Of a stretch of 64,000 bases of DNA, positions 1 through 64,000 are shown in pieces. Numbering within the stretch: the first letter of the stretch is position 1; every line of letters starts with the position of its first letter. The position numbers and the translations under genes are program-made. The notes beneath the pieces are model-generated. The model was not told where the DNA came from. It searched no databases and saw only the letters and a program-made list of their open reading frames with translations. Where the stretch lies: contig SVFV01000007.1 of the NCBI GenBank assembly GCA_015056655.1, positions 1 to 64,000 on the forward strand, written 5' to 3'. The DNA comes from Butyrivibrio sp. (GTDB lineage Bacteria > Bacillota > Clostridia > Lachnospirales > Lachnospiraceae).

Positions 1-80
1 CAGCGTCTTTAGGCGCTGGCCGGTAACTGCCCCTTATAGGGGCGAGCAAACCACCCGTTGGACGGGTGGTTATGATTGAG
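1..80 (+). mobile_element. possible right end of an IS200/IS605-type element (TnpB omega-RNA-like 3' end)
   Basis: Three hairpins lie in series. The first is GCGTC/GGCGC at 3-16, with one G-T pair. The second is GCCCCT/AGGGGC at 29-43 with a 3-nt loop. The third is a perfect 10-bp stem AACCACCCGT/ACGGGTGGTT at 49-71 with a TGG loop. A row of GC-rich hairpins in AT-rich DNA, ending in an ACCACCC/GGGTGGT stem, resembles the 3' end of IS605 OrfB (TnpB) elements, where the guide RNA scaffold overlaps the right end. No transposase lies in the window, so the rest would be to the left of position 1 or lost. This is recognition from memory of such ends, and an ordinary terminator cluster is the alternative. 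Confidence 0.35.
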
Positions 81-275
81 GGGCTGACGTTGGCGATTCC
101 TTGCGTGGGAGTGGCTTTGTATGCCTGTTGATGTTGCATTTTGAAGTTGCTCTTTACAATCTGTTGATTGTTCTGTATAGTAGTCGATGGATTTATGAAA
201 GATTTTCTTTTCAATAATTCTTTTGAATGGTTGCTTTATTCATAAAGTAGCTAAATTATTCCAAACTTGAGTGTT

Positions 276-474
276 TATATACCTTTTTGAATGCGGTGGG
301 GAGAAACAGGTATATAAGACAGAGATTTGCATATACATTTATATACCTTTTTCGGTGCCCAATTGGCGTATTCAGATGATTTGCCACAAAAAGCAAAGGA
401 AAAAGTATATAAAACAAGAAAAAATGGTTCAATTATATACCAGCCATATTTGTTGCGGAAGAATTAGGTATATA
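276..474. repeat. periodic inverted TATATACC motifs
   Basis: TATATACC occurs at 276-283, 340-347 and 434-441. Its complement GGTATATA occurs at 309-316 and 467-474, with a one-mismatch copy AGTATATA at 404-411. The copies alternate in orientation. Starts are 33, 31, 64, 30 and 33 bp apart, so one position near 372 looks skipped. This is about three helical turns per step. No convincing gene overlaps the region. It could be an array of protein-binding sites or the remains of a repeated element. The rest of 80-655 is AT-rich and shows no other gene. Confidence 0.5.
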
Positions 475-502
475 AATTTTGTTATTTCAGTTTTTTATAT
501 AT

Positions 503-589
503 GTAGCAGAAAAAGTATTGTAGCAGAAAAAGTATTGTTGCAGAAAAAAGTATTGTTGCAGAAAAAAGTATTGTTGCAGAAAAAAGTTT
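503..589 (+). repeat. tandem repeat, five 17-18 bp units
   Basis: Five head-to-tail units of the form GTWGCAGAAAAA(A)GTATT run from 503 to 589. The first two carry GTAGCAG and five A residues. The last three carry GTTGCAG and six A residues. The array lies about 75 bp upstream of the PD-(D/E)XK-like gene. The A tracts recur every 17-18 bp. Units are nearly identical, which suggests recent slippage or expansion. Confidence 0.85.
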
Positions 590-664
590 GAGTCTAAAGG
601 AACACCAGGAAAAGAATTATTGCTAAGAATTAGGCAGTATTAGAGATAGGAGACATTGCATCAA

Positions 665-1501
665 ATGGAGGATTTAAGCAAGAATACAGAAAAGAGGGGG
701 TGCTACGACAGAGAATGGTTAAATAGAGTCAGCACCAGGAAGGCAGAACTGGAAAAGCTGATCATGGAAAGAGAAGCTGCTATCAACAGTTCACCGGAAG
801 GACATCTAAGAGTGCAGGATAGAAACAGCTATGCCCTGTATTACTGGATAAAACAGACAGGCGACACAAACGGAGAGCTTATACCAAAGAAAAATAGAGA
901 TATCGCCAAGGGACTAGCTCAAAAGGATTATGATCAAAGTCTTGTCAGGATAGCAAAAAAGGAACTTAAAATGATATCCAAGTATCTTGAATGCGTAGAG
1001 AAAAATGATATTGACTCAATATATGATGGTTTGAGCGATAAGAGGAAGATACTTGTGATGCCTGTGATTATGCCGGATGAGGACTACGTAAAGCAGTGGA
1101 AAGAACAAACATATATACCGATGGGATTTGATGAGGGTGCAGCGGAATACTACTCCGATAGCGGCATCAGAGTCAGATCAAAATCAGAAATAATCATTGC
1201 CAATATGCTTGAAAAATATGGTGTTCCATTCAAATACGAATGCCCGGTGAAGTTAAGTAAGTGGGGGATGGTGAGACCCGACTTTACATGCCTAAATAGC
1301 CGAACACGAAAAGAGTATATTTGGGAACATTTTGGAATGATGGACGATGAGAACTATGCCAATAAAAATGTTATGAAAATCAATTTGTATGAAGAAAGCG
1401 GTTATCATGCAGGTAAAAATATGATTATGACGTTTGAAACTTCTCAACATCCTATAAGTTCTAATATAATAAAGACTATGATTAATTCATATCTTATGTG
1501 A
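665..1501 (+). CDS. hypothetical protein with PD-(D/E)XK-like nuclease motif
   Basis: The protein has 278 residues from the ATG at 665, which has an AGGAGA site 11 nt upstream. A TTG at 656 is in frame but too close to that site. The N-terminal half is charged, helical and unrecognised. The C-terminal third reads RSKSE, then about 30 residues later RPDFT, then WEHFG. E175, D206 and E221 fit the E...D...E pattern of PD-(D/E)XK nuclease folds, although the third motif is E-H-F rather than E-x-K. A short protein of this sort is common in Lachnospiraceae, but I know no tested function. It stands alone behind the repeat region and ahead of decayed genes. A DNA-cleaving role is inferred from motif spacing only. 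Confidence 0.6.
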   Translation: MEDLSKNTEKRGCYDREWLNRVSTRKAELEKLIMEREAAINSSPEGHLRVQDRNSYALYYWIKQTGDTNGELIPKKNRDIAKGLAQKDYDQSLVRIAKKELKMISKYLECVEKNDIDSIYDGLSDKRKILVMPVIMPDEDYVKQWKEQTYIPMGFDEGAAEYYSDSGIRVRSKSEIIIANMLEKYGVPFKYECPVKLSKWGMVRPDFTCLNSRTRKEYIWEHFGMMDDENYANKNVMKINLYEESGYHAGKNMIMTFETSQHPISSNIIKTMINSYLM

Positions 1502-1525
1502 AAAAATGGAGAATATAGTTTTTAA

Positions 1526-1681
1526 ATAAAAAATGAAGAGTTTCCTTGTGAGAAGCTACCACAAATGATCTCCTGGAATCCAAACATTGTAGAACATCTT
1601 TCTGCCTTGAGGGATGAATATAATGTAATGGCGAAGAAGGAAATGCTTAACTCATATGTGTTAGCAAACGGGTTAAGATAG
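1526..1681 (+). pseudogene. gene remnant, C-terminal fragment of unknown protein
   Basis: An open frame without a start codon or ribosome binding site runs from the TAA at 1523 to a TAG at 1679. Its translation is protein-like (it includes EHLSALRDEYNVMAKKEML), with an amphipathic helix and normal codon choice. It looks like the tail of a lost gene. It directly precedes the truncated grpB fragment, so this short stretch seems to have lost several genes by deletion. I do not recognise the parent family. Confidence 0.35.
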
Positions 1682-1695
1682 GAATTGGAGAAAAA

Positions 1696-1884
1696 GTGAG
1701 AACGAAGCATGTTATAGTACTACCATATGATTCAAATTGGAAAAATGAATTTGAAAAGATAAAATCAGAGCTATTACAGGTACTCGGTAATACTGCAATC
1801 TCGGTAGAACATGTCGGAAGTACTTCTGTACAAGTCACCTGTCATAGAAAAGATATACAAAGAAATTTAAATAAGAAAAAGTAA
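1696..1884 (+). pseudogene. truncated GrpB-family (UPF0157) nucleotidyltransferase
   Basis: The first 45 or so residues match the start of GrpB/UPF0157 proteins, including LPYDSNWKNEFEKIKSELL and the hallmark SVEHVGSTSV. Intact family members run to about 170 residues and continue with a catalytic region. Here the frame turns into unrelated lysine-rich sequence after VQVTCHRKD and stops at 62 residues. The gene is therefore broken just after the HVGST motif, probably by a deletion that joined it to the region before the next gene. Functional expression is unlikely. Confidence 0.7.
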
Positions 1885-1923
1885 GCAAAAACATAGAGGG
1901 ACAATATATAAAGGGAGGAAGGT

Positions 1924-2574
1924 ATGGCTTCGAGTATAGTGCATTTGGCGATAACAAATGAGTTATCAAAACGAGTATCATTTAAGGATTTGAACAGGCT
2001 CAGGTTTGGGGCAATAGTTGTTGATGCAGGAGCTGGCGGCAACGAATTTGGGAATGCCCACCTGAAGATCAATGTTTTGGATGATAAAAAGAAGACCTAT
2101 GATTTTGATAAATTCCGGGAGTTGTTTGGGGAACGTATGCTTTCGGATGATCTGTATTTGGGGTATTATCTTCATCTGGTTCAGGATGCTTTATACAGAC
2201 AATTTGTGTATGATAGATATCACTGGAATCCGACAATCCCAGGTAACGTAGAGCGTCTTCATAAGGACTATCAGATTGTAAATCAGTATGTAGTAAACAA
2301 GTATGAGCTAAAGAATGATCTGAATGTGCCTGAAGATTTTGGCAATGAAGCATTAAAGCAAATCAGTGCTTTTGATACTTCAAGACTTATGAAGAACCTG
2401 GATGCATATTTTATTCCTGTAGAGGAGGAGCCGATTTTCTTTTTTACCAAAGAGATGTCGGATGAATTCATCGGTGAAGCTGTGGATTTTTGTGTAAAAG
2501 AAGTTGAGAAAATTCGAAATGGCGAGCCTGGAATAGATATGTATGAGTATGCTTGGAACAGGGCAGCAGTATAA
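1924..2574 (+). CDS. zinc-dependent phospholipase C-like hydrolase
   Basis: This 216-residue protein starts MASSIVHLAITNEL behind a strong AGGGAGGA site. The opening SSIVHLAI and the central LGYYLHLVQDALYRQF (about residues 79-94, an H-x3-D metal-ligand pattern) are typical of the zinc-dependent phospholipase C/S1-P1 nuclease-like family seen across Firmicutes. Further histidines (H98, H111) are candidate metal ligands. There is no signal peptide, so it probably acts in the cytoplasm, unlike secreted phospholipases, and its substrate is unknown. A methyltransferase gene follows after 49 bp on the same strand. Confidence 0.6.
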   Translation: MASSIVHLAITNELSKRVSFKDLNRLRFGAIVVDAGAGGNEFGNAHLKINVLDDKKKTYDFDKFRELFGERMLSDDLYLGYYLHLVQDALYRQFVYDRYHWNPTIPGNVERLHKDYQIVNQYVVNKYELKNDLNVPEDFGNEALKQISAFDTSRLMKNLDAYFIPVEEEPIFFFTKEMSDEFIGEAVDFCVKEVEKIRNGEPGIDMYEYAWNRAAV

Positions 2575-2623
2575 ATTTCCAAATGACTAGAAATATAACT
2601 TGATAAGGGAGGAAATTATTGGT

Positions 2624-3376
2624 ATGGAAGATTGCAGCGTACAGCACAAAAAGGCCTGGGAGTTTGATGCTTATAACTTCTGGGTAAAGACAGCAGGAAC
2701 TCCGGCTGAGAGAGCAGCAAAAGACAAAGCTGATCCAAAGAAAATGCTTAAGCAGCATGCGAAATTTTTTGATTCCTGCGAAGGATTGAAAATAGCAAAT
2801 ATCTGCGGATCATGTGGAAAAAAGGCAATACCTTTGGCACTTCTTGGGGCAGATGTCACGATTTTTGATATATCTGAGGACAACAAGAAATATGCGATGG
2901 AAACCGCAGAGGCAGCAGGTGTTTCAATAATTTTTGAGGTTTGCGATATCCTGAAAATTGATATGAATACCTACGCTGGCATGTTTGATGTGGTATATAT
3001 GGAAGGTGGTATTCTTCACTATTTTCATGACATAGATGAATTCATGGGAATTATGTACAAATTGCTGAAACCAAAGGGAAAACTTATTTGTAGCGATTTC
3101 CATCCATTCAATAAAATCTCAGATATTCTTAAAACTCAGCAGCCAACAATGAGCTATTTTTCAACAGAAATCTTTGATGGGGAGATGGCCCATGCGAGGT
3201 TCTATGATGAGGAGATTCGAAAGCAGATACCAAAGTGCAAGTACAGAAAGTACACAATCAGCGAAATCATAAATGGTATCATCGGTGCGGGATTTACCCT
3301 TGAGCGCTTTGAAGAGCATCCTGCGTGGGAGGATGATACTCTTCCGGGGGAGTTTACAGCTATCGCAATAAAGTGA
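2624..3376 (+). CDS. class I SAM-dependent methyltransferase
   Basis: The protein has 250 residues from the ATG at 2624, which has AAGGGAGGA 10 nt upstream. An in-frame TTG at 2600 lies ahead of that site and is rejected. A Rossmann methyltransferase core is visible. Motif I is degenerate, reading ANICGSCGKKAIPLA in place of the usual DxGxGxG. It is followed by the acidic end of strand 2 (VTIFDIS), the motif IV region FDVVYMEGGILHYFHD, and the post-IV LLKPKGKLICSDFHP. The C-terminal part is rich in aromatic residues and probably binds the acceptor. The acceptor is unknown. The gene sits in a run of small accessory genes, with another methyltransferase 1.5 kb downstream. Confidence 0.75.
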   Translation: MEDCSVQHKKAWEFDAYNFWVKTAGTPAERAAKDKADPKKMLKQHAKFFDSCEGLKIANICGSCGKKAIPLALLGADVTIFDISEDNKKYAMETAEAAGVSIIFEVCDILKIDMNTYAGMFDVVYMEGGILHYFHDIDEFMGIMYKLLKPKGKLICSDFHPFNKISDILKTQQPTMSYFSTEIFDGEMAHARFYDEEIRKQIPKCKYRKYTISEIINGIIGAGFTLERFEEHPAWEDDTLPGEFTAIAIK

Positions 3377-3403
3377 TGATGAGTAAGTTCATGGAATAAT
3401 ATT

Positions 3404-4210
3404 ATGCATATTAAAATTGGTGAATTTGAGTTTACAGAATGCTGGGATGGAGTTTTATATAAAAAGCTTTCGAATTATCCGGAAATCTCTGAATGGGAGA
3501 TACAGACTGTCTATGATTTCATGAAGTATGAAGAGGATAATGGAAGAGAATCTGACATAGAGGCAGATTCGGCGATCCTGAAGGCTATAGAAGACTACAG
3601 ACCTACATATGAAGCGGGAGCCAGAGTTGCCACTCCGGAAAAAATAACCGAGTGCATTGCATGTCCGAAATATAAAGGTTGTATGACGGATTTTGTCTGT
3701 CATACAGCTTCTATTGAGGATGCTAAAAGCATTCTTGAAAGTGGCAAATTACTATCCGCTGTTAGAGCAAGAAAAAAGTCAGCGCAGGAACTTAAGAGCG
3801 AATCCAGGAATGCAGCAAATGATCCAGAGGACTATTTTGATTATGTAATGTTCGCATGGGGGAACTGCCAGGCTGGAGACAGGCTCGTGATGGAGCGAAA
3901 GCTGGGGCGCTTTCCAGAGGAAAGGTATCTTAGTGAGGATTTCACACCTGGTGTCAGATTTTTCTTTAAGTATGACAAATTGGTTGAGCATCCAGATAGA
4001 GTTTTCGAGGGAGTTCTTCCTTTCAAAATAAAGCACGAAGTCATTTTGAAAGACTGGGTTCATGCAATTATTATCCCGGAAAATCACAAAAATGAATTTG
4101 AGTCACATATACCATCTGATTTAAAGGACAAAGTTTACTATGTTCAAAACGATTGTAAGGATATATGGGAATGGTCCGAGAAGGTGTATGAGTTTGCAAG
4201 GCAAATATAG
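3404..4210 (+). CDS. hypothetical protein, cysteine-rich centre
   Basis: This 268-residue protein has no signal peptide or membrane segment. Residues near 85-99 carry four cysteines in the pattern C-x2-C-x5-C-x6-C (CIACPKYKGCMTDFVC), which could bind a metal. The following segment, HTASIEDAKSILESGKLLSAVRA, recalls the entry to ADP-ribosyltransferase-like folds, where a histidine precedes a helix and an S-A-R stretch. A later FFKYDKLVEHPDRVFEG fits a beta-rich core. I do not recognise the family with confidence. The gene lies 22 bp upstream of a Nudix hydrolase, probably in the same transcript, and such enzymes sometimes act on ADP-ribose-type products. Any link between the two is inference. 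Confidence 0.55.
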   Translation: MHIKIGEFEFTECWDGVLYKKLSNYPEISEWEIQTVYDFMKYEEDNGRESDIEADSAILKAIEDYRPTYEAGARVATPEKITECIACPKYKGCMTDFVCHTASIEDAKSILESGKLLSAVRARKKSAQELKSESRNAANDPEDYFDYVMFAWGNCQAGDRLVMERKLGRFPEERYLSEDFTPGVRFFFKYDKLVEHPDRVFEGVLPFKIKHEVILKDWVHAIIIPENHKNEFESHIPSDLKDKVYYVQNDCKDIWEWSEKVYEFARQI

Positions 4211-4231
4211 AGGGAAAATGGGGGAAACAAA

Positions 4232-4747
4232 ATGGCAGAAATAAAAGAAATTGAAATCTTGGGGGATAACAGGTTTGAAACCTTTACAAAAACGCGAGAT
4301 GGCTGCAGGGCTATCATTGTAAAGGATGGGAATATTCTTTTAACACATGAGAGAAATTCAGGATGGTGGTTGCTTCCAGGCGGTGGCCTCGAAGAAGGTG
4401 AGACACCAGAGGAGTGTGTCTTAAGAGAAGTAGAAGAAGAGACAGGAGTTATAGTTCGCCCTATAGATAAGTTTCTCCATGTATATGAATATTATGAGGA
4501 ATATAGATATGGTGGTTACTGCTTTATTTGTGAAGTGGCAGGTCAGGGGAAAATGAATCCGACAGAGGCAGAAATAAAACGAGGAATTGAACCAAAGTGG
4601 ATTCCATTTGAGGAGGCCATAGATATTTTTTCTAAGCACCAATCCTATGCTGCGACCAGTGAGGAAAAGAGAGGTTCATATCTTAGAGAATATACCGTGC
4701 TGTTAGAGTACATGGACTATATAAAGAATAAAGAGATGGTCAAATGA
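4232..4747 (+). CDS. Nudix hydrolase
   Basis: This 171-residue protein contains a complete Nudix box at about residues 50-72: GGGLEEGETPEE followed by REVEEETGV, which matches G-x5-E-x7-R-E-U-x-E-E-x-G-U. The glutamates of REVEEE are the expected metal ligands. Proteins of this family hydrolyse nucleoside diphosphates linked to another moiety, and the sequence does not say which. Two tyrosine-rich stretches after the box (VYEYYEEYRYGGY) may form the substrate pocket. The stop codon touches the first copy of a 25-bp direct repeat. The gene is probably co-transcribed with the upstream hypothetical gene. Confidence 0.85.
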   Translation: MAEIKEIEILGDNRFETFTKTRDGCRAIIVKDGNILLTHERNSGWWLLPGGGLEEGETPEECVLREVEEETGVIVRPIDKFLHVYEYYEEYRYGGYCFICEVAGQGKMNPTEAEIKRGIEPKWIPFEEAIDIFSKHQSYAATSEEKRGSYLREYTVLLEYMDYIKNKEMVK

Positions 4748-4807
4748 TTGACTGTATAAAGCATAAATAGAAGAACAACTAGTTGACTGTATAAAGCATA
4801 AATAGAA
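4748..4807 (+). repeat. 25-bp direct repeat between Nudix and methyltransferase genes
   Basis: An identical 25-bp sequence beginning TTGACTGTATAAAGC occurs at 4748-4772 and 4783-4807, a 35-bp period. The first copy starts directly at the Nudix stop codon. The second ends 24 bp before the next GTG start. Each copy begins with TTGACT, which resembles a -35 hexamer, but no good -10 lies at the right distance. It looks like a local tandem duplication, possibly of a binding site. Confidence 0.85.
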
Positions 4808-4831
4808 TGACAGAAAATTGAGGGAAAAGAA

Positions 4832-5575
4832 GTGGCCAAGCAAAATATTTACGATAATGATACGTTTTTTGAGGGCTTTAAGGATATAAGAAGTGATGAG
4901 ATAAATTTCAATGATCTAATAGAGACTCCGATAATAACTGCCATGCTGCCTGACATGAAAGGTAAAAAGGTCCTGGACATTGGATGTGGCATGGGCCAGC
5001 ATGCTATGCAGTATGCAAAACAGGGAGCTGAATCTGTTCTTGGAATTGATATTTCAGAGAAGATGCTGGACTACGCAAAGGAGCATAACTCTTCAGAGAA
5101 TATCACATACAAAAGGCTTGCATTCGAAGAACTGGACACATTACAGGAAAAATTTGATATCATTACAAGCTCTCTTGCTTTTGACTATGTAGAGGACTTC
5201 GGAAAGTTAATGAAGACAATACATAGTAAATTGAATGACGCTGGCTACTGTGTATTCTCAATGTCTCATCCCTTATCGACTGCTTACGACGGAGCTTATG
5301 ACAGATATACCAGAACTGAAACAGGAGAGAGACTATATGCAAACCTTCATAACTATGCTATTGAAGGAGTAAGGCATATTAATTGGATGGTTGAGGACTA
5401 TGAGGTATACCACAGAACGGTATCCACTCTTATAAACAACATAGCATCAGCAGGATTTATTATTGAAGAATGTCAGGAAGCCAAAATATCAGAGGAACTA
5501 CGCCTTAAATATCCTGACAAATTCGGTGGGATAATCCATCAACCTGACTTTATATTCTTTAGATGTAAAAAATAA
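4832..5575 (+). CDS. class I SAM-dependent methyltransferase
   Basis: The protein has 247 residues from a GTG at 4832 with GAGGGA 7 nt upstream. Motif I is canonical (VLDIGCGMGQHA, about residues 49-60), followed by VLGIDIS at the end of strand 2 and FDIITSSLAFDYVED as motif IV. The layout resembles UbiE/Tam-like small-molecule methyltransferases (Methyltransf_11/25). SMSHPLST after strand 5 and a C-terminal HQPDFIFFRCKK end are commonly seen in this subgroup. The substrate is unknown. It is the last gene of the accessory run. About 180 bp and a separate promoter precede the next gene. Confidence 0.85.
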   Translation: MAKQNIYDNDTFFEGFKDIRSDEINFNDLIETPIITAMLPDMKGKKVLDIGCGMGQHAMQYAKQGAESVLGIDISEKMLDYAKEHNSSENITYKRLAFEELDTLQEKFDIITSSLAFDYVEDFGKLMKTIHSKLNDAGYCVFSMSHPLSTAYDGAYDRYTRTETGERLYANLHNYAIEGVRHINWMVEDYEVYHRTVSTLINNIASAGFIIEECQEAKISEELRLKYPDKFGGIIHQPDFIFFRCKK

Positions 5576-5666
5576 TAGACGCAAAACTGAATTTTTACAT
5601 ATGGAATACAGCAAATTACGATATTGGATTTCGCAGGATTAAAGTCAATACAAGAACTATAAAAAC

Positions 5667-5695
5667 TTGGAAAACCGCATGGATTATGGTATCAT
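5667..5695 (+). promoter_or_regulatory. sigma-A type promoter for the secreted protein gene
   Basis: A -35 TTGGAA at 5667-5672 and a -10 TATCAT at 5690-5695 are separated by 17 bp. The start codon lies about 60 bp downstream, behind AGAGAGGGA. Confidence 0.5.
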
Positions 5696-5757
5696 GTGAA
5701 CGTTGGAGAAATCAAACTCCGAGGGAACTAAAACTAAATAAAGAGAGGGAATGAAGT

Positions 5758-6597
5758 ATGAGAAAAGGTTTACTTAAGAGGGTAGTAGCTATCGCACTTG
5801 CAGCTGCTATGACATTTGGGGGAGAGCTTGTTGCACCTCAGTTTGCGCAGACAGCACACGCAATGGAAATCGTTGAGGGTGTACTTCCTGTTGTGAATTC
5901 AGCAGATGAAGGTGCTTCTGTATCAGCAGTTTTCACACAGCAGATAAAACTTGATGATTACAAAAATGACGGAAGTGATGTTGCAAAGGGATATTTCAAG
6001 TTCAATGTTAATCAGGATTCATGGGTACATTTTGCAGGATCCTATGCATTTTCTGTAGATGTATGTGTAGGAAGTGATGTAACAATTTACAGCGATCCCA
6101 GTTTTTCAAATAAGGTGCTCGATTATCAGTTCGGATATGGCTACTGGAGAAAAAAGAAAGAGACAGCAGCGTTTTTGAAGAAGGGTACATACTACGGTTA
6201 CGTTTGCACAGTACATGAGAATCATCCTGTATTTGATGGCAATATGAACATTGTTGCTTATGCAGTACCTGTATCAAAGATTGTTAATCCTAAGATGTCA
6301 AAGAAAAAGGGCAAGACAATCGTAACATTTGCTGATTCTCTTGGCAGCTACACAAATGGTGTTCAGTATATTAACAAATCCGTTGCAAAGTCACAGCTTG
6401 GCAGAGACCAGAGTACATGGAGAAAAAAGGTATTCAGCTCATGGATCGGCGGCGATAAAAAGACAAAGATGATGAAGACAAACAGTGCTGGCAAATATAC
6501 ATTTACAGCTAAGAAGGCTGGTAAGTATACAGCAATGATCGAAGATATCTACGGAAACAGATATCAGAGAACCTTTAAAGTAAAAGTTAAAAAGTGA
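5758..6597 (+). CDS. secreted protein of unknown function
   Basis: This 279-residue protein has a clear Sec signal peptide: MRKGLLKR, then a hydrophobic stretch VVAIALAAAMTFGG, and a likely cleavage after AHA near residue 35. No lipobox is present, so it is released or wall-associated. The mature part is beta-rich with many aromatic residues (VNQDSWVHFAGSYAFSVDV, FGYGYWRKKK). The C-terminal 90 residues are very lysine-rich and contain GKYTFTAKKAGKYTAMIEDIYGNRYQRTFKV, typical of an Ig-like bacterial surface domain. The basic tail could bind anionic wall polymers. I do not recognise a family. It has its own promoter and a downstream terminator, so it is monocistronic. Confidence 0.65.
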   Translation: MRKGLLKRVVAIALAAAMTFGGELVAPQFAQTAHAMEIVEGVLPVVNSADEGASVSAVFTQQIKLDDYKNDGSDVAKGYFKFNVNQDSWVHFAGSYAFSVDVCVGSDVTIYSDPSFSNKVLDYQFGYGYWRKKKETAAFLKKGTYYGYVCTVHENHPVFDGNMNIVAYAVPVSKIVNPKMSKKKGKTIVTFADSLGSYTNGVQYINKSVAKSQLGRDQSTWRKKVFSSWIGGDKKTKMMKTNSAGKYTFTAKKAGKYTAMIEDIYGNRYQRTFKVKVKK

Positions 6598-6603
6598 TAT
6601 TTT

Positions 6604-6635
6604 AAGAGGTGTACAAGAAATTGTGCGCCTCTTTT
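6604..6635 (+). terminator. rho-independent terminator
   Basis: AAGAGG at 6604-6609 pairs with CCTCTT, and the stem is extended by TGTACAA/TTGTGCG with wobble pairs. It ends in TTTT. It lies 7 bp after the stop of the secreted protein gene. Confidence 0.75.
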
Positions 6636-6690
6636 CATAAATGCAGTTGATATATACGGATATGCAACTAGGGATTGGCAGGACTTATAG

Positions 6691-7611
6691 ATGAGAAAAG
6701 ATGTAGGCGTTATCGCTGATATACACAGCAATTTCACCGCGTTCAAAACAGCGGTTGAATACATGGAAAAAAGAGGAATAAAAGAGTTTCTTTTGCTAGG
6801 AGATTACGTGTCTGATACTACCGATACGAAAGAAACTATGCAGTATATATATGACCTCATGGAGCGATATGAGGTTAAGGCTCTTCGGGGAAACCGCGAG
6901 GAATATATACTTGGTCAAAGAAGAGTTATTCGTGGAGAATCAGATGCTCCAAGATGGCTCTATAACTCGGCAAGTGGAAACCTTCGCTATACATATGAGC
7001 TTTTATCGGAGAAAGATTTAGATTTCTTTGAGTCATTACCTATCTCTTTTAAATATGAATCAGAGGGGTATCCATCAATTACCTGTTGTCATGGTTCTCC
7101 TGAAAATGATCGCGAGCTTATGCAGATTGGCGGCGAGAATACCAAAGAGTGGTTAAGAAAAATAGATACAGATTATCTTATTGCAGGGCATACACATTAT
7201 CAGGGCGGGTTTGAGTATGAAGGAAAACATTACTTTAATACCGGATCTACCGGAATTGCCATAGATGCTCCGGGACTTGCCCAGTGCCTCATTCTTCATG
7301 GAACAGATGATTCAGAACCGGAAGGAGCATCATGGGAAGCAGAGTTTTTGAATCTTCCCTATGATGTGGATTATGTTGTTGATGCCCTGTATGAAAAGGG
7401 GCTTATGGAAAAGGGACAATGGTTTATTTCCAACAATGTATTTACGTTAACCACAGGAAATGACCTTACGCCAGAGCTTATAAACAAAGCCATGGAGCTT
7501 CAGGAAGAGACAACTGGAGAATCTGTAAAGTGGCCTTACATTGAAGAAGAATATTTTACTGAGGCAGCAAAACTGCTTGGAATTCCTGACTATAGAAATG
7601 GAAGATTATGA
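6691..7611 (+). CDS. calcineurin-like metallophosphoesterase
   Basis: This 306-residue protein carries the full calcineurin-type phosphoesterase motif series: GVIADIHSN (residues 6-14, D-x-H), LLGDYV (GD), LRGNREEY (GNxE in place of GNHE), CCHGSPEND (GH region, H-G-S), and AGHTHYQ (GHTH). These coordinate two metal ions. It resembles YfcE/MJ0936-like bacterial phosphodiesterases and diadenosine tetraphosphatase-related proteins, which are usually shorter. The extra 90 C-terminal residues are acidic and unrecognised. No signal peptide is present, so it is cytoplasmic. The asparagine-arginine in GNRE is a common variant. The substrate is not determined by sequence. Confidence 0.8.
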   Translation: MRKDVGVIADIHSNFTAFKTAVEYMEKRGIKEFLLLGDYVSDTTDTKETMQYIYDLMERYEVKALRGNREEYILGQRRVIRGESDAPRWLYNSASGNLRYTYELLSEKDLDFFESLPISFKYESEGYPSITCCHGSPENDRELMQIGGENTKEWLRKIDTDYLIAGHTHYQGGFEYEGKHYFNTGSTGIAIDAPGLAQCLILHGTDDSEPEGASWEAEFLNLPYDVDYVVDALYEKGLMEKGQWFISNNVFTLTTGNDLTPELINKAMELQEETTGESVKWPYIEEEYFTEAAKLLGIPDYRNGRL

Positions 7612-7630
7612 AATTTACTACGTTAATGCT

Positions 7631-7659
7631 TTGAAATAGTACTGGGATTAAAATATAAT
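7631..7659 (+). promoter_or_regulatory. promoter for the TlpA-like/clostripain genes
   Basis: TTGAAA at 7631-7636 and TATAAT at 7654-7659 are separated by 17 bp. They lie about 50 bp before the start of the thioredoxin-like gene. The -10 is a perfect consensus. Confidence 0.75.
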
Positions 7660-7709
7660 AAATACATGCATATTTTGCGCTAAAAGGGGGAAACCTGAAA
7701 GGAAAAGCT

Positions 7710-8471
7710 ATGCTAAAGACATTAAAGAAAGTTGTGGTAATAATTCTGGCTACTTTGGGAGTGTTGTTTATAGCTCTGATGTTAATGCCCGATGATGAAG
7801 AGACTGACGATACAGTAGAGACTGTGGCAGAACAGGAAGACGGTGAAACAGATGTCACCGAGGAAGCAGATGTACCTGAAGATGTGCAAGAAGATGAAGC
7901 TGCAACTGAAGAAAGTGTTGTAACAGACAATTCTGCAACGGAAGAATCCTCTGAGGATGCAGCATCCGACCAGGAAGAGGCGCAGACGACAGATGATTCC
8001 ACAGGCAATACAGTAACAGTTAGCATCCCCGATTCGGAGATACCGGACAGAGTACTTAATTTCAAAACCGTATCTCTTGATGGTGATGTTGTCACACAGG
8101 ATATTTTTGCTGATTACGATATAACAGTGGTTCATATCTGGGGAACCTTCTGCGGACCTTGCATAGCTGAAATGGGAGATTATGCTTCGTTTTATAAGGA
8201 ACTTCCGGATAATGTGAACCTGGTTGGCCTTATATGCGATGTTTATGATGGAATAGATAGTAATGTTTCTGATGCCAATGATATCTTAGGTGATGCAGGG
8301 GCAGAGTTCTTGAACATGAGAACAAGTGATGATCTGTATGATGTTACTGGTTCAATTCAGTATGTTCCTTCTTCATTTTTTGTAGACAGAGAGGGACATA
8401 TCATCGGTGAAATCATGGATGGCGCTAATTTTGAAATGACAAAGGAAAGGCTTGCGGGATATCTTAACTGA
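7710..8471 (+). CDS. membrane-anchored TlpA-like thioredoxin-fold protein
   Basis: This 253-residue protein has a single N-terminal membrane segment (VVVIILATLGVLFIALMLM, about residues 9-27) followed at once by PDDEE. A very acidic, threonine-rich linker of about 80 residues comes next. The C-terminal domain from about residue 110 is a TlpA/ResA-like thioredoxin fold with VVHIWGTFCGPC (C148 and C151 form the redox pair) and a cis-proline region YVPSSFFVD. It should act on the outer face of the membrane as a thiol-disulfide oxidoreductase. The next gene, clostripain, starts with almost the same membrane segment (ILAVLGVLFILLMLMPDDEE). The two genes probably form an operon and may act on the same substrates. 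Confidence 0.8.
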   Translation: MLKTLKKVVVIILATLGVLFIALMLMPDDEETDDTVETVAEQEDGETDVTEEADVPEDVQEDEAATEESVVTDNSATEESSEDAASDQEEAQTTDDSTGNTVTVSIPDSEIPDRVLNFKTVSLDGDVVTQDIFADYDITVVHIWGTFCGPCIAEMGDYASFYKELPDNVNLVGLICDVYDGIDSNVSDANDILGDAGAEFLNMRTSDDLYDVTGSIQYVPSSFFVDREGHIIGEIMDGANFEMTKERLAGYLN

Positions 8472-8529
8472 TATTAACTGAAAGCATCTTAAGTAAAGGT
8501 TATTTTGTTTTAGGGGAGGTCAGTAAGGT

Positions 8530-10200
8530 TTGAAACGTAAGGGCGGTTTTGGAAAAGTTATTGTCGGGATTCTTGCAGTGCTTGGAGTCCTTTTTATACT
8601 TCTTATGCTTATGCCGGATGATGAGGAGAGCATAGAAGAAAATGAGAAAGCAGGGACTGTGGCCAGCACACAGACTGAGGTTGTGAACCTTGATAGCAAC
8701 GCAGGTGAAGCTTCAAAAGGTGAAGTGCGCACTATCTCTGTTGGAAGTGATGCGAAGTCTGCAACCATCATGGTTTATATGAATGGATCTGATCTTGAGT
8801 CCGAGGCTGGAGAAGCGACAGAGGACATTTCTGAGATGCTAGCATCGGGAATTGGCGAAAACGTAAATGTGATCATTCAGACCATGGGAACAAAGGACTG
8901 GCAGAACTACGGAATTTCATCCAGTACTGCTCAGACCTACAAAATTGAAAATGGAGAGCTTGTTCTAGTAAGAGATAATCTTGGACAGCTTGACTGTACA
9001 TCTAAAGATACACTTTCTGAATTTATTGGTTTCTGCAAATCTAATTACGCTGCTGAAAGATATGTTTTCATTTTCTGGGATCATGGCGGCGGCCCTGTTT
9101 ATGGTTTTGGATATGATGAATGGCAGGAAGAGGATTCCAGCCTTACCATAGCTGAGATGTCAGCGGCTTTTTCTGAGCACAAGGATATACGTTTTGACAT
9201 AATCGGAATGGATTGCTGCATCATGGCTAATCTTGAGACCTGCTATGCGCTTGCGCCTTTCTGCAAATATTCTGTTTTATCTGAGGACTTCGAGTCAGGA
9301 CTTGGGTGGAGTTATACAACATGGATGAAGACCTTCGAAGAGAATCCTGGTATGTCTACACCTCTCCTTGGAAAAACCATAGTTGATGACATCATAAAGG
9401 ATAACGAGAATGAGTACGGTGGAGATTCTGCTTGTATTGGACTTTTCAATGAGTCTACAGCAAAGAATCTTTTCTCCGCATGGAAAGCTTACGCATACAA
9501 AAATGAGGATGCTCTTTTAAACAAGAATTACAGTAAGATACACATGGCAAAAGGCCGCTCTTATGGTGGATTCTGGGATATGTGGGGATCTGATGAAAGT
9601 AATGTTACTTTGTCCGATTACTACATTAGTGATATTTTGGCGCTTGTTGAAAGTATTGATAATAGCAGCGACGAGGCTAAGAGTCTTATGTCTGCGCTCA
9701 AGGCAGCAGTTGCTTATTATGGCCATACCTCTGATAAAAATGAGCTGACCGGAATGTCAGTGTCACTTCCTTATGGCGATTCATATTTCTATGAGAAATT
9801 AAAGACGGTCTACACTGATATAGATTTTGATGAGGAGTATATAAACTGGCTCGGACAATTCGTATCCACAGAAAGCTATGACGATTATTACAATTACGAC
9901 AGCTTTGAGGACAGCTGGAACGGCTGGGGCGAATATGAAGATGAATACGGCTGCAATATAAGTGGCGGCAACTGCCAGTACGGATATGACTATGACACAG
10001 GCGATTACTACGGAGATGAGGAAGAGGATTATTCCGACGGATGGATATATGATTCTGAGGAAGACATCTGGTATCTGTACGAGAATGATACCTTGTACCT
10101 GTATGATGAAGAGTCAGATACCATGTTCTATTACGATGAGTATGAGGATGCTATGTATTACTATGATGATGCAAGTGATGAATGGTATCTGGCAGAATAA
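8530..10200 (+). CDS. clostripain-family (C11) cysteine peptidase, membrane-anchored
   Basis: The protein has 556 residues from a TTG at 8530 with GGGGAGGT 9 nt upstream. Residues about 8-27 form a membrane anchor ending LMLMPDDEE, shared with the preceding thioredoxin-like protein. The peptidase domain shows FWDHGGGP with H185 and GMDCCIM with C230 as the likely catalytic pair of family C11, plus the typical opening TIMVYMNGSDLES. Clostripains cleave after arginine. Specificity here is inferred. The last 100 residues are strikingly rich in Tyr, Asp and Glu (for example DTMFYYDEYEDAMYYYDD) and end at the C-terminus. The tail may bind calcium or the cell wall. The fold suggests a surface-tethered protease. 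Confidence 0.85.
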   Translation: MKRKGGFGKVIVGILAVLGVLFILLMLMPDDEESIEENEKAGTVASTQTEVVNLDSNAGEASKGEVRTISVGSDAKSATIMVYMNGSDLESEAGEATEDISEMLASGIGENVNVIIQTMGTKDWQNYGISSSTAQTYKIENGELVLVRDNLGQLDCTSKDTLSEFIGFCKSNYAAERYVFIFWDHGGGPVYGFGYDEWQEEDSSLTIAEMSAAFSEHKDIRFDIIGMDCCIMANLETCYALAPFCKYSVLSEDFESGLGWSYTTWMKTFEENPGMSTPLLGKTIVDDIIKDNENEYGGDSACIGLFNESTAKNLFSAWKAYAYKNEDALLNKNYSKIHMAKGRSYGGFWDMWGSDESNVTLSDYYISDILALVESIDNSSDEAKSLMSALKAAVAYYGHTSDKNELTGMSVSLPYGDSYFYEKLKTVYTDIDFDEEYINWLGQFVSTESYDDYYNYDSFEDSWNGWGEYEDEYGCNISGGNCQYGYDYDTGDYYGDEEEDYSDGWIYDSEEDIWYLYENDTLYLYDEESDTMFYYDEYEDAMYYYDDASDEWYLAE

Positions 10201-10215
10201 AGAAAGCGTGGCGGT

Positions 10216-11094
10216 ATGCATTTTGTAGATGCGAAGGGGATACTTACTACGAATGATGGCCGCTGTGGAATGAACATCTACAGGGGATGTACCCATGGCT
10301 GTATTTATTGTGACAGTAGAAGTAAGTGTTACCAGTTCACACATCCTTTTGAGGATATAGAGGTCAAACAGAATGCACCTAGGCTGCTTGAATCGGCACT
10401 TAAATCCAAAAGGAAAAAGTGCATGATTGGAACTGGCTCTATGTCTGATCCATACATGCACTGTGAAGAGCAGCTCCACATGACAAGGCAGTGCCTTGAG
10501 ATTATCAAAAAGTATGAGTTTGGAGTGGCTATTCAGACAAAATCCGACAGGATACTAAATGATATAGATTTACTTGATGAGATAAATAAAACCTCCAAGG
10601 CTGTAGTGCAGATGACGCTCACAACCTATGATGATGAGCTTTGCAGCATTTTGGAGCCAAATGTTTGTAATACCAAAAGGCGTATTGAAGTTCTTGAAAA
10701 AATGCAGGAGAGGGGCATTCCAACGATTGTATGGCTGACTCCGATTTTGCCATTTATAAATGATACTGAGGAAAATATCAGGCAGATACTTGAGGAATGT
10801 GTGCGCGTAGGCGTTAAGGGAATAATAGTTTTTGGAATTGGACTAACCCTTAGAGATGGCGACAGGGAGTATTTTTACGCAGCACTTGATAAGCATTTTC
10901 CAGGGCTAAAAAAGAAATATATCGAGACATACGGAAATGCTTATGATGTTCCTAGTCCTAATTCTAAAGCGCTATATGGAATTTTGAGAGATATATGCAG
11001 GAAAAACAATATGATGTACAAGCCAGATGACTGCTTTGCATATATGAATGAGTTTCCAGAGAAATATCAGCAGATTAGTTTATTCGATTTGTAA
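10216..11094 (+). CDS. SPL-family radical SAM protein
   Basis: The protein has 292 residues and starts 16 bp after the clostripain stop. The iron-sulfur motif reads YRGCTHGCIYC with C25, C29 and C32 in the C-x3-C-x2-C pattern. The surrounding NIYRGCTHGC and IGTGSMSDPYMHCEE match the spore photoproduct lyase-like (SplB/Rv2578c) group of radical SAM proteins. Members lacking the SplB C-terminal cysteine and tyrosine partners are of unknown activity, so DNA repair is not established. The C-terminus YQQISLFDL is a typical ending in this group. The start ATG has a GTGGCGG-like weak site and may depend on coupling to the upstream gene. Confidence 0.8.
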   Translation: MHFVDAKGILTTNDGRCGMNIYRGCTHGCIYCDSRSKCYQFTHPFEDIEVKQNAPRLLESALKSKRKKCMIGTGSMSDPYMHCEEQLHMTRQCLEIIKKYEFGVAIQTKSDRILNDIDLLDEINKTSKAVVQMTLTTYDDELCSILEPNVCNTKRRIEVLEKMQERGIPTIVWLTPILPFINDTEENIRQILEECVRVGVKGIIVFGIGLTLRDGDREYFYAALDKHFPGLKKKYIETYGNAYDVPSPNSKALYGILRDICRKNNMMYKPDDCFAYMNEFPEKYQQISLFDL

Positions 11095-11170
11095 GTTATT
11101 AAGTTAGAAATACTTTTGAGGGGAAAATAGTAGTTCGACAACTATAAATTATTACTTATCGGAGGACAGT

Positions 11171-11659
11171 ATGATCAGACTTCAAAGGATGACTAGAGAG
11201 TTGTGTCATGAACTATTCAAGGGGTGGGAGAATGACAAGGCTACTTTTATGGACATGTCGTCATTCAAGCCCTTTGTGTACAGGGAGGAGGCAGTCAACA
11301 GGTATTTCGACTCAAAGCAGAAGGATTCACGAATCTTCTTTGCAATAATGCTGGATGACAAGCCGATTGGTGAATTGCAGTTAAAAGAAGTGGATATGTA
11401 CAACAAGGAATGCTCAATGAGTATCCATCTGCAAAATGACAGCTTCAAAGGAAAAGGCTACGGAACGGAGGCTGAAAGGCTGGCACTTAAATATGCCTTT
11501 GAAGAGCTTGGGATGAATACGATTTATGCTGATACTGTCATTAAGAATGTGCGAAGCCAGCATATCCTTAATAAGCTTGGATTTGAGTTTTACAGGGCAG
11601 ATGGCGACTTTAAATTCTATCGCTTAGAAAAAGGCAGATGTTTGGGACAGGCAACATAA
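11171..11659 (+). CDS. GNAT-family N-acetyltransferase (RimJ/RimL-like)
   Basis: This 162-residue protein has the GNAT fold signatures of the Acetyltransf_3 group. The acetyl-CoA loop reads GKGYGTEAERLALKYAFEELG (about residues 95-115, with the R/Q-x-x-G-x-G/A signature as KGKGYGTEA). The motif B region reads VIKNVRSQHILNKLGFEF. The substrate may be a protein N-terminus or an amine, and the sequence does not decide. A good GGAGGA site precedes the ATG. The isochorismatase-like gene starts 15 bp downstream, so the two are probably co-transcribed. Confidence 0.85.
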   Translation: MIRLQRMTRELCHELFKGWENDKATFMDMSSFKPFVYREEAVNRYFDSKQKDSRIFFAIMLDDKPIGELQLKEVDMYNKECSMSIHLQNDSFKGKGYGTEAERLALKYAFEELGMNTIYADTVIKNVRSQHILNKLGFEFYRADGDFKFYRLEKGRCLGQAT

Positions 11660-11674
11660 GAAGGAGAACGGCAA

Positions 11675-12208
11675 ATGACATTGCTAGTTATTGACGTACA
11701 AAAGGGTATTACTGATGAAAGGCTTTTCGAATTTGAGAAGGTAAAGTCAAACATAAAGGAGCTTATTGGAAGGGCAAGGCAGAACCATAAGGAAGTTATA
11801 TTTGTCCAGCATGATGATGGTCCGGGAACTGGTTTTTCTGTAGGGGATGAGGATTTTGAAATTCATGAGGAGTTCACTCCTGAATGGAATGAGAAGATTT
11901 ATACAAAGGATGTAAACAGTGCTCTTCATCCGTCAACCAAGCTTCTTAGCTATCTGCAGGAAAAGGGTGAGGACACTATAATGGTGGTTGGACTTCAGAC
12001 TAATTTCTGCATAGATGCGACTATAAGGACAGGTTTTGACAATGGCCTTGAGGTGATCGTTCCAGAATATACCAATTCTACTTTTGGCAATGAATACATG
12101 GATAAGGAAACTTGTTACCATTATTACAATGAGTTTTTATGGCCAACAAGGTTTGCTAAATGCGTTTCAATGGATGAGGCAAGGAAACTGATAAGTCAGC
12201 CTGTTTAA
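11675..12208 (+). CDS. isochorismatase-family cysteine hydrolase
   Basis: This 177-residue protein starts MTLLVIDVQKGI, where D7 is the expected acidic member of the catalytic triad. The nucleophile lies in VGLQTNFCIDATIRTG (C near residue 112), in the usual cis-peptide-cysteine position. The lysine of the triad is probably in EKIYTKDVNSAL. Family members hydrolyse nicotinamide, isochorismate, ureidoacrylate or other amides, and the specificity is not visible here. It follows the GNAT gene with a strong AAGGAGA site, and a terminator lies 60 bp downstream. Confidence 0.85.
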   Translation: MTLLVIDVQKGITDERLFEFEKVKSNIKELIGRARQNHKEVIFVQHDDGPGTGFSVGDEDFEIHEEFTPEWNEKIYTKDVNSALHPSTKLLSYLQEKGEDTIMVVGLQTNFCIDATIRTGFDNGLEVIVPEYTNSTFGNEYMDKETCYHYYNEFLWPTRFAKCVSMDEARKLISQPV

Positions 12209-12269
12209 GCAATTTTTGCTTGTTGATAAGTTATGATTTATTTAGTAACATATTGAAGTTGGATTATTG

Positions 12270-12311
12270 CACTGGTGTGCTGAAAGTAATATCTCAGCCG
12301 CCAGTGTTTTT
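12270..12311 (+). terminator. rho-independent terminator
   Basis: The stem CACTGG...TGCTGA pairs with TCAGC...CCAGTG at 12270-12306 and is followed by TTTTT. It lies between the isochorismatase-like gene and the NSS transporter gene and should insulate them. Confidence 0.7.
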
Positions 12312-12402
12312 GTGTCTCTGACATCTAGGGAGAGGGGACCAGATATGGAATCCTGATGTCTGGATACTGATAATAAAAAGAGAGGGTATTTGGGGTGTAA
12401 CT

Positions 12403-13773
12403 ATGAAAGAACGTGAATCAATTGGAAGCAGACTGGGGTTTATTCTGCTTTCAGCAGGATGTGCGATAGGAATCGGAAATGTGTGGCGATTCCCGTACAT
12501 GGTTGGTGAGAACGGCGGAGGACTTTTTGTACTTGTGTATGTACTGTTCCTCATGATACTCGGAGTGCCGATTCTTACAATGGAATACGCTATCGGAAGG
12601 TCGAGCAGATTAAGTGTCCTTTCAGCGTTTAAGAAGCTGGAGCCTAAAGGCAGCAAGTGGCATATTTATGGCTATTTTGCAATTGCAGGTAACTATATAC
12701 TTCTTATGTTTTACTCAGTGGTTTCAGGCTGGATATTAAGATATTTTGTTCTGTCAGTGATTGGAGCATTTGAGGGACAAAGCCCTGAGGGGATTGAAGC
12801 AATCTATCAGGAGATGATGGCAAGTCCCAGAATACTCATTACCTTTATGGGACTGACAATGCTTATAACTGTGCTCATCACATCCATGGGACTTGAGAAG
12901 GGCGTTGAGAAGATTACCAAGATAATGATGATCATGCTTATTCTCATTATGATCGGTCTTGGAATTAAATCTCTGACACTTCCTCATTCAGCTGAAGGTG
13001 TGAGATTTTATCTGATGCCCAGTATTGAGAATGTGAAAAAGGTAGGCGTTGGGAATGTACTTTATGGTGCGCTGAATCAGAGCTTTTTCACACTGAGCCT
13101 TGGAATCGGTGGTATGGAGATTTTTGGAAGCTATATCAAGAAGGACAGAAGCCTTGTGGGAGAGGCTATGCTGGTAGCAGGCCTTGATACTTTTGTCGCT
13201 ATCGTGGCAGGACTTATCACAATCCCTGCATGCTTTTCCTTTGGCGTAGCACCTGATAAGGGACCAAGCCTTATTTTCCTTTCACTGCCCAATGTATTTG
13301 CAGCTATGAAGGGTGGAAGAATTATCGGAAGTCTTTTCTTCCTGTTCATGTATTTTGCAGCTCTATCCACTATGGTTGGCGTGTTTGAAAATGATGTCAG
13401 CTTTTCAATCGATCTTTTAGGATATGACAGAAAAAAAGCTGCTCTTTTCGCAGGCATTGTCATTACACTGGGTTCAATTCCCTGTGCGCTTGGATTTAAC
13501 CTGTGGAGCAGCTTCCAGCCTCTTAAGGCAGGCAATACTATTATGGATTTAGAGGACTTCTTTGTAAGTAATCTTCTTCTTCCTATTGGTTCACTTATCT
13601 GTTGCCTGTTCTGTACAAGTAAGTACGGATGGGGCTTCGATAACTATATTGAAGAAGTAAACAGCGGCGTTGGAATTAAGATGAGCCTTGCACTGAAGTG
13701 GTACTTCAAGATTGTACTTCCTGCAATTCTCATATTCCTTGCTGTGTATGGTCTTTGGAGTTATTTTGCGTAA
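12403..13773 (+). CDS. sodium-dependent transporter, NSS/SNF family
   Basis: This 456-residue integral membrane protein starts with the NSS hallmark SRLGFILLSAGCAIGIGNVWRFPY across transmembrane segment 1 (residues 8-31), including the unwound GIGNVWRFPY region that binds sodium and substrate. Further signatures are NGGGLFVLVY and EYAIGRSS. Eleven or twelve hydrophobic segments are visible, in line with bacterial 11-TM members such as LeuT relatives and MhsT. The likely substrate is an amino acid taken up with sodium. The coding end overlaps the convergent MutS-like gene by 44 bp. The ATG follows GGTATTTGGGG and about 90 bp of leader after the upstream terminator. Confidence 0.9.
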   Translation: MKERESIGSRLGFILLSAGCAIGIGNVWRFPYMVGENGGGLFVLVYVLFLMILGVPILTMEYAIGRSSRLSVLSAFKKLEPKGSKWHIYGYFAIAGNYILLMFYSVVSGWILRYFVLSVIGAFEGQSPEGIEAIYQEMMASPRILITFMGLTMLITVLITSMGLEKGVEKITKIMMIMLILIMIGLGIKSLTLPHSAEGVRFYLMPSIENVKKVGVGNVLYGALNQSFFTLSLGIGGMEIFGSYIKKDRSLVGEAMLVAGLDTFVAIVAGLITIPACFSFGVAPDKGPSLIFLSLPNVFAAMKGGRIIGSLFFLFMYFAALSTMVGVFENDVSFSIDLLGYDRKKAALFAGIVITLGSIPCALGFNLWSSFQPLKAGNTIMDLEDFFVSNLLLPIGSLICCLFCTSKYGWGFDNYIEEVNSGVGIKMSLALKWYFKIVLPAILIFLAVYGLWSYFA

Positions 13774-15460
13774 GCATCTCGTAAGTAACACCATATTTTT
13801 CTGCGATATCCGCTGCGTAGGAGAGACCTACAGGCGGAGCAAGCTTGACCTTGTAGGAACGAACTCCATTTTCAGAAGCCACGATAAGTGATGCGGCTTT
13901 GGATTTTACGGATTCATCATTAAGTTCGTCTATGTCATAAGCCAGCTTGTGCATATGTGTGTTGTAAATTGTTCGGCAGCCCTTTCCAAGGATTGCCTTT
14001 GAGCAGTCTCTTGCTATGAAATAGCCTTCCTCAAATGATGTGGTTGAGAAGGTTTCATTAAGTAGCAGGAGACTGTTTTTTGTTGCCTCGGTAAAGAGGG
14101 TTCTAAATCTCTTGCACTCTTCGCCTAGTCTTCCGAGGTCCATTGTCTGGTCTTCATCTGCAGGGAAGTGAGTATAAATCGCATCCACAGGCAGATAATC
14201 AAAGCTTTCTCCCGGTACATAGATTCCGCCCTGAGCAAGGAAGAAGAGTTGACCGATTGCCTGAGTGATTGTGGTTTTTCCTCCTCTGTTTGCACCTGTT
14301 AGCATATACAGGCAGTGCTCGTCAGAAAAGTCCAGATCATTTGTCACGATAGGCTCACTTTCTGAAAGGTCAGCCTGAAGAAGCTTCATGTTATAGATGC
14401 CTTTTGCATCCATGGATTTATCTTTTGCTTCATCAGATGTGTATACATGGGGCTTGCAGAAGCTAAATCCCCTGGCCTGAAGCTTTTCAACATATTCAGC
14501 CCATCTGATGTAATACATGAACTCAGGCATAAGGTCGGTGATGTCGGTGATTGTGAGCATGGTGTATTTGTTAAGGACATCGCGAAGATGCTTAGCTGTA
14601 CTGCTTAGCATCCTGTCAGTAATATCATCCATGTACCGTGTGATGCTTCTTGTAGTTGTGTCAGCTTCGGATATGTACTTAAGGCTCATAAGTGCCATGG
14701 GGCTAAAAGCAGGGAATACAAAGGGCTGATCGCAGCCAAATGGCTTCTTTGCTGAAAACTCATCAAACTTGTAGTCGCCGTCCCATTCGTTACCGTTCTG
14801 GATATTGTCTTTTCCTGAAACTCTGTCTATGAAATGGCTAACGATATGTGACTTGGAAAATGGCTTGTTATTTATTGAAACCACGCCGATTCCGCATGCC
14901 TCAAAGCGCTCGTTTAAGTTGATGCCGACAGTGACACTTTTGATATTCTGAGTGTCAGCGCGAAGCATACTTATATCCTTTTTAAGACCGTCATAGCCGT
15001 TGTCAGTATAGAGTCTATGGACAAAATCCTTGAGGGCAATGAGACCTTCTGATTTGATGTCGGCAGTAGAGAGGCAATCATAGATTGAATCAAGACACTG
15101 GATGTAATCGTTGATTTCCTCAAGCCTGTGAAGAAGATCCCAGATGCCAGCTTCGTGGTCATGGTCATGCTTGTAGCTTCCGTAATCTCTAAGGAAATTT
15201 ATTCTGTCAAAAAGAGCGATTATCTTTTCTCTCATGGCGCGGTTGTGCATAAGGTCATCAAAGATGTCGCTTCTGTACTTTGCATTCTCCGGGGAGTCTG
15301 TCATCATGCTCATTACATTGTAAATATAGGTCTGCTCATTTTTTTGATCAGACAAGAGTGTGACTATGTTATCCATGCCAATATCATGGACGGTGACTTC
15401 GTTTAGTTTATTGAATTTTAGATTGTGATCTGGGAATAAAAGACTAATTTTTTCTGCCAT
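13730..15460 (-). CDS. MutS-like ATPase (MutS domain V protein)
   Basis: This 576-residue protein ends in a MutS-type ABC ATPase. The Walker A is TGANRGGKTTITQ (about residue 392), the Walker B region reads LLLLNETFSTTSFEEG, and the H-loop is YNTHMHKLAYDID. The N-terminal 380 residues are helical and lack the MutS mismatch-recognition domain with its F-x-E motif. No Smr endonuclease domain of the MutS2 kind is seen. The Walker A has ANRGGK in place of the usual PNMGGK, and the Walker B has N-E in place of D-E. Such short MutS homologues are found alone in Firmicutes and their role is unknown, so mismatch repair should not be assumed. It converges on the NSS transporter with a 44-bp tail overlap. 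Confidence 0.8.
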   Translation of the reverse strand: MAEKISLLFPDHNLKFNKLNEVTVHDIGMDNIVTLLSDQKNEQTYIYNVMSMMTDSPENAKYRSDIFDDLMHNRAMREKIIALFDRINFLRDYGSYKHDHDHEAGIWDLLHRLEEINDYIQCLDSIYDCLSTADIKSEGLIALKDFVHRLYTDNGYDGLKKDISMLRADTQNIKSVTVGINLNERFEACGIGVVSINNKPFSKSHIVSHFIDRVSGKDNIQNGNEWDGDYKFDEFSAKKPFGCDQPFVFPAFSPMALMSLKYISEADTTTRSITRYMDDITDRMLSSTAKHLRDVLNKYTMLTITDITDLMPEFMYYIRWAEYVEKLQARGFSFCKPHVYTSDEAKDKSMDAKGIYNMKLLQADLSESEPIVTNDLDFSDEHCLYMLTGANRGGKTTITQAIGQLFFLAQGGIYVPGESFDYLPVDAIYTHFPADEDQTMDLGRLGEECKRFRTLFTEATKNSLLLLNETFSTTSFEEGYFIARDCSKAILGKGCRTIYNTHMHKLAYDIDELNDESVKSKAASLIVASENGVRSYKVKLAPPVGLSYAADIAEKYGVTYEMLTQNNSKDHTQQGI

Positions 15461-15587
15461 GGCTGTATGTGTTTTGTCTCCTTATGATGACTGATGGGAT
15501 ATGTGATGATGCACCAATTCAGCATTTGTCTATAGAATTATTCTAAAGAAATAGCATGGTTTTTACAACAAAAGTATATATTTATAC

Positions 15588-15627
15588 TTGCGATAAGAAC
15601 AATTAGACGATAATATAAAATATCGTC
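15588..15627 (+). promoter_or_regulatory. promoter with overlapping palindrome, upstream of leader-methyltransferase
   Basis: TTGCGA at 15588-15593 and TAATAT at 15611-15616 are separated by 17 bp. The -10 sits inside the inverted repeat GACGATA (15606-15612) and TATCGTC (15621-15627), a likely repressor site. Transcription would start near 15623, giving a leader of about 245 nt. Confidence 0.6.
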
Positions 15628-15641
15628 AGACAAATTTAAAA

Positions 15642-15826
15642 GTTGTGTATTTGAAAATATACGACTCAATGGACATAACAGGAGTGCGAAATGAGAACAC
15701 GAGGTAACTACTCGGTGCAGCTATAAAGCTGACAGCGGTTGTATCGAGGTTAATTGTTCTAAAGCTGCCAGAAGCTGCACCGACAAATAATGAATAGAGA
15801 ATCATGAAAAATGATTCTGAGAACAA
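15642..15826 (+). promoter_or_regulatory. structured leader with alternative pairings upstream of methyltransferase
   Basis: Four stems are visible. GTTGTGTAT pairs with ATATACGAC at 15642-15665. TCGGTGCAGCT at 15712-15722 pairs perfectly with AGCTGCACCGA at 15773-15783, and this stem is extended inward by CTGACAGC/GCTGCCAG. AGAATCAT pairs with ATGATTCT at 15798-15818. TTGTTCT at 15754-15760, in the apical loop of the long stem, can pair either with AGAACA at 15694-15699 inside the leader ORF or with AGAACAA at 15820-15826. None of the stems is followed by a T run, so this is not a simple intrinsic terminator. The long stem covers codons 8-11 of the leader peptide. Together with that peptide it looks like a ribosome-controlled switch. 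Confidence 0.5.
15691..15726 (+). CDS. putative 11-residue leader peptide MRTRGNYSVQL
   Basis: A short ORF starts with ATG at 15691 and stops with TAA at 15724. It has an ideal ribosome binding site, AGGAG at 15680-15684, six bases upstream. It lies about 70 bp after the predicted transcription start and 142 bp before the methyltransferase start. The peptide begins Met-Arg-Thr-Arg, which contains the Arg-X-Arg pattern that causes macrolide-dependent ribosome arrest in ErmD-type leaders (established for MRLR). Its last codons form one arm of a long RNA stem. The ORF, its binding site and the stems are seen directly. Drug-induced arrest is inference. A chance short ORF is possible. Confidence 0.5.
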   Translation: MRTRGNYSVQL

Positions 15827-15868
15827 CATGGTAAAGCACAAAAAACATTATTTGAATAGGAGCAGATT

Positions 15869-16645
15869 ATGAATACTAATAGAATTGAAACATTAAAGAA
15901 GAACTGGCTTGAGGAAGAGAGTATAGCTCATATCAAGGGATGGGACTTTTCTCACATCCACGATAGATACAGTGAGGAGGAGAATCTCCCCTGGGATTAC
16001 GCTGAGATCATTGATAAGTACAGAACACCTGACATGAAGATTCTGGACTTTGATACAGGCGGCGGTGAGTTCCTTCTGTCACTTAAGCATCCTTATGAGA
16101 ACACAGCAGCAACTGAGGGTTATCCTCCGAATGTTGAGCTTTGTAAGAAGACACTGTTGCCCCTTGGCATAGATTTCAGGGTATGTGATGATGCTTCAGA
16201 TATTCCTTTTGAGGACAACTCTATAGACCTGTTTATAAACAGACATGGTGATTTTGATCCTAAGGAGATAGAGAGAATCCTAAAGCCCGGCGGAATCTTC
16301 ATTACTCAGCAGGTTGGTGGTGAAAACGACAGAGATCTTGTAAAGATGGTACTTCCGGAAGTAGAGGCACCCTTCCCTGACAACAATATGAAGACTCAGG
16401 TGCAGAAGTTTAAGGATGCCGGTATGGAGATCATCGATGCGGATGAGGCTTACAGGCCTATAACTTTCTCTGACATAGGAGCATTTGTGTGGTTTGCTCA
16501 CATCATTGAGTGGGAGTTCCCCGGATTTTCAGTAGATAAGTGCTTTGATAACCTTCTTAAAATGCAGGAGATTGTTGATGAGAAGGGAAGGGTAGAGGGC
16601 ACTATCCACAGATTCCTCATTGTTGCAAAGAAACCGGTTAAATGA
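15869..16645 (+). CDS. class I SAM-dependent methyltransferase behind a leader peptide
   Basis: This 258-residue protein starts at an ATG with AGGAG seven bases upstream. Motif I reads ILDFDTGGGEFLLSL (about residues 53-67), strand 2 is represented by AATEGYPPN, and the NRHGDFDPKEIERILKPGG segment holds motif IV and the following helix. FITQQVGG comes after it and the protein ends RFLIVAKKP. I know this subgroup from Firmicutes as an unannotated methyltransferase. It lacks the N-x-P-Y/F motif of Erm and other base N-methyltransferases, so it may methylate a small molecule or a different RNA or protein site. It is a single-gene unit with its own promoter, a structured leader and a terminator, a layout typical of inducible resistance genes. 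Confidence 0.8.
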   Translation: MNTNRIETLKKNWLEEESIAHIKGWDFSHIHDRYSEEENLPWDYAEIIDKYRTPDMKILDFDTGGGEFLLSLKHPYENTAATEGYPPNVELCKKTLLPLGIDFRVCDDASDIPFEDNSIDLFINRHGDFDPKEIERILKPGGIFITQQVGGENDRDLVKMVLPEVEAPFPDNNMKTQVQKFKDAGMEIIDADEAYRPITFSDIGAFVWFAHIIEWEFPGFSVDKCFDNLLKMQEIVDEKGRVEGTIHRFLIVAKKPVK

Positions 16646-16651
16646 TTACAG

Positions 16652-16687
16652 ACCTTATCGGGTAGAAATACCTGATAAGGTTTTTTT
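16652..16687 (+). terminator. rho-independent terminator
   Basis: ACCTTATCGGGT at 16652-16663 pairs with ACCTGATAAGGT through one wobble pair, and seven T residues follow. It ends the methyltransferase transcript six bases after its stop codon. Confidence 0.9.
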
Positions 16688-16766
16688 AGTTCAAAAAATA
16701 GGCATAAAACTATGAGAGCTTAAACAATTAAGTAAAACGTGGTTATTAAAACTACATATAAGATAT

Positions 16767-16796
16767 TTGGCTTAAATATGCGGAAAAGTTTATAAT
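16767..16796 (+). promoter_or_regulatory. promoter of the sugar-sensing block
   Basis: TTGGCT at 16767-16772 and TATAAT at 16791-16796 are separated by 18 bp. They lie about 110 bp before the first propeller-GGDEF gene. No terminator is seen downstream until 33.28 kb, so a very long transcript could start here. Confidence 0.6.
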
Positions 16797-16906
16797 TTCT
16801 TTATGATTTATTGCCGCTTTATTCGTTGAGATGATAAACGGCTAGATGATAAAATTATTGTGTTAAATTGCGTAAACACATTTTCTTATGACTTATGAGG
16901 GGGATC

Positions 16907-19900
16907 ATGGAAAAAATGAAACACTGGCAGAGCTACGTTCTGATCGTAGTCTGCGTCGCAATAAATATTCTGGGCAGAAATCTCGCTTCAAAGGTGGAAA
17001 TCCCGTTTTGGTTTGACGCGATTGGCACACTGATCGCGGCGATCCAGCTTGGACCTGTTGGTGGAGCTATAACAGGAGCTTGTCTGAACCTGTATATGGT
17101 TGCAGTTACTGGGAATATTCCAAGTATTGCCTATATTCTGGTATCTATGGCAATAGGTATTTGTGTAGGTATTACTTTCCCGAAAGAAAATAAACTCGAT
17201 GCATTTGCAATCATTGCAACAGCGGTGTTTGCCGGCTTTATTGCTGTTGTCATATCTACTCCGCTGGATATGCTTTTTTATGAAGGTCAGACAGGAAATG
17301 TCTGGGGAGACAGCCTGATCGTAATGCTATCTCAGAGTCTTAGCGTACCATGGCTATGCACTCTTTTGGGACAGGCATTTGTGGATATACCTGATAAGGC
17401 ACTGAGCGTTGTGATTGCCGTAGCTGTTATACAGATTTGCAAATGGGGCAAAAGAAAAATCTCCGGCAATAAGGAAGTAGCAGCGCTTATTATTCTTATG
17501 CTTGTAACTGAGGCTGTAGCAATTACTGCTTTGCCTGACAGAGTGCTGGCAGCAGGGAATCAGGATGCTGTAGATTTTTCTGCTGATTATGCAGCAATTG
17601 GTTACGACACAGAGGATGGCCTTGCAACCGCAGAAATCAATGCAGTTGCCCAGACAAGTGATGGTTATATATGGGCTGGAACATATTCTGGTCTTTACAG
17701 ATATGACGGCTACAAATTTGAACAGATGAACCTTGATGAGCGTATAAGTAATGTTACCCAGTTATACGTGGATAGTCAGGGAATTCTTTGGATAGGAACA
17801 AATGACAGTGGTATTGCACGTTACTCACCAAAGGATGGAAGCATAAAGTTCTATACTACTGAGGACGGACTTTCTAATAATGCTATTAGAGCTATGTGCG
17901 AGGATGGCGATGGTAATCTCTATATAGGAACTGTAACGCAGCTATCTTTGATTACAGCTGATGGACAGGCCAAGGTTTTTGAAGAAAAAGAGATTATGGG
18001 TGTCAGGAACCTTAGCTACTCAAATGGAGTAGTTGCAGGTGTTTCCAACTGGGGTGAGCTTTTCTTTATAAAGGATAAAAAGCTCTTTGGCATGACTACC
18101 ATGGAGAATGAAAACAACGTATTCTACGCAGCTGTTTCAACTGCTGACGGAGAGGAATTCGTTGTTGGAACAAGTGCGGACTTTGCAGTTAAGGTCAGAC
18201 TTCTTGAAGATGGTACAGTTAAAACAATAAAGCAGATAAAAACTTTGGGAATGGCATACTTTAACAGAATCATGTATTCAGAAAAGGATGCCGGATTTTT
18301 CTATTGCTGCGAGAATGGCCTTGGATTCATAGATAAAAAGGATAAAGTTACAGGCATGTCCACTGATGGATTCGACAGCTCTATCAGTGATGTGATCATG
18401 GATTATCAGGGAAATGTCTGGTTTGCATCAAATAAACAGGGTATTGAAAGATATTCATGGAATCCCTTCCAGGATGTTTTTGCAAAAGCTGGACTTAATC
18501 CTGGCGTTGTAAATAGCCTGCTCCTAAAGGACAATATCCTCTATGTCGGAATGGATAATGGACTTTATGGAATCGACCTTAATAGTAATACGCTTATCAC
18601 GATGCCTAAGGCTGATAAGTTTAATGGCGTCAGAGTAAGGCACCTGATGGCTGACAGCAAGGGTAGTATCTGGGTAAGCACTTATGGACAGGATGGACTG
18701 TTAGAGCTTACAGCGGATAATAACCTGAATATTTACAACGAAGGAACTGCTGGAACAGCAGGTGGAAGATTCAGATATGCTCTTGAGCTTTCTAATGGAC
18801 AGATTCTGGTAGCTAGTACCATAGCTCTTAACTATATTGAAAATGGAAAAGTGGTTAAGAAATTAACTGAAGATATGGGACTGGACACCATGATCCTTTC
18901 GCTTGTGGAGGATGAAAATGGAAATGTCCTTGCAGGCTCTGATGGTGATGGCGTTTATATCATTAAGGATGGCGAGATCATCGATATTTTAAATGAGGAA
19001 GATGGACTTGGCTCACCTGTAGTTTTGAAGGTCGTTCCATGTACAGGTGGATACCTCTTTGTAGGAAGTAACGGCATTTACTACTATGATGGAAATACTG
19101 TAACCAAGCTGAACAATTTCCCATATAGTAATAACTACGACGCATATATCACAGAGGATGGTAATGCATGGGTTATTTCTTCTGCCGGTATTTATGTGCT
19201 TAATGAAAAAGACCTTATAGCAAATGGCGATTATAATTATGAGCTCCTTAACAGAAGTAGGGGCTTCTTTACAACTCTTACAGCGAATGCAAATTATGCT
19301 GTGGATGGCGATGATCTGTATTTCTGCTGTACTGACGGTGTGAGAAAGATTTCGCTTTCAACCTACAATTCCTTTGACAATGATTATGAGATAAGGATTT
19401 CTGAGCTTTTTGCAGGTGATGAGATTATAAATGAGGAGAATGGGGTATATACAATTCCTGCTATCCAGGGACGTATACAGTTTGAGGTAGCGGTGCTCAA
19501 CTATACTCTGTCCAACCCTCTTGTAAAGATTTTCCTTGAAGGTAGTCGAGATGAAGGTATTATCTGTCACCAGAATGCTATGGAGAATCTGGTTTATACG
19601 AACCTTCCTTACGGAAATTACAAGCTCCATGTCCAGATTCTGAATCCTGGAGATGAGAGTGTTATAAAGGAAGCGGCGTTTCCTATTGTGAAGGAGTCGC
19701 AGCTTTATGAGAGAACTTATTTCCAGATGTATCTTTTGACAGTATGCATGCTGTTTATCTTCTTCCTTGGATGGCTTATCGGAAGGATCAGAAAGGGCTT
19801 CACAAACATGAAGACCTGGCAGAAGGAAGCAACCATAGATCCTATGACCGGCCTTCTTAATAAGGCTGCATCCAAGAGAGCACTTACTGAGTGCTGTAAG

Positions 19901-20749
19901 ACAAAGAAGGGTATCCTTTTGATGATCGATCTTGACAGCTTCAAGCTTGTTAATGATCTGTATGGTCATGACATGGGCGATAAGATTCTCATCAGATTCG
20001 CAGAGATAATAAGATCCTGCATCAGAGAAAATGATATCGCAGGCAGAATGGGTGGCGATGAGTTTATAGCTTATATCCATGGAAGCGCAGATGAGAGCGT
20101 TGTAGCTGAAAAGGCTAAATACATAAACGAAGAGATAGTTAAGTCTGCTAAGGAATTCATGGGAGAGGATATGAATATTCCTCTTGGTGCATCAATTGGT
20201 GCGGTATGTGCTCCTGAAGAAGGAACGGAATATGAGGATCTCTTTGGATATGCAGACAAGGCTCTGTACAACGTAAAGCAGAATGGTAAGCATGGTTATG
20301 CTATGTACAGAAAGAATAATCCCAGGATTGCTGATGATGAAAACAGTCAGATCATGGGAATTGCCGGAATACGTAAAATCCTAGGTGAGCGTAATGAGGG
20401 TAAGGGGGCTTACAAGGTTGATTTTGCAAAGCTTCAGGCAGTATACAGAACCTTTGTAAGACTGTCTAAGAGAACAAATGCAAGAGCGTGGATAGTACAG
20501 TTTGTTCTCAATCCCGATGAAGGAAAGGAACTGACGGATGAAGTAGTTGAGCTTTTTTATGAGGTACTTGCAAGTACATTAAGATCTAATGACGTAGTTG
20601 CTCCTAATGGAAAGAATCAGGTTCTTGCAGTTATGACAGATATTGATCCTTCAAATGGTCAGGCACCGATTGACCGAGTAATAAAGAAGTGGGATGAAGC
20701 ACCGGGGCATGAAGGATACACAGTAACATACGAGACAGAGGCATTATAA
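16907..20749 (+). CDS. ECF-S-like / Reg_prop-Y_Y_Y propeller / GGDEF sensor diguanylate cyclase
   Basis: The protein has about 1280 residues. The start is placed at the ATG at 16907 (MEKMKHW). An earlier ATG at 16895 lies upstream of the GAGGGGG site. Residues 1-200 hold about six membrane segments with FWFDAIGTLIAAIQLGPVGG, as in ECF transporter S components. Residues about 220-830 are Reg_prop repeats (YIWAGTYSGLYRYDG, ILWIGTNDSGIARY) forming propellers. A Y_Y_Y-like domain and a membrane segment (MYLLTVCMLFIFFLGWLIG, about 940-960) follow. The GGDEF domain has an intact GGDEF at about residue 1049 and an RxxD inhibition site (REND) five residues before it, so it should make c-di-GMP. A final 120 residues look like a second, degenerate cyclase-like domain. 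A close paralogue follows 50 bp downstream. Confidence 0.85.
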   Translation: MEKMKHWQSYVLIVVCVAINILGRNLASKVEIPFWFDAIGTLIAAIQLGPVGGAITGACLNLYMVAVTGNIPSIAYILVSMAIGICVGITFPKENKLDAFAIIATAVFAGFIAVVISTPLDMLFYEGQTGNVWGDSLIVMLSQSLSVPWLCTLLGQAFVDIPDKALSVVIAVAVIQICKWGKRKISGNKEVAALIILMLVTEAVAITALPDRVLAAGNQDAVDFSADYAAIGYDTEDGLATAEINAVAQTSDGYIWAGTYSGLYRYDGYKFEQMNLDERISNVTQLYVDSQGILWIGTNDSGIARYSPKDGSIKFYTTEDGLSNNAIRAMCEDGDGNLYIGTVTQLSLITADGQAKVFEEKEIMGVRNLSYSNGVVAGVSNWGELFFIKDKKLFGMTTMENENNVFYAAVSTADGEEFVVGTSADFAVKVRLLEDGTVKTIKQIKTLGMAYFNRIMYSEKDAGFFYCCENGLGFIDKKDKVTGMSTDGFDSSISDVIMDYQGNVWFASNKQGIERYSWNPFQDVFAKAGLNPGVVNSLLLKDNILYVGMDNGLYGIDLNSNTLITMPKADKFNGVRVRHLMADSKGSIWVSTYGQDGLLELTADNNLNIYNEGTAGTAGGRFRYALELSNGQILVASTIALNYIENGKVVKKLTEDMGLDTMILSLVEDENGNVLAGSDGDGVYIIKDGEIIDILNEEDGLGSPVVLKVVPCTGGYLFVGSNGIYYYDGNTVTKLNNFPYSNNYDAYITEDGNAWVISSAGIYVLNEKDLIANGDYNYELLNRSRGFFTTLTANANYAVDGDDLYFCCTDGVRKISLSTYNSFDNDYEIRISELFAGDEIINEENGVYTIPAIQGRIQFEVAVLNYTLSNPLVKIFLEGSRDEGIICHQNAMENLVYTNLPYGNYKLHVQILNPGDESVIKEAAFPIVKESQLYERTYFQMYLLTVCMLFIFFLGWLIGRIRKGFTNMKTWQKEATIDPMTGLLNKAASKRALTECCKTKKGILLMIDLDSFKLVNDLYGHDMGDKILIRFAEIIRSCIRENDIAGRMGGDEFIAYIHGSADESVVAEKAKYINEEIVKSAKEFMGEDMNIPLGASIGAVCAPEEGTEYEDLFGYADKALYNVKQNGKHGYAMYRKNNPRIADDENSQIMGIAGIRKILGERNEGKGAYKVDFAKLQAVYRTFVRLSKRTNARAWIVQFVLNPDEGKELTDEVVELFYEVLASTLRSNDVVAPNGKNQVLAVMTDIDPSNGQAPIDRVIKKWDEAPGHEGYTVTYETEAL

Positions 20750-20799
20750 GAAAAGAGAGAATTGTTTGAAAATGTAATTGCTGTTTTTAGGGGTGCGAA

Positions 20800-23700
20800 A
20801 TGGAGGCAAAAAAGCTTACGAAGAATCTGATAATGATTCTTTTGTGCACGACTTTAAACATCATATTAAGAAAAGTTGCAGCCGCACTTGTTCTGCCATT
20901 TTGGCTTGATGCAGTGGGCACAATAATATGTGCCATCATGCAGGGACCAATAGGCGGGGCTATTTGCGGCTTGCTCACTAATGTCATTATTGGCTTTGGC
21001 CAGGCGGAATCTTTTGCCTACGCTTTAGTATCAATAGGCATAGGAGTTTCTATTGGGTATTTCTATCCCAAGACTCCAAAACCCAATGCTTTTGCGGTTA
21101 TTTCAACAGCTGTTTTTGCAGGACTGGTTGCAGTAGTTCTGTCCACTCCCCTTAATATGTTCTTCTATGGCGGAAGAACCGGTAATATCTGGGGAGATGG
21201 GCTTATCGACATGATTTCCAGAGATGTAAATATTCCAATAGTGTGCACTATTTTAGGGGAGGCATTTGTAGACCTTCCTGACAAAGCGTTAAGTGTTTTT
21301 ATGGCTATTGGAATAATCAGACTGTATAGAAAAGTAGTTGATAGAAGAGGCACAACTACTATGGTTTCCATTTTTGCAATTCTCATCTTTGCCAGTTTTG
21401 GAATAGATGCAAAGGCAAATAATCTTGATGCAGATTATTCCCCTGTTGTCTATGACACGGATGAGGGACTTGCAACAGTTGAGATAAATACTTTGGCACA
21501 GACTGCGGACGGATATGTCTGGGCTGGAACCTACGCAGGTCTTTATAGGTGTGATGGATCGAGGTTTGAGGAAGTAATCCTTGATGAGAGAATTAGTAAT
21601 GTAATTCAGCTTTATGTAGATTCCAGGGATTATCTGTGGATTGGAACAAATGATTCCGGACTTGCAAGATATGATATTTATACGAAGGAAGTTAAGTTCT
21701 ATGATTTCACCGCTGGTGGAGCTTCAAATTCAATAAGAACAATCAGCGAAGATGATAAAGGCAATATATTTGTCGGCACAGCTACCAAGCTTTGTATGAT
21801 TGATGGAAAAGGAAATCTCCATGTATTCAAGGAAGAGCAGATATATGGAGTAAGAAGCATGTCCTGCAATGATGGTATTGTTGCAGGAGTTACAAATGCC
21901 GGTGATCTTTTCTTTATACGAGATAAAAACATTATTGGAAAAATTCAGAATGATGAGGACAGTATCTACTACGCCGCTGTGGCAGCAGGTGACAACGGAT
22001 TATTCATGGTGGGTACTACAGAGAACTCTATATACCAGGTAAGACTGGATGATGACAAAATCATTATTGGTCATAAGTACCTTGTTGGTGACAGTAAGTA
22101 TTTTAACAAGATTTATTATTCTCAGGAAAATGGCGGATATTTCTATTGCTGCGAGGTTGGAAAGGGCTTCATAACAGAAGAGGGAGCTAGAAATGAACTT
22201 AGCGTTGATGGAATCAATAATTCAATAGCTGATGTGATGACAGACTATCAGGGAAATATCTGGTTCGCTTCTGATAAGCAGGGAATAGTCAGATATTCCA
22301 AGAATCCTTTCCAGGATGTTTTTGCAAGGGCGAAGGTAGATCCTGACATTGTAAATAGTCTGCTCATTAAGAACAGATTTTTATATGTGGGTACAAATTC
22401 CGGTCTTATAACAATTGATCTTAAGACTTATTATTCTGTGCCTATAGAGCATCCCGAGCTTTTCCAGGATGTCAGAGTCAGAGACATAATGGAAGACAGT
22501 AAGGGGAATCTGTGGGTCAGCACGTATGGTAAAAACGGCCTTGTTGAGATGCAGGAAGATGGAGATGTTGTCTGCTATAACGAGAGAACAAAGGGGACTG
22601 AAGGCGGAAGGTTCAGACTCGCTATGGAACTTTCAGATGGAAGTATAGCTGCAGCAACAAGTACTGGACTTAACTTCATACAGAATGAAGTTGTCACAAA
22701 GACCATGGGAGAAGAGGATGGAATATCCACTCAGTTTCTTAGCATGGTTGAGACGAATGATGGAGATATACTGGCAGGTAGTGATGGTGATGGTATCTAC
22801 AGAATTCGTGATGGAGAGATCGTCGAACACTATACCGAGAACCAGGGGCTTGATTCACTAGTGGTATTGAAGATTGTTCCCTGCGGCGATGATGACTATA
22901 TTTTTGTTACAAGTAATGCTCTATATTATTACAAGAATGATGCAATAACAAAGCTGAACAACTTCCCTTACAGGAACAACTATGATGTCTTCTTTAGTGA
23001 TGATGGCGATGCATGGATTACTTCCAGTGCAGGCATATTTGTTGTTGGGAAAAAGGAACTGATAGAGAATGGAGATTACAATTTTTCAGTTCTGAATAAG
23101 AGCAGAGGTCTTTATTCAAGTCTTTCTGCAAATTCAAAGTACGCATTTGACGGATCGTATCTGTATCTTTGCTGCTCAGATGGAGTTAGAAGAATACCTG
23201 TAGATACTGATGAATTCTTTAATAATGATTACGATATCAGAATTTCAAATCTTATAGCCGGAGACCATACTGTTGAGCCGAGGGAGGATGGGACCTATGT
23301 TATAGATGCAACCTCAGGTCATATAAGATTTGACGTTGCTGTGCTTAACTTTACATTGTCAAATCCCCTTTTGCATATCTATCTTGAAGGAGCTGACGAT
23401 GACGGAATCATCTGTCTTCAGAAGGATATGCAGAGCCTTAGTTATCTGAATCTCCCATATGGGGAATACAAGCTTCATGTTGATGTCATGGGAGTTGCAG
23501 GAAATGAGGTTGTAAGAAATGAGACCTTTAATGTGGTTAAGGAATCACAGATTTTCGAAAGAATGTATTTTAAAGTATACTTGTTTGTGGTATGCATGCT
23601 TTTCGTGATATTCATAGGCTGGCTGATCGGTAATATCAGAGCTGGAATAACCAGTCTTGAAAGGTGGCAGAAGGAAGCTAAGATCGATCCCATGACAGGC

Positions 23701-24597
23701 TTCTGGAATAAGGTATTTTCACAGCAGGAGCTGACAATTATCTGCAGGGAAAACAAGGGAATACTTATGATGCTTGACCTTGATAATTTCAAGCTCATAA
23801 ATGACATATATGGACATGATACCGGAGATAAGGTTCTTGTCAGCTTTGCTAAAATAGTAAGATCCTGTATCAGAGATAATGATTTCGCGGGACGCTTTGG
23901 CGGGGATGAATTTATAGTATTTATTCAGGGAACCTCAGAGGAAAGTGCTGTTGCTGAAAAAGCCCGCTACCTGAATGAAGAGATACTAAGAGTTTGTGAG
24001 GACACAGTTGGAGACGACTTTGACATCCCGATAGGCGTTTCTATTGGTGCTGTATTAGTCCCTGATGAAGGAACAGATTTTAACGAGCTGTTTAGAAAAG
24101 CAGATAAAGCGTTGTATACTGTTAAGCAGGATGGCAAGCATGGTTATTCCATGTACAAGAATTTTGAACCGACTCTGGGTTCAGGAGATGAGGTTGGAGT
24201 TTCAGATCTTGCAGGGCTTAGGATGATCCTTGGGGAGAGAGGCGACAGCAGAGGAGCTTACCTGGTTGACTTTGATAAGCTTCAGATGGTATACAGACTG
24301 TTTGTCAGAATGTCAAAACGAACCTTTGTGAACGTGTGGATTGTGCAGTTCAAGGTTGAAAAGGCTGATGGCGGAGAGGTTGAACCGGAGATTATTGATA
24401 AGTTTGTTGGAGTGCTTTCACTTAACCTTAGGAGCAATGATGTAGTTGCTCCTAATGGCAATAATAAGGTTATAGTAATCATGACAGACACAAGCTCCAG
24501 AAATGGCCAGACGCCAGTTGAGAGAATTATGAAAAAGTGGAAAGAAGCTGCTGGAGACAGTGGATATGTTCTAACCTACGAAACTGAGGATATGTAA
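20800..24597 (+). CDS. paralogous ECF-S-like / propeller / GGDEF sensor diguanylate cyclase
   Basis: This 1265-residue protein has the same domain order as its upstream neighbour and aligns along its whole length. An S-component-like membrane domain (FWLDAVGTIICAIMQGPIGG) comes first, then Reg_prop repeats (YVWAGTYAGLYRCDG, YLWIGTNDSGLARYD), a Y_Y_Y-like region and a membrane segment (VYLFVVCMLFVIFIGWLIG). The GGDEF domain has GGDEF at residue 1034 and an RDND inhibition site before it. The extra C-terminal domain (for example LRSNDVVAPNG) is also kept. The pair clearly arose by tandem duplication and has since diverged, mostly in the membrane and propeller parts, so the two probably sense different ligands. 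It is followed 10 bp later by a sensor kinase gene, which suggests one operon. Confidence 0.85.
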   Translation: MEAKKLTKNLIMILLCTTLNIILRKVAAALVLPFWLDAVGTIICAIMQGPIGGAICGLLTNVIIGFGQAESFAYALVSIGIGVSIGYFYPKTPKPNAFAVISTAVFAGLVAVVLSTPLNMFFYGGRTGNIWGDGLIDMISRDVNIPIVCTILGEAFVDLPDKALSVFMAIGIIRLYRKVVDRRGTTTMVSIFAILIFASFGIDAKANNLDADYSPVVYDTDEGLATVEINTLAQTADGYVWAGTYAGLYRCDGSRFEEVILDERISNVIQLYVDSRDYLWIGTNDSGLARYDIYTKEVKFYDFTAGGASNSIRTISEDDKGNIFVGTATKLCMIDGKGNLHVFKEEQIYGVRSMSCNDGIVAGVTNAGDLFFIRDKNIIGKIQNDEDSIYYAAVAAGDNGLFMVGTTENSIYQVRLDDDKIIIGHKYLVGDSKYFNKIYYSQENGGYFYCCEVGKGFITEEGARNELSVDGINNSIADVMTDYQGNIWFASDKQGIVRYSKNPFQDVFARAKVDPDIVNSLLIKNRFLYVGTNSGLITIDLKTYYSVPIEHPELFQDVRVRDIMEDSKGNLWVSTYGKNGLVEMQEDGDVVCYNERTKGTEGGRFRLAMELSDGSIAAATSTGLNFIQNEVVTKTMGEEDGISTQFLSMVETNDGDILAGSDGDGIYRIRDGEIVEHYTENQGLDSLVVLKIVPCGDDDYIFVTSNALYYYKNDAITKLNNFPYRNNYDVFFSDDGDAWITSSAGIFVVGKKELIENGDYNFSVLNKSRGLYSSLSANSKYAFDGSYLYLCCSDGVRRIPVDTDEFFNNDYDIRISNLIAGDHTVEPREDGTYVIDATSGHIRFDVAVLNFTLSNPLLHIYLEGADDDGIICLQKDMQSLSYLNLPYGEYKLHVDVMGVAGNEVVRNETFNVVKESQIFERMYFKVYLFVVCMLFVIFIGWLIGNIRAGITSLERWQKEAKIDPMTGFWNKVFSQQELTIICRENKGILMMLDLDNFKLINDIYGHDTGDKVLVSFAKIVRSCIRDNDFAGRFGGDEFIVFIQGTSEESAVAEKARYLNEEILRVCEDTVGDDFDIPIGVSIGAVLVPDEGTDFNELFRKADKALYTVKQDGKHGYSMYKNFEPTLGSGDEVGVSDLAGLRMILGERGDSRGAYLVDFDKLQMVYRLFVRMSKRTFVNVWIVQFKVEKADGGEVEPEIIDKFVGVLSLNLRSNDVVAPNGNNKVIVIMTDTSSRNGQTPVERIMKKWKEAAGDSGYVLTYETEDM

Positions 24598-24607
24598 CAG
24601 AGTAACT

Positions 24608-26383
24608 ATGAAAGAAATGACAGTAAAGGAGATGGAGAAGCTTCATGGCAGACACAGTAAGCCTCTCCATAATATCTCCCTAAAGTATAAGATTGCAATG
24701 ATGACAGCGTTGGTGGCACTTGTTCCAATGATCACGCTGGCATGTCTCATGGTGTTTTTCTATAACCGCGCCATCATGGAGAGAGGTAACAGACAGATTC
24801 AGGAGGGCATAAAGATTATGTCAGACAGAATCAGTGCTGTTATAGATAATGGTACGGTGTGCTCTAACAATTTCACGATTTCCCTAAGTAGTTATTACAA
24901 TGACAGGACTATGAAAGAGGTTACTAGAGAAAGCAGAATTCTGGCTGAAATGGGACAGGATCTGCTTATTTATCGTGGAATTTCTTCGATTGTTTTTCTG
25001 GATGACGAGGGGCTGTTCATTGCTTCTGATCCTAAGCTTGTTGAGGTTGAAGATGATATCAGAAATAGTGAATATGTAAGCCTTTTGCAGGGAACAAATG
25101 GAAAAACCATACTTATGGATGCTGAGAATAACCCCATGAGCAGAGAGGATAAAGAGGTTATCACTTTGGGAAAAAAGGTGATAAACACTGTTACAGGTGC
25201 TTCTCTCGGATATGTCCTCATAAATATGGATAAGGAAAATCTCATTGAATCAGCAGAAAGTGAGATAAGCTACTATTTCCTTTTTGACAATAAGGGCTAC
25301 TGCATCAGTAAGGATGAAAAACGTGATGTACTAGAAAGCGGAGAACTCCAGGGAAAGATATATAATGGAGCGGTTCTAAGGTATGACAACGAAACCTACC
25401 TCATAGGAAAAAAGGAGATAGAGACCTATCACTGGACTTTAGTTGGAATAACCAATATAAATAAATTCAATGTTTCAGGTGAAGAGCTCAGGTTCATAAT
25501 GCTTATTACGAGCGGCGTGGCAGCAGCACTTTTACTGGTTTCAATTTTCCTGTCTGTAACACTTATTACGAAACCGCTTATTGTGCTTCATGACGGCGCT
25601 GAAAAGATTTCTGAAGGTGACATGAGCGTAAGGTTCCACTTTAAGACAAGGGACGAAATCGGACAGCTTGGAAGAATTTTCAACTATATGACAGAGCGAA
25701 ACAGAGAACTGCTCATACAGGTTGATGAGGAGGCAAAGAAAAAGCGTGAGTATGAGCTTTCGCTTATTCAGGAGCAGGTAAAGCCACACTTTCTGTATAA
25801 TACTCTGGATATTATAATAATGCTTATAGAGATGAGCAGGAGCAGGGAGGCTGCCAGAGTAACGCAAAAGCTTGCTAACTATTACAAAAATTCCCTCTCT
25901 GGAAGTGAAGAGATTATCAGCATTGAGAGGGAGGTCCAGATTACAAGGGACTACCTTGATCTTCAGGTTATGCGCTATGGAGATAAGTTCAAATACAGCT
26001 TTGATATTGATGAGGAGATACTTGGCTGCGATATACCAAAGATGACCCTTCAGCCTCTTGTGGAAAATGCTATTTATCATGGACTTAAGTATAAGGAGGA
26101 CTGGGGTAGCATCGAGATATCTGGAAAAGTTGGAGAAAATAAAGATGCTGTGATTGTTGTAAAGGATGATGGTATCGGTATTGATCCTGCCAGACTTATT
26201 TCTATGCAGGACATCCTAAAGAGAGGCGAAATCCTCGAGGATGATGAAAAGAAACACTTTGGAGTCTACAGCGTTGACCACAGAATAAGACTTTACTTTG
26301 GAGATGAATACGGAATTAACATAGAGAGTATTCATGGTGAAGGCACGACAATTACCATCAGAGTGCCTATGGAGAAGAAATGA
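24608..26383 (+). CDS. YesM-type sensor histidine kinase
   Basis: This 591-residue protein has a first membrane segment at about residues 34-54 and a second at about 296-320. The extracellular loop of about 240 residues is probably a double Cache sensor. A HAMP domain follows (ITKPLIVLHDGAEKISEGD). The kinase core is of the His_kinase/HATPase_c LytS-YesM class: QVKPHFLYNTL with H394 as the phosphoacceptor, VENAIYHGLKYKE as the N box, DDGIGID as the G1 box and GEGTTITIRVP at the end. Such kinases respond to extracellular sugars and pair with AraC-type regulators. The stop overlaps the start of the response regulator by 4 bp. Several in-frame ATG codons near the start leave the N-terminus uncertain by a few residues. 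Confidence 0.9.
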   Translation: MKEMTVKEMEKLHGRHSKPLHNISLKYKIAMMTALVALVPMITLACLMVFFYNRAIMERGNRQIQEGIKIMSDRISAVIDNGTVCSNNFTISLSSYYNDRTMKEVTRESRILAEMGQDLLIYRGISSIVFLDDEGLFIASDPKLVEVEDDIRNSEYVSLLQGTNGKTILMDAENNPMSREDKEVITLGKKVINTVTGASLGYVLINMDKENLIESAESEISYYFLFDNKGYCISKDEKRDVLESGELQGKIYNGAVLRYDNETYLIGKKEIETYHWTLVGITNINKFNVSGEELRFIMLITSGVAAALLLVSIFLSVTLITKPLIVLHDGAEKISEGDMSVRFHFKTRDEIGQLGRIFNYMTERNRELLIQVDEEAKKKREYELSLIQEQVKPHFLYNTLDIIIMLIEMSRSREAARVTQKLANYYKNSLSGSEEIISIEREVQITRDYLDLQVMRYGDKFKYSFDIDEEILGCDIPKMTLQPLVENAIYHGLKYKEDWGSIEISGKVGENKDAVIVVKDDGIGIDPARLISMQDILKRGEILEDDEKKHFGVYSVDHRIRLYFGDEYGINIESIHGEGTTITIRVPMEKK

Positions 26384-27966
26384 ACAAGATAATGATAGTG
26401 GATGACATGCCCATTTTTCTTGAGTATTTAAGGGGATGCATCGATTGGGAAATATATGGCTTTGAGATTTGCTGTGAGGCACATGATGGCAAGGAAGCTC
26501 TTGAGAAGATGGAGGAGTATCTGCCGGATGTGGTGCTCACAGATATTACCATGCCATATCTCAACGGACTTGAGCTTTCTGAGGAGATAGTAAAAAACTA
26601 TCCCGATACAGCAGTTATTCTGATAACTGGCAACAATGAATTTGAGTATGCTAGAAAAGCAGTAAAGATAGGAGTCTGCGATTACATAGTAAAGCCCTTT
26701 GAAAAAGAAGAGCTGATACTTAGTCTTTTGAAGCTAAAGGACAATATGGCGAAGGCTGTGGAGAGTACTTCTTCAGAAAAGGAGGACAGCGTAAATTCTG
26801 ACTACAGAATGGAGGAGAAGCTTCGCAGACTTATTTACGCAGAGGGCAGTGAAAGTGATGAGAATATCCAGAGGGAGCTTGGGCTTTCAGAAGGGTATCC
26901 TCTTTTAGCTGTGTGCAAGCTTGCAAAATCAGGTAAAGGAGTGTCCATAAGCTCTGAAGCTGAGAGAGAAGAGCTTATGAACTGGGAGCAGATGTTTGCA
27001 AGAATGCTCCGTGGAAGGATTGAGATTGATGGTGAGTACAGGCTTTTCCATGACTACGAGAGCAACATAGTTGTGCTTTTGTCCTTTAGGAAAAAGGAAG
27101 CAAGAGATCAGTATAAGGGATATGAATTTACTGACCTTGCCCAGATCATCAAAAATCAGCTGGAAATGGAGATGCACACATGCTTTGGAGAGCCCAGGGA
27201 TGGCTTTAGCGGAGTCCGTGCTTTGTATGAGAAGCTTTTAAATAAGCTTTCTGAAAAGGGTACGGAGGCAGTGTATGATCTCAGAGTTCCTGCTAAGAGC
27301 GAAGATAAATGGAAGGTTGCTCCGCAGATTTCTCTTGATGCGGTACTACGGTTAAATCACGACCTTGAAACTCTTCAGGCGGATGATGCTGAGGAGACAA
27401 TAAAGGGAATCTGGGACAGGATCAGTCAAGGTGATTCTCCTATGTCTGATGTAAATATTTTAGCAGGAGCTGTAAGTGTTCTTCTTACAAACACTATTCA
27501 GGCGGGATTTTCCATGGAGGCGATTTATGGGAAGGGCTTTTCTCCTGAGAGAGAGCTTATGCAGCTAAAAACCCGCGAGGAGATGAGGGATAAGATAATT
27601 GAACTTTACAGAACGAGAATTGAGTTCCAAAAGGGAAGATCAACCTCAAAGTCCCACTCTATTTCAGTAGCTGCAAAGGAATATATTGAAAAGAACTATT
27701 CAAATAATCAGCTCTCCATAGCGGACATTTCCGGGGAGCTTTTGGTCAATCAGACTTATCTTCGAAAGATGTTTAAGGAAGAAATGAATATGACTCTGCA
27801 GGAGTATATGACGTCCTTTAGGATGCAGGAAGCAAAGCGTCTTATTCTGGAAACAGATGAGAAGCTTGTTGAGGTCGCTGAAAACGTGGGGTATAGCGAC
27901 GTTAGTTATTTTTCAAACTGCTTCAAAAAATTCTATGGGGTGTCTCCAAGGAGTATGAAGAAGTAA
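26380..27966 (+). CDS. YesN-type response regulator with AraC DNA-binding domain
   Basis: This 528-residue protein overlaps the kinase gene by 4 bp (ATGA). The receiver domain covers residues 1-120: MIVDDMP holds the acidic pocket, D55 in VLTDITMP is the phosphoacceptor, and K is in YIVKPF. A middle region of about 280 residues is variable in this family. The C-terminal 100 residues are two AraC-type helix-turn-helix motifs (LSIADISGELLVNQTYLRKMF and the signature VAENVGYSDVSYFSNCFKKFYGVSP). It most likely activates sugar uptake or utilisation genes in response to its cognate kinase. The transporter genes further downstream are candidate targets. Confidence 0.9.
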   Translation: MNKIMIVDDMPIFLEYLRGCIDWEIYGFEICCEAHDGKEALEKMEEYLPDVVLTDITMPYLNGLELSEEIVKNYPDTAVILITGNNEFEYARKAVKIGVCDYIVKPFEKEELILSLLKLKDNMAKAVESTSSEKEDSVNSDYRMEEKLRRLIYAEGSESDENIQRELGLSEGYPLLAVCKLAKSGKGVSISSEAEREELMNWEQMFARMLRGRIEIDGEYRLFHDYESNIVVLLSFRKKEARDQYKGYEFTDLAQIIKNQLEMEMHTCFGEPRDGFSGVRALYEKLLNKLSEKGTEAVYDLRVPAKSEDKWKVAPQISLDAVLRLNHDLETLQADDAEETIKGIWDRISQGDSPMSDVNILAGAVSVLLTNTIQAGFSMEAIYGKGFSPERELMQLKTREEMRDKIIELYRTRIEFQKGRSTSKSHSISVAAKEYIEKNYSNNQLSIADISGELLVNQTYLRKMFKEEMNMTLQEYMTSFRMQEAKRLILETDEKLVEVAENVGYSDVSYFSNCFKKFYGVSPRSMKK

Positions 27967-28023
27967 AGTCTGAATTATGGTATATTTAGAGAGGGTATGA
28001 TATAAAGCTTGGGGTTATAGTTA

Positions 28024-29100
28024 ATGGGTACAGATAATAAAGTAGTTAGAAAAAGATATCTGATAATAGGTGCGACTATAGTGTTTATTATTTTGACACT
28101 GGTAGTCGGCTCTCTTGCCTTTATGTTCTATAGGGCAGACTTGAATAATCAGGCTGAAATCCACGAATACCAGAAATATTATGTGATGATAACAGACAAC
28201 TACAAGGCAGACTTCTGGCAGTCTGTCTATGAAGGTGCTCTTGAAGTTGCCAAGGAGAATGATATATATGTAGACCTTTTGGGCCAGGATCTTCCGGGAG
28301 AGCATTCCTGCGAAGAACTGATGAAGATTGCAATTGCTTCACACGTTGATGGAATTATTCTCTATGCCAATGAGTCAGACAGCATGACGAAGCTTATAAA
28401 TGAAGCAATGGATGATGGAATTCCTGTAGTTACACTTTATGGAGACAACACACATTCAGACAGAATCAGTTATGTGGGTGTTGGTGGTTACAGTATCGGC
28501 AAGATGTATGGTAAGCAGGTGATTAACCTGATAAAGGAAAAGCGCCGCGAGGATTTCATCGAATCTGAAACCATGGGAGAAAGGCAGCAGATTAAGATCA
28601 CTGTACTTGCGACTGCTGATGCCCAGGATACAGGACAGAACATTATAATTACGGCGATGCAGGATACAATTGATCAGAATAATGCTACTGATTCAGAGTT
28701 TTCTGTTTCAATTTATACAGTGGATAATACCAATGCATTTTCTGTTGAGGAATCTATAAGAGATATTTTCTTAAATGATGAAATTCCTGATGTTATCGTG
28801 TGTCTGAATGAGCTTAATACTATCTGCGCATATCAGGCGGTGGTTGATTTTAACAAGGTTGGAGATGTTAATATCCTTGGATATTACGATTCCTTCGATA
28901 TCGTAAATGCCATAGACAGAGGTGGTGTTTATGCCACAGTATCAATTGATACCTGGCAGCTTGGAGAGTACAGCATAGAAGCTCTCGAGGATTACTATGA
29001 GTTTGGAAACACAAGTGAGTATTATCTTGCTGATGTTACCCTGATCAATAAGAGTAACGTTTCCTCTTATCTTTATGGGGAGGAAATGAGCGATGAATAG
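28024..29100 (+). CDS. membrane-anchored sugar-binding protein (XylFII-like sensor)
   Basis: This 358-residue protein has an N-terminal membrane segment (YLIIGATIVFIILTLVVGSL, about residues 12-31) with no lipobox, so it stays tethered by an uncleaved anchor. The rest is a type I periplasmic-binding fold of the LacI/ribose-binding class: DGIILYANES, ISYVGVGGYSIGKMYGKQV and VYATVSIDTWQLGEYSIEAL are the typical strands and hinge. Its stop overlaps the next kinase gene by 8 bp. In Clostridium beijerinckii, the binding protein XylFII docks on the kinase LytS to sense xylose (established). The same arrangement here suggests a sensor subunit rather than an uptake protein. Confidence 0.8.
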   Translation: MGTDNKVVRKRYLIIGATIVFIILTLVVGSLAFMFYRADLNNQAEIHEYQKYYVMITDNYKADFWQSVYEGALEVAKENDIYVDLLGQDLPGEHSCEELMKIAIASHVDGIILYANESDSMTKLINEAMDDGIPVVTLYGDNTHSDRISYVGVGGYSIGKMYGKQVINLIKEKRREDFIESETMGERQQIKITVLATADAQDTGQNIIITAMQDTIDQNNATDSEFSVSIYTVDNTNAFSVEESIRDIFLNDEIPDVIVCLNELNTICAYQAVVDFNKVGDVNILGYYDSFDIVNAIDRGGVYATVSIDTWQLGEYSIEALEDYYEFGNTSEYYLADVTLINKSNVSSYLYGEEMSDE

Positions 29101-30568
29101 ATTATTAAATAAACCTCTTCAGTTTAAGATTATAAGCATTTGTGTCGTAGCAAATATCATCATTTTTATAATGAACATATTTCTCCTGGTGGGAATCAAC
29201 AGCATGTCTGATGATATGGCGATGGTTTATGCGGATAACAAATCTCTGAACGAACTGTCGGATGCCCTTACTCAGGTGCAGGATTCCATGACGGAGTTCC
29301 TAAGCTCAAAGACCAGTGCTTCGCTGGAAAACTATTACAGAAGCGCAGGCAGGCTCCAGGATCATGCTGGCGAGCTTGATGATAAGGTTACAGATCTGTC
29401 CTTTAACAGGATGGAGCGCAATATTAAAAACATGTCTCAGAAGTATCTACAGGAGGTGGATAAGACTATTGAGGCAAAGCGTGGTAGAAATGTTGAGAAA
29501 TACCGTGGATATTATGAGGAAGCAACACAGCTTTATGAGGATATTGACTCATATATCACAAGTCTTAACCTGGAGCTGTTTGTTGTAAACTCCAAGAACT
29601 ATACCATTCTTTCAAGAGCGTTTAAGAATTTTGAGGTTATTGGCCTTGGAGTTATCACCCTTGTTATGGTGGGGAATGTAATCGTAATCACGAGCTTTGT
29701 TGGTGCTATTATTTTCCCTCTTAAGAGACTTGCTAATTCTGCTTACGAAGTGGGAAAAGGAAATTTTGATATCGAGCTCCCAGAGCTTCCTCAAAATGAT
29801 GAGGTTGGAATAGTTAACAACGCCTTCAGTAAGATGGTGATAAGTATCAGGCAGTACATTGAACAGCTCAAGGAGAGCATGGAGAAGGAACGCTACATGC
29901 AGGAGAAGGAGCTGATGATGGAGGCGCATTTAAAGGATGCTCAGCTAAAATATCTTCAGGCACAGATCAATCCGCACTTTTTGTTTAATACACTAAATGC
30001 CGGAGCACAGCTTGCCATGATGGAGGGGGCTGACAAGACCTATGAGTATGTTCAGACTGTAGCGGATTTCTTCAGGTATAATGTTAAGAACCACAAGGAT
30101 GATGTGACTATCCGCGAGGAAGTTAATCTTGTGGATAATTATATAAGGATTCTCAACGTGCGTTTTTCCGGGGATATCGGATATGACACACAGCTTGATA
30201 AGAGGCTTCTTGATATCAGGATGCCGAATATGATTTTGCAGCCTATAGTTGAGAATGCAGTAAACCATGGTATTCGCGAGATGGGTGATGAGGGACATAT
30301 TTTCCTCAGGGTATACAGGGAGGATAATAATGTCTGCATAAGTGTCAAGGACAATGGTAAGGGGATGCGTCCTGAAGACATTGAGAATATCATGAATGGT
30401 AATCCGGTTTATAATGAGAACAGATATGACAATAACGGTATAGCAATGGATAACGTCATATCAAGGCTCAGGCTCTTTGCCGGAGTACAGGATGTATTGG
30501 AAATTAAAAGTGATGGGCCGGGAACAGGATGTGAGGTTATCATCCGTCTGCCCATGAATGAGGGTTAA
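29093..30568 (+). CDS. LytS/YesM-type sensor histidine kinase
   Basis: This 491-residue protein has a first membrane segment at about residues 15-37 (CVVANIIIFIMNIFLLVG) and a second near 190-212. Between them lies a small helical extracellular domain of about 150 residues, too small for its own ligand-binding fold, which fits sensing through the adjacent binding protein. A HAMP domain and a coiled linker (YIEQLKESMEKERYMQEKEL) follow. The kinase core has INPHFLFNTLN with H295, VENAVNHGIREMG and DNGKGMRPED. It overlaps the upstream binding-protein gene by 8 bp. The regulator gene begins one base after its stop. Confidence 0.9.
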   Translation: MNRLLNKPLQFKIISICVVANIIIFIMNIFLLVGINSMSDDMAMVYADNKSLNELSDALTQVQDSMTEFLSSKTSASLENYYRSAGRLQDHAGELDDKVTDLSFNRMERNIKNMSQKYLQEVDKTIEAKRGRNVEKYRGYYEEATQLYEDIDSYITSLNLELFVVNSKNYTILSRAFKNFEVIGLGVITLVMVGNVIVITSFVGAIIFPLKRLANSAYEVGKGNFDIELPELPQNDEVGIVNNAFSKMVISIRQYIEQLKESMEKERYMQEKELMMEAHLKDAQLKYLQAQINPHFLFNTLNAGAQLAMMEGADKTYEYVQTVADFFRYNVKNHKDDVTIREEVNLVDNYIRILNVRFSGDIGYDTQLDKRLLDIRMPNMILQPIVENAVNHGIREMGDEGHIFLRVYREDNNVCISVKDNGKGMRPEDIENIMNGNPVYNENRYDNNGIAMDNVISRLRLFAGVQDVLEIKSDGPGTGCEVIIRLPMNEG

Positions 30569-30569
30569 T

Positions 30570-32168
30570 ATGTATAGAATAATGCTGGCAGATGACGAGG
30601 GTATCGTTATCGATTCTATGAAATTCATTATCGAGAAGGAATTCGGGGATCAGTGTCAGGTCGAGTTTGCCAAAACTGGAAGGAAGGTTATTGAGCTTGC
30701 TGAGCAGTACAGACCAGATATTGCTGTAATTGACATTCAGATGCCTGGAATAAATGGAATTGATGCCATAAGGGAGATGAAGGAATTTTGCCCTGGCACA
30801 GTTTTCATAGTAATGAGTGCCTACGATAAATTTGATTACGCCAAGGAAGCGATCAAGCTTGGGGTACTTGAGTATATCAATAAGCCGATGGAAAGGGCAA
30901 AGGTAGTAACCGTTTTAAAGAAGGCTATGGCTCAGATTGATTCCGACAGACAAAAGAGAAGCAATGAGCTTCTTATTAAAGAAAAGCTGGAGACTGTCGA
31001 GCCTATAATCGAGAACGGACTTATTTACGATATCCTTTTGCAGGAGCAGTTCGACGAGGACATAGAAAACTATAGAACTATTCTTGGCATAACTGAGAGC
31101 TATGGCTATATGCTTGCTATTGTATGTGGTGATTCCCAGGAGGGGCACCACATGACCAACGCCATCGGAAGCTCTGTTAAGATTTCAGGAAAATATCGTG
31201 AGATAAGAGAAGGGGTAAAGGATTACTTTAATTGCAAGATTGGTAACGTAATGTCAAACAAAATCGCAGTCCTCATCCCCTGTGAAAAGGATAGCCTTGA
31301 ATATAACGAGAGAATTGAGCTTATCAGTAAGGCCAGGGAGCTTGCAAGGTCCCTCAGGAAAAAGACAGACATAAGCTTCAGAGTTGGAATTGGCGGAGTA
31401 AAGCCTCTTCGCGAGCTTGGGGATTCCTATAGAGAGGCATTGAATGCGCTTATTGCTACTACTTCTTCTGTAGCACATGTGGATGACCTTACTATCAGCT
31501 GCGACTATGAGGATGATTATCCTAAGGATTTAGAGAAGCCGATGTTTGAAGCTATTTCCAAGGGGGATATGAATGGCATGATGGTATATGCTACAAAGTA
31601 TTCTGACTGGATGTGCCAGAGGGCAAAGGACGGAGACCTTATGGCAATGCGCCTTAAGGTTTTAGAGTTTTCTCTTTATGCTGAGCATTTATCCTATCAG
31701 AATGGTGGTCAGACCTATCGCTATTCAGGAAGAGATAATTATCTGCCGGAGATTATGGAACTTACAACTCCGGAGGAACTTAGCGAGTGGTTCCTTGATA
31801 AGATGAACAATGCCTGCCAGAATGTCATAAACAAGCGTGATGAGAGATCGAATGACATTATAAAGACAGCGCAGCAGTACATAAGGGATAATTTTGACAA
31901 GGATATTTCTCTTGATGATGTTTCAAGAACTGTAAATATCTCGCCTTACTATTTTAGTAAGATATTCAAGGAGGAAAGCGGAAACAGCTTTATTGAGTAT
32001 CTTACAAATATCAGAATAGATAAGGCTAAAGAACTCCTTTCCGGGTCAGATATGTCCATCAAGGAAATTTGTGCTACCTGTGGATATACAGATCCTAACT
32101 ACTTTAGCCGAAGCTTTAAGAAAAATGTGGGTGTTACTCCGACAGAATACAAAGAAAATAATAACTAA
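30570..32168 (+). CDS. response regulator with AraC DNA-binding domain
   Basis: The protein has 532 residues from the ATG at 30570 (MYRIMLADDEG), which has GAGGG five bases upstream. An in-frame ATG at 30558 precedes that site and would overlap the kinase gene. The receiver domain has ADDEG, AVIDIQMPG with the phosphoacceptor Asp, and YINKPM. The C-terminal AraC domain has ISLDDVSRTVNISPYYFSKIF and ICATCGYTDPNYFSRSFKKNVGVTP. The middle region is of the YesN type. It forms a three-gene signalling unit with the anchored binding protein and the kinase. A sugar-binding lipoprotein and the monosaccharide ABC genes follow and are the obvious regulatory targets. Confidence 0.9.
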   Translation: MYRIMLADDEGIVIDSMKFIIEKEFGDQCQVEFAKTGRKVIELAEQYRPDIAVIDIQMPGINGIDAIREMKEFCPGTVFIVMSAYDKFDYAKEAIKLGVLEYINKPMERAKVVTVLKKAMAQIDSDRQKRSNELLIKEKLETVEPIIENGLIYDILLQEQFDEDIENYRTILGITESYGYMLAIVCGDSQEGHHMTNAIGSSVKISGKYREIREGVKDYFNCKIGNVMSNKIAVLIPCEKDSLEYNERIELISKARELARSLRKKTDISFRVGIGGVKPLRELGDSYREALNALIATTSSVAHVDDLTISCDYEDDYPKDLEKPMFEAISKGDMNGMMVYATKYSDWMCQRAKDGDLMAMRLKVLEFSLYAEHLSYQNGGQTYRYSGRDNYLPEIMELTTPEELSEWFLDKMNNACQNVINKRDERSNDIIKTAQQYIRDNFDKDISLDDVSRTVNISPYYFSKIFKEESGNSFIEYLTNIRIDKAKELLSGSDMSIKEICATCGYTDPNYFSRSFKKNVGVTPTEYKENNN

Positions 32169-32182
32169 CCGGGTATAGCTAT

Positions 32183-33247
32183 ATGAATAGAATAGGGAAA
32201 AGAATTATAAGCAGCATTATAATAATGCTGATGCTTCTTTCAATGCTTAGTGGGTGCGGGGAAGAGGTTACAGTTAAAAATCAGAAAAAGACAGACTCAG
32301 ATAAAATCCAGATAGGCATGTGCTTTGACTCCTTTGTTATAGAGAGATGGCAAAGAGACAGGGATGTATTTGTTTCTACAGCTAAGGAGCTTGGCGCTGA
32401 TGTCAACGTGCAGAATGCTAATGGAGATGTAGAAGAACAGAAAAATCAAATTGAATATTTCATTAAAAAGAAAATGGATATCATTGTCATCGTAAGTATT
32501 GATGCGGATGCCATTGCAAGCAGTGTTGAGAAGGCGAAGGATCAGGGAATAAAGGTTGTTGCGTATGACAGACCTATCCCTAACGCAGATGTAGATCTCT
32601 ATGTTTCCTTTGATAATGAACTGGTAGGACAGCTTATTGCAGAAGCTTTCTTAAAGTCCGGACTAAAGAACAATAAAGTGCTAATGCTCTGCGGACCTCT
32701 TACAGACAATAATGTTCCCATGGTTGAAGCTGGATTCCTTAATGTTATGGAAGAAAATAATGTTGAGGTTGTGGATATTTTTCATGTGGACGGCTGGAAA
32801 GCTGAGCTTGCAAGTGATTATGTTTTTGACAATATGGAGACAATAGAGCAGGTTGATGCAATAATGTGCGGAAATGACGATCTTGCAAGCAAGGTGGTGT
32901 ACGCTTTATCAGAGAAGAGGCTTGCCAAGAAAAAGCTTGTTGCAGGACAGGATGCGGACCTGGAGGCCTGTCAGAGAATTGTTGAAGGAACTCAGCTTAT
33001 GACTGTGTATAAGCCTATAGAGAAGCTTGCAAGAGAGGCAGCAGGAGCAGCCGTAGCCCTTGCCAAAGGCGAAGAGATTGATGAGTCCAAGCTTTCAACA
33101 TACACCTCCGAAAAAGGAGAGGTTCCATATCTGAAGATTGAGCCTGTTAGTGTAACGCAGGACAACATGGATAGTGTAATAATTAAGAGCGGTTTCCACC
33201 TAAAAGAGGACGTTTATCTGAATGTTCCTGGTAAAAGCGCAGATTAA
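32183..33247 (+). CDS. sugar-binding lipoprotein (type I periplasmic-binding fold)
   Basis: This 354-residue protein has a lipoprotein signal peptide with the lipobox LSGC (cysteine near residue 26). It then shows the ribose/xylose-binding pattern: IQIGMCFDSFVIERWQRDRD, INQ-like segments, IIVIVSIDADAIASSVEKA, KVVAYDRPIPNADVDLYVSFDNELVG and DAIMCGNDDLASKVVYAL. It closely resembles XylF and the ChvE protein of the next gene, so both probably bind monosaccharides. It comes before a terminator and may serve as a second receptor for the downstream permease or as another ligand for the kinase system. It starts 14 bp after the regulator gene. Confidence 0.85.
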   Translation: MNRIGKRIISSIIIMLMLLSMLSGCGEEVTVKNQKKTDSDKIQIGMCFDSFVIERWQRDRDVFVSTAKELGADVNVQNANGDVEEQKNQIEYFIKKKMDIIVIVSIDADAIASSVEKAKDQGIKVVAYDRPIPNADVDLYVSFDNELVGQLIAEAFLKSGLKNNKVLMLCGPLTDNNVPMVEAGFLNVMEENNVEVVDIFHVDGWKAELASDYVFDNMETIEQVDAIMCGNDDLASKVVYALSEKRLAKKKLVAGQDADLEACQRIVEGTQLMTVYKPIEKLAREAAGAAVALAKGEEIDESKLSTYTSEKGEVPYLKIEPVSVTQDNMDSVIIKSGFHLKEDVYLNVPGKSAD

Positions 33248-33282
33248 CAAGGGAAACTGATATAGCACGATTTTGACTTAGG

Positions 33283-33326
33283 AATAGTTGTGTTAGCAAA
33301 AAAATGCTAGCACAGCTATTTTTTTG
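33283..33326 (+). terminator. rho-independent terminator
   Basis: AATAGTTGTGTTAGCA pairs with TGCTAGCACAGCTATT apart from two mismatches, with an A-rich loop, and seven T residues end the structure. It separates the signalling genes from the ABC transporter genes. Confidence 0.85.
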
Positions 33327-33455
33327 TTTTTTTAGAAAATAAAAATATGCTGTATTTCAAAAATTATTCCTAATAGTTCTGTGTTAACTTATCTGTGTAA
33401 GGACATGGCATAGTGCTGTGTCGAAATCAAAAATACTCTAGGGAGGGTAACAATT

Positions 33456-34643
33456 ATGAAGAAGAAACTCTTAGGCGCATTTCTTTCTGTGGCTATGACA
33501 GCATCTATGTTAGTTGGATGTGGCGGCGGATCATCAGCACCTGCTACTACAGATTCTAACGAAACAACAGAGGCTCCTGCTGCAGAGGAGACAAAGGAAG
33601 AGACAACAGAGGCAGCAGCTGAGGAAACAGCTGAGACAACAGAAGCAGCTGAGACAACAGCTGGCGGCGGTATCGTCGGTGTTGCAATGCCTACCAAGGA
33701 TCTTCAGAGATGGAACCAGGATGGCGCAAACATGCAGCAGCAGCTTGAGGCAGCTGGTTACACAGTTGACCTTCAGTATGCATCAAACGACATCGCTACA
33801 CAGGTTTCTCAGATTGAGAACATGATCAGTTCAGGAGCACAGGTTCTGGTTATCGCATCTATCGATGGTGATTCACTTGGAACAGTTCTTGCACAGGCTA
33901 AGGAAGCTGGTATCTCAGTTATCGCTTATGACCGTCTTATCATGAACTCAGACGCTGTTTCTTACTATGCTACATTCGATAACTACATGGTAGGAACAAA
34001 GCAGGGTGAGTACATCGAGCAGCAGCTTGACCTCAAGAATGCAGATGGCCCCTTCAATATCGAGATCTTTACAGGTGATCCCGGTGACAACAACGCAAGA
34101 TTCTTCTACGGCGGTGCTATGGACGTTCTTAGACCTTACATCGACGAGGGCAAGCTTGTAGTTAAGTCTGGCCAGGTTGAGTTCGACGAAGTTGCAACAG
34201 CTAACTGGGCAACAGAGACAGCACAGTCCAGAATGGATGCTATCATCTCTGCTAACTATGCTGATGGAACAAAGCTTGATGCAGTTCTTTGCTCAAACGA
34301 CTCTACAGCACTTGGTGCTACAAACTCTCTTGAAGCTAACTACACAGGTGATTGGCCGATCATCACAGGTCAGGATTGTGACGTTGCTAACGTTAAGAAC
34401 ATGATCGCTGGTAAGCAGTCAATGTCTATCTTCAAGGATACTCGTGACCTCGCAGCTAAGACAGTTGAGATGGTTGACGCTATCATGAAGGGCACAGAAG
34501 CACCTGTAAACGATACAGAGACATATGACAATGGTACTGGAGTTATCCCTTCATACCTTTGCGAGCCTGTATTCGCAGACATCAACAACTATAAAGAGCT
34601 TCTTATCGATTCTGGTTACTATTCAGAGTCAGATCTTCAGTAA
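33456..34643 (+). CDS. chvE: multiple-monosaccharide-binding lipoprotein, ChvE type
   Basis: This 395-residue lipoprotein has the lipobox VGC near residue 23. A Thr/Glu/Ala-rich linker of about 45 residues follows and sets the receptor away from the membrane. The binding domain reads GGGIVGVAMPTKDLQRWNQDGANM, SIDGDSLGTVLAQAKEAGISVIAYDRLIMNS, FNIEIFTGDPGDNNARFFYGGAMDVL and AVLCSNDSTALGATNSLE. These match ChvE/GguA-B-linked sugar receptors. Codon use is highly biased to a few codons, as in strongly expressed genes. Strong AGGGAGGG binding site. A GC-rich stem at 34668 separates it from the ATPase gene and probably raises receptor mRNA relative to the membrane parts. Confidence 0.9.
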   Translation: MKKKLLGAFLSVAMTASMLVGCGGGSSAPATTDSNETTEAPAAEETKEETTEAAAEETAETTEAAETTAGGGIVGVAMPTKDLQRWNQDGANMQQQLEAAGYTVDLQYASNDIATQVSQIENMISSGAQVLVIASIDGDSLGTVLAQAKEAGISVIAYDRLIMNSDAVSYYATFDNYMVGTKQGEYIEQQLDLKNADGPFNIEIFTGDPGDNNARFFYGGAMDVLRPYIDEGKLVVKSGQVEFDEVATANWATETAQSRMDAIISANYADGTKLDAVLCSNDSTALGATNSLEANYTGDWPIITGQDCDVANVKNMIAGKQSMSIFKDTRDLAAKTVEMVDAIMKGTEAPVNDTETYDNGTGVIPSYLCEPVFADINNYKELLIDSGYYSESDLQ

Positions 34644-34667
34644 TTGACAGATCAAAGTTAATTTAAC

Positions 34668-34693
34668 AGAGGCGGGCCAACAGACCCGCCTCT
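34668..34693 (+). promoter_or_regulatory. intercistronic stem-loop between binding protein and ATPase genes
   Basis: A perfect 9-bp stem, AGAGGCGGG at 34668-34676 with CCCGCCTCT at 34685-34693, has an 8-nt loop and no T run. It probably blocks 3' exonucleases or causes partial termination, so the receptor is made in excess over the permease. Confidence 0.6.
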
Positions 34694-34779
34694 ATCTATG
34701 CGAAGTATTAAATTGTTTAGAAAGTTTTAATAATTAAGATGAAATACCTAAAGAATATGAGAGAGAAGGAGGGGTAACA

Positions 34780-36333
34780 TTGGCGCAGATATTGTTGGAA
34801 ATGAAAAATATCACCAAGACCTTCCCCGGTGTGAAAGCCTTAGATAACGTTAATCTTAAAGTTGAGCAGGGTGAAATTCACGCTCTGGTTGGAGAAAATG
34901 GTGCGGGAAAATCCACTCTTATGAACGTCCTTAGTGGAATTTATCCTTTCGGTTCTTATGAGGGAGATATCGTTTATAACGGTGAAATTTGCAAATTTAA
35001 TGAAATCAAGGATAGTGAAGCGAAGGGTATTGTTATTATCCATCAGGAGCTTGCACTTATTCCTTACATGACAATAGCAGAGAACATGTTCCTTGGAAAC
35101 GAAAGAGGAACAAAGTTCAAGATCAACTGGAATGAAACCAGTGACCTTGCACGTAAATATCTTGATATAGTTGGACTTAATGAGAGCTCAGAGACACTGA
35201 TCAAGGATATCGGTGTTGGTAAGCAGCAGCTTGTTGAGATTGCAAAGGCACTCTCCAAGAATGCTAAGCTCCTTATCCTGGATGAGCCTACATCATCACT
35301 TAACGAGACAGATTCAAAGGCTCTTTTGGATCTTCTGTTAAAGCTTAAGGCTGAGCAGGGACTTACTTCTATTATCATTTCTCATAAGCTCAATGAGGTT
35401 TCTTATGTTGCTGACAAGATCACAGTTATTCGTGATGGTTCAACAATTGAGACTCTTACAAAGGGTGTTGATGATTTCTCAGAACCCAGAATCATCAAGG
35501 GAATGGTAGGACGTGAACTCTCCGACAGATTCCCTAAGAGAGAATCTCATATTGGCGAAGTTATGATGGAAGTAAAGAACTGGAATGTTTATCATCCATT
35601 ATACAGCGAAAGAAAAATTGTTAATGACGTAAATATTAATGTCAGAAAAGGTGAAGTACTCGGTATTTCCGGACTTATGGGTGCAGGTAGAACTGAGCTT
35701 GCAATGAGTATTTTCGGAAAAAGTTATGGAGAGAATATCTCCGGTCAGTTGTTTATCAAGGGTGAAAAAGTTCACCTCAACACAGTACAGGATGCCATCA
35801 AGCATAAGTTGGCATACGTTACTGAGGATAGAAAGGGTAACGGACTTATCCTTACAAATCCTATCAAGATCAACACAACACTTGCAAATCTTGACGAAGT
35901 AAGCAACAAAAAGGTAATCGACAAAGATAAAGAATACGAAGTTGCTGTTGAGTATAAAGAAAAGCTCAAGACCAAGTGTCCTACAGTTGAGCAGAATGTT
36001 GGAAATCTTAGTGGTGGTAACCAGCAGAAGGTTCTCCTTGCTAAGTGGATGTTCGCTGACCCTGACATTTTGATTCTAGATGAGCCTACAAGAGGTATCG
36101 ACGTAGGTGCTAAATATGAAATTTATTGTATTATCAACCAGCTGGTAGCTGAGGGTAAATCAGTTATCATGATTTCTTCCGAACTTCCGGAAATTCTGGG
36201 CATGTGCGACAGAATTTATGTAATGAATGAAGGCAGAATGGTTGGAGAGCTTGAGGGCAAAGATGCTACTCAGGAAAAGATTATGACTTATATATTACAG
36301 TCATCCGGAAAAAAGGAGGTAAGTAATGAGTAA
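34780..36333 (+). CDS. mmsA: multiple-monosaccharide ABC transporter ATP-binding protein
   Basis: This 517-residue protein starts at a TTG behind AGGAGGGG. It contains two ABC cassettes in tandem, as in RbsA, XylG and GguA. The first has [22 protein letters not shown] and [11 protein letters not shown]. The second has a degenerate Walker A (LMGAGRTEL), [14 protein letters not shown] and [12 protein letters not shown]. The degenerate second Walker A is normal for sugar importers of this class. It overlaps the permease gene by 8 bp and powers uptake of monosaccharides such as arabinose, xylose or galactose. The exact substrates are inferred from the family. Confidence 0.92.
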
Positions 36334-37516
36334 AGATCAGATTTTGGGATTTTTAAAGAAGAATACGATGATATTAGTACTCATCGTTGTAGTTGCATTT
36401 TTCTCATGGAGAACAGGTGGAGCAATCCTCCTTCCCATGAACGTAAGTAACCTTATTTCACAGAACGCTTATGTGTTCATTCTTGCAACAGGTATGCTGT
36501 TGTGTATCCTGACCGGTGGTAACATCGATCTTTCAGTTGGTTCAGTAGTATGTTTTGTAGGTGCAGTTGGTGCAACACTCATGGTTAACATGAATGTTCC
36601 GATCCCTGTAGCAATTATCGCTATGATCCTTCTTGGAACATGTATCGGTGCTTTCCAGGGCTTCTGGATTGCGTTTGTTAGAATTCCTCCTTTCATCGTA
36701 ACACTAGCTGGTATGCTTGTTTTCAGAGGGCTTTCAAACGTAGTACTTAACGGACTTACAGTTTCTATCAAGGATAAGACAACATTCGTTAACCTCTTTG
36801 GTGGCGGTGCTGATTGCTATATCCACGATATTTTTGGAAATGGAACACTTAACCTTACATGTCTCTTTGGCGGACTTATTGCTGCAACAGTATTCGTACT
36901 TCTTGAGGTATCTGGCCGTATTAAGAGAAAGTCAAAGGGTTATGATGTTGAGATTTTCTGGACATTCATTTTAAAGCTTGTTGCTGTAGCAGCAGTTATC
37001 GTTATCTTCGCTTACAAGCTTTCTCAGCATAAGGGTATTCCTACAGTTCTTATCTGGGTTATGGTAGTAGTTCTTGTTTATGGCTACATCACAAACAACA
37101 CAACAGTAGGTCGTTACTTCTACGCAGTAGGTGGTAACGAGAAGGCTACAAAGCTTTCTGGTATCAATACTAACAAGGTTTATTTCCTTGCTTATACCAA
37201 CATGGGCTTCCTTGCAGCACTTGCAGGTATGGTAACAATCGCTCGTCTTACATCAGCTCAGCCTACATATGGTCAGAACTATGAGATGGATGCTATCGGA
37301 TCCTGCTTCATCGGTGGTGCTTCTGCTTACGGCGGAATCGGAACAGTTCCTGGAGTTATCGTCGGTGCTGTACTTATGGGTGTTATCAACCTTGGTATGT
37401 CACTTATGGGCGTCGATGCAAATATGCAGAAGGTTGTAAAGGGTGTTGTACTTCTTGCAGCTGTTATCTTCGACGTAGTATCTAAACGTGGTGGAAAGAT
37501 GATTGTCAAAAATTGA
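36326..37516 (+). CDS. mmsB: multiple-monosaccharide ABC transporter permease
   Basis: This 396-residue membrane protein has about ten hydrophobic segments. It carries the sugar-permease (BPD_transp_2) signatures [40 protein letters not shown] and [39 protein letters not shown]. These match GguB/XylH. It overlaps mmsA by 8 bp, is preceded by AAGGAGG inside mmsA, and ends the transporter operon just before a terminator. With ChvE and MmsA it forms a complete importer in the cell membrane. Confidence 0.92.
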
Positions 37517-37542
37517 CCAATTTCTTTCTCATATTCTCAAAA

Positions 37543-37572
37543 GCCGGGCATGCAATTGCATGCTCGGTTTTT
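37543..37572 (+). terminator. rho-independent terminator
   Basis: GCCGGGCATGC pairs with GCATGCTCGGT around an AATT loop, with T residues following to about 37572. It ends the ABC transporter transcript. Confidence 0.85.
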
Positions 37573-37611
37573 ACTTTTGCAGAGAAATTCTATGACAAAA
37601 TACATTAATAG

Positions 37612-37640
37612 TTGTAGGAAAACTCTAAAAGGGGTAAAAT
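37612..37640 (+). promoter_or_regulatory. promoter for aspS
   Basis: TTGTAG at 37612-37617 and TAAAAT at 37635-37640 are separated by 17 bp, 42 bp upstream of the aspS ATG. Confidence 0.5.
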
Positions 37641-37681
37641 GTTTCAGTGATTTATCAATAGTTATTAAGGAGATTTAGAAA

Positions 37682-39520
37682 ATGATGCAGTCACGTACTA
37701 ATACATGCGGTGAGCTGAGAATTGAAGACGCAGGCAAGAAAGTTAAGCTTGTGGGCTGGATGGAGAACCTCAGAGAAGTCGGCGCAGAGCTTGGCTTCGT
37801 TGTTCTTAGAGATTTCTATGGTACAACACAGATCGTCATCGAGAGTGAAGATATGATGAAGATCGTTAAGGGTATCAATAAGGAATCAACAATTTCTGTA
37901 GAGGGTGTTGTAAGAGAGCGAAGCTCTAAGAACCCTAAGCAGGAAACTGGTGATATCGAGGTTGTTCCTGAGAAGATCGAGATTCTTGGACGCTGCAGAT
38001 ACAACGAGCTTCCTTTTGAAATTAACAGAAGTCGAGAGGCGGACGAGACTGCTCGTTTGAAATATCGTTATCTTGATCTTAGAAATCCTGAGGTTAAGAA
38101 GAATATTATTCTTAGAAGTAAGGTAATTGCTGCTCTTAGACAGTCAATGATAGAGCATGATTTCTTGGAGATCACAACACCTATCCTTACTGTTTCATCA
38201 CCTGAGGGAGCACGTGACTATCTTGTACCTGCTCGTAAGCACCCTGGTAAGTTTTATGCACTTCCCCAGGCACCTCAGCAGTTTAAGCAGCTTCTTATGA
38301 CATCTGGAATTGACCGTTACTTCCAGATTGCTCCCTGCTTCCGTGATGAGGACGCAAGAGGTGACAGAAGCCCGGGTGAGTTCTATCAGCTTGATATGGA
38401 GATGGCTTTTGCTTCTCAGGAGGACGTTTTCGCTATCTGTGAGGATGTACTTCCTCCTATCTTTGCAAAGTATGGAACCTATGACAGAGCTTCAGAGGCT
38501 CCTTTTGCAAGAATTCCTTATCTTGAGGCTATGGAGAAGTATGGTACAGATAAGCCTGACCTTCGTATTGACCTTACAGTTCAGGATGCTACAGATGTAC
38601 TTAAGGATTGCGGTTTTGGACCTTTCGCAAGCACTGTTTCAGCAGAAGCAGCTGAGGCAAGCGAGGGTGCTCTTAAGGCTGGAGATGCTACAGATGTAAG
38701 AATCAAAGCTGTTGTAATCTCAGACTTCAAGGAGAGCCGTAAGTTTATCGATAAGAATATCGCTGACGTTGAAGTACAGGCAGGTGCTAAGCCTTACTGG
38801 TTCAGACTTGATGAGAATGGCGAGATCGTTGGTGGTATTGCTAAGTTTGTTCAGGAGAAAAAGGACGCAGTTATTGCTGCACTTGGACTTAAGGCTGGAG
38901 ACCTTGTTGTTATTGGTTCTGGTAAGCTTGGACAGGCTCAGAAGACAGCTGGTGTCGTAATTAAGACATTTGGCGCAGCTGTTCCTGGACATATGGATAA
39001 GGAGCAGTATTCATTCTGCTGGATAGTTGATTTCCCTATGTACGAGATTGGCGAGGAGTCAGGAGAGCTTGAGTTCTGTCACAACCCGTTCTCAATGCCC
39101 AGTGGTGGTATGGAGACACTTCTTAAGGCAGAGCGTGGCGAGATAGATCCTTTGGATATCATGGCAGATCAGTATGACCTTGTATGTAATGGCGTTGAGC
39201 TTTCATCAGGTGCTGTAAGAAACCATGATCCTGAAATTATGATCAAGGCATTTGAGATGGTTCGCCTTGGTGAAGATGATGTTAAGGCTAAATTCCCTGC
39301 AATGTACAATGCATTCTGCTATGGTGCACCGCCGCACGCTGGTATTGCACCTGGTGTTGATCGTATGATCATGCTTCTTGCAGGTGAGAACTCCATTAGG
39401 GAGATCATTCCTTTCCCGATGAACAAGAATGCTCAGGACGTTATGATGAACGCTCCTGGCGAGGTATCGGAAAAGCAGCTTGAGGAACTCCACATCAGAA
39501 CAGTTGATGTTGAGGAATAA
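37682..39520 (+). CDS. aspS: aspartyl-tRNA synthetase
   Basis: This 612-residue protein has the bacterial AspRS layout. The N-terminal OB-fold anticodon-binding domain (VKLVGWMENLREVGAELGFVVLRDFYG) is followed by class II motif 2 (RYFQIAPCFRDEDARGDRSPGEFYQLD). A bacterial GAD insertion lies around residues 290-420, and motif 3 reads GVDRMIMLLAGENSIREIIPFPM. Bacterial enzymes run to about 590 residues, so the length is normal. It charges tRNA-Asp. Whether it also charges tRNA-Asn cannot be read from the sequence. It is transcribed from its own promoter after the ABC transporter terminator. Confidence 0.95.
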   Translation: MMQSRTNTCGELRIEDAGKKVKLVGWMENLREVGAELGFVVLRDFYGTTQIVIESEDMMKIVKGINKESTISVEGVVRERSSKNPKQETGDIEVVPEKIEILGRCRYNELPFEINRSREADETARLKYRYLDLRNPEVKKNIILRSKVIAALRQSMIEHDFLEITTPILTVSSPEGARDYLVPARKHPGKFYALPQAPQQFKQLLMTSGIDRYFQIAPCFRDEDARGDRSPGEFYQLDMEMAFASQEDVFAICEDVLPPIFAKYGTYDRASEAPFARIPYLEAMEKYGTDKPDLRIDLTVQDATDVLKDCGFGPFASTVSAEAAEASEGALKAGDATDVRIKAVVISDFKESRKFIDKNIADVEVQAGAKPYWFRLDENGEIVGGIAKFVQEKKDAVIAALGLKAGDLVVIGSGKLGQAQKTAGVVIKTFGAAVPGHMDKEQYSFCWIVDFPMYEIGEESGELEFCHNPFSMPSGGMETLLKAERGEIDPLDIMADQYDLVCNGVELSSGAVRNHDPEIMIKAFEMVRLGEDDVKAKFPAMYNAFCYGAPPHAGIAPGVDRMIMLLAGENSIREIIPFPMNKNAQDVMMNAPGEVSEKQLEELHIRTVDVEE

Positions 39521-39583
39521 ATAACCTATTAACGGCGGTGAGCCAAATAAAGGCAGCCGACCAGCAAAAGAGGAGAAGAAATT

Positions 39584-40474
39584 ATGAAAAAGATACTCGC
39601 AACTTTATTAACGATGGGACTTGTTGTTGGCATGACAGCTTGTGGCAGCAAGGGAAATGACGCTACAACAGCAGACAGCACAGAGGCTGTAGCTGAGGCA
39701 AGCACAGAGGCAGTTGAAGAGACTGCTGAGGAAGCAACAGAAGAGGCTTCAGAGGAAGTTGCAGAAGAAGCTACAGAAGAGACAACAGAAGAGACAACAG
39801 AGGAGACAGCTGAGGCTACAGGTGATGTAATGACTCACGAAGAGTATGTAGCAGCTGATCTTGATTCACCTGTAACAGTTGAGACTTATGTTCAGGCTAA
39901 GCAGGGCTGGTGGGAGAACGAAGGCGTTGGTAACGCTACATTCTACACACAGGCTGAGGATGGTGCATACTTCCTTTACAACATGCCTTGCTCAGAGGAA
40001 GACTATGAGAAGCTTGAAGTAGGTACAAAGATTAAGGTTTCTGGTTTCAAGTCAGAGTGGTCAGGCGAAGTAGAAATCGTTGATGCTACATTTGAGATCG
40101 AAGATGGTAACTATGTTGCTGAGCCTTTAGATGCGACATCACTTCTTACTGATGAGGCACTCATCGATCACCAGAACGAGTTCGCTTCATTCAAGGGCAT
40201 GACAGTAGAGCCCAGCACAGATGCTGATGGTAACGAAGTAGCATTCCTTTACAACTGGGATGGTTCAGGTTCACAGGGTGATGACCTTTACTTCAACGTT
40301 TCTGTAGATGGAAACACATATACATTCACTGTTGAGTCTTACCTTTGTGGCAAGGACACAGATGTATACAAGGCTGTAGAAGCACTTAATGTTGGTGATG
40401 TTGTAGATATGGAAGGATTCCTTTACTGGTATGAGAAGGTTAATCCTCACATCACAAGCGTAACTGTTCAGTAA
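39584..40474 (+). CDS. acidic-linker lipoprotein with OB-like domain
   Basis: This 296-residue lipoprotein has the lipobox TAC (cysteine 21). An extremely Glu/Thr/Ala-rich linker of about 55 residues follows. The rest contains two beta-rich halves, each with the pattern seen in OB-fold-like extracytoplasmic domains: SPVTVETYVQAKQGWW through VGTKIKVSGFKSEWSGEVEI, and later VEALNVGDVVDMEGFLYWYE...ITSVTVQ. This is a fold-level guess and not a functional assignment. Codon bias is strong, which suggests high expression. It follows aspS by 63 bp with no terminator between, but its cellular role is probably at the envelope. A terminator follows directly. Confidence 0.65.
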   Translation: MKKILATLLTMGLVVGMTACGSKGNDATTADSTEAVAEASTEAVEETAEEATEEASEEVAEEATEETTEETTEETAEATGDVMTHEEYVAADLDSPVTVETYVQAKQGWWENEGVGNATFYTQAEDGAYFLYNMPCSEEDYEKLEVGTKIKVSGFKSEWSGEVEIVDATFEIEDGNYVAEPLDATSLLTDEALIDHQNEFASFKGMTVEPSTDADGNEVAFLYNWDGSGSQGDDLYFNVSVDGNTYTFTVESYLCGKDTDVYKAVEALNVGDVVDMEGFLYWYEKVNPHITSVTVQ

Positions 40475-40500
40475 TCTGAATAGAAATATGAGTTAAATGA

Positions 40501-40534
40501 GGCCACTGCTGATAATTTCAGCAGTGGCTTTTTG
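40501..40534 (+). terminator. rho-independent terminator
   Basis: GCCACTGCTGA pairs with TCAGCAGTGGC across a short loop, with TTTTT immediately after. It lies 27 bp after the lipoprotein stop. Confidence 0.92.
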
Positions 40535-40575
40535 ATTGAATAAAAAATTAAATTGATTAAAAAACATCAATCAAA

Positions 40576-40605
40576 TTGACATCAAAATGTGCGATAATAT
40601 ATAAA
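40576..40605 (+). promoter_or_regulatory. promoter for hypothetical gene at 40.67 kb
   Basis: A consensus TTGACA at 40576-40581 and TATAAA at 40600-40605 are separated by 18 bp. An inverted repeat TTGATT/AATCAA lies just upstream (about 40553-40574), a possible operator. Confidence 0.65.
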
Positions 40606-40670
40606 AAGTTAGCAACATATTGTTTATGTGTTAATGGGGGCCACAAGATATTGTGGAATGTGTGGGGGAC

Positions 40671-41237
40671 ATGGATTACGATTATCTTTCTTCAATAGTT
40701 TCCAATTATACCAATTTATCATCGCTTACAAATCAGGCTACAAGTGCATTAAGTGGAGCTTCTTCCGTTGGAAGCATGCTCACAGAACTCGCTGGAAGTA
40801 GCAGCTTTTCAAGTATATTAAGCGCTGCAATGCAGTCCACAGGAGTTGATGATGACATTGCAAATAGTCTCCAGAATATTGCATCCGTATATACAAATAG
40901 CGGAATGGAGAGTGAGGCCAGGAGTGAGCTTATAATGCAGAATTATTTGTATGCAGCACTTATGAAGGATACTTTGCAGAACTCTCTGACTGATGCAGGT
41001 GATTTCACATCTTCGCTGTTCCAGAGCCTTGCTGTTGGAAATATGGATGATGAAGATGAGTCTGGAAGCACTACTCTTGGATCACTTCAGAATTCTACAT
41101 TAAATGCTATTTCTAATCTGTCAGCCTATGACAAATACCTTAAAACGGATACTGGTGAGTTAGATACCAATTTCCAGGAACTGGCTGCAAAATATGGTTT
41201 ATCTGATTTGTCTAAATTGAGTGGAATAGCCTTATAA
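40671..41237 (+). CDS. hypothetical Ser/Asn-rich small protein
   Basis: The protein has 188 residues from ATG 40671, although a GTG at 40653 is also in frame. It has no signal peptide or membrane segment and is rich in serine, leucine, asparagine and threonine. The sequence is mainly helical with repeating small-residue faces (SSLTNQATSALSGASSVGSMLTELAG). The final 30 residues, DTNFQELAAKYGLSDLSKLSGIAL, look like a short helical hairpin. I recognise no family, although the composition recalls secreted flagellar or type VII-like helical proteins. It has its own promoter and lies next to the candidate small RNA. Confidence 0.55.
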   Translation: MDYDYLSSIVSNYTNLSSLTNQATSALSGASSVGSMLTELAGSSSFSSILSAAMQSTGVDDDIANSLQNIASVYTNSGMESEARSELIMQNYLYAALMKDTLQNSLTDAGDFTSSLFQSLAVGNMDDEDESGSTTLGSLQNSTLNAISNLSAYDKYLKTDTGELDTNFQELAAKYGLSDLSKLSGIAL

Positions 41238-41295
41238 TCAAATAATAAAGTAAATATTATATTTTTAGAAACTGCGTCCCTGTAAAAAATTATGG

Positions 41296-41325
41296 TTGAC
41301 ATAAAAAGGAATAAGATGGTAATAT
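41296..41325 (+). promoter_or_regulatory. near-consensus promoter with no downstream ORF
   Basis: TTGACA at 41296-41301 and TAATAT at 41320-41325 are separated by 18 bp. The inverted repeat CATCAG (41326-41331)/CTGATG (41342-41347) covers the expected start site near 41332. No coding region follows on this strand for over 1.2 kb. Confidence 0.65.
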
Positions 41326-41331
41326 CATCAG

Positions 41332-41540
41332 GCATCGAAATCTGATGTTTTCAGACACAGGATATTCGTCTTGTGAATTCCTTTTTTAACAGCTGTAAGG
41401 AGTTAAGAGGTATACGTTTAGTATACGATGCCAACACTTAATGCATGGGATAATTAAATAAGCTATACCGAAAAAGGAGACATGGCGTAAACTAAGACGA
41501 CAAATGGAAAATCGAGCATGACTTGCTTTTTCGGTATACG
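41332..41540 (+). ncRNA. candidate small RNA of unknown class
   Basis: A good promoter drives a region of about 210 nt without an ORF but with much potential structure. GGCATCG at 41331-41337 pairs with CGATGCC at 41426-41432 and would enclose a first domain. GTATAC at 41410-41415 pairs with GTATAC at 41421-41426. A 13-bp perfect inverted repeat, TATACCGAAAAAG at 41464-41476 with CTTTTTCGGTATA at 41526-41538, closes a second domain with a 49-nt loop. I tried 6S, SRP, tmRNA, T-box and common riboswitch signatures from memory and none fits. The final stem could instead be the terminator of the convergent AraC gene. The class is unknown. Confidence 0.4.
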
Positions 41541-41548
41541 ATTTAGGA

Positions 41549-42439
41549 TCAACTCTTTATCACACTGTAGAGGCTTTGGTATTCCTTGGGAGATAGTCCA
41601 TATTCTTTTTTAAAGGCCTTAAAGAAGCTGGAATAATCCCTGAAACCATAGCGTTCAAAGACAGCACTTATGGAGTTACCACTTACTATGGAGTCGCGAC
41701 ATAGTGAGAGACGTTTCTTCAAAATGTACTGGTGTGGTGATATTCCAAGGGTATCCTTGAAAAGATGTGAGATATAAAATTTGCTCACATAAAACTCACC
41801 GGCAAGGCTTTCAAGTGAAAGCGGCTGTTCAATATTTGTATCGATGTATGAGATCAAATTCTGGAAAAGAGAAACCTCTTCACCCATTTCTAAGTGGTTT
41901 TTCTCGTCATAAATAGCCCTGTTAAGAGTTAGTATGATGTCACAGATACAAAGATGAATAGTAGCGTTTTTACCATATCGTTCAGAATGAGTTTCTTCCA
42001 GAAGACGAAGAATCTTGGAAACTGTGAGATGGTAATCAGCCGGATTTAAAGGGAAGTAATACTGTTTAAACGAGGTAGCCTGCTGAAAGAGATAGACATA
42101 ATCGACAGAGTCTTCCATGAGGCGCTCGCAGTATTCCTTGCTTATCCAGAAAACAAAACGTCTGTAAGGGACATCGGAATTTTGGATTATTGAATGGTGC
42201 TCAACTCCCGGAGGTATCAAAATGAGATCTCCAGGAGAGAGTGCCTTTTTTATTGTTTCTCCCAGGGGGGGATTTATTTCAATCGAGACGTCCCCTTCTA
42301 AAAAGAGATAAAACTCATAGTAATCATGGCTATGTAAACTCAGAGTTTTTAGCCCGAGATCGCTGTAGTAGTAGATCTCGAAATCCTTGGAAATCATATA
42401 CTGTCTGGTATTGAAAGCAGATCGAAGATTCTTTTTCAT
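41549..42439 (-). CDS. AraC-family regulator with cupin sensor domain
   Basis: The protein has 296 residues from the start at 42439 (MKKNLRSAFNTRQY), which has GGAGGGA at the right distance. A longer frame to 42628 would run into uxuA and has a hydrophobic, unlikely N-terminus. The N-terminal half is an AraC cupin (SHDYYEFYLFLEGDVSIEI, DLILIPPGVEHHS). The C-terminal half has two helix-turn-helix units (LSLESLAGEFYVSKFYISHLF and RYGFRDYSSFFKAFKKEYGLSP). It is divergent from uxuA across a 160-bp gap, so it probably controls uxuA-uxuB in response to a hexuronate. That role is inferred from position. Confidence 0.85.
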   Translation of the reverse strand: MKKNLRSAFNTRQYMISKDFEIYYYSDLGLKTLSLHSHDYYEFYLFLEGDVSIEINPPLGETIKKALSPGDLILIPPGVEHHSIIQNSDVPYRRFVFWISKEYCERLMEDSVDYVYLFQQATSFKQYYFPLNPADYHLTVSKILRLLEETHSERYGKNATIHLCICDIILTLNRAIYDEKNHLEMGEEVSLFQNLISYIDTNIEQPLSLESLAGEFYVSKFYISHLFKDTLGISPHQYILKKRLSLCRDSIVSGNSISAVFERYGFRDYSSFFKAFKKEYGLSPKEYQSLYSVIKS

Positions 42440-42599
42440 ATATATCCCTCCGAATATAAAACAATTATATGATAGGCAGCAAATTTTGCAAACAAGGAAA
42501 CAAACAGTGCAATGGTAGAAAATGCTGTTAAAACATATCATGAATAAAGTAAAAACACAGTAAACAAATAGATTATTTATATAAAGGAGCTGGAAAATT

Positions 42600-43670
42600 A
42601 TGGAAATGACACTTCGCTGGTATGGCACAAATTTTGATACTGTTAAGCTTTGGCAGATAAGACAGATCCCTGGAGTAAAGGGAGTAATTACTACTCTTTA
42701 CGACAAGCAGGCAGGTGAACTCTGGACTAGAGAGGAAATCGCAAATCTTAAAAAGGAAGTTGCTTCAGAAAACATGCATATTTCCGGTATTGAATCAGTA
42801 AACGTATCTGATGCAATTAAGACTGGTTCAGCTCAGAGAGATGAGCACATTCAGAACTACATTGACACCCTTGAAAATCTTGGTAAAGAAGATATCCACA
42901 TGGTATGCTACAACTTCATGCCTGTTTTCGACTGGACTAGAACAGAGCTTGCAAGACGCAGAGAGGATGGTTCAACAGTTCTTGCATACACACAGGAAGC
43001 TGTAGATGCACTTGATCCTGAGAAGATGTTTTCATCTATTGCAGGTGATACAAACGGAACAGTTATGCCTGGCTGGGAACCTGAGAGAATGGAGCATGTA
43101 AAAGAGCTCTTTGAGATGTATAAGGATATTGACGAGGAGAAGCTTTTTGAGAATATTGTCTATTTCCTTAAAGCTATAATGCCTGTCTGCAACAAATATG
43201 ATATCAAGATGGCTATCCATCCCGATGATCCTGCATGGTCAGTCTTTGGACTTCCAAGAATCATCAATAATGAGAAGAATATTTTAAGACTTATGAAGGC
43301 TGTAGATGATGTTCACAACGGTGTTACCTTCTGCTCCGGATCATACGGAACAAGCCTTGAAAATGACCTTCCTCACATGATAAGAGCACTTGAGGGAAGA
43401 ATTCATTTTGCACATGTTAGAAACCTTAAGTTTATTTCTCCTACTAACTTTGAGGAGTCTGCACATCTTTCATCAGACGGAACCTTCGATATGTATGAGA
43501 TCATGAGAGCGCTTTATGAGACAGGCTTCAGCGGCCCTATTCGTCCTGACCACGGCAGAATGATATGGGGTGAGAAGGCTATGCCTGGATATGGACTTTA
43601 TGACAGAGCACTTGGCGCAACATACTTAAATGGTCTTTGGGAAGCAATCGATAAGGCACACAGAGCATAA
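42600..43670 (+). CDS. uxuA: mannonate dehydratase
   Basis: This 356-residue protein matches UxuA from the start: MEMTLRWYGTNFDTVKLWQIRQIPGVKGVITTLYD. It continues with CYNFMPVFDWTRT, KMAIHPDDPAW, VTFCSGSYGTSLENDLP, RIHFAHVRNL and PIRPDHGRMIWGE. The conserved His and Cys residues in these motifs bind iron or manganese in the family. It converts D-mannonate to 2-dehydro-3-deoxy-D-gluconate in hexuronate breakdown. It is preceded by AAAGGAG and followed 45 bp later by the fructuronate reductase-like gene, the usual pair. Confidence 0.95.
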   Translation: MEMTLRWYGTNFDTVKLWQIRQIPGVKGVITTLYDKQAGELWTREEIANLKKEVASENMHISGIESVNVSDAIKTGSAQRDEHIQNYIDTLENLGKEDIHMVCYNFMPVFDWTRTELARRREDGSTVLAYTQEAVDALDPEKMFSSIAGDTNGTVMPGWEPERMEHVKELFEMYKDIDEEKLFENIVYFLKAIMPVCNKYDIKMAIHPDDPAWSVFGLPRIINNEKNILRLMKAVDDVHNGVTFCSGSYGTSLENDLPHMIRALEGRIHFAHVRNLKFISPTNFEESAHLSSDGTFDMYEIMRALYETGFSGPIRPDHGRMIWGEKAMPGYGLYDRALGATYLNGLWEAIDKAHRA

Positions 43671-43714
43671 GATGACAGGTCTAATCCTGAATAAACTATA
43701 CGAGGTATATCAAA

Positions 43715-45385
43715 ATGGAGCTTAATAAGAAAAACATTATTGAGAATAAAGAGCAGTGGACTAATAAGGGATACCATCTGCCGCAGTATGATGTAGATGA
43801 GATGATTGCAAAGACCATGGAAAATCCCAAGTGGATTCATTTTGGAGCTGGAAATATTTTCAGAGCTTTTCAGGCTAATCTGTCACAGAGAATGCTTGAA
43901 GAAAAAATTGATGATACAGGAATCGTAGTTGTTGAGGGCTTTGACTATGAGATTATTGAAAAGATGTATCGCCCTCATGACAATCTTTCACTTTTAGTAA
44001 CTCTTAAGTCAGATGGAAAGATTGAAAAGAATGTAATTGGAAGTATAGCTGAATCCTGCATTCTTGATACAACTGCAGCTGATGGAGAAGAGAATAAAGA
44101 ATTTACAAGACTTAAAGAAATCTTCTCAAAGGATTCACTTCAGCTTGCAACCTTTACAATTACAGAGAAGGGATATTCTCTGGTAGATGGTAAAGGCCAG
44201 ATGCTTTCTGCTGTGAAGCAGGACATGGAAAATGGACCTAAGGCACCTGTTTCCTACATTGGAAAAGTTGCAGCCCTTTTATATGCTCGCTTTAAGGCAG
44301 GGGAGAAAAATATTGCGATGGTTAGTACAGACAACTGCTCACATAACGGTGACAAGTTGTATGATGCTATGCATGCTTTTGCTAAGGAGTGGACAGATAA
44401 GGGACTTGCAGAGGAGGGCTTCCTTAAGTATGTAGAGAATCCAGAGCTTGTAAGCTTCCCCTGGTCAATGATAGATAAGATTACACCAAGACCTGATGCT
44501 TCTGTAGAGGAGATATTAAAGGGCGATGGAATCGAAGCTCTTGAGCCTGTTGTTACAAAGATGAACACATGGGTTGCTCCTTTTGTTAATGCTGAGGAGA
44601 GTGAATACCTTGTCATCGAGGATAAATTCCCCAATGGAAGACCTGACCTTGAAAAGGTTGGAGTTATTTTTACAGATAAGGAGCATGTAGACAAGGTTGA
44701 GAGAATGAAGGTTTGCACATGCCTTAATCCCCTTCATACAACTCTTGCTGTTTACGGATGCCTTCTCGGATTTACAAAGATATCTGAGGAAATGAAGGAT
44801 GAGGACCTTACGAGACTTGTAAATGAGATAGGCTACGTAGAGGGACTTCCTGTTGTAACAGATCCCGAGGTCATGAACCCTAAGGAATTCATTGATACTG
44901 TAGTTAAAGTCAGAATTCCCAATCCTTTCATGCCTGATACACCGCAGAGAATTGCCTGCGATACTTCACAAAAGCTTCCCATCAGATTTGGTGAGACCAT
45001 TAAGGCATACAGAGATGGAAAGTTCGCTCCTGGCGTAAGCGAAGAAGTGACAAAGAAGACTGTAAATGATCTTAAGTTCATTCCCCTCGTATATGCTGGA
45101 TGGGTGAGATATCTCATGGGAATCGACGATAATGGTAATGAGTTCGAGCTTAGCCCTGATCCATTGCTTGATGAAGTAAGGGTATATGTTAAGGACTTAA
45201 AGCTTGGAGAACAGGATGAAGAAGCTGTTAAGGATAAGGTGCTTCCTCTCTTAAAGAACAAGACAATTTTTGGTGTTGATCTCGTAGAAGAGAAGATGTC
45301 AGATCTTGTTGTTTCTTACTTGGTAAAAGAGCTTCAGGGACCAGGCGCTGTAAGAAATACAATACGCGAAGCTCTTGAAGTTTAA
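43715..45385 (+). CDS. uxuB: fructuronate reductase-like mannitol dehydrogenase family protein
   Basis: This 556-residue protein has the polyol/mannitol dehydrogenase layout. The N-terminal Rossmann part (IHFGAGNIFRAFQ) is followed by NLSLLVTLKSDG, STDNCSHNGDKL, WSMIDKITPRPD and KVCTCLNPLHTTLAVYG with a Lys-x-x-x-x-Asn/His catalytic region. It is about 60 residues longer than E. coli UxuB (about 486), as in other Clostridia. Position next to uxuA makes D-fructuronate reduction to D-mannonate the probable reaction. Tagaturonate or mannitol activity cannot be ruled out by eye. A bidirectional terminator follows. Confidence 0.85.
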   Translation: MELNKKNIIENKEQWTNKGYHLPQYDVDEMIAKTMENPKWIHFGAGNIFRAFQANLSQRMLEEKIDDTGIVVVEGFDYEIIEKMYRPHDNLSLLVTLKSDGKIEKNVIGSIAESCILDTTAADGEENKEFTRLKEIFSKDSLQLATFTITEKGYSLVDGKGQMLSAVKQDMENGPKAPVSYIGKVAALLYARFKAGEKNIAMVSTDNCSHNGDKLYDAMHAFAKEWTDKGLAEEGFLKYVENPELVSFPWSMIDKITPRPDASVEEILKGDGIEALEPVVTKMNTWVAPFVNAEESEYLVIEDKFPNGRPDLEKVGVIFTDKEHVDKVERMKVCTCLNPLHTTLAVYGCLLGFTKISEEMKDEDLTRLVNEIGYVEGLPVVTDPEVMNPKEFIDTVVKVRIPNPFMPDTPQRIACDTSQKLPIRFGETIKAYRDGKFAPGVSEEVTKKTVNDLKFIPLVYAGWVRYLMGIDDNGNEFELSPDPLLDEVRVYVKDLKLGEQDEEAVKDKVLPLLKNKTIFGVDLVEEKMSDLVVSYLVKELQGPGAVRNTIREALEV

Positions 45386-45399
45386 TGGATAAAAATAAA

Positions 45400-45434
45400 A
45401 CTGCCCTATTGGTTAACAGGGCAGTTTTTGTTTT
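45400..45434. terminator. bidirectional rho-independent terminator
   Basis: ACTGCCCT pairs with AGGGCAGT around a short loop. A-rich sequence comes before and TTTTTGTTTT after, so it can act for uxuB on + and for the oxidoreductase gene on -. Confidence 0.9.
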
Positions 45435-45443
45435 ATGGAATAA

Positions 45444-46625
45444 TTAAATTAGTGATCTCTCGGCATCGCCTCTTCCAAAACCATTAAAGGTAGTGGAGTA
45501 ATAGCCTGGTTTTAATCCGGACATTTCAAATCTGGACTCTGGATAGTAGGTAGCGCCGCTCTCTGCAGCTATGTCTATTCCTGTAAGAACCTCCATACAG
45601 TGAAGGCCATATTCTTTGCTGCAGCGATTAGTTCTGCCTACTCTTATGGAATAAGCAAGTTCAGCAGCACCTACGCCTCTTGATCCGTAGTGATCAAAGA
45701 ATGTGGGCTCACTCATTTTATTAACTCCATCGTATCCATGCGTAAACGGAAGAGTAACCCAGTCATTTTCAGGGAGTAAAATCTCAGTTTTGCCATTGAA
45801 TGAATCGGGATTGCCGACCTTCATGATGCCGTTTGTTCCAAAGAGCATTATGAGATTCTGCTCGCCATTTATGGTATTACCATTTATATGAAGACTAACT
45901 AAAGGACCACTTTCAAATTCAAGGCTGGCAGCTACAACGTTGCTTCCGGGGATTTGCCAGCTGTCCTTTTCCTCATCTGTGTAAAGATATTCTCTTTCGT
46001 GAGTGATCGAAGGAGCAGCAAATGCTCTTATTGCTTTAACTGGCCCAAGCAAGGTGACCAAAGTAGCAATATAGTAAATTCCTACGTCGTAAGGGAGTGC
46101 TCCGCCATCATCCTGAAGAAATCTGAAAAGCTCAGAATTGAGGTTCTGATTTCTGTTTATGGAAACTACGCCTCCTGTAACCTTGCCGATCATATCTCTA
46201 TCAATGGCAAGCTTTGCAGTCTGAGTTCCAGCACCAAGAACGGTGTCTGGTGCAACTCCTATGAGCAGGTTTTTCTCTCTTGCGATTCTTACAAGCTCTT
46301 TTGCTTCCCCTATATTTGTGGTAAACATTTTCTCAGTGTAGACATGCTTACCGGCAAGGAGCATCTTCTTTATGATGTCATAATGAACAGGAGCGGGTGT
46401 TAAATTAACCACCAGCTCTATGTCAGGATCAGCAGCGACTTCATCAATGGACATCACCTTATCTATCTTATGAAATGCTGCCTTCTCCTTTGCTTTATCC
46501 AGATTGCGATTTGAAAGAGCAACCAAATCCGTTATGGTGAAAAGCTCAGAAAGATTGCGAATGTATATATCGCTTATCATTCCACAGCCAACAACAGCAG
46601 TTTTTACTTTGGAAATATTGCTCAT
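45444..46625 (-). CDS. Gfo/Idh/MocA-family oxidoreductase
   Basis: This 393-residue protein starts with the Rossmann sequence KTAVVGCGMISDIYIRNLSE. The family hallmark follows as GKHVYTEKMFTTNIGEAKEL, where EK is the conserved Glu-Lys pair. A C-terminal beta-sheet domain contains DVGIYYIATLVTLLGP. NAD(P)-dependent oxidation of a sugar or inositol derivative is likely, and the substrate is unknown. It is the second gene of an apparent operon with the HTH regulator 34 bp upstream and lies next to uronate genes. It starts behind GGAGGAG. Confidence 0.9.
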   Translation of the reverse strand: MSNISKVKTAVVGCGMISDIYIRNLSELFTITDLVALSNRNLDKAKEKAAFHKIDKVMSIDEVAADPDIELVVNLTPAPVHYDIIKKMLLAGKHVYTEKMFTTNIGEAKELVRIAREKNLLIGVAPDTVLGAGTQTAKLAIDRDMIGKVTGGVVSINRNQNLNSELFRFLQDDGGALPYDVGIYYIATLVTLLGPVKAIRAFAAPSITHEREYLYTDEEKDSWQIPGSNVVAASLEFESGPLVSLHINGNTINGEQNLIMLFGTNGIMKVGNPDSFNGKTEILLPENDWVTLPFTHGYDGVNKMSEPTFFDHYGSRGVGAAELAYSIRVGRTNRCSKEYGLHCMEVLTGIDIAAESGATYYPESRFEMSGLKPGYYSTTFNGFGRGDAERSLI

Positions 46626-46659
46626 AAGCTCCTCCTAAGAAAAAAGTATGTTTCGCAAA

Positions 46660-47169
46660 TTAGTGTCTCATAAGCTCGTTCAACTTTTTCTTGTCTATCT
46701 TTCCTTCGGCAATGGTGTTTGCTACCCAGATTTTAAGAGATTCAACAGTGAGGTCAATCTGATTGAGCTGGTTCTGGATTTCTACGAAATCAGGAAGCTC
46801 GTCATCTGAAATCTCGCCATCGGCTGTAATCTCGATAAGCCTGTTCTTCTGAGTCTCCATAGAGTTAAGTGCTGATAACATTCCAAGAACGATCTCTGAA
46901 AGAGATGAAATCTTAACTTCGGGAACGTTGTCCTTACCAATGCGGCACTCGTGTGTGCAATAGTAGTTGCAAAGCTCAGGCTTCTTATAAGCAGCAGCCA
47001 TATCCACAACATCCTCGGGATAGAGAGTTGTCTTGCCTGTCTCAAGCTTCTCAAGACGGCTTTCACTGATGGTGCCGATGATCTCACTTGCCTGTGCTCT
47101 TGTAAGTCCAGCCTCCTCGCGGCTTTCAAAGTAAATGTTCTTGTCTTCCTTTATGGATCTTTTCCCCAT
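46660..47169 (-). CDS. helix-turn-helix (XRE-like) transcriptional regulator
   Basis: The protein has 169 residues. The N-terminal helix-turn-helix reads EAGLTRAQASEIIGTISESRLEKLETGKTTLYPEDVV, the usual XRE layout of helix, turn and E-x-G-K. The middle has three cysteines and a histidine (LCNYYCTHECRIG) that could bind a metal or form a redox switch. The C-terminal half is a helical coiled coil of about 90 residues for dimerisation. It is followed by the oxidoreductase gene. The palindrome at 47204 lies upstream and is the natural candidate for its own operator. Confidence 0.8.
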   Translation of the reverse strand: MGKRSIKEDKNIYFESREEAGLTRAQASEIIGTISESRLEKLETGKTTLYPEDVVDMAAAYKKPELCNYYCTHECRIGKDNVPEVKISSLSEIVLGMLSALNSMETQKNRLIEITADGEISDDELPDFVEIQNQLNQIDLTVESLKIWVANTIAEGKIDKKKLNELMRH

Positions 47170-47203
47170 TGTTCTCCTCCATACTAATAACTAATTGGTA
47201 CAG

Positions 47204-47219
47204 TGGCATGTTTATGCCA
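47204..47219 (-). promoter_or_regulatory. palindromic operator candidate upstream of HTH regulator
   Basis: TGGCAT-GTTT-ATGCCA is a perfect 6-4-6 inverted repeat, 35 bp upstream of the HTH gene start. On the minus strand a TATAAT lies just upstream of it, so the palindrome would cover the start site. Confidence 0.4.
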
Positions 47220-47390
47220 TCTCTACTATTATAGATAATTTAGAGGTCTAATAAAATAGGAAACGGCAATATTTCCACGAAAAATCCATATATTTGGCAA
47301 CTTTTCAATTCCATGGGCATAAAATGGGTAGTAAAATTAAATTGGTATAGATTTAAATTGGGAAACTAAATAAAAAAGAAGGGTGGTTAT

Positions 47391-49013
47391 ATGAGATTTG
47401 GAGTTCAGTCCTTTGGGGCGCTTAAAAGTAATAAAGAGGATTTGCTGGTTTTCTTTAAAAATATAAGAGAAATGGGGTATCAGCTGTTTGAACCATGTAT
47501 TTCATTTTTTGAAATTCCGGGATTTGATAATATATGGAACTATGAAAAATATGATGAGTATGATCGCATGATTAAAGAGGCAGACTTAAAGGTGTTGTCA
47601 TGCCACATCTTTTCCCAGAATCTTTTTGAGGATAGCAAAAAGATAATAAAGCTCATCACTGAGTATGGAATAAAACAGTTTGTTGTAAAAACTCCTGAGG
47701 ATGTTTCTGATGAGAATTTAAATAGGACTGCAATGGAGTATATGCGTCTGGCAGATGCGCTTTCTGAGTATGGCGGAGAGGTTCTGATTCACAATGAAGC
47801 TGGAGATATCAGAGCAAAAGCTCATGGAAAGACAGTCTATGAGCATCTTTTGGATCTGTGCCTTGGAAAAGTATACGCTCAGGTTGATGCAGGATGGGCT
47901 ATGTATGGCGGTGAGGATCCAGAGAAGCTTTTATGGAGGAATGCACACAGGGTGAAGTCCCTTCATTACAAGGACTTTTCTGAAAAAGAGGAATGCAGAA
48001 TAGGGGTGGGAGACCTTGATGTAAATGCATGCTTTAGATTTGCAAGAGCCATGGGTATTCCTCAGCTTGGAGATCAGGACAATTTTAATGGAGAGGTAAC
48101 AGATGAACTGAAGGATGTTTATGATTTGTTAAATGGCCTTGGCCAGTCAAGGGATAAGAGTATAAGCTATCTGAATATCTATAATGTAGAAACAGGTGAA
48201 ATAAAGGTTCTCCACAAATTCGACAGAGTGATAGAAGCTCCAAACTGGAGACATACTGCTTCTGAGATGATCTATAACAGTGAGGGCCATCTTTATCGCT
48301 ACAATATTGAAACAGACAGTGAGGAGATGATAAACACAGGCGAGTGTCACGACTGTAATAATGACCATGTGCTGTCACCTGATGAAAAGTTTATCGCTAT
48401 AAGCAACTCTGCAGTGACGGATGAAGAGGGATTTTCATCAAGGATTTATATCGTTCCCATGGAGGGCGGTGAAGCAAAGCTTGTGACAAAGAATTCACCA
48501 AGCTTTTTACATGGCTGGTCACCTGACGGAAAGACTCTGGCATACTGTGCTTTTAGAATGCAGGATTCAGGACTTGAAGTAGACGTATATGGCATAGATG
48601 CTGACGGCGGAGAGGAGTGGCGTATCACTGATGGAGGCTTTAACGATGGGCCGGAGTTTTCTCCTGATGGAAAGGATATATGGTTTAACTCCACAAGGAG
48701 CGGTCTTATGCAGGCTTACAGAATGAAAGCTGATGGCTCTGAGAGGCAGCAGATGACTGACAACGAGAGAAACAACTGGTTTCCTCATATTTCTCCTGAC
48801 AGTAAAAAGGTGGTCTATCTCTCGTATAGAAAGGATGACCTTGATCCGGGAGAGCATTTGCCCAATATGCAGGTTGAGCTTTGGCTTATGAACAGTGATG
48901 GCTCTGGCAAACACAGAATTTTATCTTTCTTTGGAGGGCAGGGTTCGATAAATGTAAACTCATGGTCTAAGGACAGCAAAGAATTTGCTTTTGTAAGCTA
49001 TGAATTAGTGTGA
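47391..49013 (+). CDS. fusion of sugar-isomerase-like TIM barrel and TolB-like propeller
   Basis: This 540-residue protein has two parts. Residues 1-250 are a xylose-isomerase-like TIM barrel (AP_endonuc_2): MRFGVQSFGALK, LSCHIFSQNL, VLIHNEAGDI, YAQVDAGWAMYGGE and VKSLHYKDFSE carry the conserved His, Glu and Asp metal sites. Residues about 270-540 are PD40/TolB-like blades (HGWSPDGKTLAYCAF, DGPEFSPDGKDIWFNST, FPHISPDSKKVVYLSY), a six- or seven-bladed propeller. It has no signal peptide. The propeller alone resembles intracellular oligogalacturonate lyase-type (PL22) folds, which fits the neighbouring uronate genes, but I cannot confirm active residues. The enzyme activity is unassigned. AAGGGTGG precedes the ATG. 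Confidence 0.75.
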   Translation: MRFGVQSFGALKSNKEDLLVFFKNIREMGYQLFEPCISFFEIPGFDNIWNYEKYDEYDRMIKEADLKVLSCHIFSQNLFEDSKKIIKLITEYGIKQFVVKTPEDVSDENLNRTAMEYMRLADALSEYGGEVLIHNEAGDIRAKAHGKTVYEHLLDLCLGKVYAQVDAGWAMYGGEDPEKLLWRNAHRVKSLHYKDFSEKEECRIGVGDLDVNACFRFARAMGIPQLGDQDNFNGEVTDELKDVYDLLNGLGQSRDKSISYLNIYNVETGEIKVLHKFDRVIEAPNWRHTASEMIYNSEGHLYRYNIETDSEEMINTGECHDCNNDHVLSPDEKFIAISNSAVTDEEGFSSRIYIVPMEGGEAKLVTKNSPSFLHGWSPDGKTLAYCAFRMQDSGLEVDVYGIDADGGEEWRITDGGFNDGPEFSPDGKDIWFNSTRSGLMQAYRMKADGSERQQMTDNERNNWFPHISPDSKKVVYLSYRKDDLDPGEHLPNMQVELWLMNSDGSGKHRILSFFGGQGSINVNSWSKDSKEFAFVSYELV

Positions 49014-49022
49014 ATTAATTCG

Positions 49023-49058
49023 GAGGGAGAACACAAAAAACAGAGGGTGTTCTCCCTC
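49023..49058 (+). terminator. stem-loop after TIM-propeller gene
   Basis: GAGGGAGAACAC at 49023-49034 pairs with GTGTTCTCCCTC at 49047-49058, a perfect 12-bp stem. No T run follows on the + strand, so it may block exonucleases more than it terminates. Confidence 0.5.
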
Positions 49059-49060
49059 TG
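49035..49060 (-). terminator. rho-independent terminator of tRNA-Ser
   Basis: On the minus strand CAGAGGG pairs with CCCTCTG and is followed by six U residues. It lies about 20 bp after the tRNA 3' end and overlaps the stem used on the other strand. Confidence 0.8.
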
Positions 49061-49079
49061 TCCATGACAAAAAATAAAG

Positions 49080-49166
49080 CGCAGAGCGTGGGATTCGAAC
49101 CCACGCGCCGGAGACCGGCCTAAAGCATTTCGAGTGCTCCCTCTTGGACCTCTTGAGTAGCTCTGC
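49080..49166 (-). tRNA. tRNA-Ser (CGA anticodon)
   Basis: The minus strand folds as a class II tRNA. The acceptor is GCAGAGC/GCTCTGC, the anticodon loop is CUCGAAA with anticodon CGA, and there is a long variable arm (GGCCGGUCUCCGGC region) as expected for serine. The T arm reads GTGGGTTCGAATCCCAC. The discriminator is G and the CCA end is not encoded. The gene lies just upstream of dnaX but in the opposite direction. Confidence 0.95.
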
Positions 49167-49211
49167 ATGCGTGTCGGAATGCGCTATTTTGTGCATTATT
49201 CGCGCTTTTTT

Positions 49212-49240
49212 ATTATACGGTCAGCATTCTTTTAAGTCAA
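49212..49240 (-). promoter_or_regulatory. promoter of tRNA-Ser
   Basis: On the minus strand TTGACT (49240-49235) and TATAAT (49217-49212) are separated by 17 bp. The tRNA 5' end lies about 45 bp downstream, which leaves a short 5' leader for RNase P. Confidence 0.85.
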
Positions 49241-49248
49241 TAAAGTTA

Positions 49249-49277
49249 TTGTTGGTGGAGATATAATTCGGTATAAT
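49249..49277 (+). promoter_or_regulatory. promoter of dnaX-ybaB-recR
   Basis: TTGTTG at 49249-49254 and TATAAT at 49272-49277 are separated by 17 bp. The dnaX start lies 50 bp downstream. Confidence 0.7.
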
Positions 49278-49327
49278 TATATAGAATTTTGCAAAGAGAA
49301 AGTTTTATTGGTGGAGTTGTTATATAA

Positions 49328-51118
49328 ATGGCATATGTAGCTTTATATAGAAAGTTCAGGCCCCCGATTTTCGATGATGTTAAGGGGCAGGATCATATTG
49401 TGACAACGCTGAAGAATCAGATTAAATCTGACAGAATCGGACATGCCTATCTGTTTTGCGGAACCAGGGGAACCGGTAAAACATCTGTGGCTAAGATTCT
49501 TGCAAGGGCAGTTAACTGCGAGACTCCAAAGGATGGAAATCCATGCGGAGAGTGCCCGACCTGCAAGGCAATCGAGTCCGGAGCGGCTATGGGAAATGTA
49601 ATCGAGATAGATGCTGCTTCAAACAATGGCGTTGATAACATCAGAGAGATCATAGATGAGATCTCATATTCTCCCACAGTAGGTAAATACAAAGTATATA
49701 TCATAGACGAGGTTCACATGCTTTCTGCAGGTGCGTTCAACGCACTGCTGAAGAGTCTTGAGGAGCCGCCGTCATACGTTATTTTTATTCTGGCAACAAC
49801 AGAGGTACATAAGATTCCGATAACCATCCTCTCAAGGTGTCAGAGATATGATTTCCATAGAATTACCATTGATACCATTGCAGACAGGCTTAAGGAAGTC
49901 GTTACAGCAGAAAATGTTCAGGTTGAAGATAAGGCTATAAGATACATTGCCAAGGCAGCAGACGGATCAATGCGTGATTCATTAAGTCTCCTTGATCAGT
50001 GCATCGCCTTTAACTATGGCGAAGAGCTGACCTACGACAGAGTTCTTAATGTACTTGGTGCTGTGGATACGGCGATATTTGGAGATCTGTTCTCATGTCT
50101 TATTAAACAGGATGTAACCGGAGCTCTTGAGATTTTATCTGAGATTGTCATTCAGGGACGAGAGCTTACCCAGTTTGTCAGCGACTTTATCTGGTATCTC
50201 AGAAACCTGATGCTCGTCAGTACATCTGATGGTATGGAGGATGCGGTGGACATGTCTACAGACAATCTCCGCATATTGAAGGAGCTCTCTGCTGATACTG
50301 ATATTGATACAATTATGCGGTATATCAGAGTGTTTTCTGATCTCTCTGCAAGCTTGCGTTTTGCATCCCAAAAACGTATTCTTATAGAGGTTGCTTTGAT
50401 CAGAATCTGTAAACCGCAGATGGAAGATGGAAACGATGCTCTAACTGACAGGATTAGAATCCTCGAGGAAAAGGCAGATGCTTCAGATAAGATATTGTCT
50501 GGAATCCAGAGCGGACAGATAGCGGTAGCATCAGGCGGCGCAGCGGCCAGGTCTTCAGCGCAGGCTGTAAATCCCGCGCCTAAAAAGGAAGTCCTTGAGA
50601 AGGCTGTTGCTGAGGATGTGAAGAGAGTTGTAAATGACTGGGGCAGGATTCTAATCAACATGCAGAATCCCATGCGTACCTATCTTGAGAAGGCAGTCCT
50701 TAGCCAGGGTAATGATGGAAAGCTTTTCATCGTTCTTGATAACAAGGAGAGGGTTGAGAAGTATAATAACGAGCCTGGTAAAGAGGAACTTAACACTGTT
50801 CTTGATAATGCAATAGGTAAGCATATCGAATTTGAAATGCGCTATGCAGGACAGGACAGACCTGTAGAGGAGCAGTACATAAATCTTACCGGAATACATT
50901 TTGATATTGTAACTGAGAATGAAGAGAACATGCCTGAGCGCGAGAGTGTGCAGGAATCATCGGGTGCTGATGCAAGCGATGAACCAGAATATTCTGAGGA
51001 AGAATCAGGGGGCATGATCGTATCAGGAGCCGTAGATGATATGGATGGCTTTAGTGCAGATGCCGGATTTGATGATGAGAATGCCTTCGAAGAGAAGGAT
51101 GACGATTCTGAAGAGTAA
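49328..51118 (+). CDS. dnaX: DNA polymerase III subunit gamma/tau
   Basis: This 596-residue protein starts MAYVALYRKFRPPIFDDVKGQDHI, as is usual for bacterial DnaX. Walker A is GTRGTGKT (residues 45-52). The zinc site follows in NCETPKDGNPCGECPTCK. Walker B is YIIDEVHMLS, and the sensor/SRC motif is ILSRCQRYDF. The C-terminal 150 residues are acidic and variable, as expected for the tau tail. It loads the clamp at the replication fork. It is the first gene of the conserved dnaX-ybaB-recR operon. Confidence 0.95.
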   Translation: MAYVALYRKFRPPIFDDVKGQDHIVTTLKNQIKSDRIGHAYLFCGTRGTGKTSVAKILARAVNCETPKDGNPCGECPTCKAIESGAAMGNVIEIDAASNNGVDNIREIIDEISYSPTVGKYKVYIIDEVHMLSAGAFNALLKSLEEPPSYVIFILATTEVHKIPITILSRCQRYDFHRITIDTIADRLKEVVTAENVQVEDKAIRYIAKAADGSMRDSLSLLDQCIAFNYGEELTYDRVLNVLGAVDTAIFGDLFSCLIKQDVTGALEILSEIVIQGRELTQFVSDFIWYLRNLMLVSTSDGMEDAVDMSTDNLRILKELSADTDIDTIMRYIRVFSDLSASLRFASQKRILIEVALIRICKPQMEDGNDALTDRIRILEEKADASDKILSGIQSGQIAVASGGAAARSSAQAVNPAPKKEVLEKAVAEDVKRVVNDWGRILINMQNPMRTYLEKAVLSQGNDGKLFIVLDNKERVEKYNNEPGKEELNTVLDNAIGKHIEFEMRYAGQDRPVEEQYINLTGIHFDIVTENEENMPERESVQESSGADASDEPEYSEEESGGMIVSGAVDDMDGFSADAGFDDENAFEEKDDDSEE

Positions 51119-51170
51119 CATATTGAGGATTTAGTAATCCCGAAGTAAGTAGTAATGGAGGATATTAATT

Positions 51171-51521
51171 ATGGCAAAAAGAGGTGGATTCCCGGGCGGA
51201 ATGCCGGGTAACATGAATAATCTTATGAAGCAGGCGCAGAGAATGCAGCGCCAGATGGAGGAGAGCCAGAAGGAGCTCGAGACAAAAGAGTTCAAGGCAA
51301 GTGCTGGCGGCGGTGCTGTTGAGGCAGTTGTTAACGGCAGTAAAAAGCTTATTTCAGTTAACATTGCTCCCGATGCTGTTGATCCTGATGATGTAGAGAT
51401 GCTTCAGGATATGATCGTAGCTGCTGTTAATGAGGCTATGGAGCAGGTTGATAAGGCTCAGGGCGATATGATGGGCAAGATGACCGGCGGTCTTGGCGGC
51501 CTCGGAGGACTTTCATTTTAA
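51171..51521 (+). CDS. YbaB/EbfC-family nucleoid-associated protein
   Basis: This 116-residue protein has the YbaB form. A Gly/Pro-rich start ([30 protein letters not shown]) leads into a helix, then the core sheet [27 protein letters not shown] and the final helix with [21 protein letters not shown]. Such proteins bind DNA as dimers. The gene sits between dnaX and recR as in most Firmicutes, and its stop overlaps the recR start codon (TAATG). Confidence 0.92.
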
Positions 51522-52120
51522 TGGATCTTTATAGTGGACATATTAACAAGCTTATAGATGAGCTTTCTTCCCTTCCGGGTATAGGCGGTAAATCTGCCCA
51601 GAGACTTGCTTTTTACCTGATTGGATTACCTAAGGAAAGGGTTAAAAGGCTGGCTGATTCCATAGTCGATGCAAGGGAAAATGTTCATTATTGTAAGGAA
51701 TGTTATACATTGACAGATAATGATATCTGTCCTATCTGTGCCAATGAAAACAGGGACCATCACACTATCATGGTGGTTGAGAACGCAAGAGATCTTGCAG
51801 CTTATGAGAAGACTGGTAAATATGAAGGTGTTTATCATGTTTTGCATGGAGCGATTTCACCGATGCTCGGCATTGGCCCTGGAGATATAAAGCTGACAGA
51901 GCTGGTACAGAGACTGCAAAATGAAGAAGTTGGTGAAGTTATAATTGCTACTAATTCAAGTCTTGAAGGCGAGACTACTGCGATGTATATCAGTAAGCTG
52001 ATAAAGCCTACAGGTATCAAGGTTACAAGAATCGCAAGCGGAGTTCCGGTCGGAGGAGACTTGGAGTATATAGATGAAGTTACGCTGTTGCGTGCTTTAG
52101 AAGGAAGAACAGAACTTTAA
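51521..52120 (+). CDS. recR: recombination mediator RecR
   Basis: This 199-residue protein has the helix-hairpin-helix SSLPGIGGKSAQRLAFYL, the four-cysteine zinc finger (CKECYTLTDNDICPIC) and a Toprim domain (IMVVENARDLAAYEKTGKYEGVYHVLHG), then a C-terminal Walker B-like GGDLEYIDEVTLLRALEGR. RecR acts with RecO and RecF to load RecA at gaps. It overlaps ybaB by one base, so translation is coupled. Confidence 0.96.
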   Translation: MDLYSGHINKLIDELSSLPGIGGKSAQRLAFYLIGLPKERVKRLADSIVDARENVHYCKECYTLTDNDICPICANENRDHHTIMVVENARDLAAYEKTGKYEGVYHVLHGAISPMLGIGPGDIKLTELVQRLQNEEVGEVIIATNSSLEGETTAMYISKLIKPTGIKVTRIASGVPVGGDLEYIDEVTLLRALEGRTEL

Positions 52121-52151
52121 TTATTTTATCAACATGACGGAGGAAAAAAGT

Positions 52152-53192
52152 ATGACTGTTAAAAGGGAGTTCTTAGGAGAAACAAAGCAGGGTGCACCTA
52201 TTTATGGTTATCATATTACAAACAACAATGGCACAGAGCTCTGTGTATTAAACTATGGAGCTGCAATTCGCAATATTTTTGTGAAGGATAAGAATGGTGA
52301 TAAGAAGGATGTTGTCCTTGGCTTTGATGATGTCACAGGCTACCTTGATAACAGCTGCTTCCTTGGTGTTGTTGTAGGACCTAGTGCGAACCGTGTTGCA
52401 AATGGTAAGTATTCTATTGATGGCAAGACATATACAATGGCTATCAATGATGGTCCTAACAACCTTCATAGTGATTTCGATAATGGTTTTCATAAGAGAG
52501 TATGGGATGCTTCAGAGGATTCTGATAGCGTAACATTCACACTTAAGGCTGAGGATGGAGATCTTGGATTCTCAGGAAACAGAGAGTTCAGTGTTACATA
52601 TTCTCTTTCAGATGATGATGCAGTATCCATTCATTATCATGCAACAAGTGATGCAAGAACTCTCATGAACATCACAAATCATTGCTATTTCAATCTGGGC
52701 GGTCACAACTCAGGAACTATCCTGAATCATGTGGCTCAGTTTAATGCTAGTATGACAACACCTGTTGGCGAGGGACTTATCCCTACAGGCGAGATTGTAA
52801 GCGTAGAGGGTACACCTTTTGACTTTAGAAAAGCTAAGCCCATCGGAAAGGAAATTGATGCTGATAACGAGCAGCTTAAGCTTGGCAGCGGATATGACCA
52901 CAACCTTATAATTGATGGTGCTGATGGCACAAGAAGAACCTTCGCTACAGTTACATGCCCTGAGACAGGCATTACTATGCAGTGTTCAACAACTCTTCCT
53001 GCTTTCCAGTTTTATGCAGGAAACTTCCTTACAGCTGAGAATGCTAAGGATGGTGCTACTTATGGTAAGAGAGATGGTTTCTGTCTTGAAACTCAGTTCC
53101 ATCCTGATTGCATAAATCATGATAACTTCCCGGATCCTGTATTTGGACCTGAGAGGGAATATGATTCAGTTACGGTATATAAATTTTCATAA
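52152..53192 (+). CDS. galM: aldose 1-epimerase (galactose mutarotase)
   Basis: The protein has 346 residues from the ATG at 52152, with CGGAGGA seven bases upstream. The in-frame ATG at 52134 lies ahead of that site. Family signatures are present: NYGAAIRNIFVKDKNG, VGPSANRVANGKYSIDG, NLHSDFDNGFHKRVWD with the N-x-L-H-G-like substrate motif, TNHCYFNLGGHNSG with the catalytic His, and FCLETQFHPDCINH with the catalytic Glu. It interconverts the alpha and beta anomers of hexoses. It has no signal peptide. It lies 31 bp after recR but is functionally linked to sugar metabolism. Confidence 0.92.
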   Translation: MTVKREFLGETKQGAPIYGYHITNNNGTELCVLNYGAAIRNIFVKDKNGDKKDVVLGFDDVTGYLDNSCFLGVVVGPSANRVANGKYSIDGKTYTMAINDGPNNLHSDFDNGFHKRVWDASEDSDSVTFTLKAEDGDLGFSGNREFSVTYSLSDDDAVSIHYHATSDARTLMNITNHCYFNLGGHNSGTILNHVAQFNASMTTPVGEGLIPTGEIVSVEGTPFDFRKAKPIGKEIDADNEQLKLGSGYDHNLIIDGADGTRRTFATVTCPETGITMQCSTTLPAFQFYAGNFLTAENAKDGATYGKRDGFCLETQFHPDCINHDNFPDPVFGPEREYDSVTVYKFS

Positions 53193-53206
53193 GAAATACA
53201 GGCATT

Positions 53207-54427
53207 ATGGCAGAAGTTAGAGATTTTAGTAAGTATATAAGGCGAGACTCATCTGATGATGAGGAGAAGGAATATACAGGGCCTTCATATACAGAGAAAA
53301 TAAGAAATCACCGCATTGCTGTGACTGTCAGAACAGTTATAGGAATTGTGGTTATAGTTTTACTGGTGCTGGCTATTTATGTAAGCTGGCGAGATAAGCA
53401 TTTTAGTGAATCAAATATTACGTCCAGTGTGCGTATTTCTGATTCATCAGGATCAAATGCTATTAATCTTGGAGGATATGTACTCCAGTATAGTAAGGAT
53501 GGTGCAAATTGCGTCAATTCACAGGGGGAGCAGCTCTGGAATCAGACCTATCAGATGCAGAACCCTACTATTCACACCTGCAAAAATGTTGTTGCTATAG
53601 GAGATTACAACGGACATAACATTTATGTTGCAAATACCTCAGGCTCACTTGGGAAAATAGACACAAATCTTCCTATAAGAGATTTCTGTGTAGCTTCCCA
53701 GGGAGTTGTGGCAGCAGTTCTTGATGATCAGGATGTAACCTGGATATATTTGTTTGATGCACAGGGGAACACACTTGCAAGCTTTAAGACGACTATGCAG
53801 GATAGTGGATATCCCATGGATGTAAGTATATCTCCCAGTGGAGAGCTGGTATGTGTTTCATATTTGAAAGCTGACAACGGACAGCTCAAGACCAGTGTCG
53901 CTTTCTTTAACTTCGGTGCTGTAGGACAGAATTCTACAGATAACTATGCAAGTGGTTATGATTATCCGGGAACTGTTGTGCCTTACGTTCAGTTTATGAA
54001 TGACAGTAAGATTTTTGCAGCAGCAGATGACCGTATAATGTTCTTCTCCGGTAAAGAGGTTCCTACAAGCCAGACGGAAGCTTTAACTGGAAATGAAGAA
54101 ATTCGTTCTATATTTTATAATGACTCATACGTGGGCGTTGTATTTATAAATAATGATTCACAGGGAGCATACAGACTCCAGGTATACAATACTCAGGGAG
54201 ATCTGGTCACAACCATATTCTTTGATCTTGAATATGTGGATGTGTTCTTTGACAATGAGCAGATAGGAATTTATGGACAAAATGAGTTCCTGTTATGTGA
54301 TATGAATGGTAATGAGAAATTCAGTGCAGGCTTTGATAAGGCTGTTAAGGTTATGATACCTACAAGTGTCCGCAGCAAATTCCTGCTTGTTACAGAAAAT
54401 GCAATAGAAACTCTGGAATTGAACTAG
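53207..54427 (+). CDS. DUF5711-type membrane-anchored protein
   Basis: This 406-residue protein has a cytoplasmic basic and acidic N-terminus, one membrane segment (TVIGIVVIVLLVLAIYVSW, about residues 45-63), and an extracytoplasmic domain of about 330 residues. That domain has repeated beta blades such as GEQLWNQTYQMQNPTIHTCKN, DVSISPSGELVCVSYL and RLQVYNTQGDLVTTIFF. It matches the DUF5711 proteins of Lachnospiraceae, probably a propeller facing outward. The function is unknown. The next gene encodes a CvpA-like protein with a 19-bp gap, so the pair may be co-expressed. Confidence 0.75.
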   Translation: MAEVRDFSKYIRRDSSDDEEKEYTGPSYTEKIRNHRIAVTVRTVIGIVVIVLLVLAIYVSWRDKHFSESNITSSVRISDSSGSNAINLGGYVLQYSKDGANCVNSQGEQLWNQTYQMQNPTIHTCKNVVAIGDYNGHNIYVANTSGSLGKIDTNLPIRDFCVASQGVVAAVLDDQDVTWIYLFDAQGNTLASFKTTMQDSGYPMDVSISPSGELVCVSYLKADNGQLKTSVAFFNFGAVGQNSTDNYASGYDYPGTVVPYVQFMNDSKIFAAADDRIMFFSGKEVPTSQTEALTGNEEIRSIFYNDSYVGVVFINNDSQGAYRLQVYNTQGDLVTTIFFDLEYVDVFFDNEQIGIYGQNEFLLCDMNGNEKFSAGFDKAVKVMIPTSVRSKFLLVTENAIETLELN

Positions 54428-54446
54428 TTAATTAAAAGGGTTGATT

Positions 54447-54899
54447 ATGGAATTGATGAATTTTGTATCCCAGCCGCAAGTGCTTGTTTCACTTGCGGTA
54501 TTAATTATTTTATTGTGGAGAATATCAGATGGCTATAGAAATGGGCTTATTACAGAGCTTTTGACAATTGCTGCTCTTGCTGTAGGCTTTGTGGCTATAT
54601 TGGTTTCAACAGATACTTTAAATAAGTTTCTTAAAGGCGATAATCTGTCCATTGTGGCTACAGCTTTAAAAATAGCTATCATTATCGTTATTTACAGGGC
54701 GATTAATGGCATTGCAGCTGGTGCCAAGGGTATAAAGAATATTCCTATTGTAGGTGGAGCTAATAAACTTTTAGGTGGAGTTTTTGGAATTATTGAAACT
54801 TATATCTGGGTTTATGTGTTAAATTATATAATCGGATACGATTTTGCTTCTGCAATAAAGTTCACAATCGCAGGCGTAGTCAGCGTTTTCAAAGTTTGA
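54447..54899 (+). CDS. CvpA-family membrane protein
   Basis: The protein has 150 residues from ATG 54447 with AAAAGGG upstream. A TTG at 54441 is in frame but overlaps that site. Four membrane segments are visible, and the motif WRISDGYRNGLITELLTIAALAVGFVAILVS resembles the CvpA/colicin V production family start (D-x-x-R/Y-G-x-x-x-G). A central loop has GAKGIKNIPIVGGANKLLGGVFG, the usual family signature of a leaving helix. It may have a general envelope role. The function is not defined in Firmicutes. Confidence 0.75.
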   Translation: MELMNFVSQPQVLVSLAVLIILLWRISDGYRNGLITELLTIAALAVGFVAILVSTDTLNKFLKGDNLSIVATALKIAIIIVIYRAINGIAAGAKGIKNIPIVGGANKLLGGVFGIIETYIWVYVLNYIIGYDFASAIKFTIAGVVSVFKV

Positions 54900-54931
54900 A
54901 TAAAATTTTTTTAAATTTTTTAAAAAAGTAC

Positions 54932-54960
54932 TTGCATTATATGGGGTACATATGTATAAT
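54932..54960 (+). promoter_or_regulatory. promoter of tRNA-Gln
   Basis: TTGCAT at 54932-54937 and TATAAT at 54955-54960 are separated by 17 bp, with the tRNA 14 bp downstream. Confidence 0.85.
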
Positions 54961-54973
54961 CAATTCTTGTCGG

Positions 54974-55046
54974 TGGGCTATCGCCAAGCGGTAAGGCAAC
55001 GGACTCTGACTCCGTCATTTCGTAGGTTCGAATCCTACTAGCCCAG
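54974..55046 (+). tRNA. tRNA-Gln (CTG anticodon)
   Basis: The acceptor is TGGGCTA/TAGCCCA, with a U1-A72 pair as in bacterial tRNA-Gln. The D arm is GCCAAGCGGTAAGGC and the anticodon loop CTCTGAC gives anticodon CTG. The T arm is GTAGGTTCGAATCCTAC. The CCA end is not encoded. A terminator follows within 6 bp. Confidence 0.95.
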
Positions 55047-55051
55047 TTATC

Positions 55052-55078
55052 ACTCCTCAGATTTATCTGGGGAGTTTT
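55052..55078 (+). terminator. rho-independent terminator of tRNA-Gln
   Basis: ACTCCTCAG at 55052-55060 pairs with CTGGGGAGT with one G-T pair, then TTTT. Confidence 0.85.
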
Positions 55079-55202
55079 GATTTATATAGAGATATTTGTA
55101 TTAGATAAGCTTAGAGTTTTTTTAGAAAACTTTTTTGGGTTTTGTGGTATTATAGATGGGTCAGATTATCTGTCAAAAACAAATCCAGGCACGAGGTGCG
55201 TT

Positions 55203-55835
55203 GTGAAAGCGTTAGTTAAAGAGTTTTCATTCCCTATAATTTGGGAATTATTATTTATATGTTTATTTATTTTGCGCCCTTTCAAGACGCTGTATTTGTT
55301 TTTCATTTATTATCTTGTACTTCTGGTTTATTTCCGCGAGAGTTTTTCATTCAAAGATTACAAGGACAATTTTGAAAGGATCAAGGGATTCTGGCTTCCT
55401 GTAGTGATTACAACCATAGCAGCGTTTGGAGCATACTGGGTAAAGGTTAATCTTATACAGAGAAATTTCTTTATGGTTGATGGAACCTACAATATCACTT
55501 GGGAGAACAGTTATATCGGTGAGGCTTTATATGCACTGACAATCATGTTTCTTGGCCCTATCGTGAGTGAGCTCTTTTATAGAAAAGCGATAATGAGATT
55601 TGATGGTCCACTTCCTACAGCGATAAGCTTCTTTGCCGGACTTATCTTATGTGCCTTTGGAAGTGCATATTTACCACTTGGTTTACTTGAAGCTGTGCTT
55701 CTTGCTCTTCCCTACGCAGTAGCTTATCTGTGTACGAAGAATGTATATGTGACAATAACTGTACATATAATATTTATGCTATATCATCATGTTCCCAATA
55801 TCATATATGATGTAGCGAGAATATCACTTAGATGA
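55203..55835 (+). CDS. CPBP-family intramembrane glutamic endopeptidase
   Basis: The protein has 210 residues from the GTG at 55203 (MKALVKEFSF), which has GAGG six bases upstream. The open frame extends back to a TTG at 55077, but that lies inside the tRNA terminator and has no binding site. It has about six membrane segments. The motif VSELFYRKAIM holds the Glu-x-x-x-Arg of the CPBP (Abi/CAAX protease) family, although the usual double Glu is Ser-Glu here. A second motif is CAFGSAYLPLGLLE, and a late His is in ITVHIIFMLYHH. It may process prenylated or membrane proteins or give immunity to bacteriocins. The role is not proven. Confidence 0.7.
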   Translation: MKALVKEFSFPIIWELLFICLFILRPFKTLYLFFIYYLVLLVYFRESFSFKDYKDNFERIKGFWLPVVITTIAAFGAYWVKVNLIQRNFFMVDGTYNITWENSYIGEALYALTIMFLGPIVSELFYRKAIMRFDGPLPTAISFFAGLILCAFGSAYLPLGLLEAVLLALPYAVAYLCTKNVYVTITVHIIFMLYHHVPNIIYDVARISLR

Positions 55836-55843
55836 CAATGATT

Positions 55844-55873
55844 AAGCCCTTAGCGTTATGCTAAGGGCTTTTA
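55844..55873. terminator. bidirectional rho-independent terminator
   Basis: AAGCCCTTAGC at 55844-55854 pairs perfectly with GCTAAGGGCTT, with TTTT after it. It lies between the convergent CPBP and GGDEF-EAL genes and can serve both. Confidence 0.9.
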
Positions 55874-55881
55874 ACTTACCA

Positions 55882-57570
55882 TCAATATTCTTCTTCGAAT
55901 TCTTTGATTGAGATTGGATGAGATAGATAATATCCCTGGAAGAGTTCACATCCTAGACTCTTTAGGTATTCAAATTGCTGTTCTGTTTCAACTCCTTCAG
56001 CTACTACGCTAAGTCCAAGATTCTGGCACAGCTTCATGCTGGCTTCAAGAACCATGCGGCTTCTTTCATCGCTATCGCTGCCAGCAATAAAGGCTTTGTC
56101 GAATTTTACATAGTCGGCATGAACATTCTTTAGCATATTAAGTGATACATGTCCGATTCCGAAGTTATCAACAGCAACCTTAAAGCCCGCCTCGCGGAAG
56201 GCATCCATGAGCTCGAACTGTCGCTCTGTATCATTCATCAGATCAACTTCAGAGAATTCAAGGAGAAGCTGATCGGGATTTATTCTATAGTTGTGTACCA
56301 GCTTCTTTACAACCTTTAATGCATCCATGTAGAAGAAATCCTTAGGAGATACATTTACGGAGATCATAAGCTTTTCTCTTGATGTATTAAGCCATGAACG
56401 AAGCTGCCTCATAACTAGCTCCCAGTTTTTCTCATCAAGCTTTGCAATATATTCAGATCTCTCGAGGATATTTATGTACTTATCGGGAGTCACCAGGGTT
56501 CCGTCTGGCTTTATCCATCTGGTAAGGGCTTCAGCAGCCTTTATTTTTTTATCTGCTCCAAATATAGGCTGGAGGTAAATGTGGAATTGTCCGTCTGCAA
56601 GATTCTGCTCAAAGGTGCTTAGGAATTCTTCTGCTTCCTCGGCCTGTTTTAGCAATCTCTTTGTGTAATAGGTGAGGATGTTTTCACGATGGTCATGGAG
56701 CGATTTAAGGGCGATATCAGCCCTTTCAATCATAGTTGTAACAGGGATGTCATGATCATCTATTCTATAGACTCCAAGGTGGAAATAAAGATGATAATTC
56801 TCGGTGTCAACAAGCTTACCTATTTCCTCTACGGCATCCATGAAAAGACCTTCATCGAAACGCTCCTCTGGCATGCACAGTACGAAATGGTCTGCCTGAA
56901 GACGACCATATACAGTGTCTGCTCCGCAGCGCTTTCTGAGCATATCAGCAATAGCAATAAGAACTTCATTGCCGCGCTGTCTTCCATATCGAGCATTCAG
57001 AGTTCTGAAATGTCTAATGTCGCCTGTGATCACGATACGGTCAACGTCGGGATCCTCTACAAGGAGTCTTCTTATTTCACGGCAAACGCCATCCAGATTG
57101 TAAAGTCTGGTCAGAAGATCATGGGTTACGATGTAATCAGATTCAGTCATACCCTGTGACATCTGGCGTCCGTCCGGGGTAATAACCTGATTTGGAGATG
57201 CGCTGTCTGAAACATTTTCTGTTACAGCAGTATCTATACTTATAAGTTCAAGAACGCATTCAAAGGTGGACTTATCCTGAAGTTCAACCTTTATCGGAAT
57301 AGATTGAATGAGATACCTGTTGTTCTGGTAGATTTCTTCTTTGGTCTGTCTCTTCGCACTCATCATTGCACGATAACTACAGCAGTTTGAGCATCTTGAT
57401 ACAGCAGACCAAACCGAATAACACTCCTTGGTATAATGCAGACATCCGATAGCGTCTATGGATATTTCCCTGCATTCTACTGGATCCACAAGGCGCACTG
57501 TATCGTACATGCGCTTCATGTAATCCATCATTTTCAGAAGTTCTTCATAGGTATACTCTTCAACCTTCAT
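55882..57570 (-). CDS. GGDEF-EAL protein with degenerate GGDEF site and Cys-rich N-terminus
   Basis: The protein has 562 residues. Residues 1-110 carry a Cys cluster (CREISIDAIGC, KECYSVWSAVSRCSNCC) that could bind a metal or an iron-sulfur centre. A GGDEF-like domain follows, but its signature reads RLQADHF in place of GGDEF, so it is probably inactive as a cyclase. The C-terminal EAL domain keeps EAL (AAEALTRW), the asparagine in ISVNVSP, VVAEGVETE and FQGYYLSHPI. The DDFGTG loop is VDNFGIG, so one metal-binding Asp is Asn. It is probably a c-di-GMP effector or a weak phosphodiesterase. It is 3 bp downstream of the AI-2E-type gene on the same strand, so the two form an operon. Confidence 0.85.
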   Translation of the reverse strand: MKVEEYTYEELLKMMDYMKRMYDTVRLVDPVECREISIDAIGCLHYTKECYSVWSAVSRCSNCCSYRAMMSAKRQTKEEIYQNNRYLIQSIPIKVELQDKSTFECVLELISIDTAVTENVSDSASPNQVITPDGRQMSQGMTESDYIVTHDLLTRLYNLDGVCREIRRLLVEDPDVDRIVITGDIRHFRTLNARYGRQRGNEVLIAIADMLRKRCGADTVYGRLQADHFVLCMPEERFDEGLFMDAVEEIGKLVDTENYHLYFHLGVYRIDDHDIPVTTMIERADIALKSLHDHRENILTYYTKRLLKQAEEAEEFLSTFEQNLADGQFHIYLQPIFGADKKIKAAEALTRWIKPDGTLVTPDKYINILERSEYIAKLDEKNWELVMRQLRSWLNTSREKLMISVNVSPKDFFYMDALKVVKKLVHNYRINPDQLLLEFSEVDLMNDTERQFELMDAFREAGFKVAVDNFGIGHVSLNMLKNVHADYVKFDKAFIAGSDSDERSRMVLEASMKLCQNLGLSVVAEGVETEQQFEYLKSLGCELFQGYYLSHPISIKEFEEEY

Positions 57571-57573
57571 AGA

Positions 57574-58722
57574 TTATTCCTCTTTATCTGCTTCGGCTTT
57601 AAGCGCCTGTGCAGCTTCTCTTTTCTCAATCCAGTTGGTATATACTACGTTGAAGATAGCAGCGAAAGGAATTGCAAGCATGATTCCTGCAACGCCGAAC
57701 ATTCTGCCACCAACAACCAATGTGACAAGAATCCAAATTGAAGGAACGTTAAGTGAACCTCCAAACAACTTGGGTTTTATTACGTATCCGTCCAGGGTCT
57801 GCAAAACGATGGTAAATATCAGGAAAAGCAGAGCATGGAAGGGATTAACCAAAACAAGTATAAAGCTTCCTATTATGGCACCGAGGATAGGACCAAAGGT
57901 AGGAGCGAGGTTTGTCACTCCGACTACAACTGAAATAAGTACGGAGTAAGACATTCCGGTAAAAAGCATAAATAGCCAGTTAACTACACCAACAATAAGA
58001 CCATCCAGAAGATCGAAGGTAATGTACTGGAGAAGTATTTTGTCGCACTTATCCCAGAAGGTTCCGATGGCTGTCATAAGCTGGGGAGACAAAAACTGTC
58101 TGGCTAGTCTCTTTGTACCACTCATAATTCGTTCGTGACCCATGAGGAAGTACATGGCCAAAATGAAACCAAGAATGGAGTTGGTGACATTTCTTCCAAT
58201 TCCAGCTGATACAGATATCGCCTGCTCAAGTATACTTGGAAGACGCTGTGAGAACTGAGACAGGAAGGTGTTGATCTTGGATGTGATTCCGGAAATATCC
58301 AGATGGAAATTGCCCGCCTGCAGACTCAGTGAATTAAGCATTGCTTCCAGGGATGTTGCATAACTATCAATATTCGAGATAAAGGAGGTTGTGCTGTCCA
58401 CTATCTGAGGAATCAGAGCAATTATGAGGAGAGCGATAACCAATATAACCGTTGCAACAGCCAGGATGACTGAAAGTGTTCTTTTTAATGTTGTATTTTT
58501 TGTTCTTTTAAACAGTTCTTTTTCATAAAAGCCTACCAAAGGGCTAAGCAAATATGCGATAATAATACCAGTTATAACTGGAGTAAAATATTTAAAAAGT
58601 ACCCCGAGTGCATCGAACAGAATGTTTATGTGCGATAATAAAAGGTATAGTATTACTGCCGAGCAGGTTGCCACCGTATAGGGGAACCAATTTCTGTTAA
58701 ACCAATTTTTGTTGAATTTCAT
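57574..58722 (-). CDS. AI-2E family (PerM-like) transporter
   Basis: This 382-residue membrane protein has about seven to eight hydrophobic segments and the family motif region GVTNLAPTFGPILGAIIGSFILV (about residues 280-302), then GYVIKPKLFGGSLNVPSIWIL, characteristic of the AI-2E/UPF0118 family. Members export small molecules or sodium and protons. AI-2 export is shown only for some, so the substrate is not assigned. A long extracellular loop lies around residues 110-180. It is the first gene of a two-gene operon with the c-di-GMP-type protein. Confidence 0.85.
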   Translation of the reverse strand: MKFNKNWFNRNWFPYTVATCSAVILYLLLSHINILFDALGVLFKYFTPVITGIIIAYLLSPLVGFYEKELFKRTKNTTLKRTLSVILAVATVILVIALLIIALIPQIVDSTTSFISNIDSYATSLEAMLNSLSLQAGNFHLDISGITSKINTFLSQFSQRLPSILEQAISVSAGIGRNVTNSILGFILAMYFLMGHERIMSGTKRLARQFLSPQLMTAIGTFWDKCDKILLQYITFDLLDGLIVGVVNWLFMLFTGMSYSVLISVVVGVTNLAPTFGPILGAIIGSFILVLVNPFHALLFLIFTIVLQTLDGYVIKPKLFGGSLNVPSIWILVTLVVGGRMFGVAGIMLAIPFAAIFNVVYTNWIEKREAAQALKAEADKEE

Positions 58723-58732
58723 ACAATAAATG

Positions 58733-58753
58733 TTGTGCTAAATGTTTGCACAA
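58733..58753. promoter_or_regulatory. inverted repeat between divergent genes
   Basis: TTGTGC at 58733-58738 and GCACAA at 58748-58753 form an inverted repeat with 9 bp between, in the 142-bp gap between the AI-2E-type and FdtA-like genes. It could be an operator. The gap is otherwise AT-rich with a TATAAT just downstream of the repeat. Confidence 0.3.
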
Positions 58754-58864
58754 ACCCCCAATCTATAATAGTATTAGTACATAATAATTTTAGACTTATA
58801 ATATTTCATATTCAATAAAAAAAATATTAAGTTTCGGATATAAATAAACGAATAGGAGTAAAAG

Positions 58865-59281
58865 ATGTTAAATCACACAGACCGGGTCAAGATGATTGAG
58901 TTCAAGGATATGGGTGATGAACGAGGTCAACTGGTTATTGTTGAGGGTGGTCATGATATTCCGTTTGAAATAAAAAGAGCATTCTATATGTACGGAAGTG
59001 ATGCTACAGTAGTGAGAGGACAGCATGCGAATCGCAGAACAGAATTTGTTCTCATTAACGTAGCAGGTTCTAGTAAGGTTAAGATATTAGACGGTGCAGG
59101 GAATGAGGCAATCTTTTGCCTGAATAGACCCAATACCGGTATATATATTCCAAACATGGTTTGGAAGGAGATGTATGATTTCAGTCCTGACTCAGTTTTG
59201 TTGGTTCTTGCCAGCGAGCACTATGACGCGGCAGAATATATACGAGATTACGATGAATACGTGGGGGAAATTTCGAAATGA
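58865..59281 (+). CDS. FdtA/QdtA-like sugar 3,4-ketoisomerase (WxcM-like cupin)
   Basis: This 138-residue cupin matches the FdtA/QdtA group throughout: FKDMGDERGQLVIVEGGHDIPFEIKRAFYMYGSD, VVRGQHANRRTEFVLINVAGSSKVKILDG and RPNTGIYIPNMVWKEMYDFSPDSVLLVLASEHYD. The His in RGQHAN is the catalytic base in family members. These enzymes isomerise dTDP-4-keto-6-deoxyglucose to the 3-keto form for amino-sugar synthesis. No partner transaminase or acetylase is in the window, so those would be elsewhere. Its stop codon overlaps the next start by 4 bp. Confidence 0.85.
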   Translation: MLNHTDRVKMIEFKDMGDERGQLVIVEGGHDIPFEIKRAFYMYGSDATVVRGQHANRRTEFVLINVAGSSKVKILDGAGNEAIFCLNRPNTGIYIPNMVWKEMYDFSPDSVLLVLASEHYDAAEYIRDYDEYVGEISK

Positions 59282-60879
59282 GTAATAAGGAGAATATTCC
59301 TTTATCAGAGCTCCTTTATCTTCTTTACTTTGGAATCCTCTTTTTGACAAAGTCATTAGGCGTCATAGAGGGAACAACTATATATTCTATAGCACTTGTT
59401 CTCGGGTTTGTTTGCTATGGTATGAAGCTTGCGTGCACCAAACATACATTGTTTGAGTGCATCTGTATTGCTTTGCTTCTGGGACTGGGTGCGGCGGTCT
59501 ACTATTTTTCCGGAGAAAAGGGCATACTGCTTTGTGTGACCATGCTGACGGGTATGAAGGGTGTTACCAGAGACGGCGTTATGAAACTGGCACTTATGAT
59601 ACTTAGTGTATGCATGGCCTTTAACATCTTTACGGCTGCCTTTGGATATCAGTCTGACTACATTATGATTTCAAAGAGACCAAGAGGAGTTATGTTCAGA
59701 CATTCTCTTGGTTATCCATATCCTACAAGTCTTCTGGTTGCATGGCTTATTCTTGTAATGCTGGTGGCTTATCATGTGGGTATGGAGGATACCAGACGCT
59801 GGGTTATAGCGACGGTAGTCATGGTTGCTATTACTATTTATCTGTATGTTTATTCGGACTCACGAGGCGGAGTTCTGGCTGTAGTATTCTTTATTTTCCT
59901 TGTCAGCTACTTTAAAACTCATGAAAAGTTCTACATGGTGGATAAGGCACTAATATGGATTGCCTATGCGATAATGGCGTTTTTCCCGGTTATAGGGCCC
60001 ATGGTAATTGGCCAGAAGTTATTTACAGGTGTCTTTGGCAAATTGGGAAGTATGAAGATCCGCTGGGAGGTAGCTGAGGATTATCTTTCAAGAGTTCCTT
60101 TCACTCCCTTTGGAAGCAAGTTTGAACTTGGAACATACGGACTTGATATGTCTCCGATGTATCTTTTCCTTCAGCTTGGAGTAGTTACATTTATTATCAT
60201 CAACTTCCTGTGGGTGCTTGTTATAAGGGATTCCATTAAGAGAAACGACAGAATAGAGGTTGCTATTATAGTTGTTCTTCTGCTTATGGGTATGACTGAG
60301 CCCTTCCTTTATAACCTGTCATTCAGAAATATTGCATTCATCTACATGGGCAAAAGCTTCTTCCAGTGGAGTCAGAAGCATATGAGCTCAGGTGCGCTCA
60401 GTAAAGAAGTTGGACTTAGTCTTGGAGACAAGCTTTGTAAGATAAAAAGAGTCAGAATCGGATTTGAGAGGAAGCTTGATGTAAAGGAACTTATAGGAGT
60501 TGCCGGGTTATATGCAGCTATAGCAGGAGTGATTTTCCTTGTGTCCTGTGAAGTATTCCCGGTTCATGAGACCTTATATATGTCTGAGACAAGTGCTGGT
60601 AAAGAGGATCTGATAATGGATCCCACATATCTTTCTAAAGATGAAGTGAGCCAGCTGAAGAAAGAGGGCTACATAGTTTCTGGTTACAAGAATGAAGAAA
60701 CCGATATGTATGAATATGGTGGCAAATTTGAAGCAACCGACGGTAAGAAGTACAACACGAAGGATGCAGTAATACGTGAGTACAGATATCGCAATATGAG
60801 CAGAGCTGTGTGGGGAAGTCTTCTTATAACCGGTATATTTACTGTTTATTTAAGGAAAAAGAAGGATGAGCCTAAGTAA
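59278..60879 (+). CDS. polysaccharide polymerase-like (Wzy/O-antigen ligase type) membrane protein
   Basis: This 533-residue protein has about twelve membrane segments with few recognisable motifs, as is usual for Wzy. A cytoplasmic or extracytoplasmic loop has RPRGVMFRHSLGYPYPT followed by YVYSDSRGGVLAVVFFIF, which resembles the arginine-containing loop regions of O-antigen polymerase or ligase proteins. The C-terminal 150 residues include a soluble stretch, EVFPVHETLYMSETSAGKEDLI, before a last membrane segment. It overlaps the upstream cupin gene by 4 bp and the downstream gene by 14 bp, so all three are translationally coupled. The role is inferred from context. Confidence 0.65.
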   Translation: MSNKENIPLSELLYLLYFGILFLTKSLGVIEGTTIYSIALVLGFVCYGMKLACTKHTLFECICIALLLGLGAAVYYFSGEKGILLCVTMLTGMKGVTRDGVMKLALMILSVCMAFNIFTAAFGYQSDYIMISKRPRGVMFRHSLGYPYPTSLLVAWLILVMLVAYHVGMEDTRRWVIATVVMVAITIYLYVYSDSRGGVLAVVFFIFLVSYFKTHEKFYMVDKALIWIAYAIMAFFPVIGPMVIGQKLFTGVFGKLGSMKIRWEVAEDYLSRVPFTPFGSKFELGTYGLDMSPMYLFLQLGVVTFIIINFLWVLVIRDSIKRNDRIEVAIIVVLLLMGMTEPFLYNLSFRNIAFIYMGKSFFQWSQKHMSSGALSKEVGLSLGDKLCKIKRVRIGFERKLDVKELIGVAGLYAAIAGVIFLVSCEVFPVHETLYMSETSAGKEDLIMDPTYLSKDEVSQLKKEGYIVSGYKNEETDMYEYGGKFEATDGKKYNTKDAVIREYRYRNMSRAVWGSLLITGIFTVYLRKKKDEPK

Positions 60880-62722
60880 TAAAAGGGGTTTACTTTTAAA
60901 TATTTTATTTGCATATTTGTGTACCTGGGCATTGCAGGTAAATATGGGGATTTCGGTAAGAAATCCCTTTACTGTGCTCATTTTTGGAATAAGCTTCTAT
61001 TGGCTGTGGCAGATGAAGGTATGGAAGGCTATAAGGGTTAACTGTATTAACAGTGTTATAGCTTTAATTATTTCAGCGATTATTTCCAAAGTCAGATTCA
61101 GCAAAGTGACAGCAGGGTTTAACAGCTCTTTATTTAAGGGACTTACTATTCTTGTTGTTTTTGCTGGGGCTTTTATTATAGCCTGGTGCGCAGTTAACTA
61201 TCTTGTTTCTGCTGCTCTTAAAAGATCTGGAAAATGGGCTACAAAAGAGTTCTTTTATTTAAAGGAGCTGGACAGGCCATTTTCTGATAAGGAGGAAGCT
61301 AAAGAGGAAGGATCACGTATTAACAGCAAAGCTATGATCGCGATTTTTGCTGCTATTTGCTTTATATGCTGGCTTCCATATTATCTCTATGAATATCCCG
61401 GGATAATGACGGCAGATTCTCTGGTCCAGTATGAACAGGTTGTTGGAATCAGAGCATTATCTAATCATCATCCGGTGATACACACCTTTTGTATTTTTGT
61501 AATGTACAAATTGGGAATGCTTCTCTTAGGAGATGCCAGTAAGGCTATGGGAGTATATACCCTTTCCCAGATGGTGTTTATGGCATGGTGCTGTGGAATA
61601 CTTGTTGAAAATGTGAGGAGCTTTTGGAACGATAAAGGAAAGAGGGGCTTTGGGAAAAGCTTTACAATTCTTTCGCTTCTTTTCTTTGCACTTGTTCCAT
61701 TTAATGCGGTGTTTGCAGTGACTGTGTGGAAGGATGTTCCATTTGCGGGACTACTAATGCTCTTTACCTGCAATCTATATAAAATGATCAAGGCGTACGG
61801 AAATGGAGAGGCTCCAAAGGCTTTACTTCCGATGTATGTTAAGTTTGCAGTGCTTGGGATTTTGCTTTGCCTTTTCAGGACTAATGGATATATTGCGTTT
61901 ATTCTTTCGGTGCCGTTTTTTATCTATGTCTTTAGAAAGCAGATAAAAAGTATGCTGATTACACTTGTTGTGGTGGTTTTAATAGCAAGCCTTATCAAGG
62001 GACCTGTTATGAATGCACTTCATGTGGAGCAGCCTGATTTTGTGGAATCGTTATCAGTGCCTCTTCAGCAGATTGCAAGAGTGCTGGTAGAGGACAGGAA
62101 GGTCGCTGAATCAGACCTTTCAATGATAGATGATGTGATTGACAGAACTTATATCCATGAGCTTTACGCACCTGATTTTGCTGATAACATTAAAGAGCTT
62201 GTAAGGGCAGGCCATCCTGAAGTGCTCGAACAGAATAAGATGGCATATCTTGGACTTTGGACCAGACTTTTATTCAGATATCCGGCAGATTATCTAAAGG
62301 CATGGTTTGATCTGGTTGGAGGATATCTTTATCCTGATGTGGCATATGAAGTTGGCAACATTGATGGTATAATGGAAAATCCTTATGGTCTTACTTCGAC
62401 ACCGCTTATTGGTGGGAAGGTAGTAATTAAGGCAAAGGAGATATTCATAAAGCTTGGATCGTTTATGCCAATCTATGGTCTTTTGTGGAGTATAGGTGCT
62501 TATACCTGGTTTCTTGGAATCTGCCTTGTGGATTTTCTATCAAGAGAAAAAGCAAGAAAGTATGGGACACTTCTCATATATCCGCTTATGATTGAGGCAA
62601 CTCTCTGCATAGCATCACCTGTGGTTGATTTCCGTTATGGATACGGAATAGTGATGGTTATGCCGCTACTTGCTTCAATACTTGTATATGTTATTATTGT
62701 GAAAAAGGATTTAGCTGATTAA
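60866..62722 (+). CDS. DUF6020-type multi-pass membrane protein
   Basis: This 618-residue protein has at least twelve membrane segments. Between them lie YLYEYPGIMTADSLVQYEQVVGIRALSNHHPVIHTFCI (about residues 172-210), with a D-S and N-H-H-P pattern, and a soluble stretch LSVPLQQIARVLVEDRKVAESDLSMIDDVID. These match the DUF6020 proteins of Clostridia, which resemble glycosyltransferase family 39-type membrane enzymes. A lipid-linked sugar transfer to a surface polymer is plausible, since it is coupled to the polymerase-like gene. No biochemical role is known to me. Confidence 0.7.
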   Translation: MSLSNKRGLLLNILFAYLCTWALQVNMGISVRNPFTVLIFGISFYWLWQMKVWKAIRVNCINSVIALIISAIISKVRFSKVTAGFNSSLFKGLTILVVFAGAFIIAWCAVNYLVSAALKRSGKWATKEFFYLKELDRPFSDKEEAKEEGSRINSKAMIAIFAAICFICWLPYYLYEYPGIMTADSLVQYEQVVGIRALSNHHPVIHTFCIFVMYKLGMLLLGDASKAMGVYTLSQMVFMAWCCGILVENVRSFWNDKGKRGFGKSFTILSLLFFALVPFNAVFAVTVWKDVPFAGLLMLFTCNLYKMIKAYGNGEAPKALLPMYVKFAVLGILLCLFRTNGYIAFILSVPFFIYVFRKQIKSMLITLVVVVLIASLIKGPVMNALHVEQPDFVESLSVPLQQIARVLVEDRKVAESDLSMIDDVIDRTYIHELYAPDFADNIKELVRAGHPEVLEQNKMAYLGLWTRLLFRYPADYLKAWFDLVGGYLYPDVAYEVGNIDGIMENPYGLTSTPLIGGKVVIKAKEIFIKLGSFMPIYGLLWSIGAYTWFLGICLVDFLSREKARKYGTLLIYPLMIEATLCIASPVVDFRYGYGIVMVMPLLASILVYVIIVKKDLAD

Positions 62723-62752
62723 TACTCCCTGGCGGAAAGGATTAAGACAACT

Positions 62753-63523
62753 GTGTACACGTTTGATTCAAGAATAAGATATAGCGAATGCGATATAGAT
62801 GGCTATCTTACCATGGAGTCCTTAATAGATTATTTTCAGGATTGTTCGACCTTTCAGACTCAGGAAGGACCTGCTACAATGGAGGTTCTTGAGAAGGAGG
62901 GGATAGCCTGGGTCCTTAATAGCTGGCAGGTTGTTATAAACAGATTACCAAAGCTTGGAGAGAAGGTTATAACTGGAACAATTCCCTATGAACTCAGGGG
63001 ATTTATGGGGCTTCGTAATTTCTTTATGAGGACCACAGAAGGAGAGGAATTGGCAGTGGCAAATTCTATATGGTCACTGATAAATCTTGAGAAGGGAACT
63101 CCTTCACGTATAACCGAGGATATGGTTAAAACATATCCTGTTGAACCAAAGCTCGATATGGAATATGCTCCGAGAAAGATGGCACTTCCGGAGGGTGCAA
63201 GATGTTTTGATCTGCCTGTAAAAAAGGTGGGCGTGCATCATTTAGACAGCAATCATCATGTGAACAATGGGCAGTATATAAGGATGGCGCTTATAGCCTG
63301 TGGACAGGTGGCTGATAATGAAAATGTGGATGCGCTGTCAAAAATGGCAACAGCCAGAGAGAACATGCAGATAAGAGCTGAGTATAAACAGCAGGCGCAT
63401 CTTGGAGATGAGATTTATCCAAAGGTGTATGTAAATGATGAAAATGAGGAGCTCTATTGCGTGGTGTCACTTAATGATGCTTCTGGCAAGGCGTACTCCA
63501 TAGTTGAATTAAAGAGAATCTGA
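62753..63523 (+). CDS. acyl-ACP thioesterase (FatA type)
   Basis: The protein has 256 residues from a GTG at 62753, with GGCGGAAAGG about 12 nt upstream. The two hot-dog domains are visible. The first has IRYSECDIDGYLTMESLIDYFQD and GIAWVLNSWQVVINRLPKLGEKV. The second has VHHLDSNHHVNNGQYIRMAL with the catalytic Asp/Asn-His pattern (D-S-N-x-H-V-N-N). It releases fatty acids from acyl carrier protein. The preceding gene stop is 30 bp upstream. A CvfB-like gene follows 40 bp downstream. Confidence 0.9.
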   Translation: MYTFDSRIRYSECDIDGYLTMESLIDYFQDCSTFQTQEGPATMEVLEKEGIAWVLNSWQVVINRLPKLGEKVITGTIPYELRGFMGLRNFFMRTTEGEELAVANSIWSLINLEKGTPSRITEDMVKTYPVEPKLDMEYAPRKMALPEGARCFDLPVKKVGVHHLDSNHHVNNGQYIRMALIACGQVADNENVDALSKMATARENMQIRAEYKQQAHLGDEIYPKVYVNDENEELYCVVSLNDASGKAYSIVELKRI

Positions 63524-63562
63524 TAAATAGCTGATATCAGACAAGTTAGAAAAGGAAAAGAA

Positions 63563-64000
63563 ATGCTAAGAATAGGTGAAAAACAAGAGCTTACAATAAT
63601 CAAGAAGGTTGACTTTGGCGTTTACCTCGCTGAGAAGATGGGAGAAGAGGATAAGGTTCTTCTTCCTAAAAAGCAGGTACCTGAAGGGGCTGAAATAGGT
63701 GATAATCTGGAGGTCTTTCTTTACAAGGATTCAGATGACAGACTTATTGCCACGACAAGACTTCCCAAGATTACCCTTGGAGAGGTTGGATTTTTGAAAG
63801 TAAGCGATGTTGGAAAAATTGGTGCCTTCATGGACTGGGGACTTGAGAAGGATGTGCTTTTACCCTTCAGAGAGCAGACCAGGAAGGTTAAAAAGGGCGA
63901 GGAGGTTCTCTGTGCTCTTTACGTTGATAAGTCAGGAAGACTTGCTGTTACAATGAATGTATACGAGTTCCTCAGAACAGACAGTCCTTACCATAAAGAG
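63563..64000 (+). CDS. CvfB/YitL-like S1 RNA-binding protein (partial, cut by window end)
   Basis: The first 146 codons are visible, and the frame is still open at position 64000. The start is an ATG with AAAGGAAAAG upstream. The sequence reads MLRIGEKQELTIIKKVDFGVYL, then VGFLKVSDVGKIGAFMDWGLEKDVLLPFREQ, and later KKGEEVLCALYVDKSGRLAVTMNVY, which is the tandem S1-like layout of CvfB/YitL. Family members bind RNA and influence virulence or gene expression in Gram-positives. The remaining S1 and winged-helix parts would lie outside the window. Confidence 0.85.
   Translation, partial: MLRIGEKQELTIIKKVDFGVYLAEKMGEEDKVLLPKKQVPEGAEIGDNLEVFLYKDSDDRLIATTRLPKITLGEVGFLKVSDVGKIGAFMDWGLEKDVLLPFREQTRKVKKGEEVLCALYVDKSGRLAVTMNVYEFLRTDSPYHKE

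Follow-up and report, generated by a model that had tools for sequence, protein, structure and literature searches.

A probable leader-peptide-controlled translational attenuator before a non-Erm methyltransferase gene of Butyrivibrio, and its relatives before other genes

What controls the methyltransferase gene that lies behind a very short ORF in a 64,000-nucleotide stretch of Butyrivibrio DNA, here called the window? The initial annotation had proposed that a ribosome pausing at codons 3-4 of the leader MRTRGNYSVQL switches RNA pairings in front of this gene, which does not encode an Erm protein. Conservation, covariation and masked folding give good support to the ribosome-controlled switch, with other pairings than those first suggested. 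The window element is probably a leader-peptide-controlled translational attenuator, in which a drug would be the trigger and the methyltransferase would counteract it. Our confidence is high for the attenuator architecture; a ribosome-targeting drug is a likely trigger, and a macrolide or ketolide specifically is a tentative and rather doubtful one for the window's copy. By comparison and computation, the basis of this reading is the conserved ORF, the covariation of the pairings, the optimum footprint and the reuse of the element before several genes. The features are the following.

15680-15684, +, Shine-Dalgarno (SD) sequence of the leader ORF, AGGAG (from the sequence; an SD-led ORF in the SVQ frame is found in 48 of 49 elements)
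15691-15726, +, leader ORF, MRTRGNYSVQL, 11 codons and the stop codon TAA (sequence, conservation)
15700-15702, +, CGA codon (Arg4), which would occupy the A site of the stalled ribosome that induces the gene (conservation, rarity, tRNA set)
15711-15722, +, arm 1, CTCGGTGCAGCT; lies within leader codons 7-11 and has arm 3 and arm 4 as alternative partners
15729-15736, +, arm 2, CTGACAGC; forms with arm 4-prime, in the ON state, an 8-pair helix with four pairs changed on both sides
15739-15748, +, arm 3, TTGTATCGAG; rivals arm 4 for arm 1 in the OFF state
15764-15771, +, arm 4-prime, GCTGCCAG; partner of arm 2, with one mismatch in the window's own copy
15773-15783, +, arm 4, AGCTGCACCGA; partner of arm 1 in the ON state and of the SD region of the methyltransferase gene in the OFF state
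15784-15792, +, lower helix, 5-prime side, CAAATAATG; closes the region from arm 4 to the SD (folds)
15846-15854, +, lower helix, 3-prime side, CATTATTTG (folds)
15859-15865, +, methyltransferase SD region, GGAGCAG; repeats part of arm 1 and is sequestered by arm 4 (duplex energy test)
15869-16645, +, class I SAM-dependent methyltransferase, 258 aa (Pfam, NCBIfam, structure model)

The 11-codon ORF and its AGGAG sequence are present as annotated. Comparison of 49 related elements showed that in 48 of them the SVQ frame holds an ORF, with a start codon and an SD sequence, that extends through arm 1, against one element for each of the other two frames, the SD test being lenient and the starts being chosen by script. 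The start position varied among these elements and the frame was kept. The peptide tail conserved across the family is x-N-x-S-V-Q-L/F, and within arm 1 the serine codon was TCG or TCA in 47 of the 49 elements, the valine codon GTG or GTA in 45 and the glutamine codon CAG or CAA in 46. The arm 1:arm 4 helix had 19 doubly changed cells, and 14 of these fell at third codon positions. Together, these codon choices and third-position changes suggest selection on the peptide in addition to that on the RNA. The leader thus contains a genuine ORF with wide conservation, and it is predicted to be translated.

The fold of positions 15623-15868 scored better than 200 of 200 dinucleotide shuffles (z -3.5), as did that of positions 15712-15882 (200 of 200; z -4.6). 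The perfect 11-bp stem between 15712-15722 and 15773-15783, described initially as a fixed stem around a switch, is real, but arm 1 has two competing pairings, and this stem is only one of them. Mutually exclusive pairings, including sequestration of the methyltransferase SD, were found by sequence comparison and folding: arm 1 with arm 3, which the initial annotation had missed, arms 1 and 2 with arm 4 and arm 4-prime, and arm 4 with the SD region. When the window's copy was folded from position 15712 the ON pairing was obtained, and when it was folded from position 15725 the OFF pairing was obtained.

The ON helix (arm 1:arm 4 with arm 2:arm 4-prime) was paired in 91.2% of the cells of 32 diverse sequences, and slid alignments of this helix paired in 18-47%. 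It contained 35 doubly changed cells versus 10.7 in shuffled alignments (0 of 500 shuffles), a comparison inflated, like all the pairing shuffle tests, by the relatedness of the sequences. The arm 1:arm 3 pairing was found in 98.7% of the cells of the 32 sequences, with 8 doubly changed cells versus 2.5 shuffled; all 8 were located in one pair, the only one changed on both sides, and the shuffles gave as many such pairs. The mean energy of the arm 4:SD duplex was -9.90 kcal over 111 distinct elements versus -7.64 kcal with the SDs shuffled (0 of 500), in a test that works mainly between arm 1 classes. The arm 3:SD control was weaker (-5.13 versus -4.43 kcal), yet it also lay under 500 of 500 shuffles. 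Because the position of arm 4 was set by its fit to arm 1, and that of arm 3 by a motif, the duplex figures for arm 1 are biased; this bias does not affect the arm 4:SD figure. In the ABC-type elements, arm 1 (CTCAGTACAG), arm 3 (TTGTACTGAG), arm 4 (CTGTACTGA) and the SD region (GGAGTACAG) co-vary. By alignment, the strongest covariation is that of arms 1 and 2 with arm 4 and that of arm 4 with the SD. Inspection of the lower helix by eye showed that L004 and L020 pair through other letters, that L029 has a mismatch and that L011 is ambiguous.

The switch pairings first proposed were those of TTGTTCT (15754-15760) with either AGAACA (15694-15699) or AGAACAA (15820-15826). These motifs are present in the window, but the exact TTGTTCT motif was found in the loop of only one of the 49 elements, the window's own, and of the seven elements with AGAACA in their leader codons only the window also has TTGTTCT; this switch, in these exact letters, was therefore rejected. 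A promoter had also been annotated, but a consensus scan of positions 15460-15900 gave no + strand site, a weaker one being possible. The same scan found no intrinsic terminator on the + strand of this interval, and attenuation by such a terminator was rejected.

The effect of the ribosome was computed by masked folding, in which the transcript was covered from its 5' end to a moving edge and the remainder was refolded. The first set comprised 38 elements, of which 16 were found via the methyltransferase (the L001-L030 set, L031 and L078) and the others by the covariance model R1; the near-copies L014, L015, L017 and L025 were left out of it, and L071 and L072 were included in the set of 49 only. 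The second set comprised 60 of 61 elements (L171 was skipped for an N) from the 80 listed pattern loci; it is largely separate from the first, and the two share some species.

The results of the masked folding showed that the SD opens at small coverage of arm 1 and closes further along. The median cost of opening the SD in the first set was 1.97 kcal with no ribosome, 0.71-0.81 kcal when one to three bases of arm 1 were covered and at least 6.2 kcal when at least nine were covered, while the corresponding medians of the second set were 2.06, 1.34-1.65 and at least 5.8 kcal, respectively. Edges +1 to +3 were those at which the SD was most often unpaired for 27 of 38 and 39 of 60 sequences. In the window's copy, the probability that the SD is unpaired increased from 0.30 without a ribosome to 0.78-0.81 at edges -6 to +3, and it was 0.14-0.26 from edge +6 onward. 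A toeprint lies 15-16 nt past the first P-site base, a distance that PMC6851288 states for AUG codons, and for a ribosome with CGA in its A site this distance would correspond to an edge of +2 to +3. In this model, the SD is thus most accessible when the covered stretch is that of a ribosome whose A site holds CGA (Arg4), which matches the pause at codons 3-4 that was first suggested.

A ribosome at a defined leader codon was thus computed to free the SD; in six of the 38 copies (L020, L031, L051, L052, L056 and L057), the cost at edge +3 was still above 3 kcal. For the 19 ABC copies in the second set, the gain over no ribosome was small, from 2.14 to 1.89 kcal. In L008, L013, L016, L026 and L043 the SD was already open without a ribosome (0.77-0.99), so that their OFF state must stem from translation of the leader or from the order of folding.

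The switch would operate as follows. Arm 1 sits in the last codons of the leader, and when the leader has been finished, or when arm 1 is paired with arm 3, arm 4 would be free to pair with the methyltransferase SD and the gene would be off. A ribosome held with CGA (Arg4) in its A site would cover about the first one to three bases of arm 1. Because the arm 1:arm 3 pairing needs those bases, it would be weakened more than the pairing of arms 1 and 2 with arm 4, so that arm 4 would be drawn off the SD and the gene translated. This scheme supposes that ribosomes do stall at the predicted site, that a ribosome-targeting drug with an early effect on elongation is the trigger, for which a macrolide or ketolide sensed through Met-Arg-X-Arg would be plausible in the window's copy, and that the methyltransferase counters the drug.

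The codon with nine bases between it and the TCG of arm 1 was CGA in 43 of the 49 elements, and the other six had CCA, TAC, TTC, TTG, CAT or AGC, no other arginine codon being found at this site. This count is quoted from the 49 non-pattern elements only, some of which were located by an arm 1 motif lacking the codon, because the pattern set had itself been selected by CGA and arm 1. The codon is rare, with 21 of the 570 arginine codons (3.7%) in 28 long ORFs of the window. The arginine anticodons detected by ARAGORN at the tRNA loci of the window's genome were TCT, ACG, CCT and CCG; among 43 tRNA stretches, three of which gave no tRNA, none encoded a tRNA-Arg with a TCG anticodon, and CGA would presumably be decoded by the ACG tRNA via wobble. 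Such decoding is slow. In some leaders CGA is only codon 2-3, by script-chosen starts, which is too early for an ordinary nascent-chain arrest. Across the family, what is conserved is the peptide tail together with a rare CGA whose distance from arm 1 is constant.

The explanations that we weighed against a ribosome-targeting drug as sensed at CGA differ from it mostly in the trigger; the first three keep the attenuator. The one that survives best, a serious contender with somewhat less than an even chance, is that any inhibitor holding ribosomes in the first few codons would induce the gene. The SD of the window's copy was open (0.63-0.81) at every tested edge from -12 to +3, the short uORF of cplR answers lincomycin and retapamulin (PMC10201436, in the part available) and the toiL uORF answers at least five drug classes (PMC12121999, likewise). 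However, the narrow optimum of most other copies, at edges +1 to +3, and the near invariance of CGA argue for a more precise position of the ribosome.

An ErmD-type sensor, in which Met-Arg-X-Arg is the arrest sequence and only macrolides and ketolides are answered, is unlikely on balance. The window's leader, with an arginine two residues before the A-site arginine (MRTR), and relatives that open with MRMR, MRIR or MKTR would fit it, as would the computed optimum, which puts Arg4 in the A site. According to the portion of PMC8298421 available, arrest by ketolides needs +X+ and the short MRLR peptide stalls in a macrolide-dependent manner; the yxjB leader uses RYR with tylosin, as described in PMC6851288 (part of the text). 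However, a strict Arg/Lys-X-Arg was found at the site in 15 of 48 leaders by script, and in 21 of 48 after six starts (L005, L008, L013, L020, L072 and L074) had been moved by eye to a better-placed upstream start. Other relatives read MKYIR, MRIER, MSR or MQIKY, the conserved residues follow the arginine rather than precede it, and the codon CGA is kept, not only the residue. The role of sensor initially given to Arg-X-Arg holds mainly for Butyrivibrio-type leaders, and the strict motif is not general in the family.

Improbable, in our estimation, is a hungry-codon sensor, in which the ribosome would wait at CGA for want of charged tRNA-Arg(ICG), with no drug on the ribosome; a tRNA nuclease, a synthetase inhibitor or a shortage of arginine would be candidate causes. 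The conservation of CGA with no other arginine codon at its site, its rarity in the window, the tRNA set, with no tRNA-Arg(UCG) found, and its occurrence at codon 2-3 before any arrest peptide exists would all suit such a sensor. Against it, the downstream genes encode exporters and modifying enzymes and not arginine functions, six relatives have other codons at the site, and the SVQ tail, which a hungry codon does not need, is also kept. Very improbable is a structured RNA without a regulatory ribosome, in which the ORF is incidental and kept because arm 1 is, for although the conservation of arm 1 alone fixes much of codons 7-10, the predominance of the SVQ frame, the third-position changes, the serine and valine codons and the variable start with a constant frame all argue against it.

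By mechanism, the window element would belong among the ribosome-stalling translational attenuators such as those of erm, yxjB, cplR and toiL, provided that the ribosome stalls; it is set apart from these by the leader and arms, by reuse ahead of four types of gene and by the CGA codon. Comparison with yxjB (RlmA-II) of Bacillus subtilis (PMC6851288, as far as its text was available) showed a likeness in the short +X+ leader, the SD-sequestering hairpin and the methyltransferase gene. The yxjB leader, in which a tylosin-stalled RYR acts on that hairpin, adds a NusA-dependent terminator and NusG pausing; on the + strand around the window's leader no terminator was found. ErmDL (Arg-Leu-Arg) is similar in its Arg-X-Arg near the start, with the second arginine in the A site, and in the refolding of its mRNA (PMC8298421, in part), but the window's enzyme is not an Erm, its family keeps the SVQ tail and CGA, and more than half of its leaders are without a strict +X+. 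The attenuators of the ABC-F genes cplR, vmlR and vga share a very short uORF, SD sequestration and, for cplR, occurrence in Clostridia; compared by description, cplR adds an intrinsic terminator, has the uORF consensus MR[I/M] and controls different genes (PMC10201436, partial text). The bmrB leader of BmrCD likewise controls an ABC exporter and answers ribosome inhibitors, but it has 53 codons, acts by transcriptional attenuation and carries no SVQ string in the main text of its description (PMC4191407, sections available). For toiL the likeness is one of mechanism, that of a ribosome-stalling translational attenuator (PMC12121999, available portion).

The methyltransferase matched Pfam Methyltransf_11 and reached no NCBIfam cut-off. 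Its only Erm match, to the guanine-748 N1 model Erm(32), had an E value of 0.2 and 11.1 bits versus a cut-off of 550, which bears out the statement that it is not an Erm. Membership of RlmA/TlrB (23S rRNA G745/G748) was excluded as well, at 20.8 bits versus a cut-off of 303, the best RlmA structure match having an E value of 0.003; this also separates it from the product of yxjB. RlmA and TlrB have N-terminal zinc-binding cysteines, and no cysteine is present in residues 1-44 of the window's enzyme. The AlphaFold model, made with 37 sequences, shows a class I fold at high confidence (mean pLDDT 95.3). The best Foldseek matches were generic class I methyltransferases, with RlmA(I) third at 14% identity, and were too generic to give a function. 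Comparisons with family models and structures found no characterised close relative.

Matches to the methyltransferase at E <= 0.001 were found in 58 of 145 relatives, many of the weaker ones being other methyltransferases. The leader was found within 420 bases upstream in 18 of the 30 best methyltransferase loci. The other 12 loci were without a leader, several apparently with another gene directly upstream (by eye). The model R1 matched 40 of 392 genomes of the order at E <= 1 and 24 at E <= 1e-3, of which five had built R1; 14 of the 40, with E above 0.0035, were left out as leaders. Within the genus, 20 of 79 genomes gave a match at E <= 0.1, and 17 of these had contributed to R1. A second model, R2, matched 8 of 391 genomes of the class (three in the model) and 7 of 398 of the phylum (two in the model) at E <= 0.05; one of the latter, L092 (E 0.04), was rejected as a leader by eye. 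A pattern scan of named genomes gave at least 120 stretches, and the 80 listed with names include Butyrivibrio, Roseburia hominis, Lacrimispora, Acetatifactor muris, Eisenbergiella tayi, Cuneatibacter, Longibaculum, Maledivibacter, Desulfosporosinus and Paenibacillus turicensis. One good copy is present in the genome from which the window comes, the second match having an E value of 8.8. Rfam at gathering score found one tRNA only in the whole window and left the leader unmatched, and at E <= 0.5 it gave, for six loci, two unrelated weak matches outside the leader; membership of an Rfam family was thus ruled out. In the literature searched, whose coverage left out most subscription journals and preprints, we found no published description of this leader, and no paper matched the SVQ peptide strings.

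The element precedes four unrelated gene types, encoding the methyltransferase, an ABC exporter, radical SAM proteins and MFS transporters. Pfam matches, for one or a few examples per type, were ABC_tran, Radical_SAM (three proteins, with SPASM in one) and MFS_1. Among the 49 non-pattern elements, the methyltransferase was downstream of 36, the ABC exporter of 6, radical SAM proteins of 4 and MFS transporters of 2, with none of the four assigned to one, the methyltransferase share being inflated because 16 of the 49 were found through the methyltransferase itself. Among the 100 pattern-found elements with an arm 3 and room downstream, the respective numbers were 62, 31, 4 and 0, with three unassigned. 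One of the four types was thus downstream of 48 of 49 and 97 of 100 elements. The 20 other pattern stretches were left out for want of a recognisable arm 3 (11, including L136 and L200, which look real by eye) or for lying near a contig end (9).

Whether these 'SVQ leaders' form an undescribed, phylum-wide family that senses ribosomes at a rare CGA, is reused before at least four unrelated gene families and together makes up an inducible, largely uncharacterised gut and rumen resistance set against a ribosome-targeting compound is, in our judgement, evenly balanced. If it were so, one leader-RNA module would flag poorly annotated genes as responsive to ribosome inhibitors, provide a sequence handle with which Bacillota of the gut and rumen could be searched for new resistance-like determinants, and show the reuse of an attenuator across unrelated genes. 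It would also raise the testable question of why a rare arginine codon, and not arginine itself, is kept at the predicted pause site.

Several observations were made on individual loci. L071, L102 and L145 are apparent leaders whose downstream gene was lost, L072 apparently precedes a truncated gene, and the reading frame behind L205 is none of the four types. Radical SAM proteins are found behind L044, L045, L053, L131, L138, L204 and L211; those of L138 and L211 show weak similarity, under curated cut-offs, to YydG epimerase and viperin models, and L086 is of a different radical SAM type. PADLOC matches to mad2 (methyltransferase, E 2e-7), mad3 (ABC protein, E 2e-26) and pVip (one radical SAM protein, E 8e-9) look like shared domains and were rejected, and none was found for the MFS transporter.

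Homologues of the methyltransferase also occur on plasmids, in 59 matching records, of which 29 are from Lactiplantibacillus and 29 are typed as mobilizable; among the matches listed, the Lactiplantibacillus homologues are about 37-41% identical. The copy on a Lactiplantibacillus plantarum plasmid (L078) has the leader MQIKYDNCSVQL and, by eye, matching arms. Relatives of the ABC exporter with 39% identity are carried by Melissococcus plutonius plasmids. In the window, a 576-aa protein with MutS domain V is encoded at 13730-15460 on the - strand and transcribed away from the leader, and positions 16895-20749 and 20800-24597 encode adjacent similar giant proteins of 1284 and 1265 aa, which look by eye like propeller and GGDEF sensors and are probably a tandem duplication.
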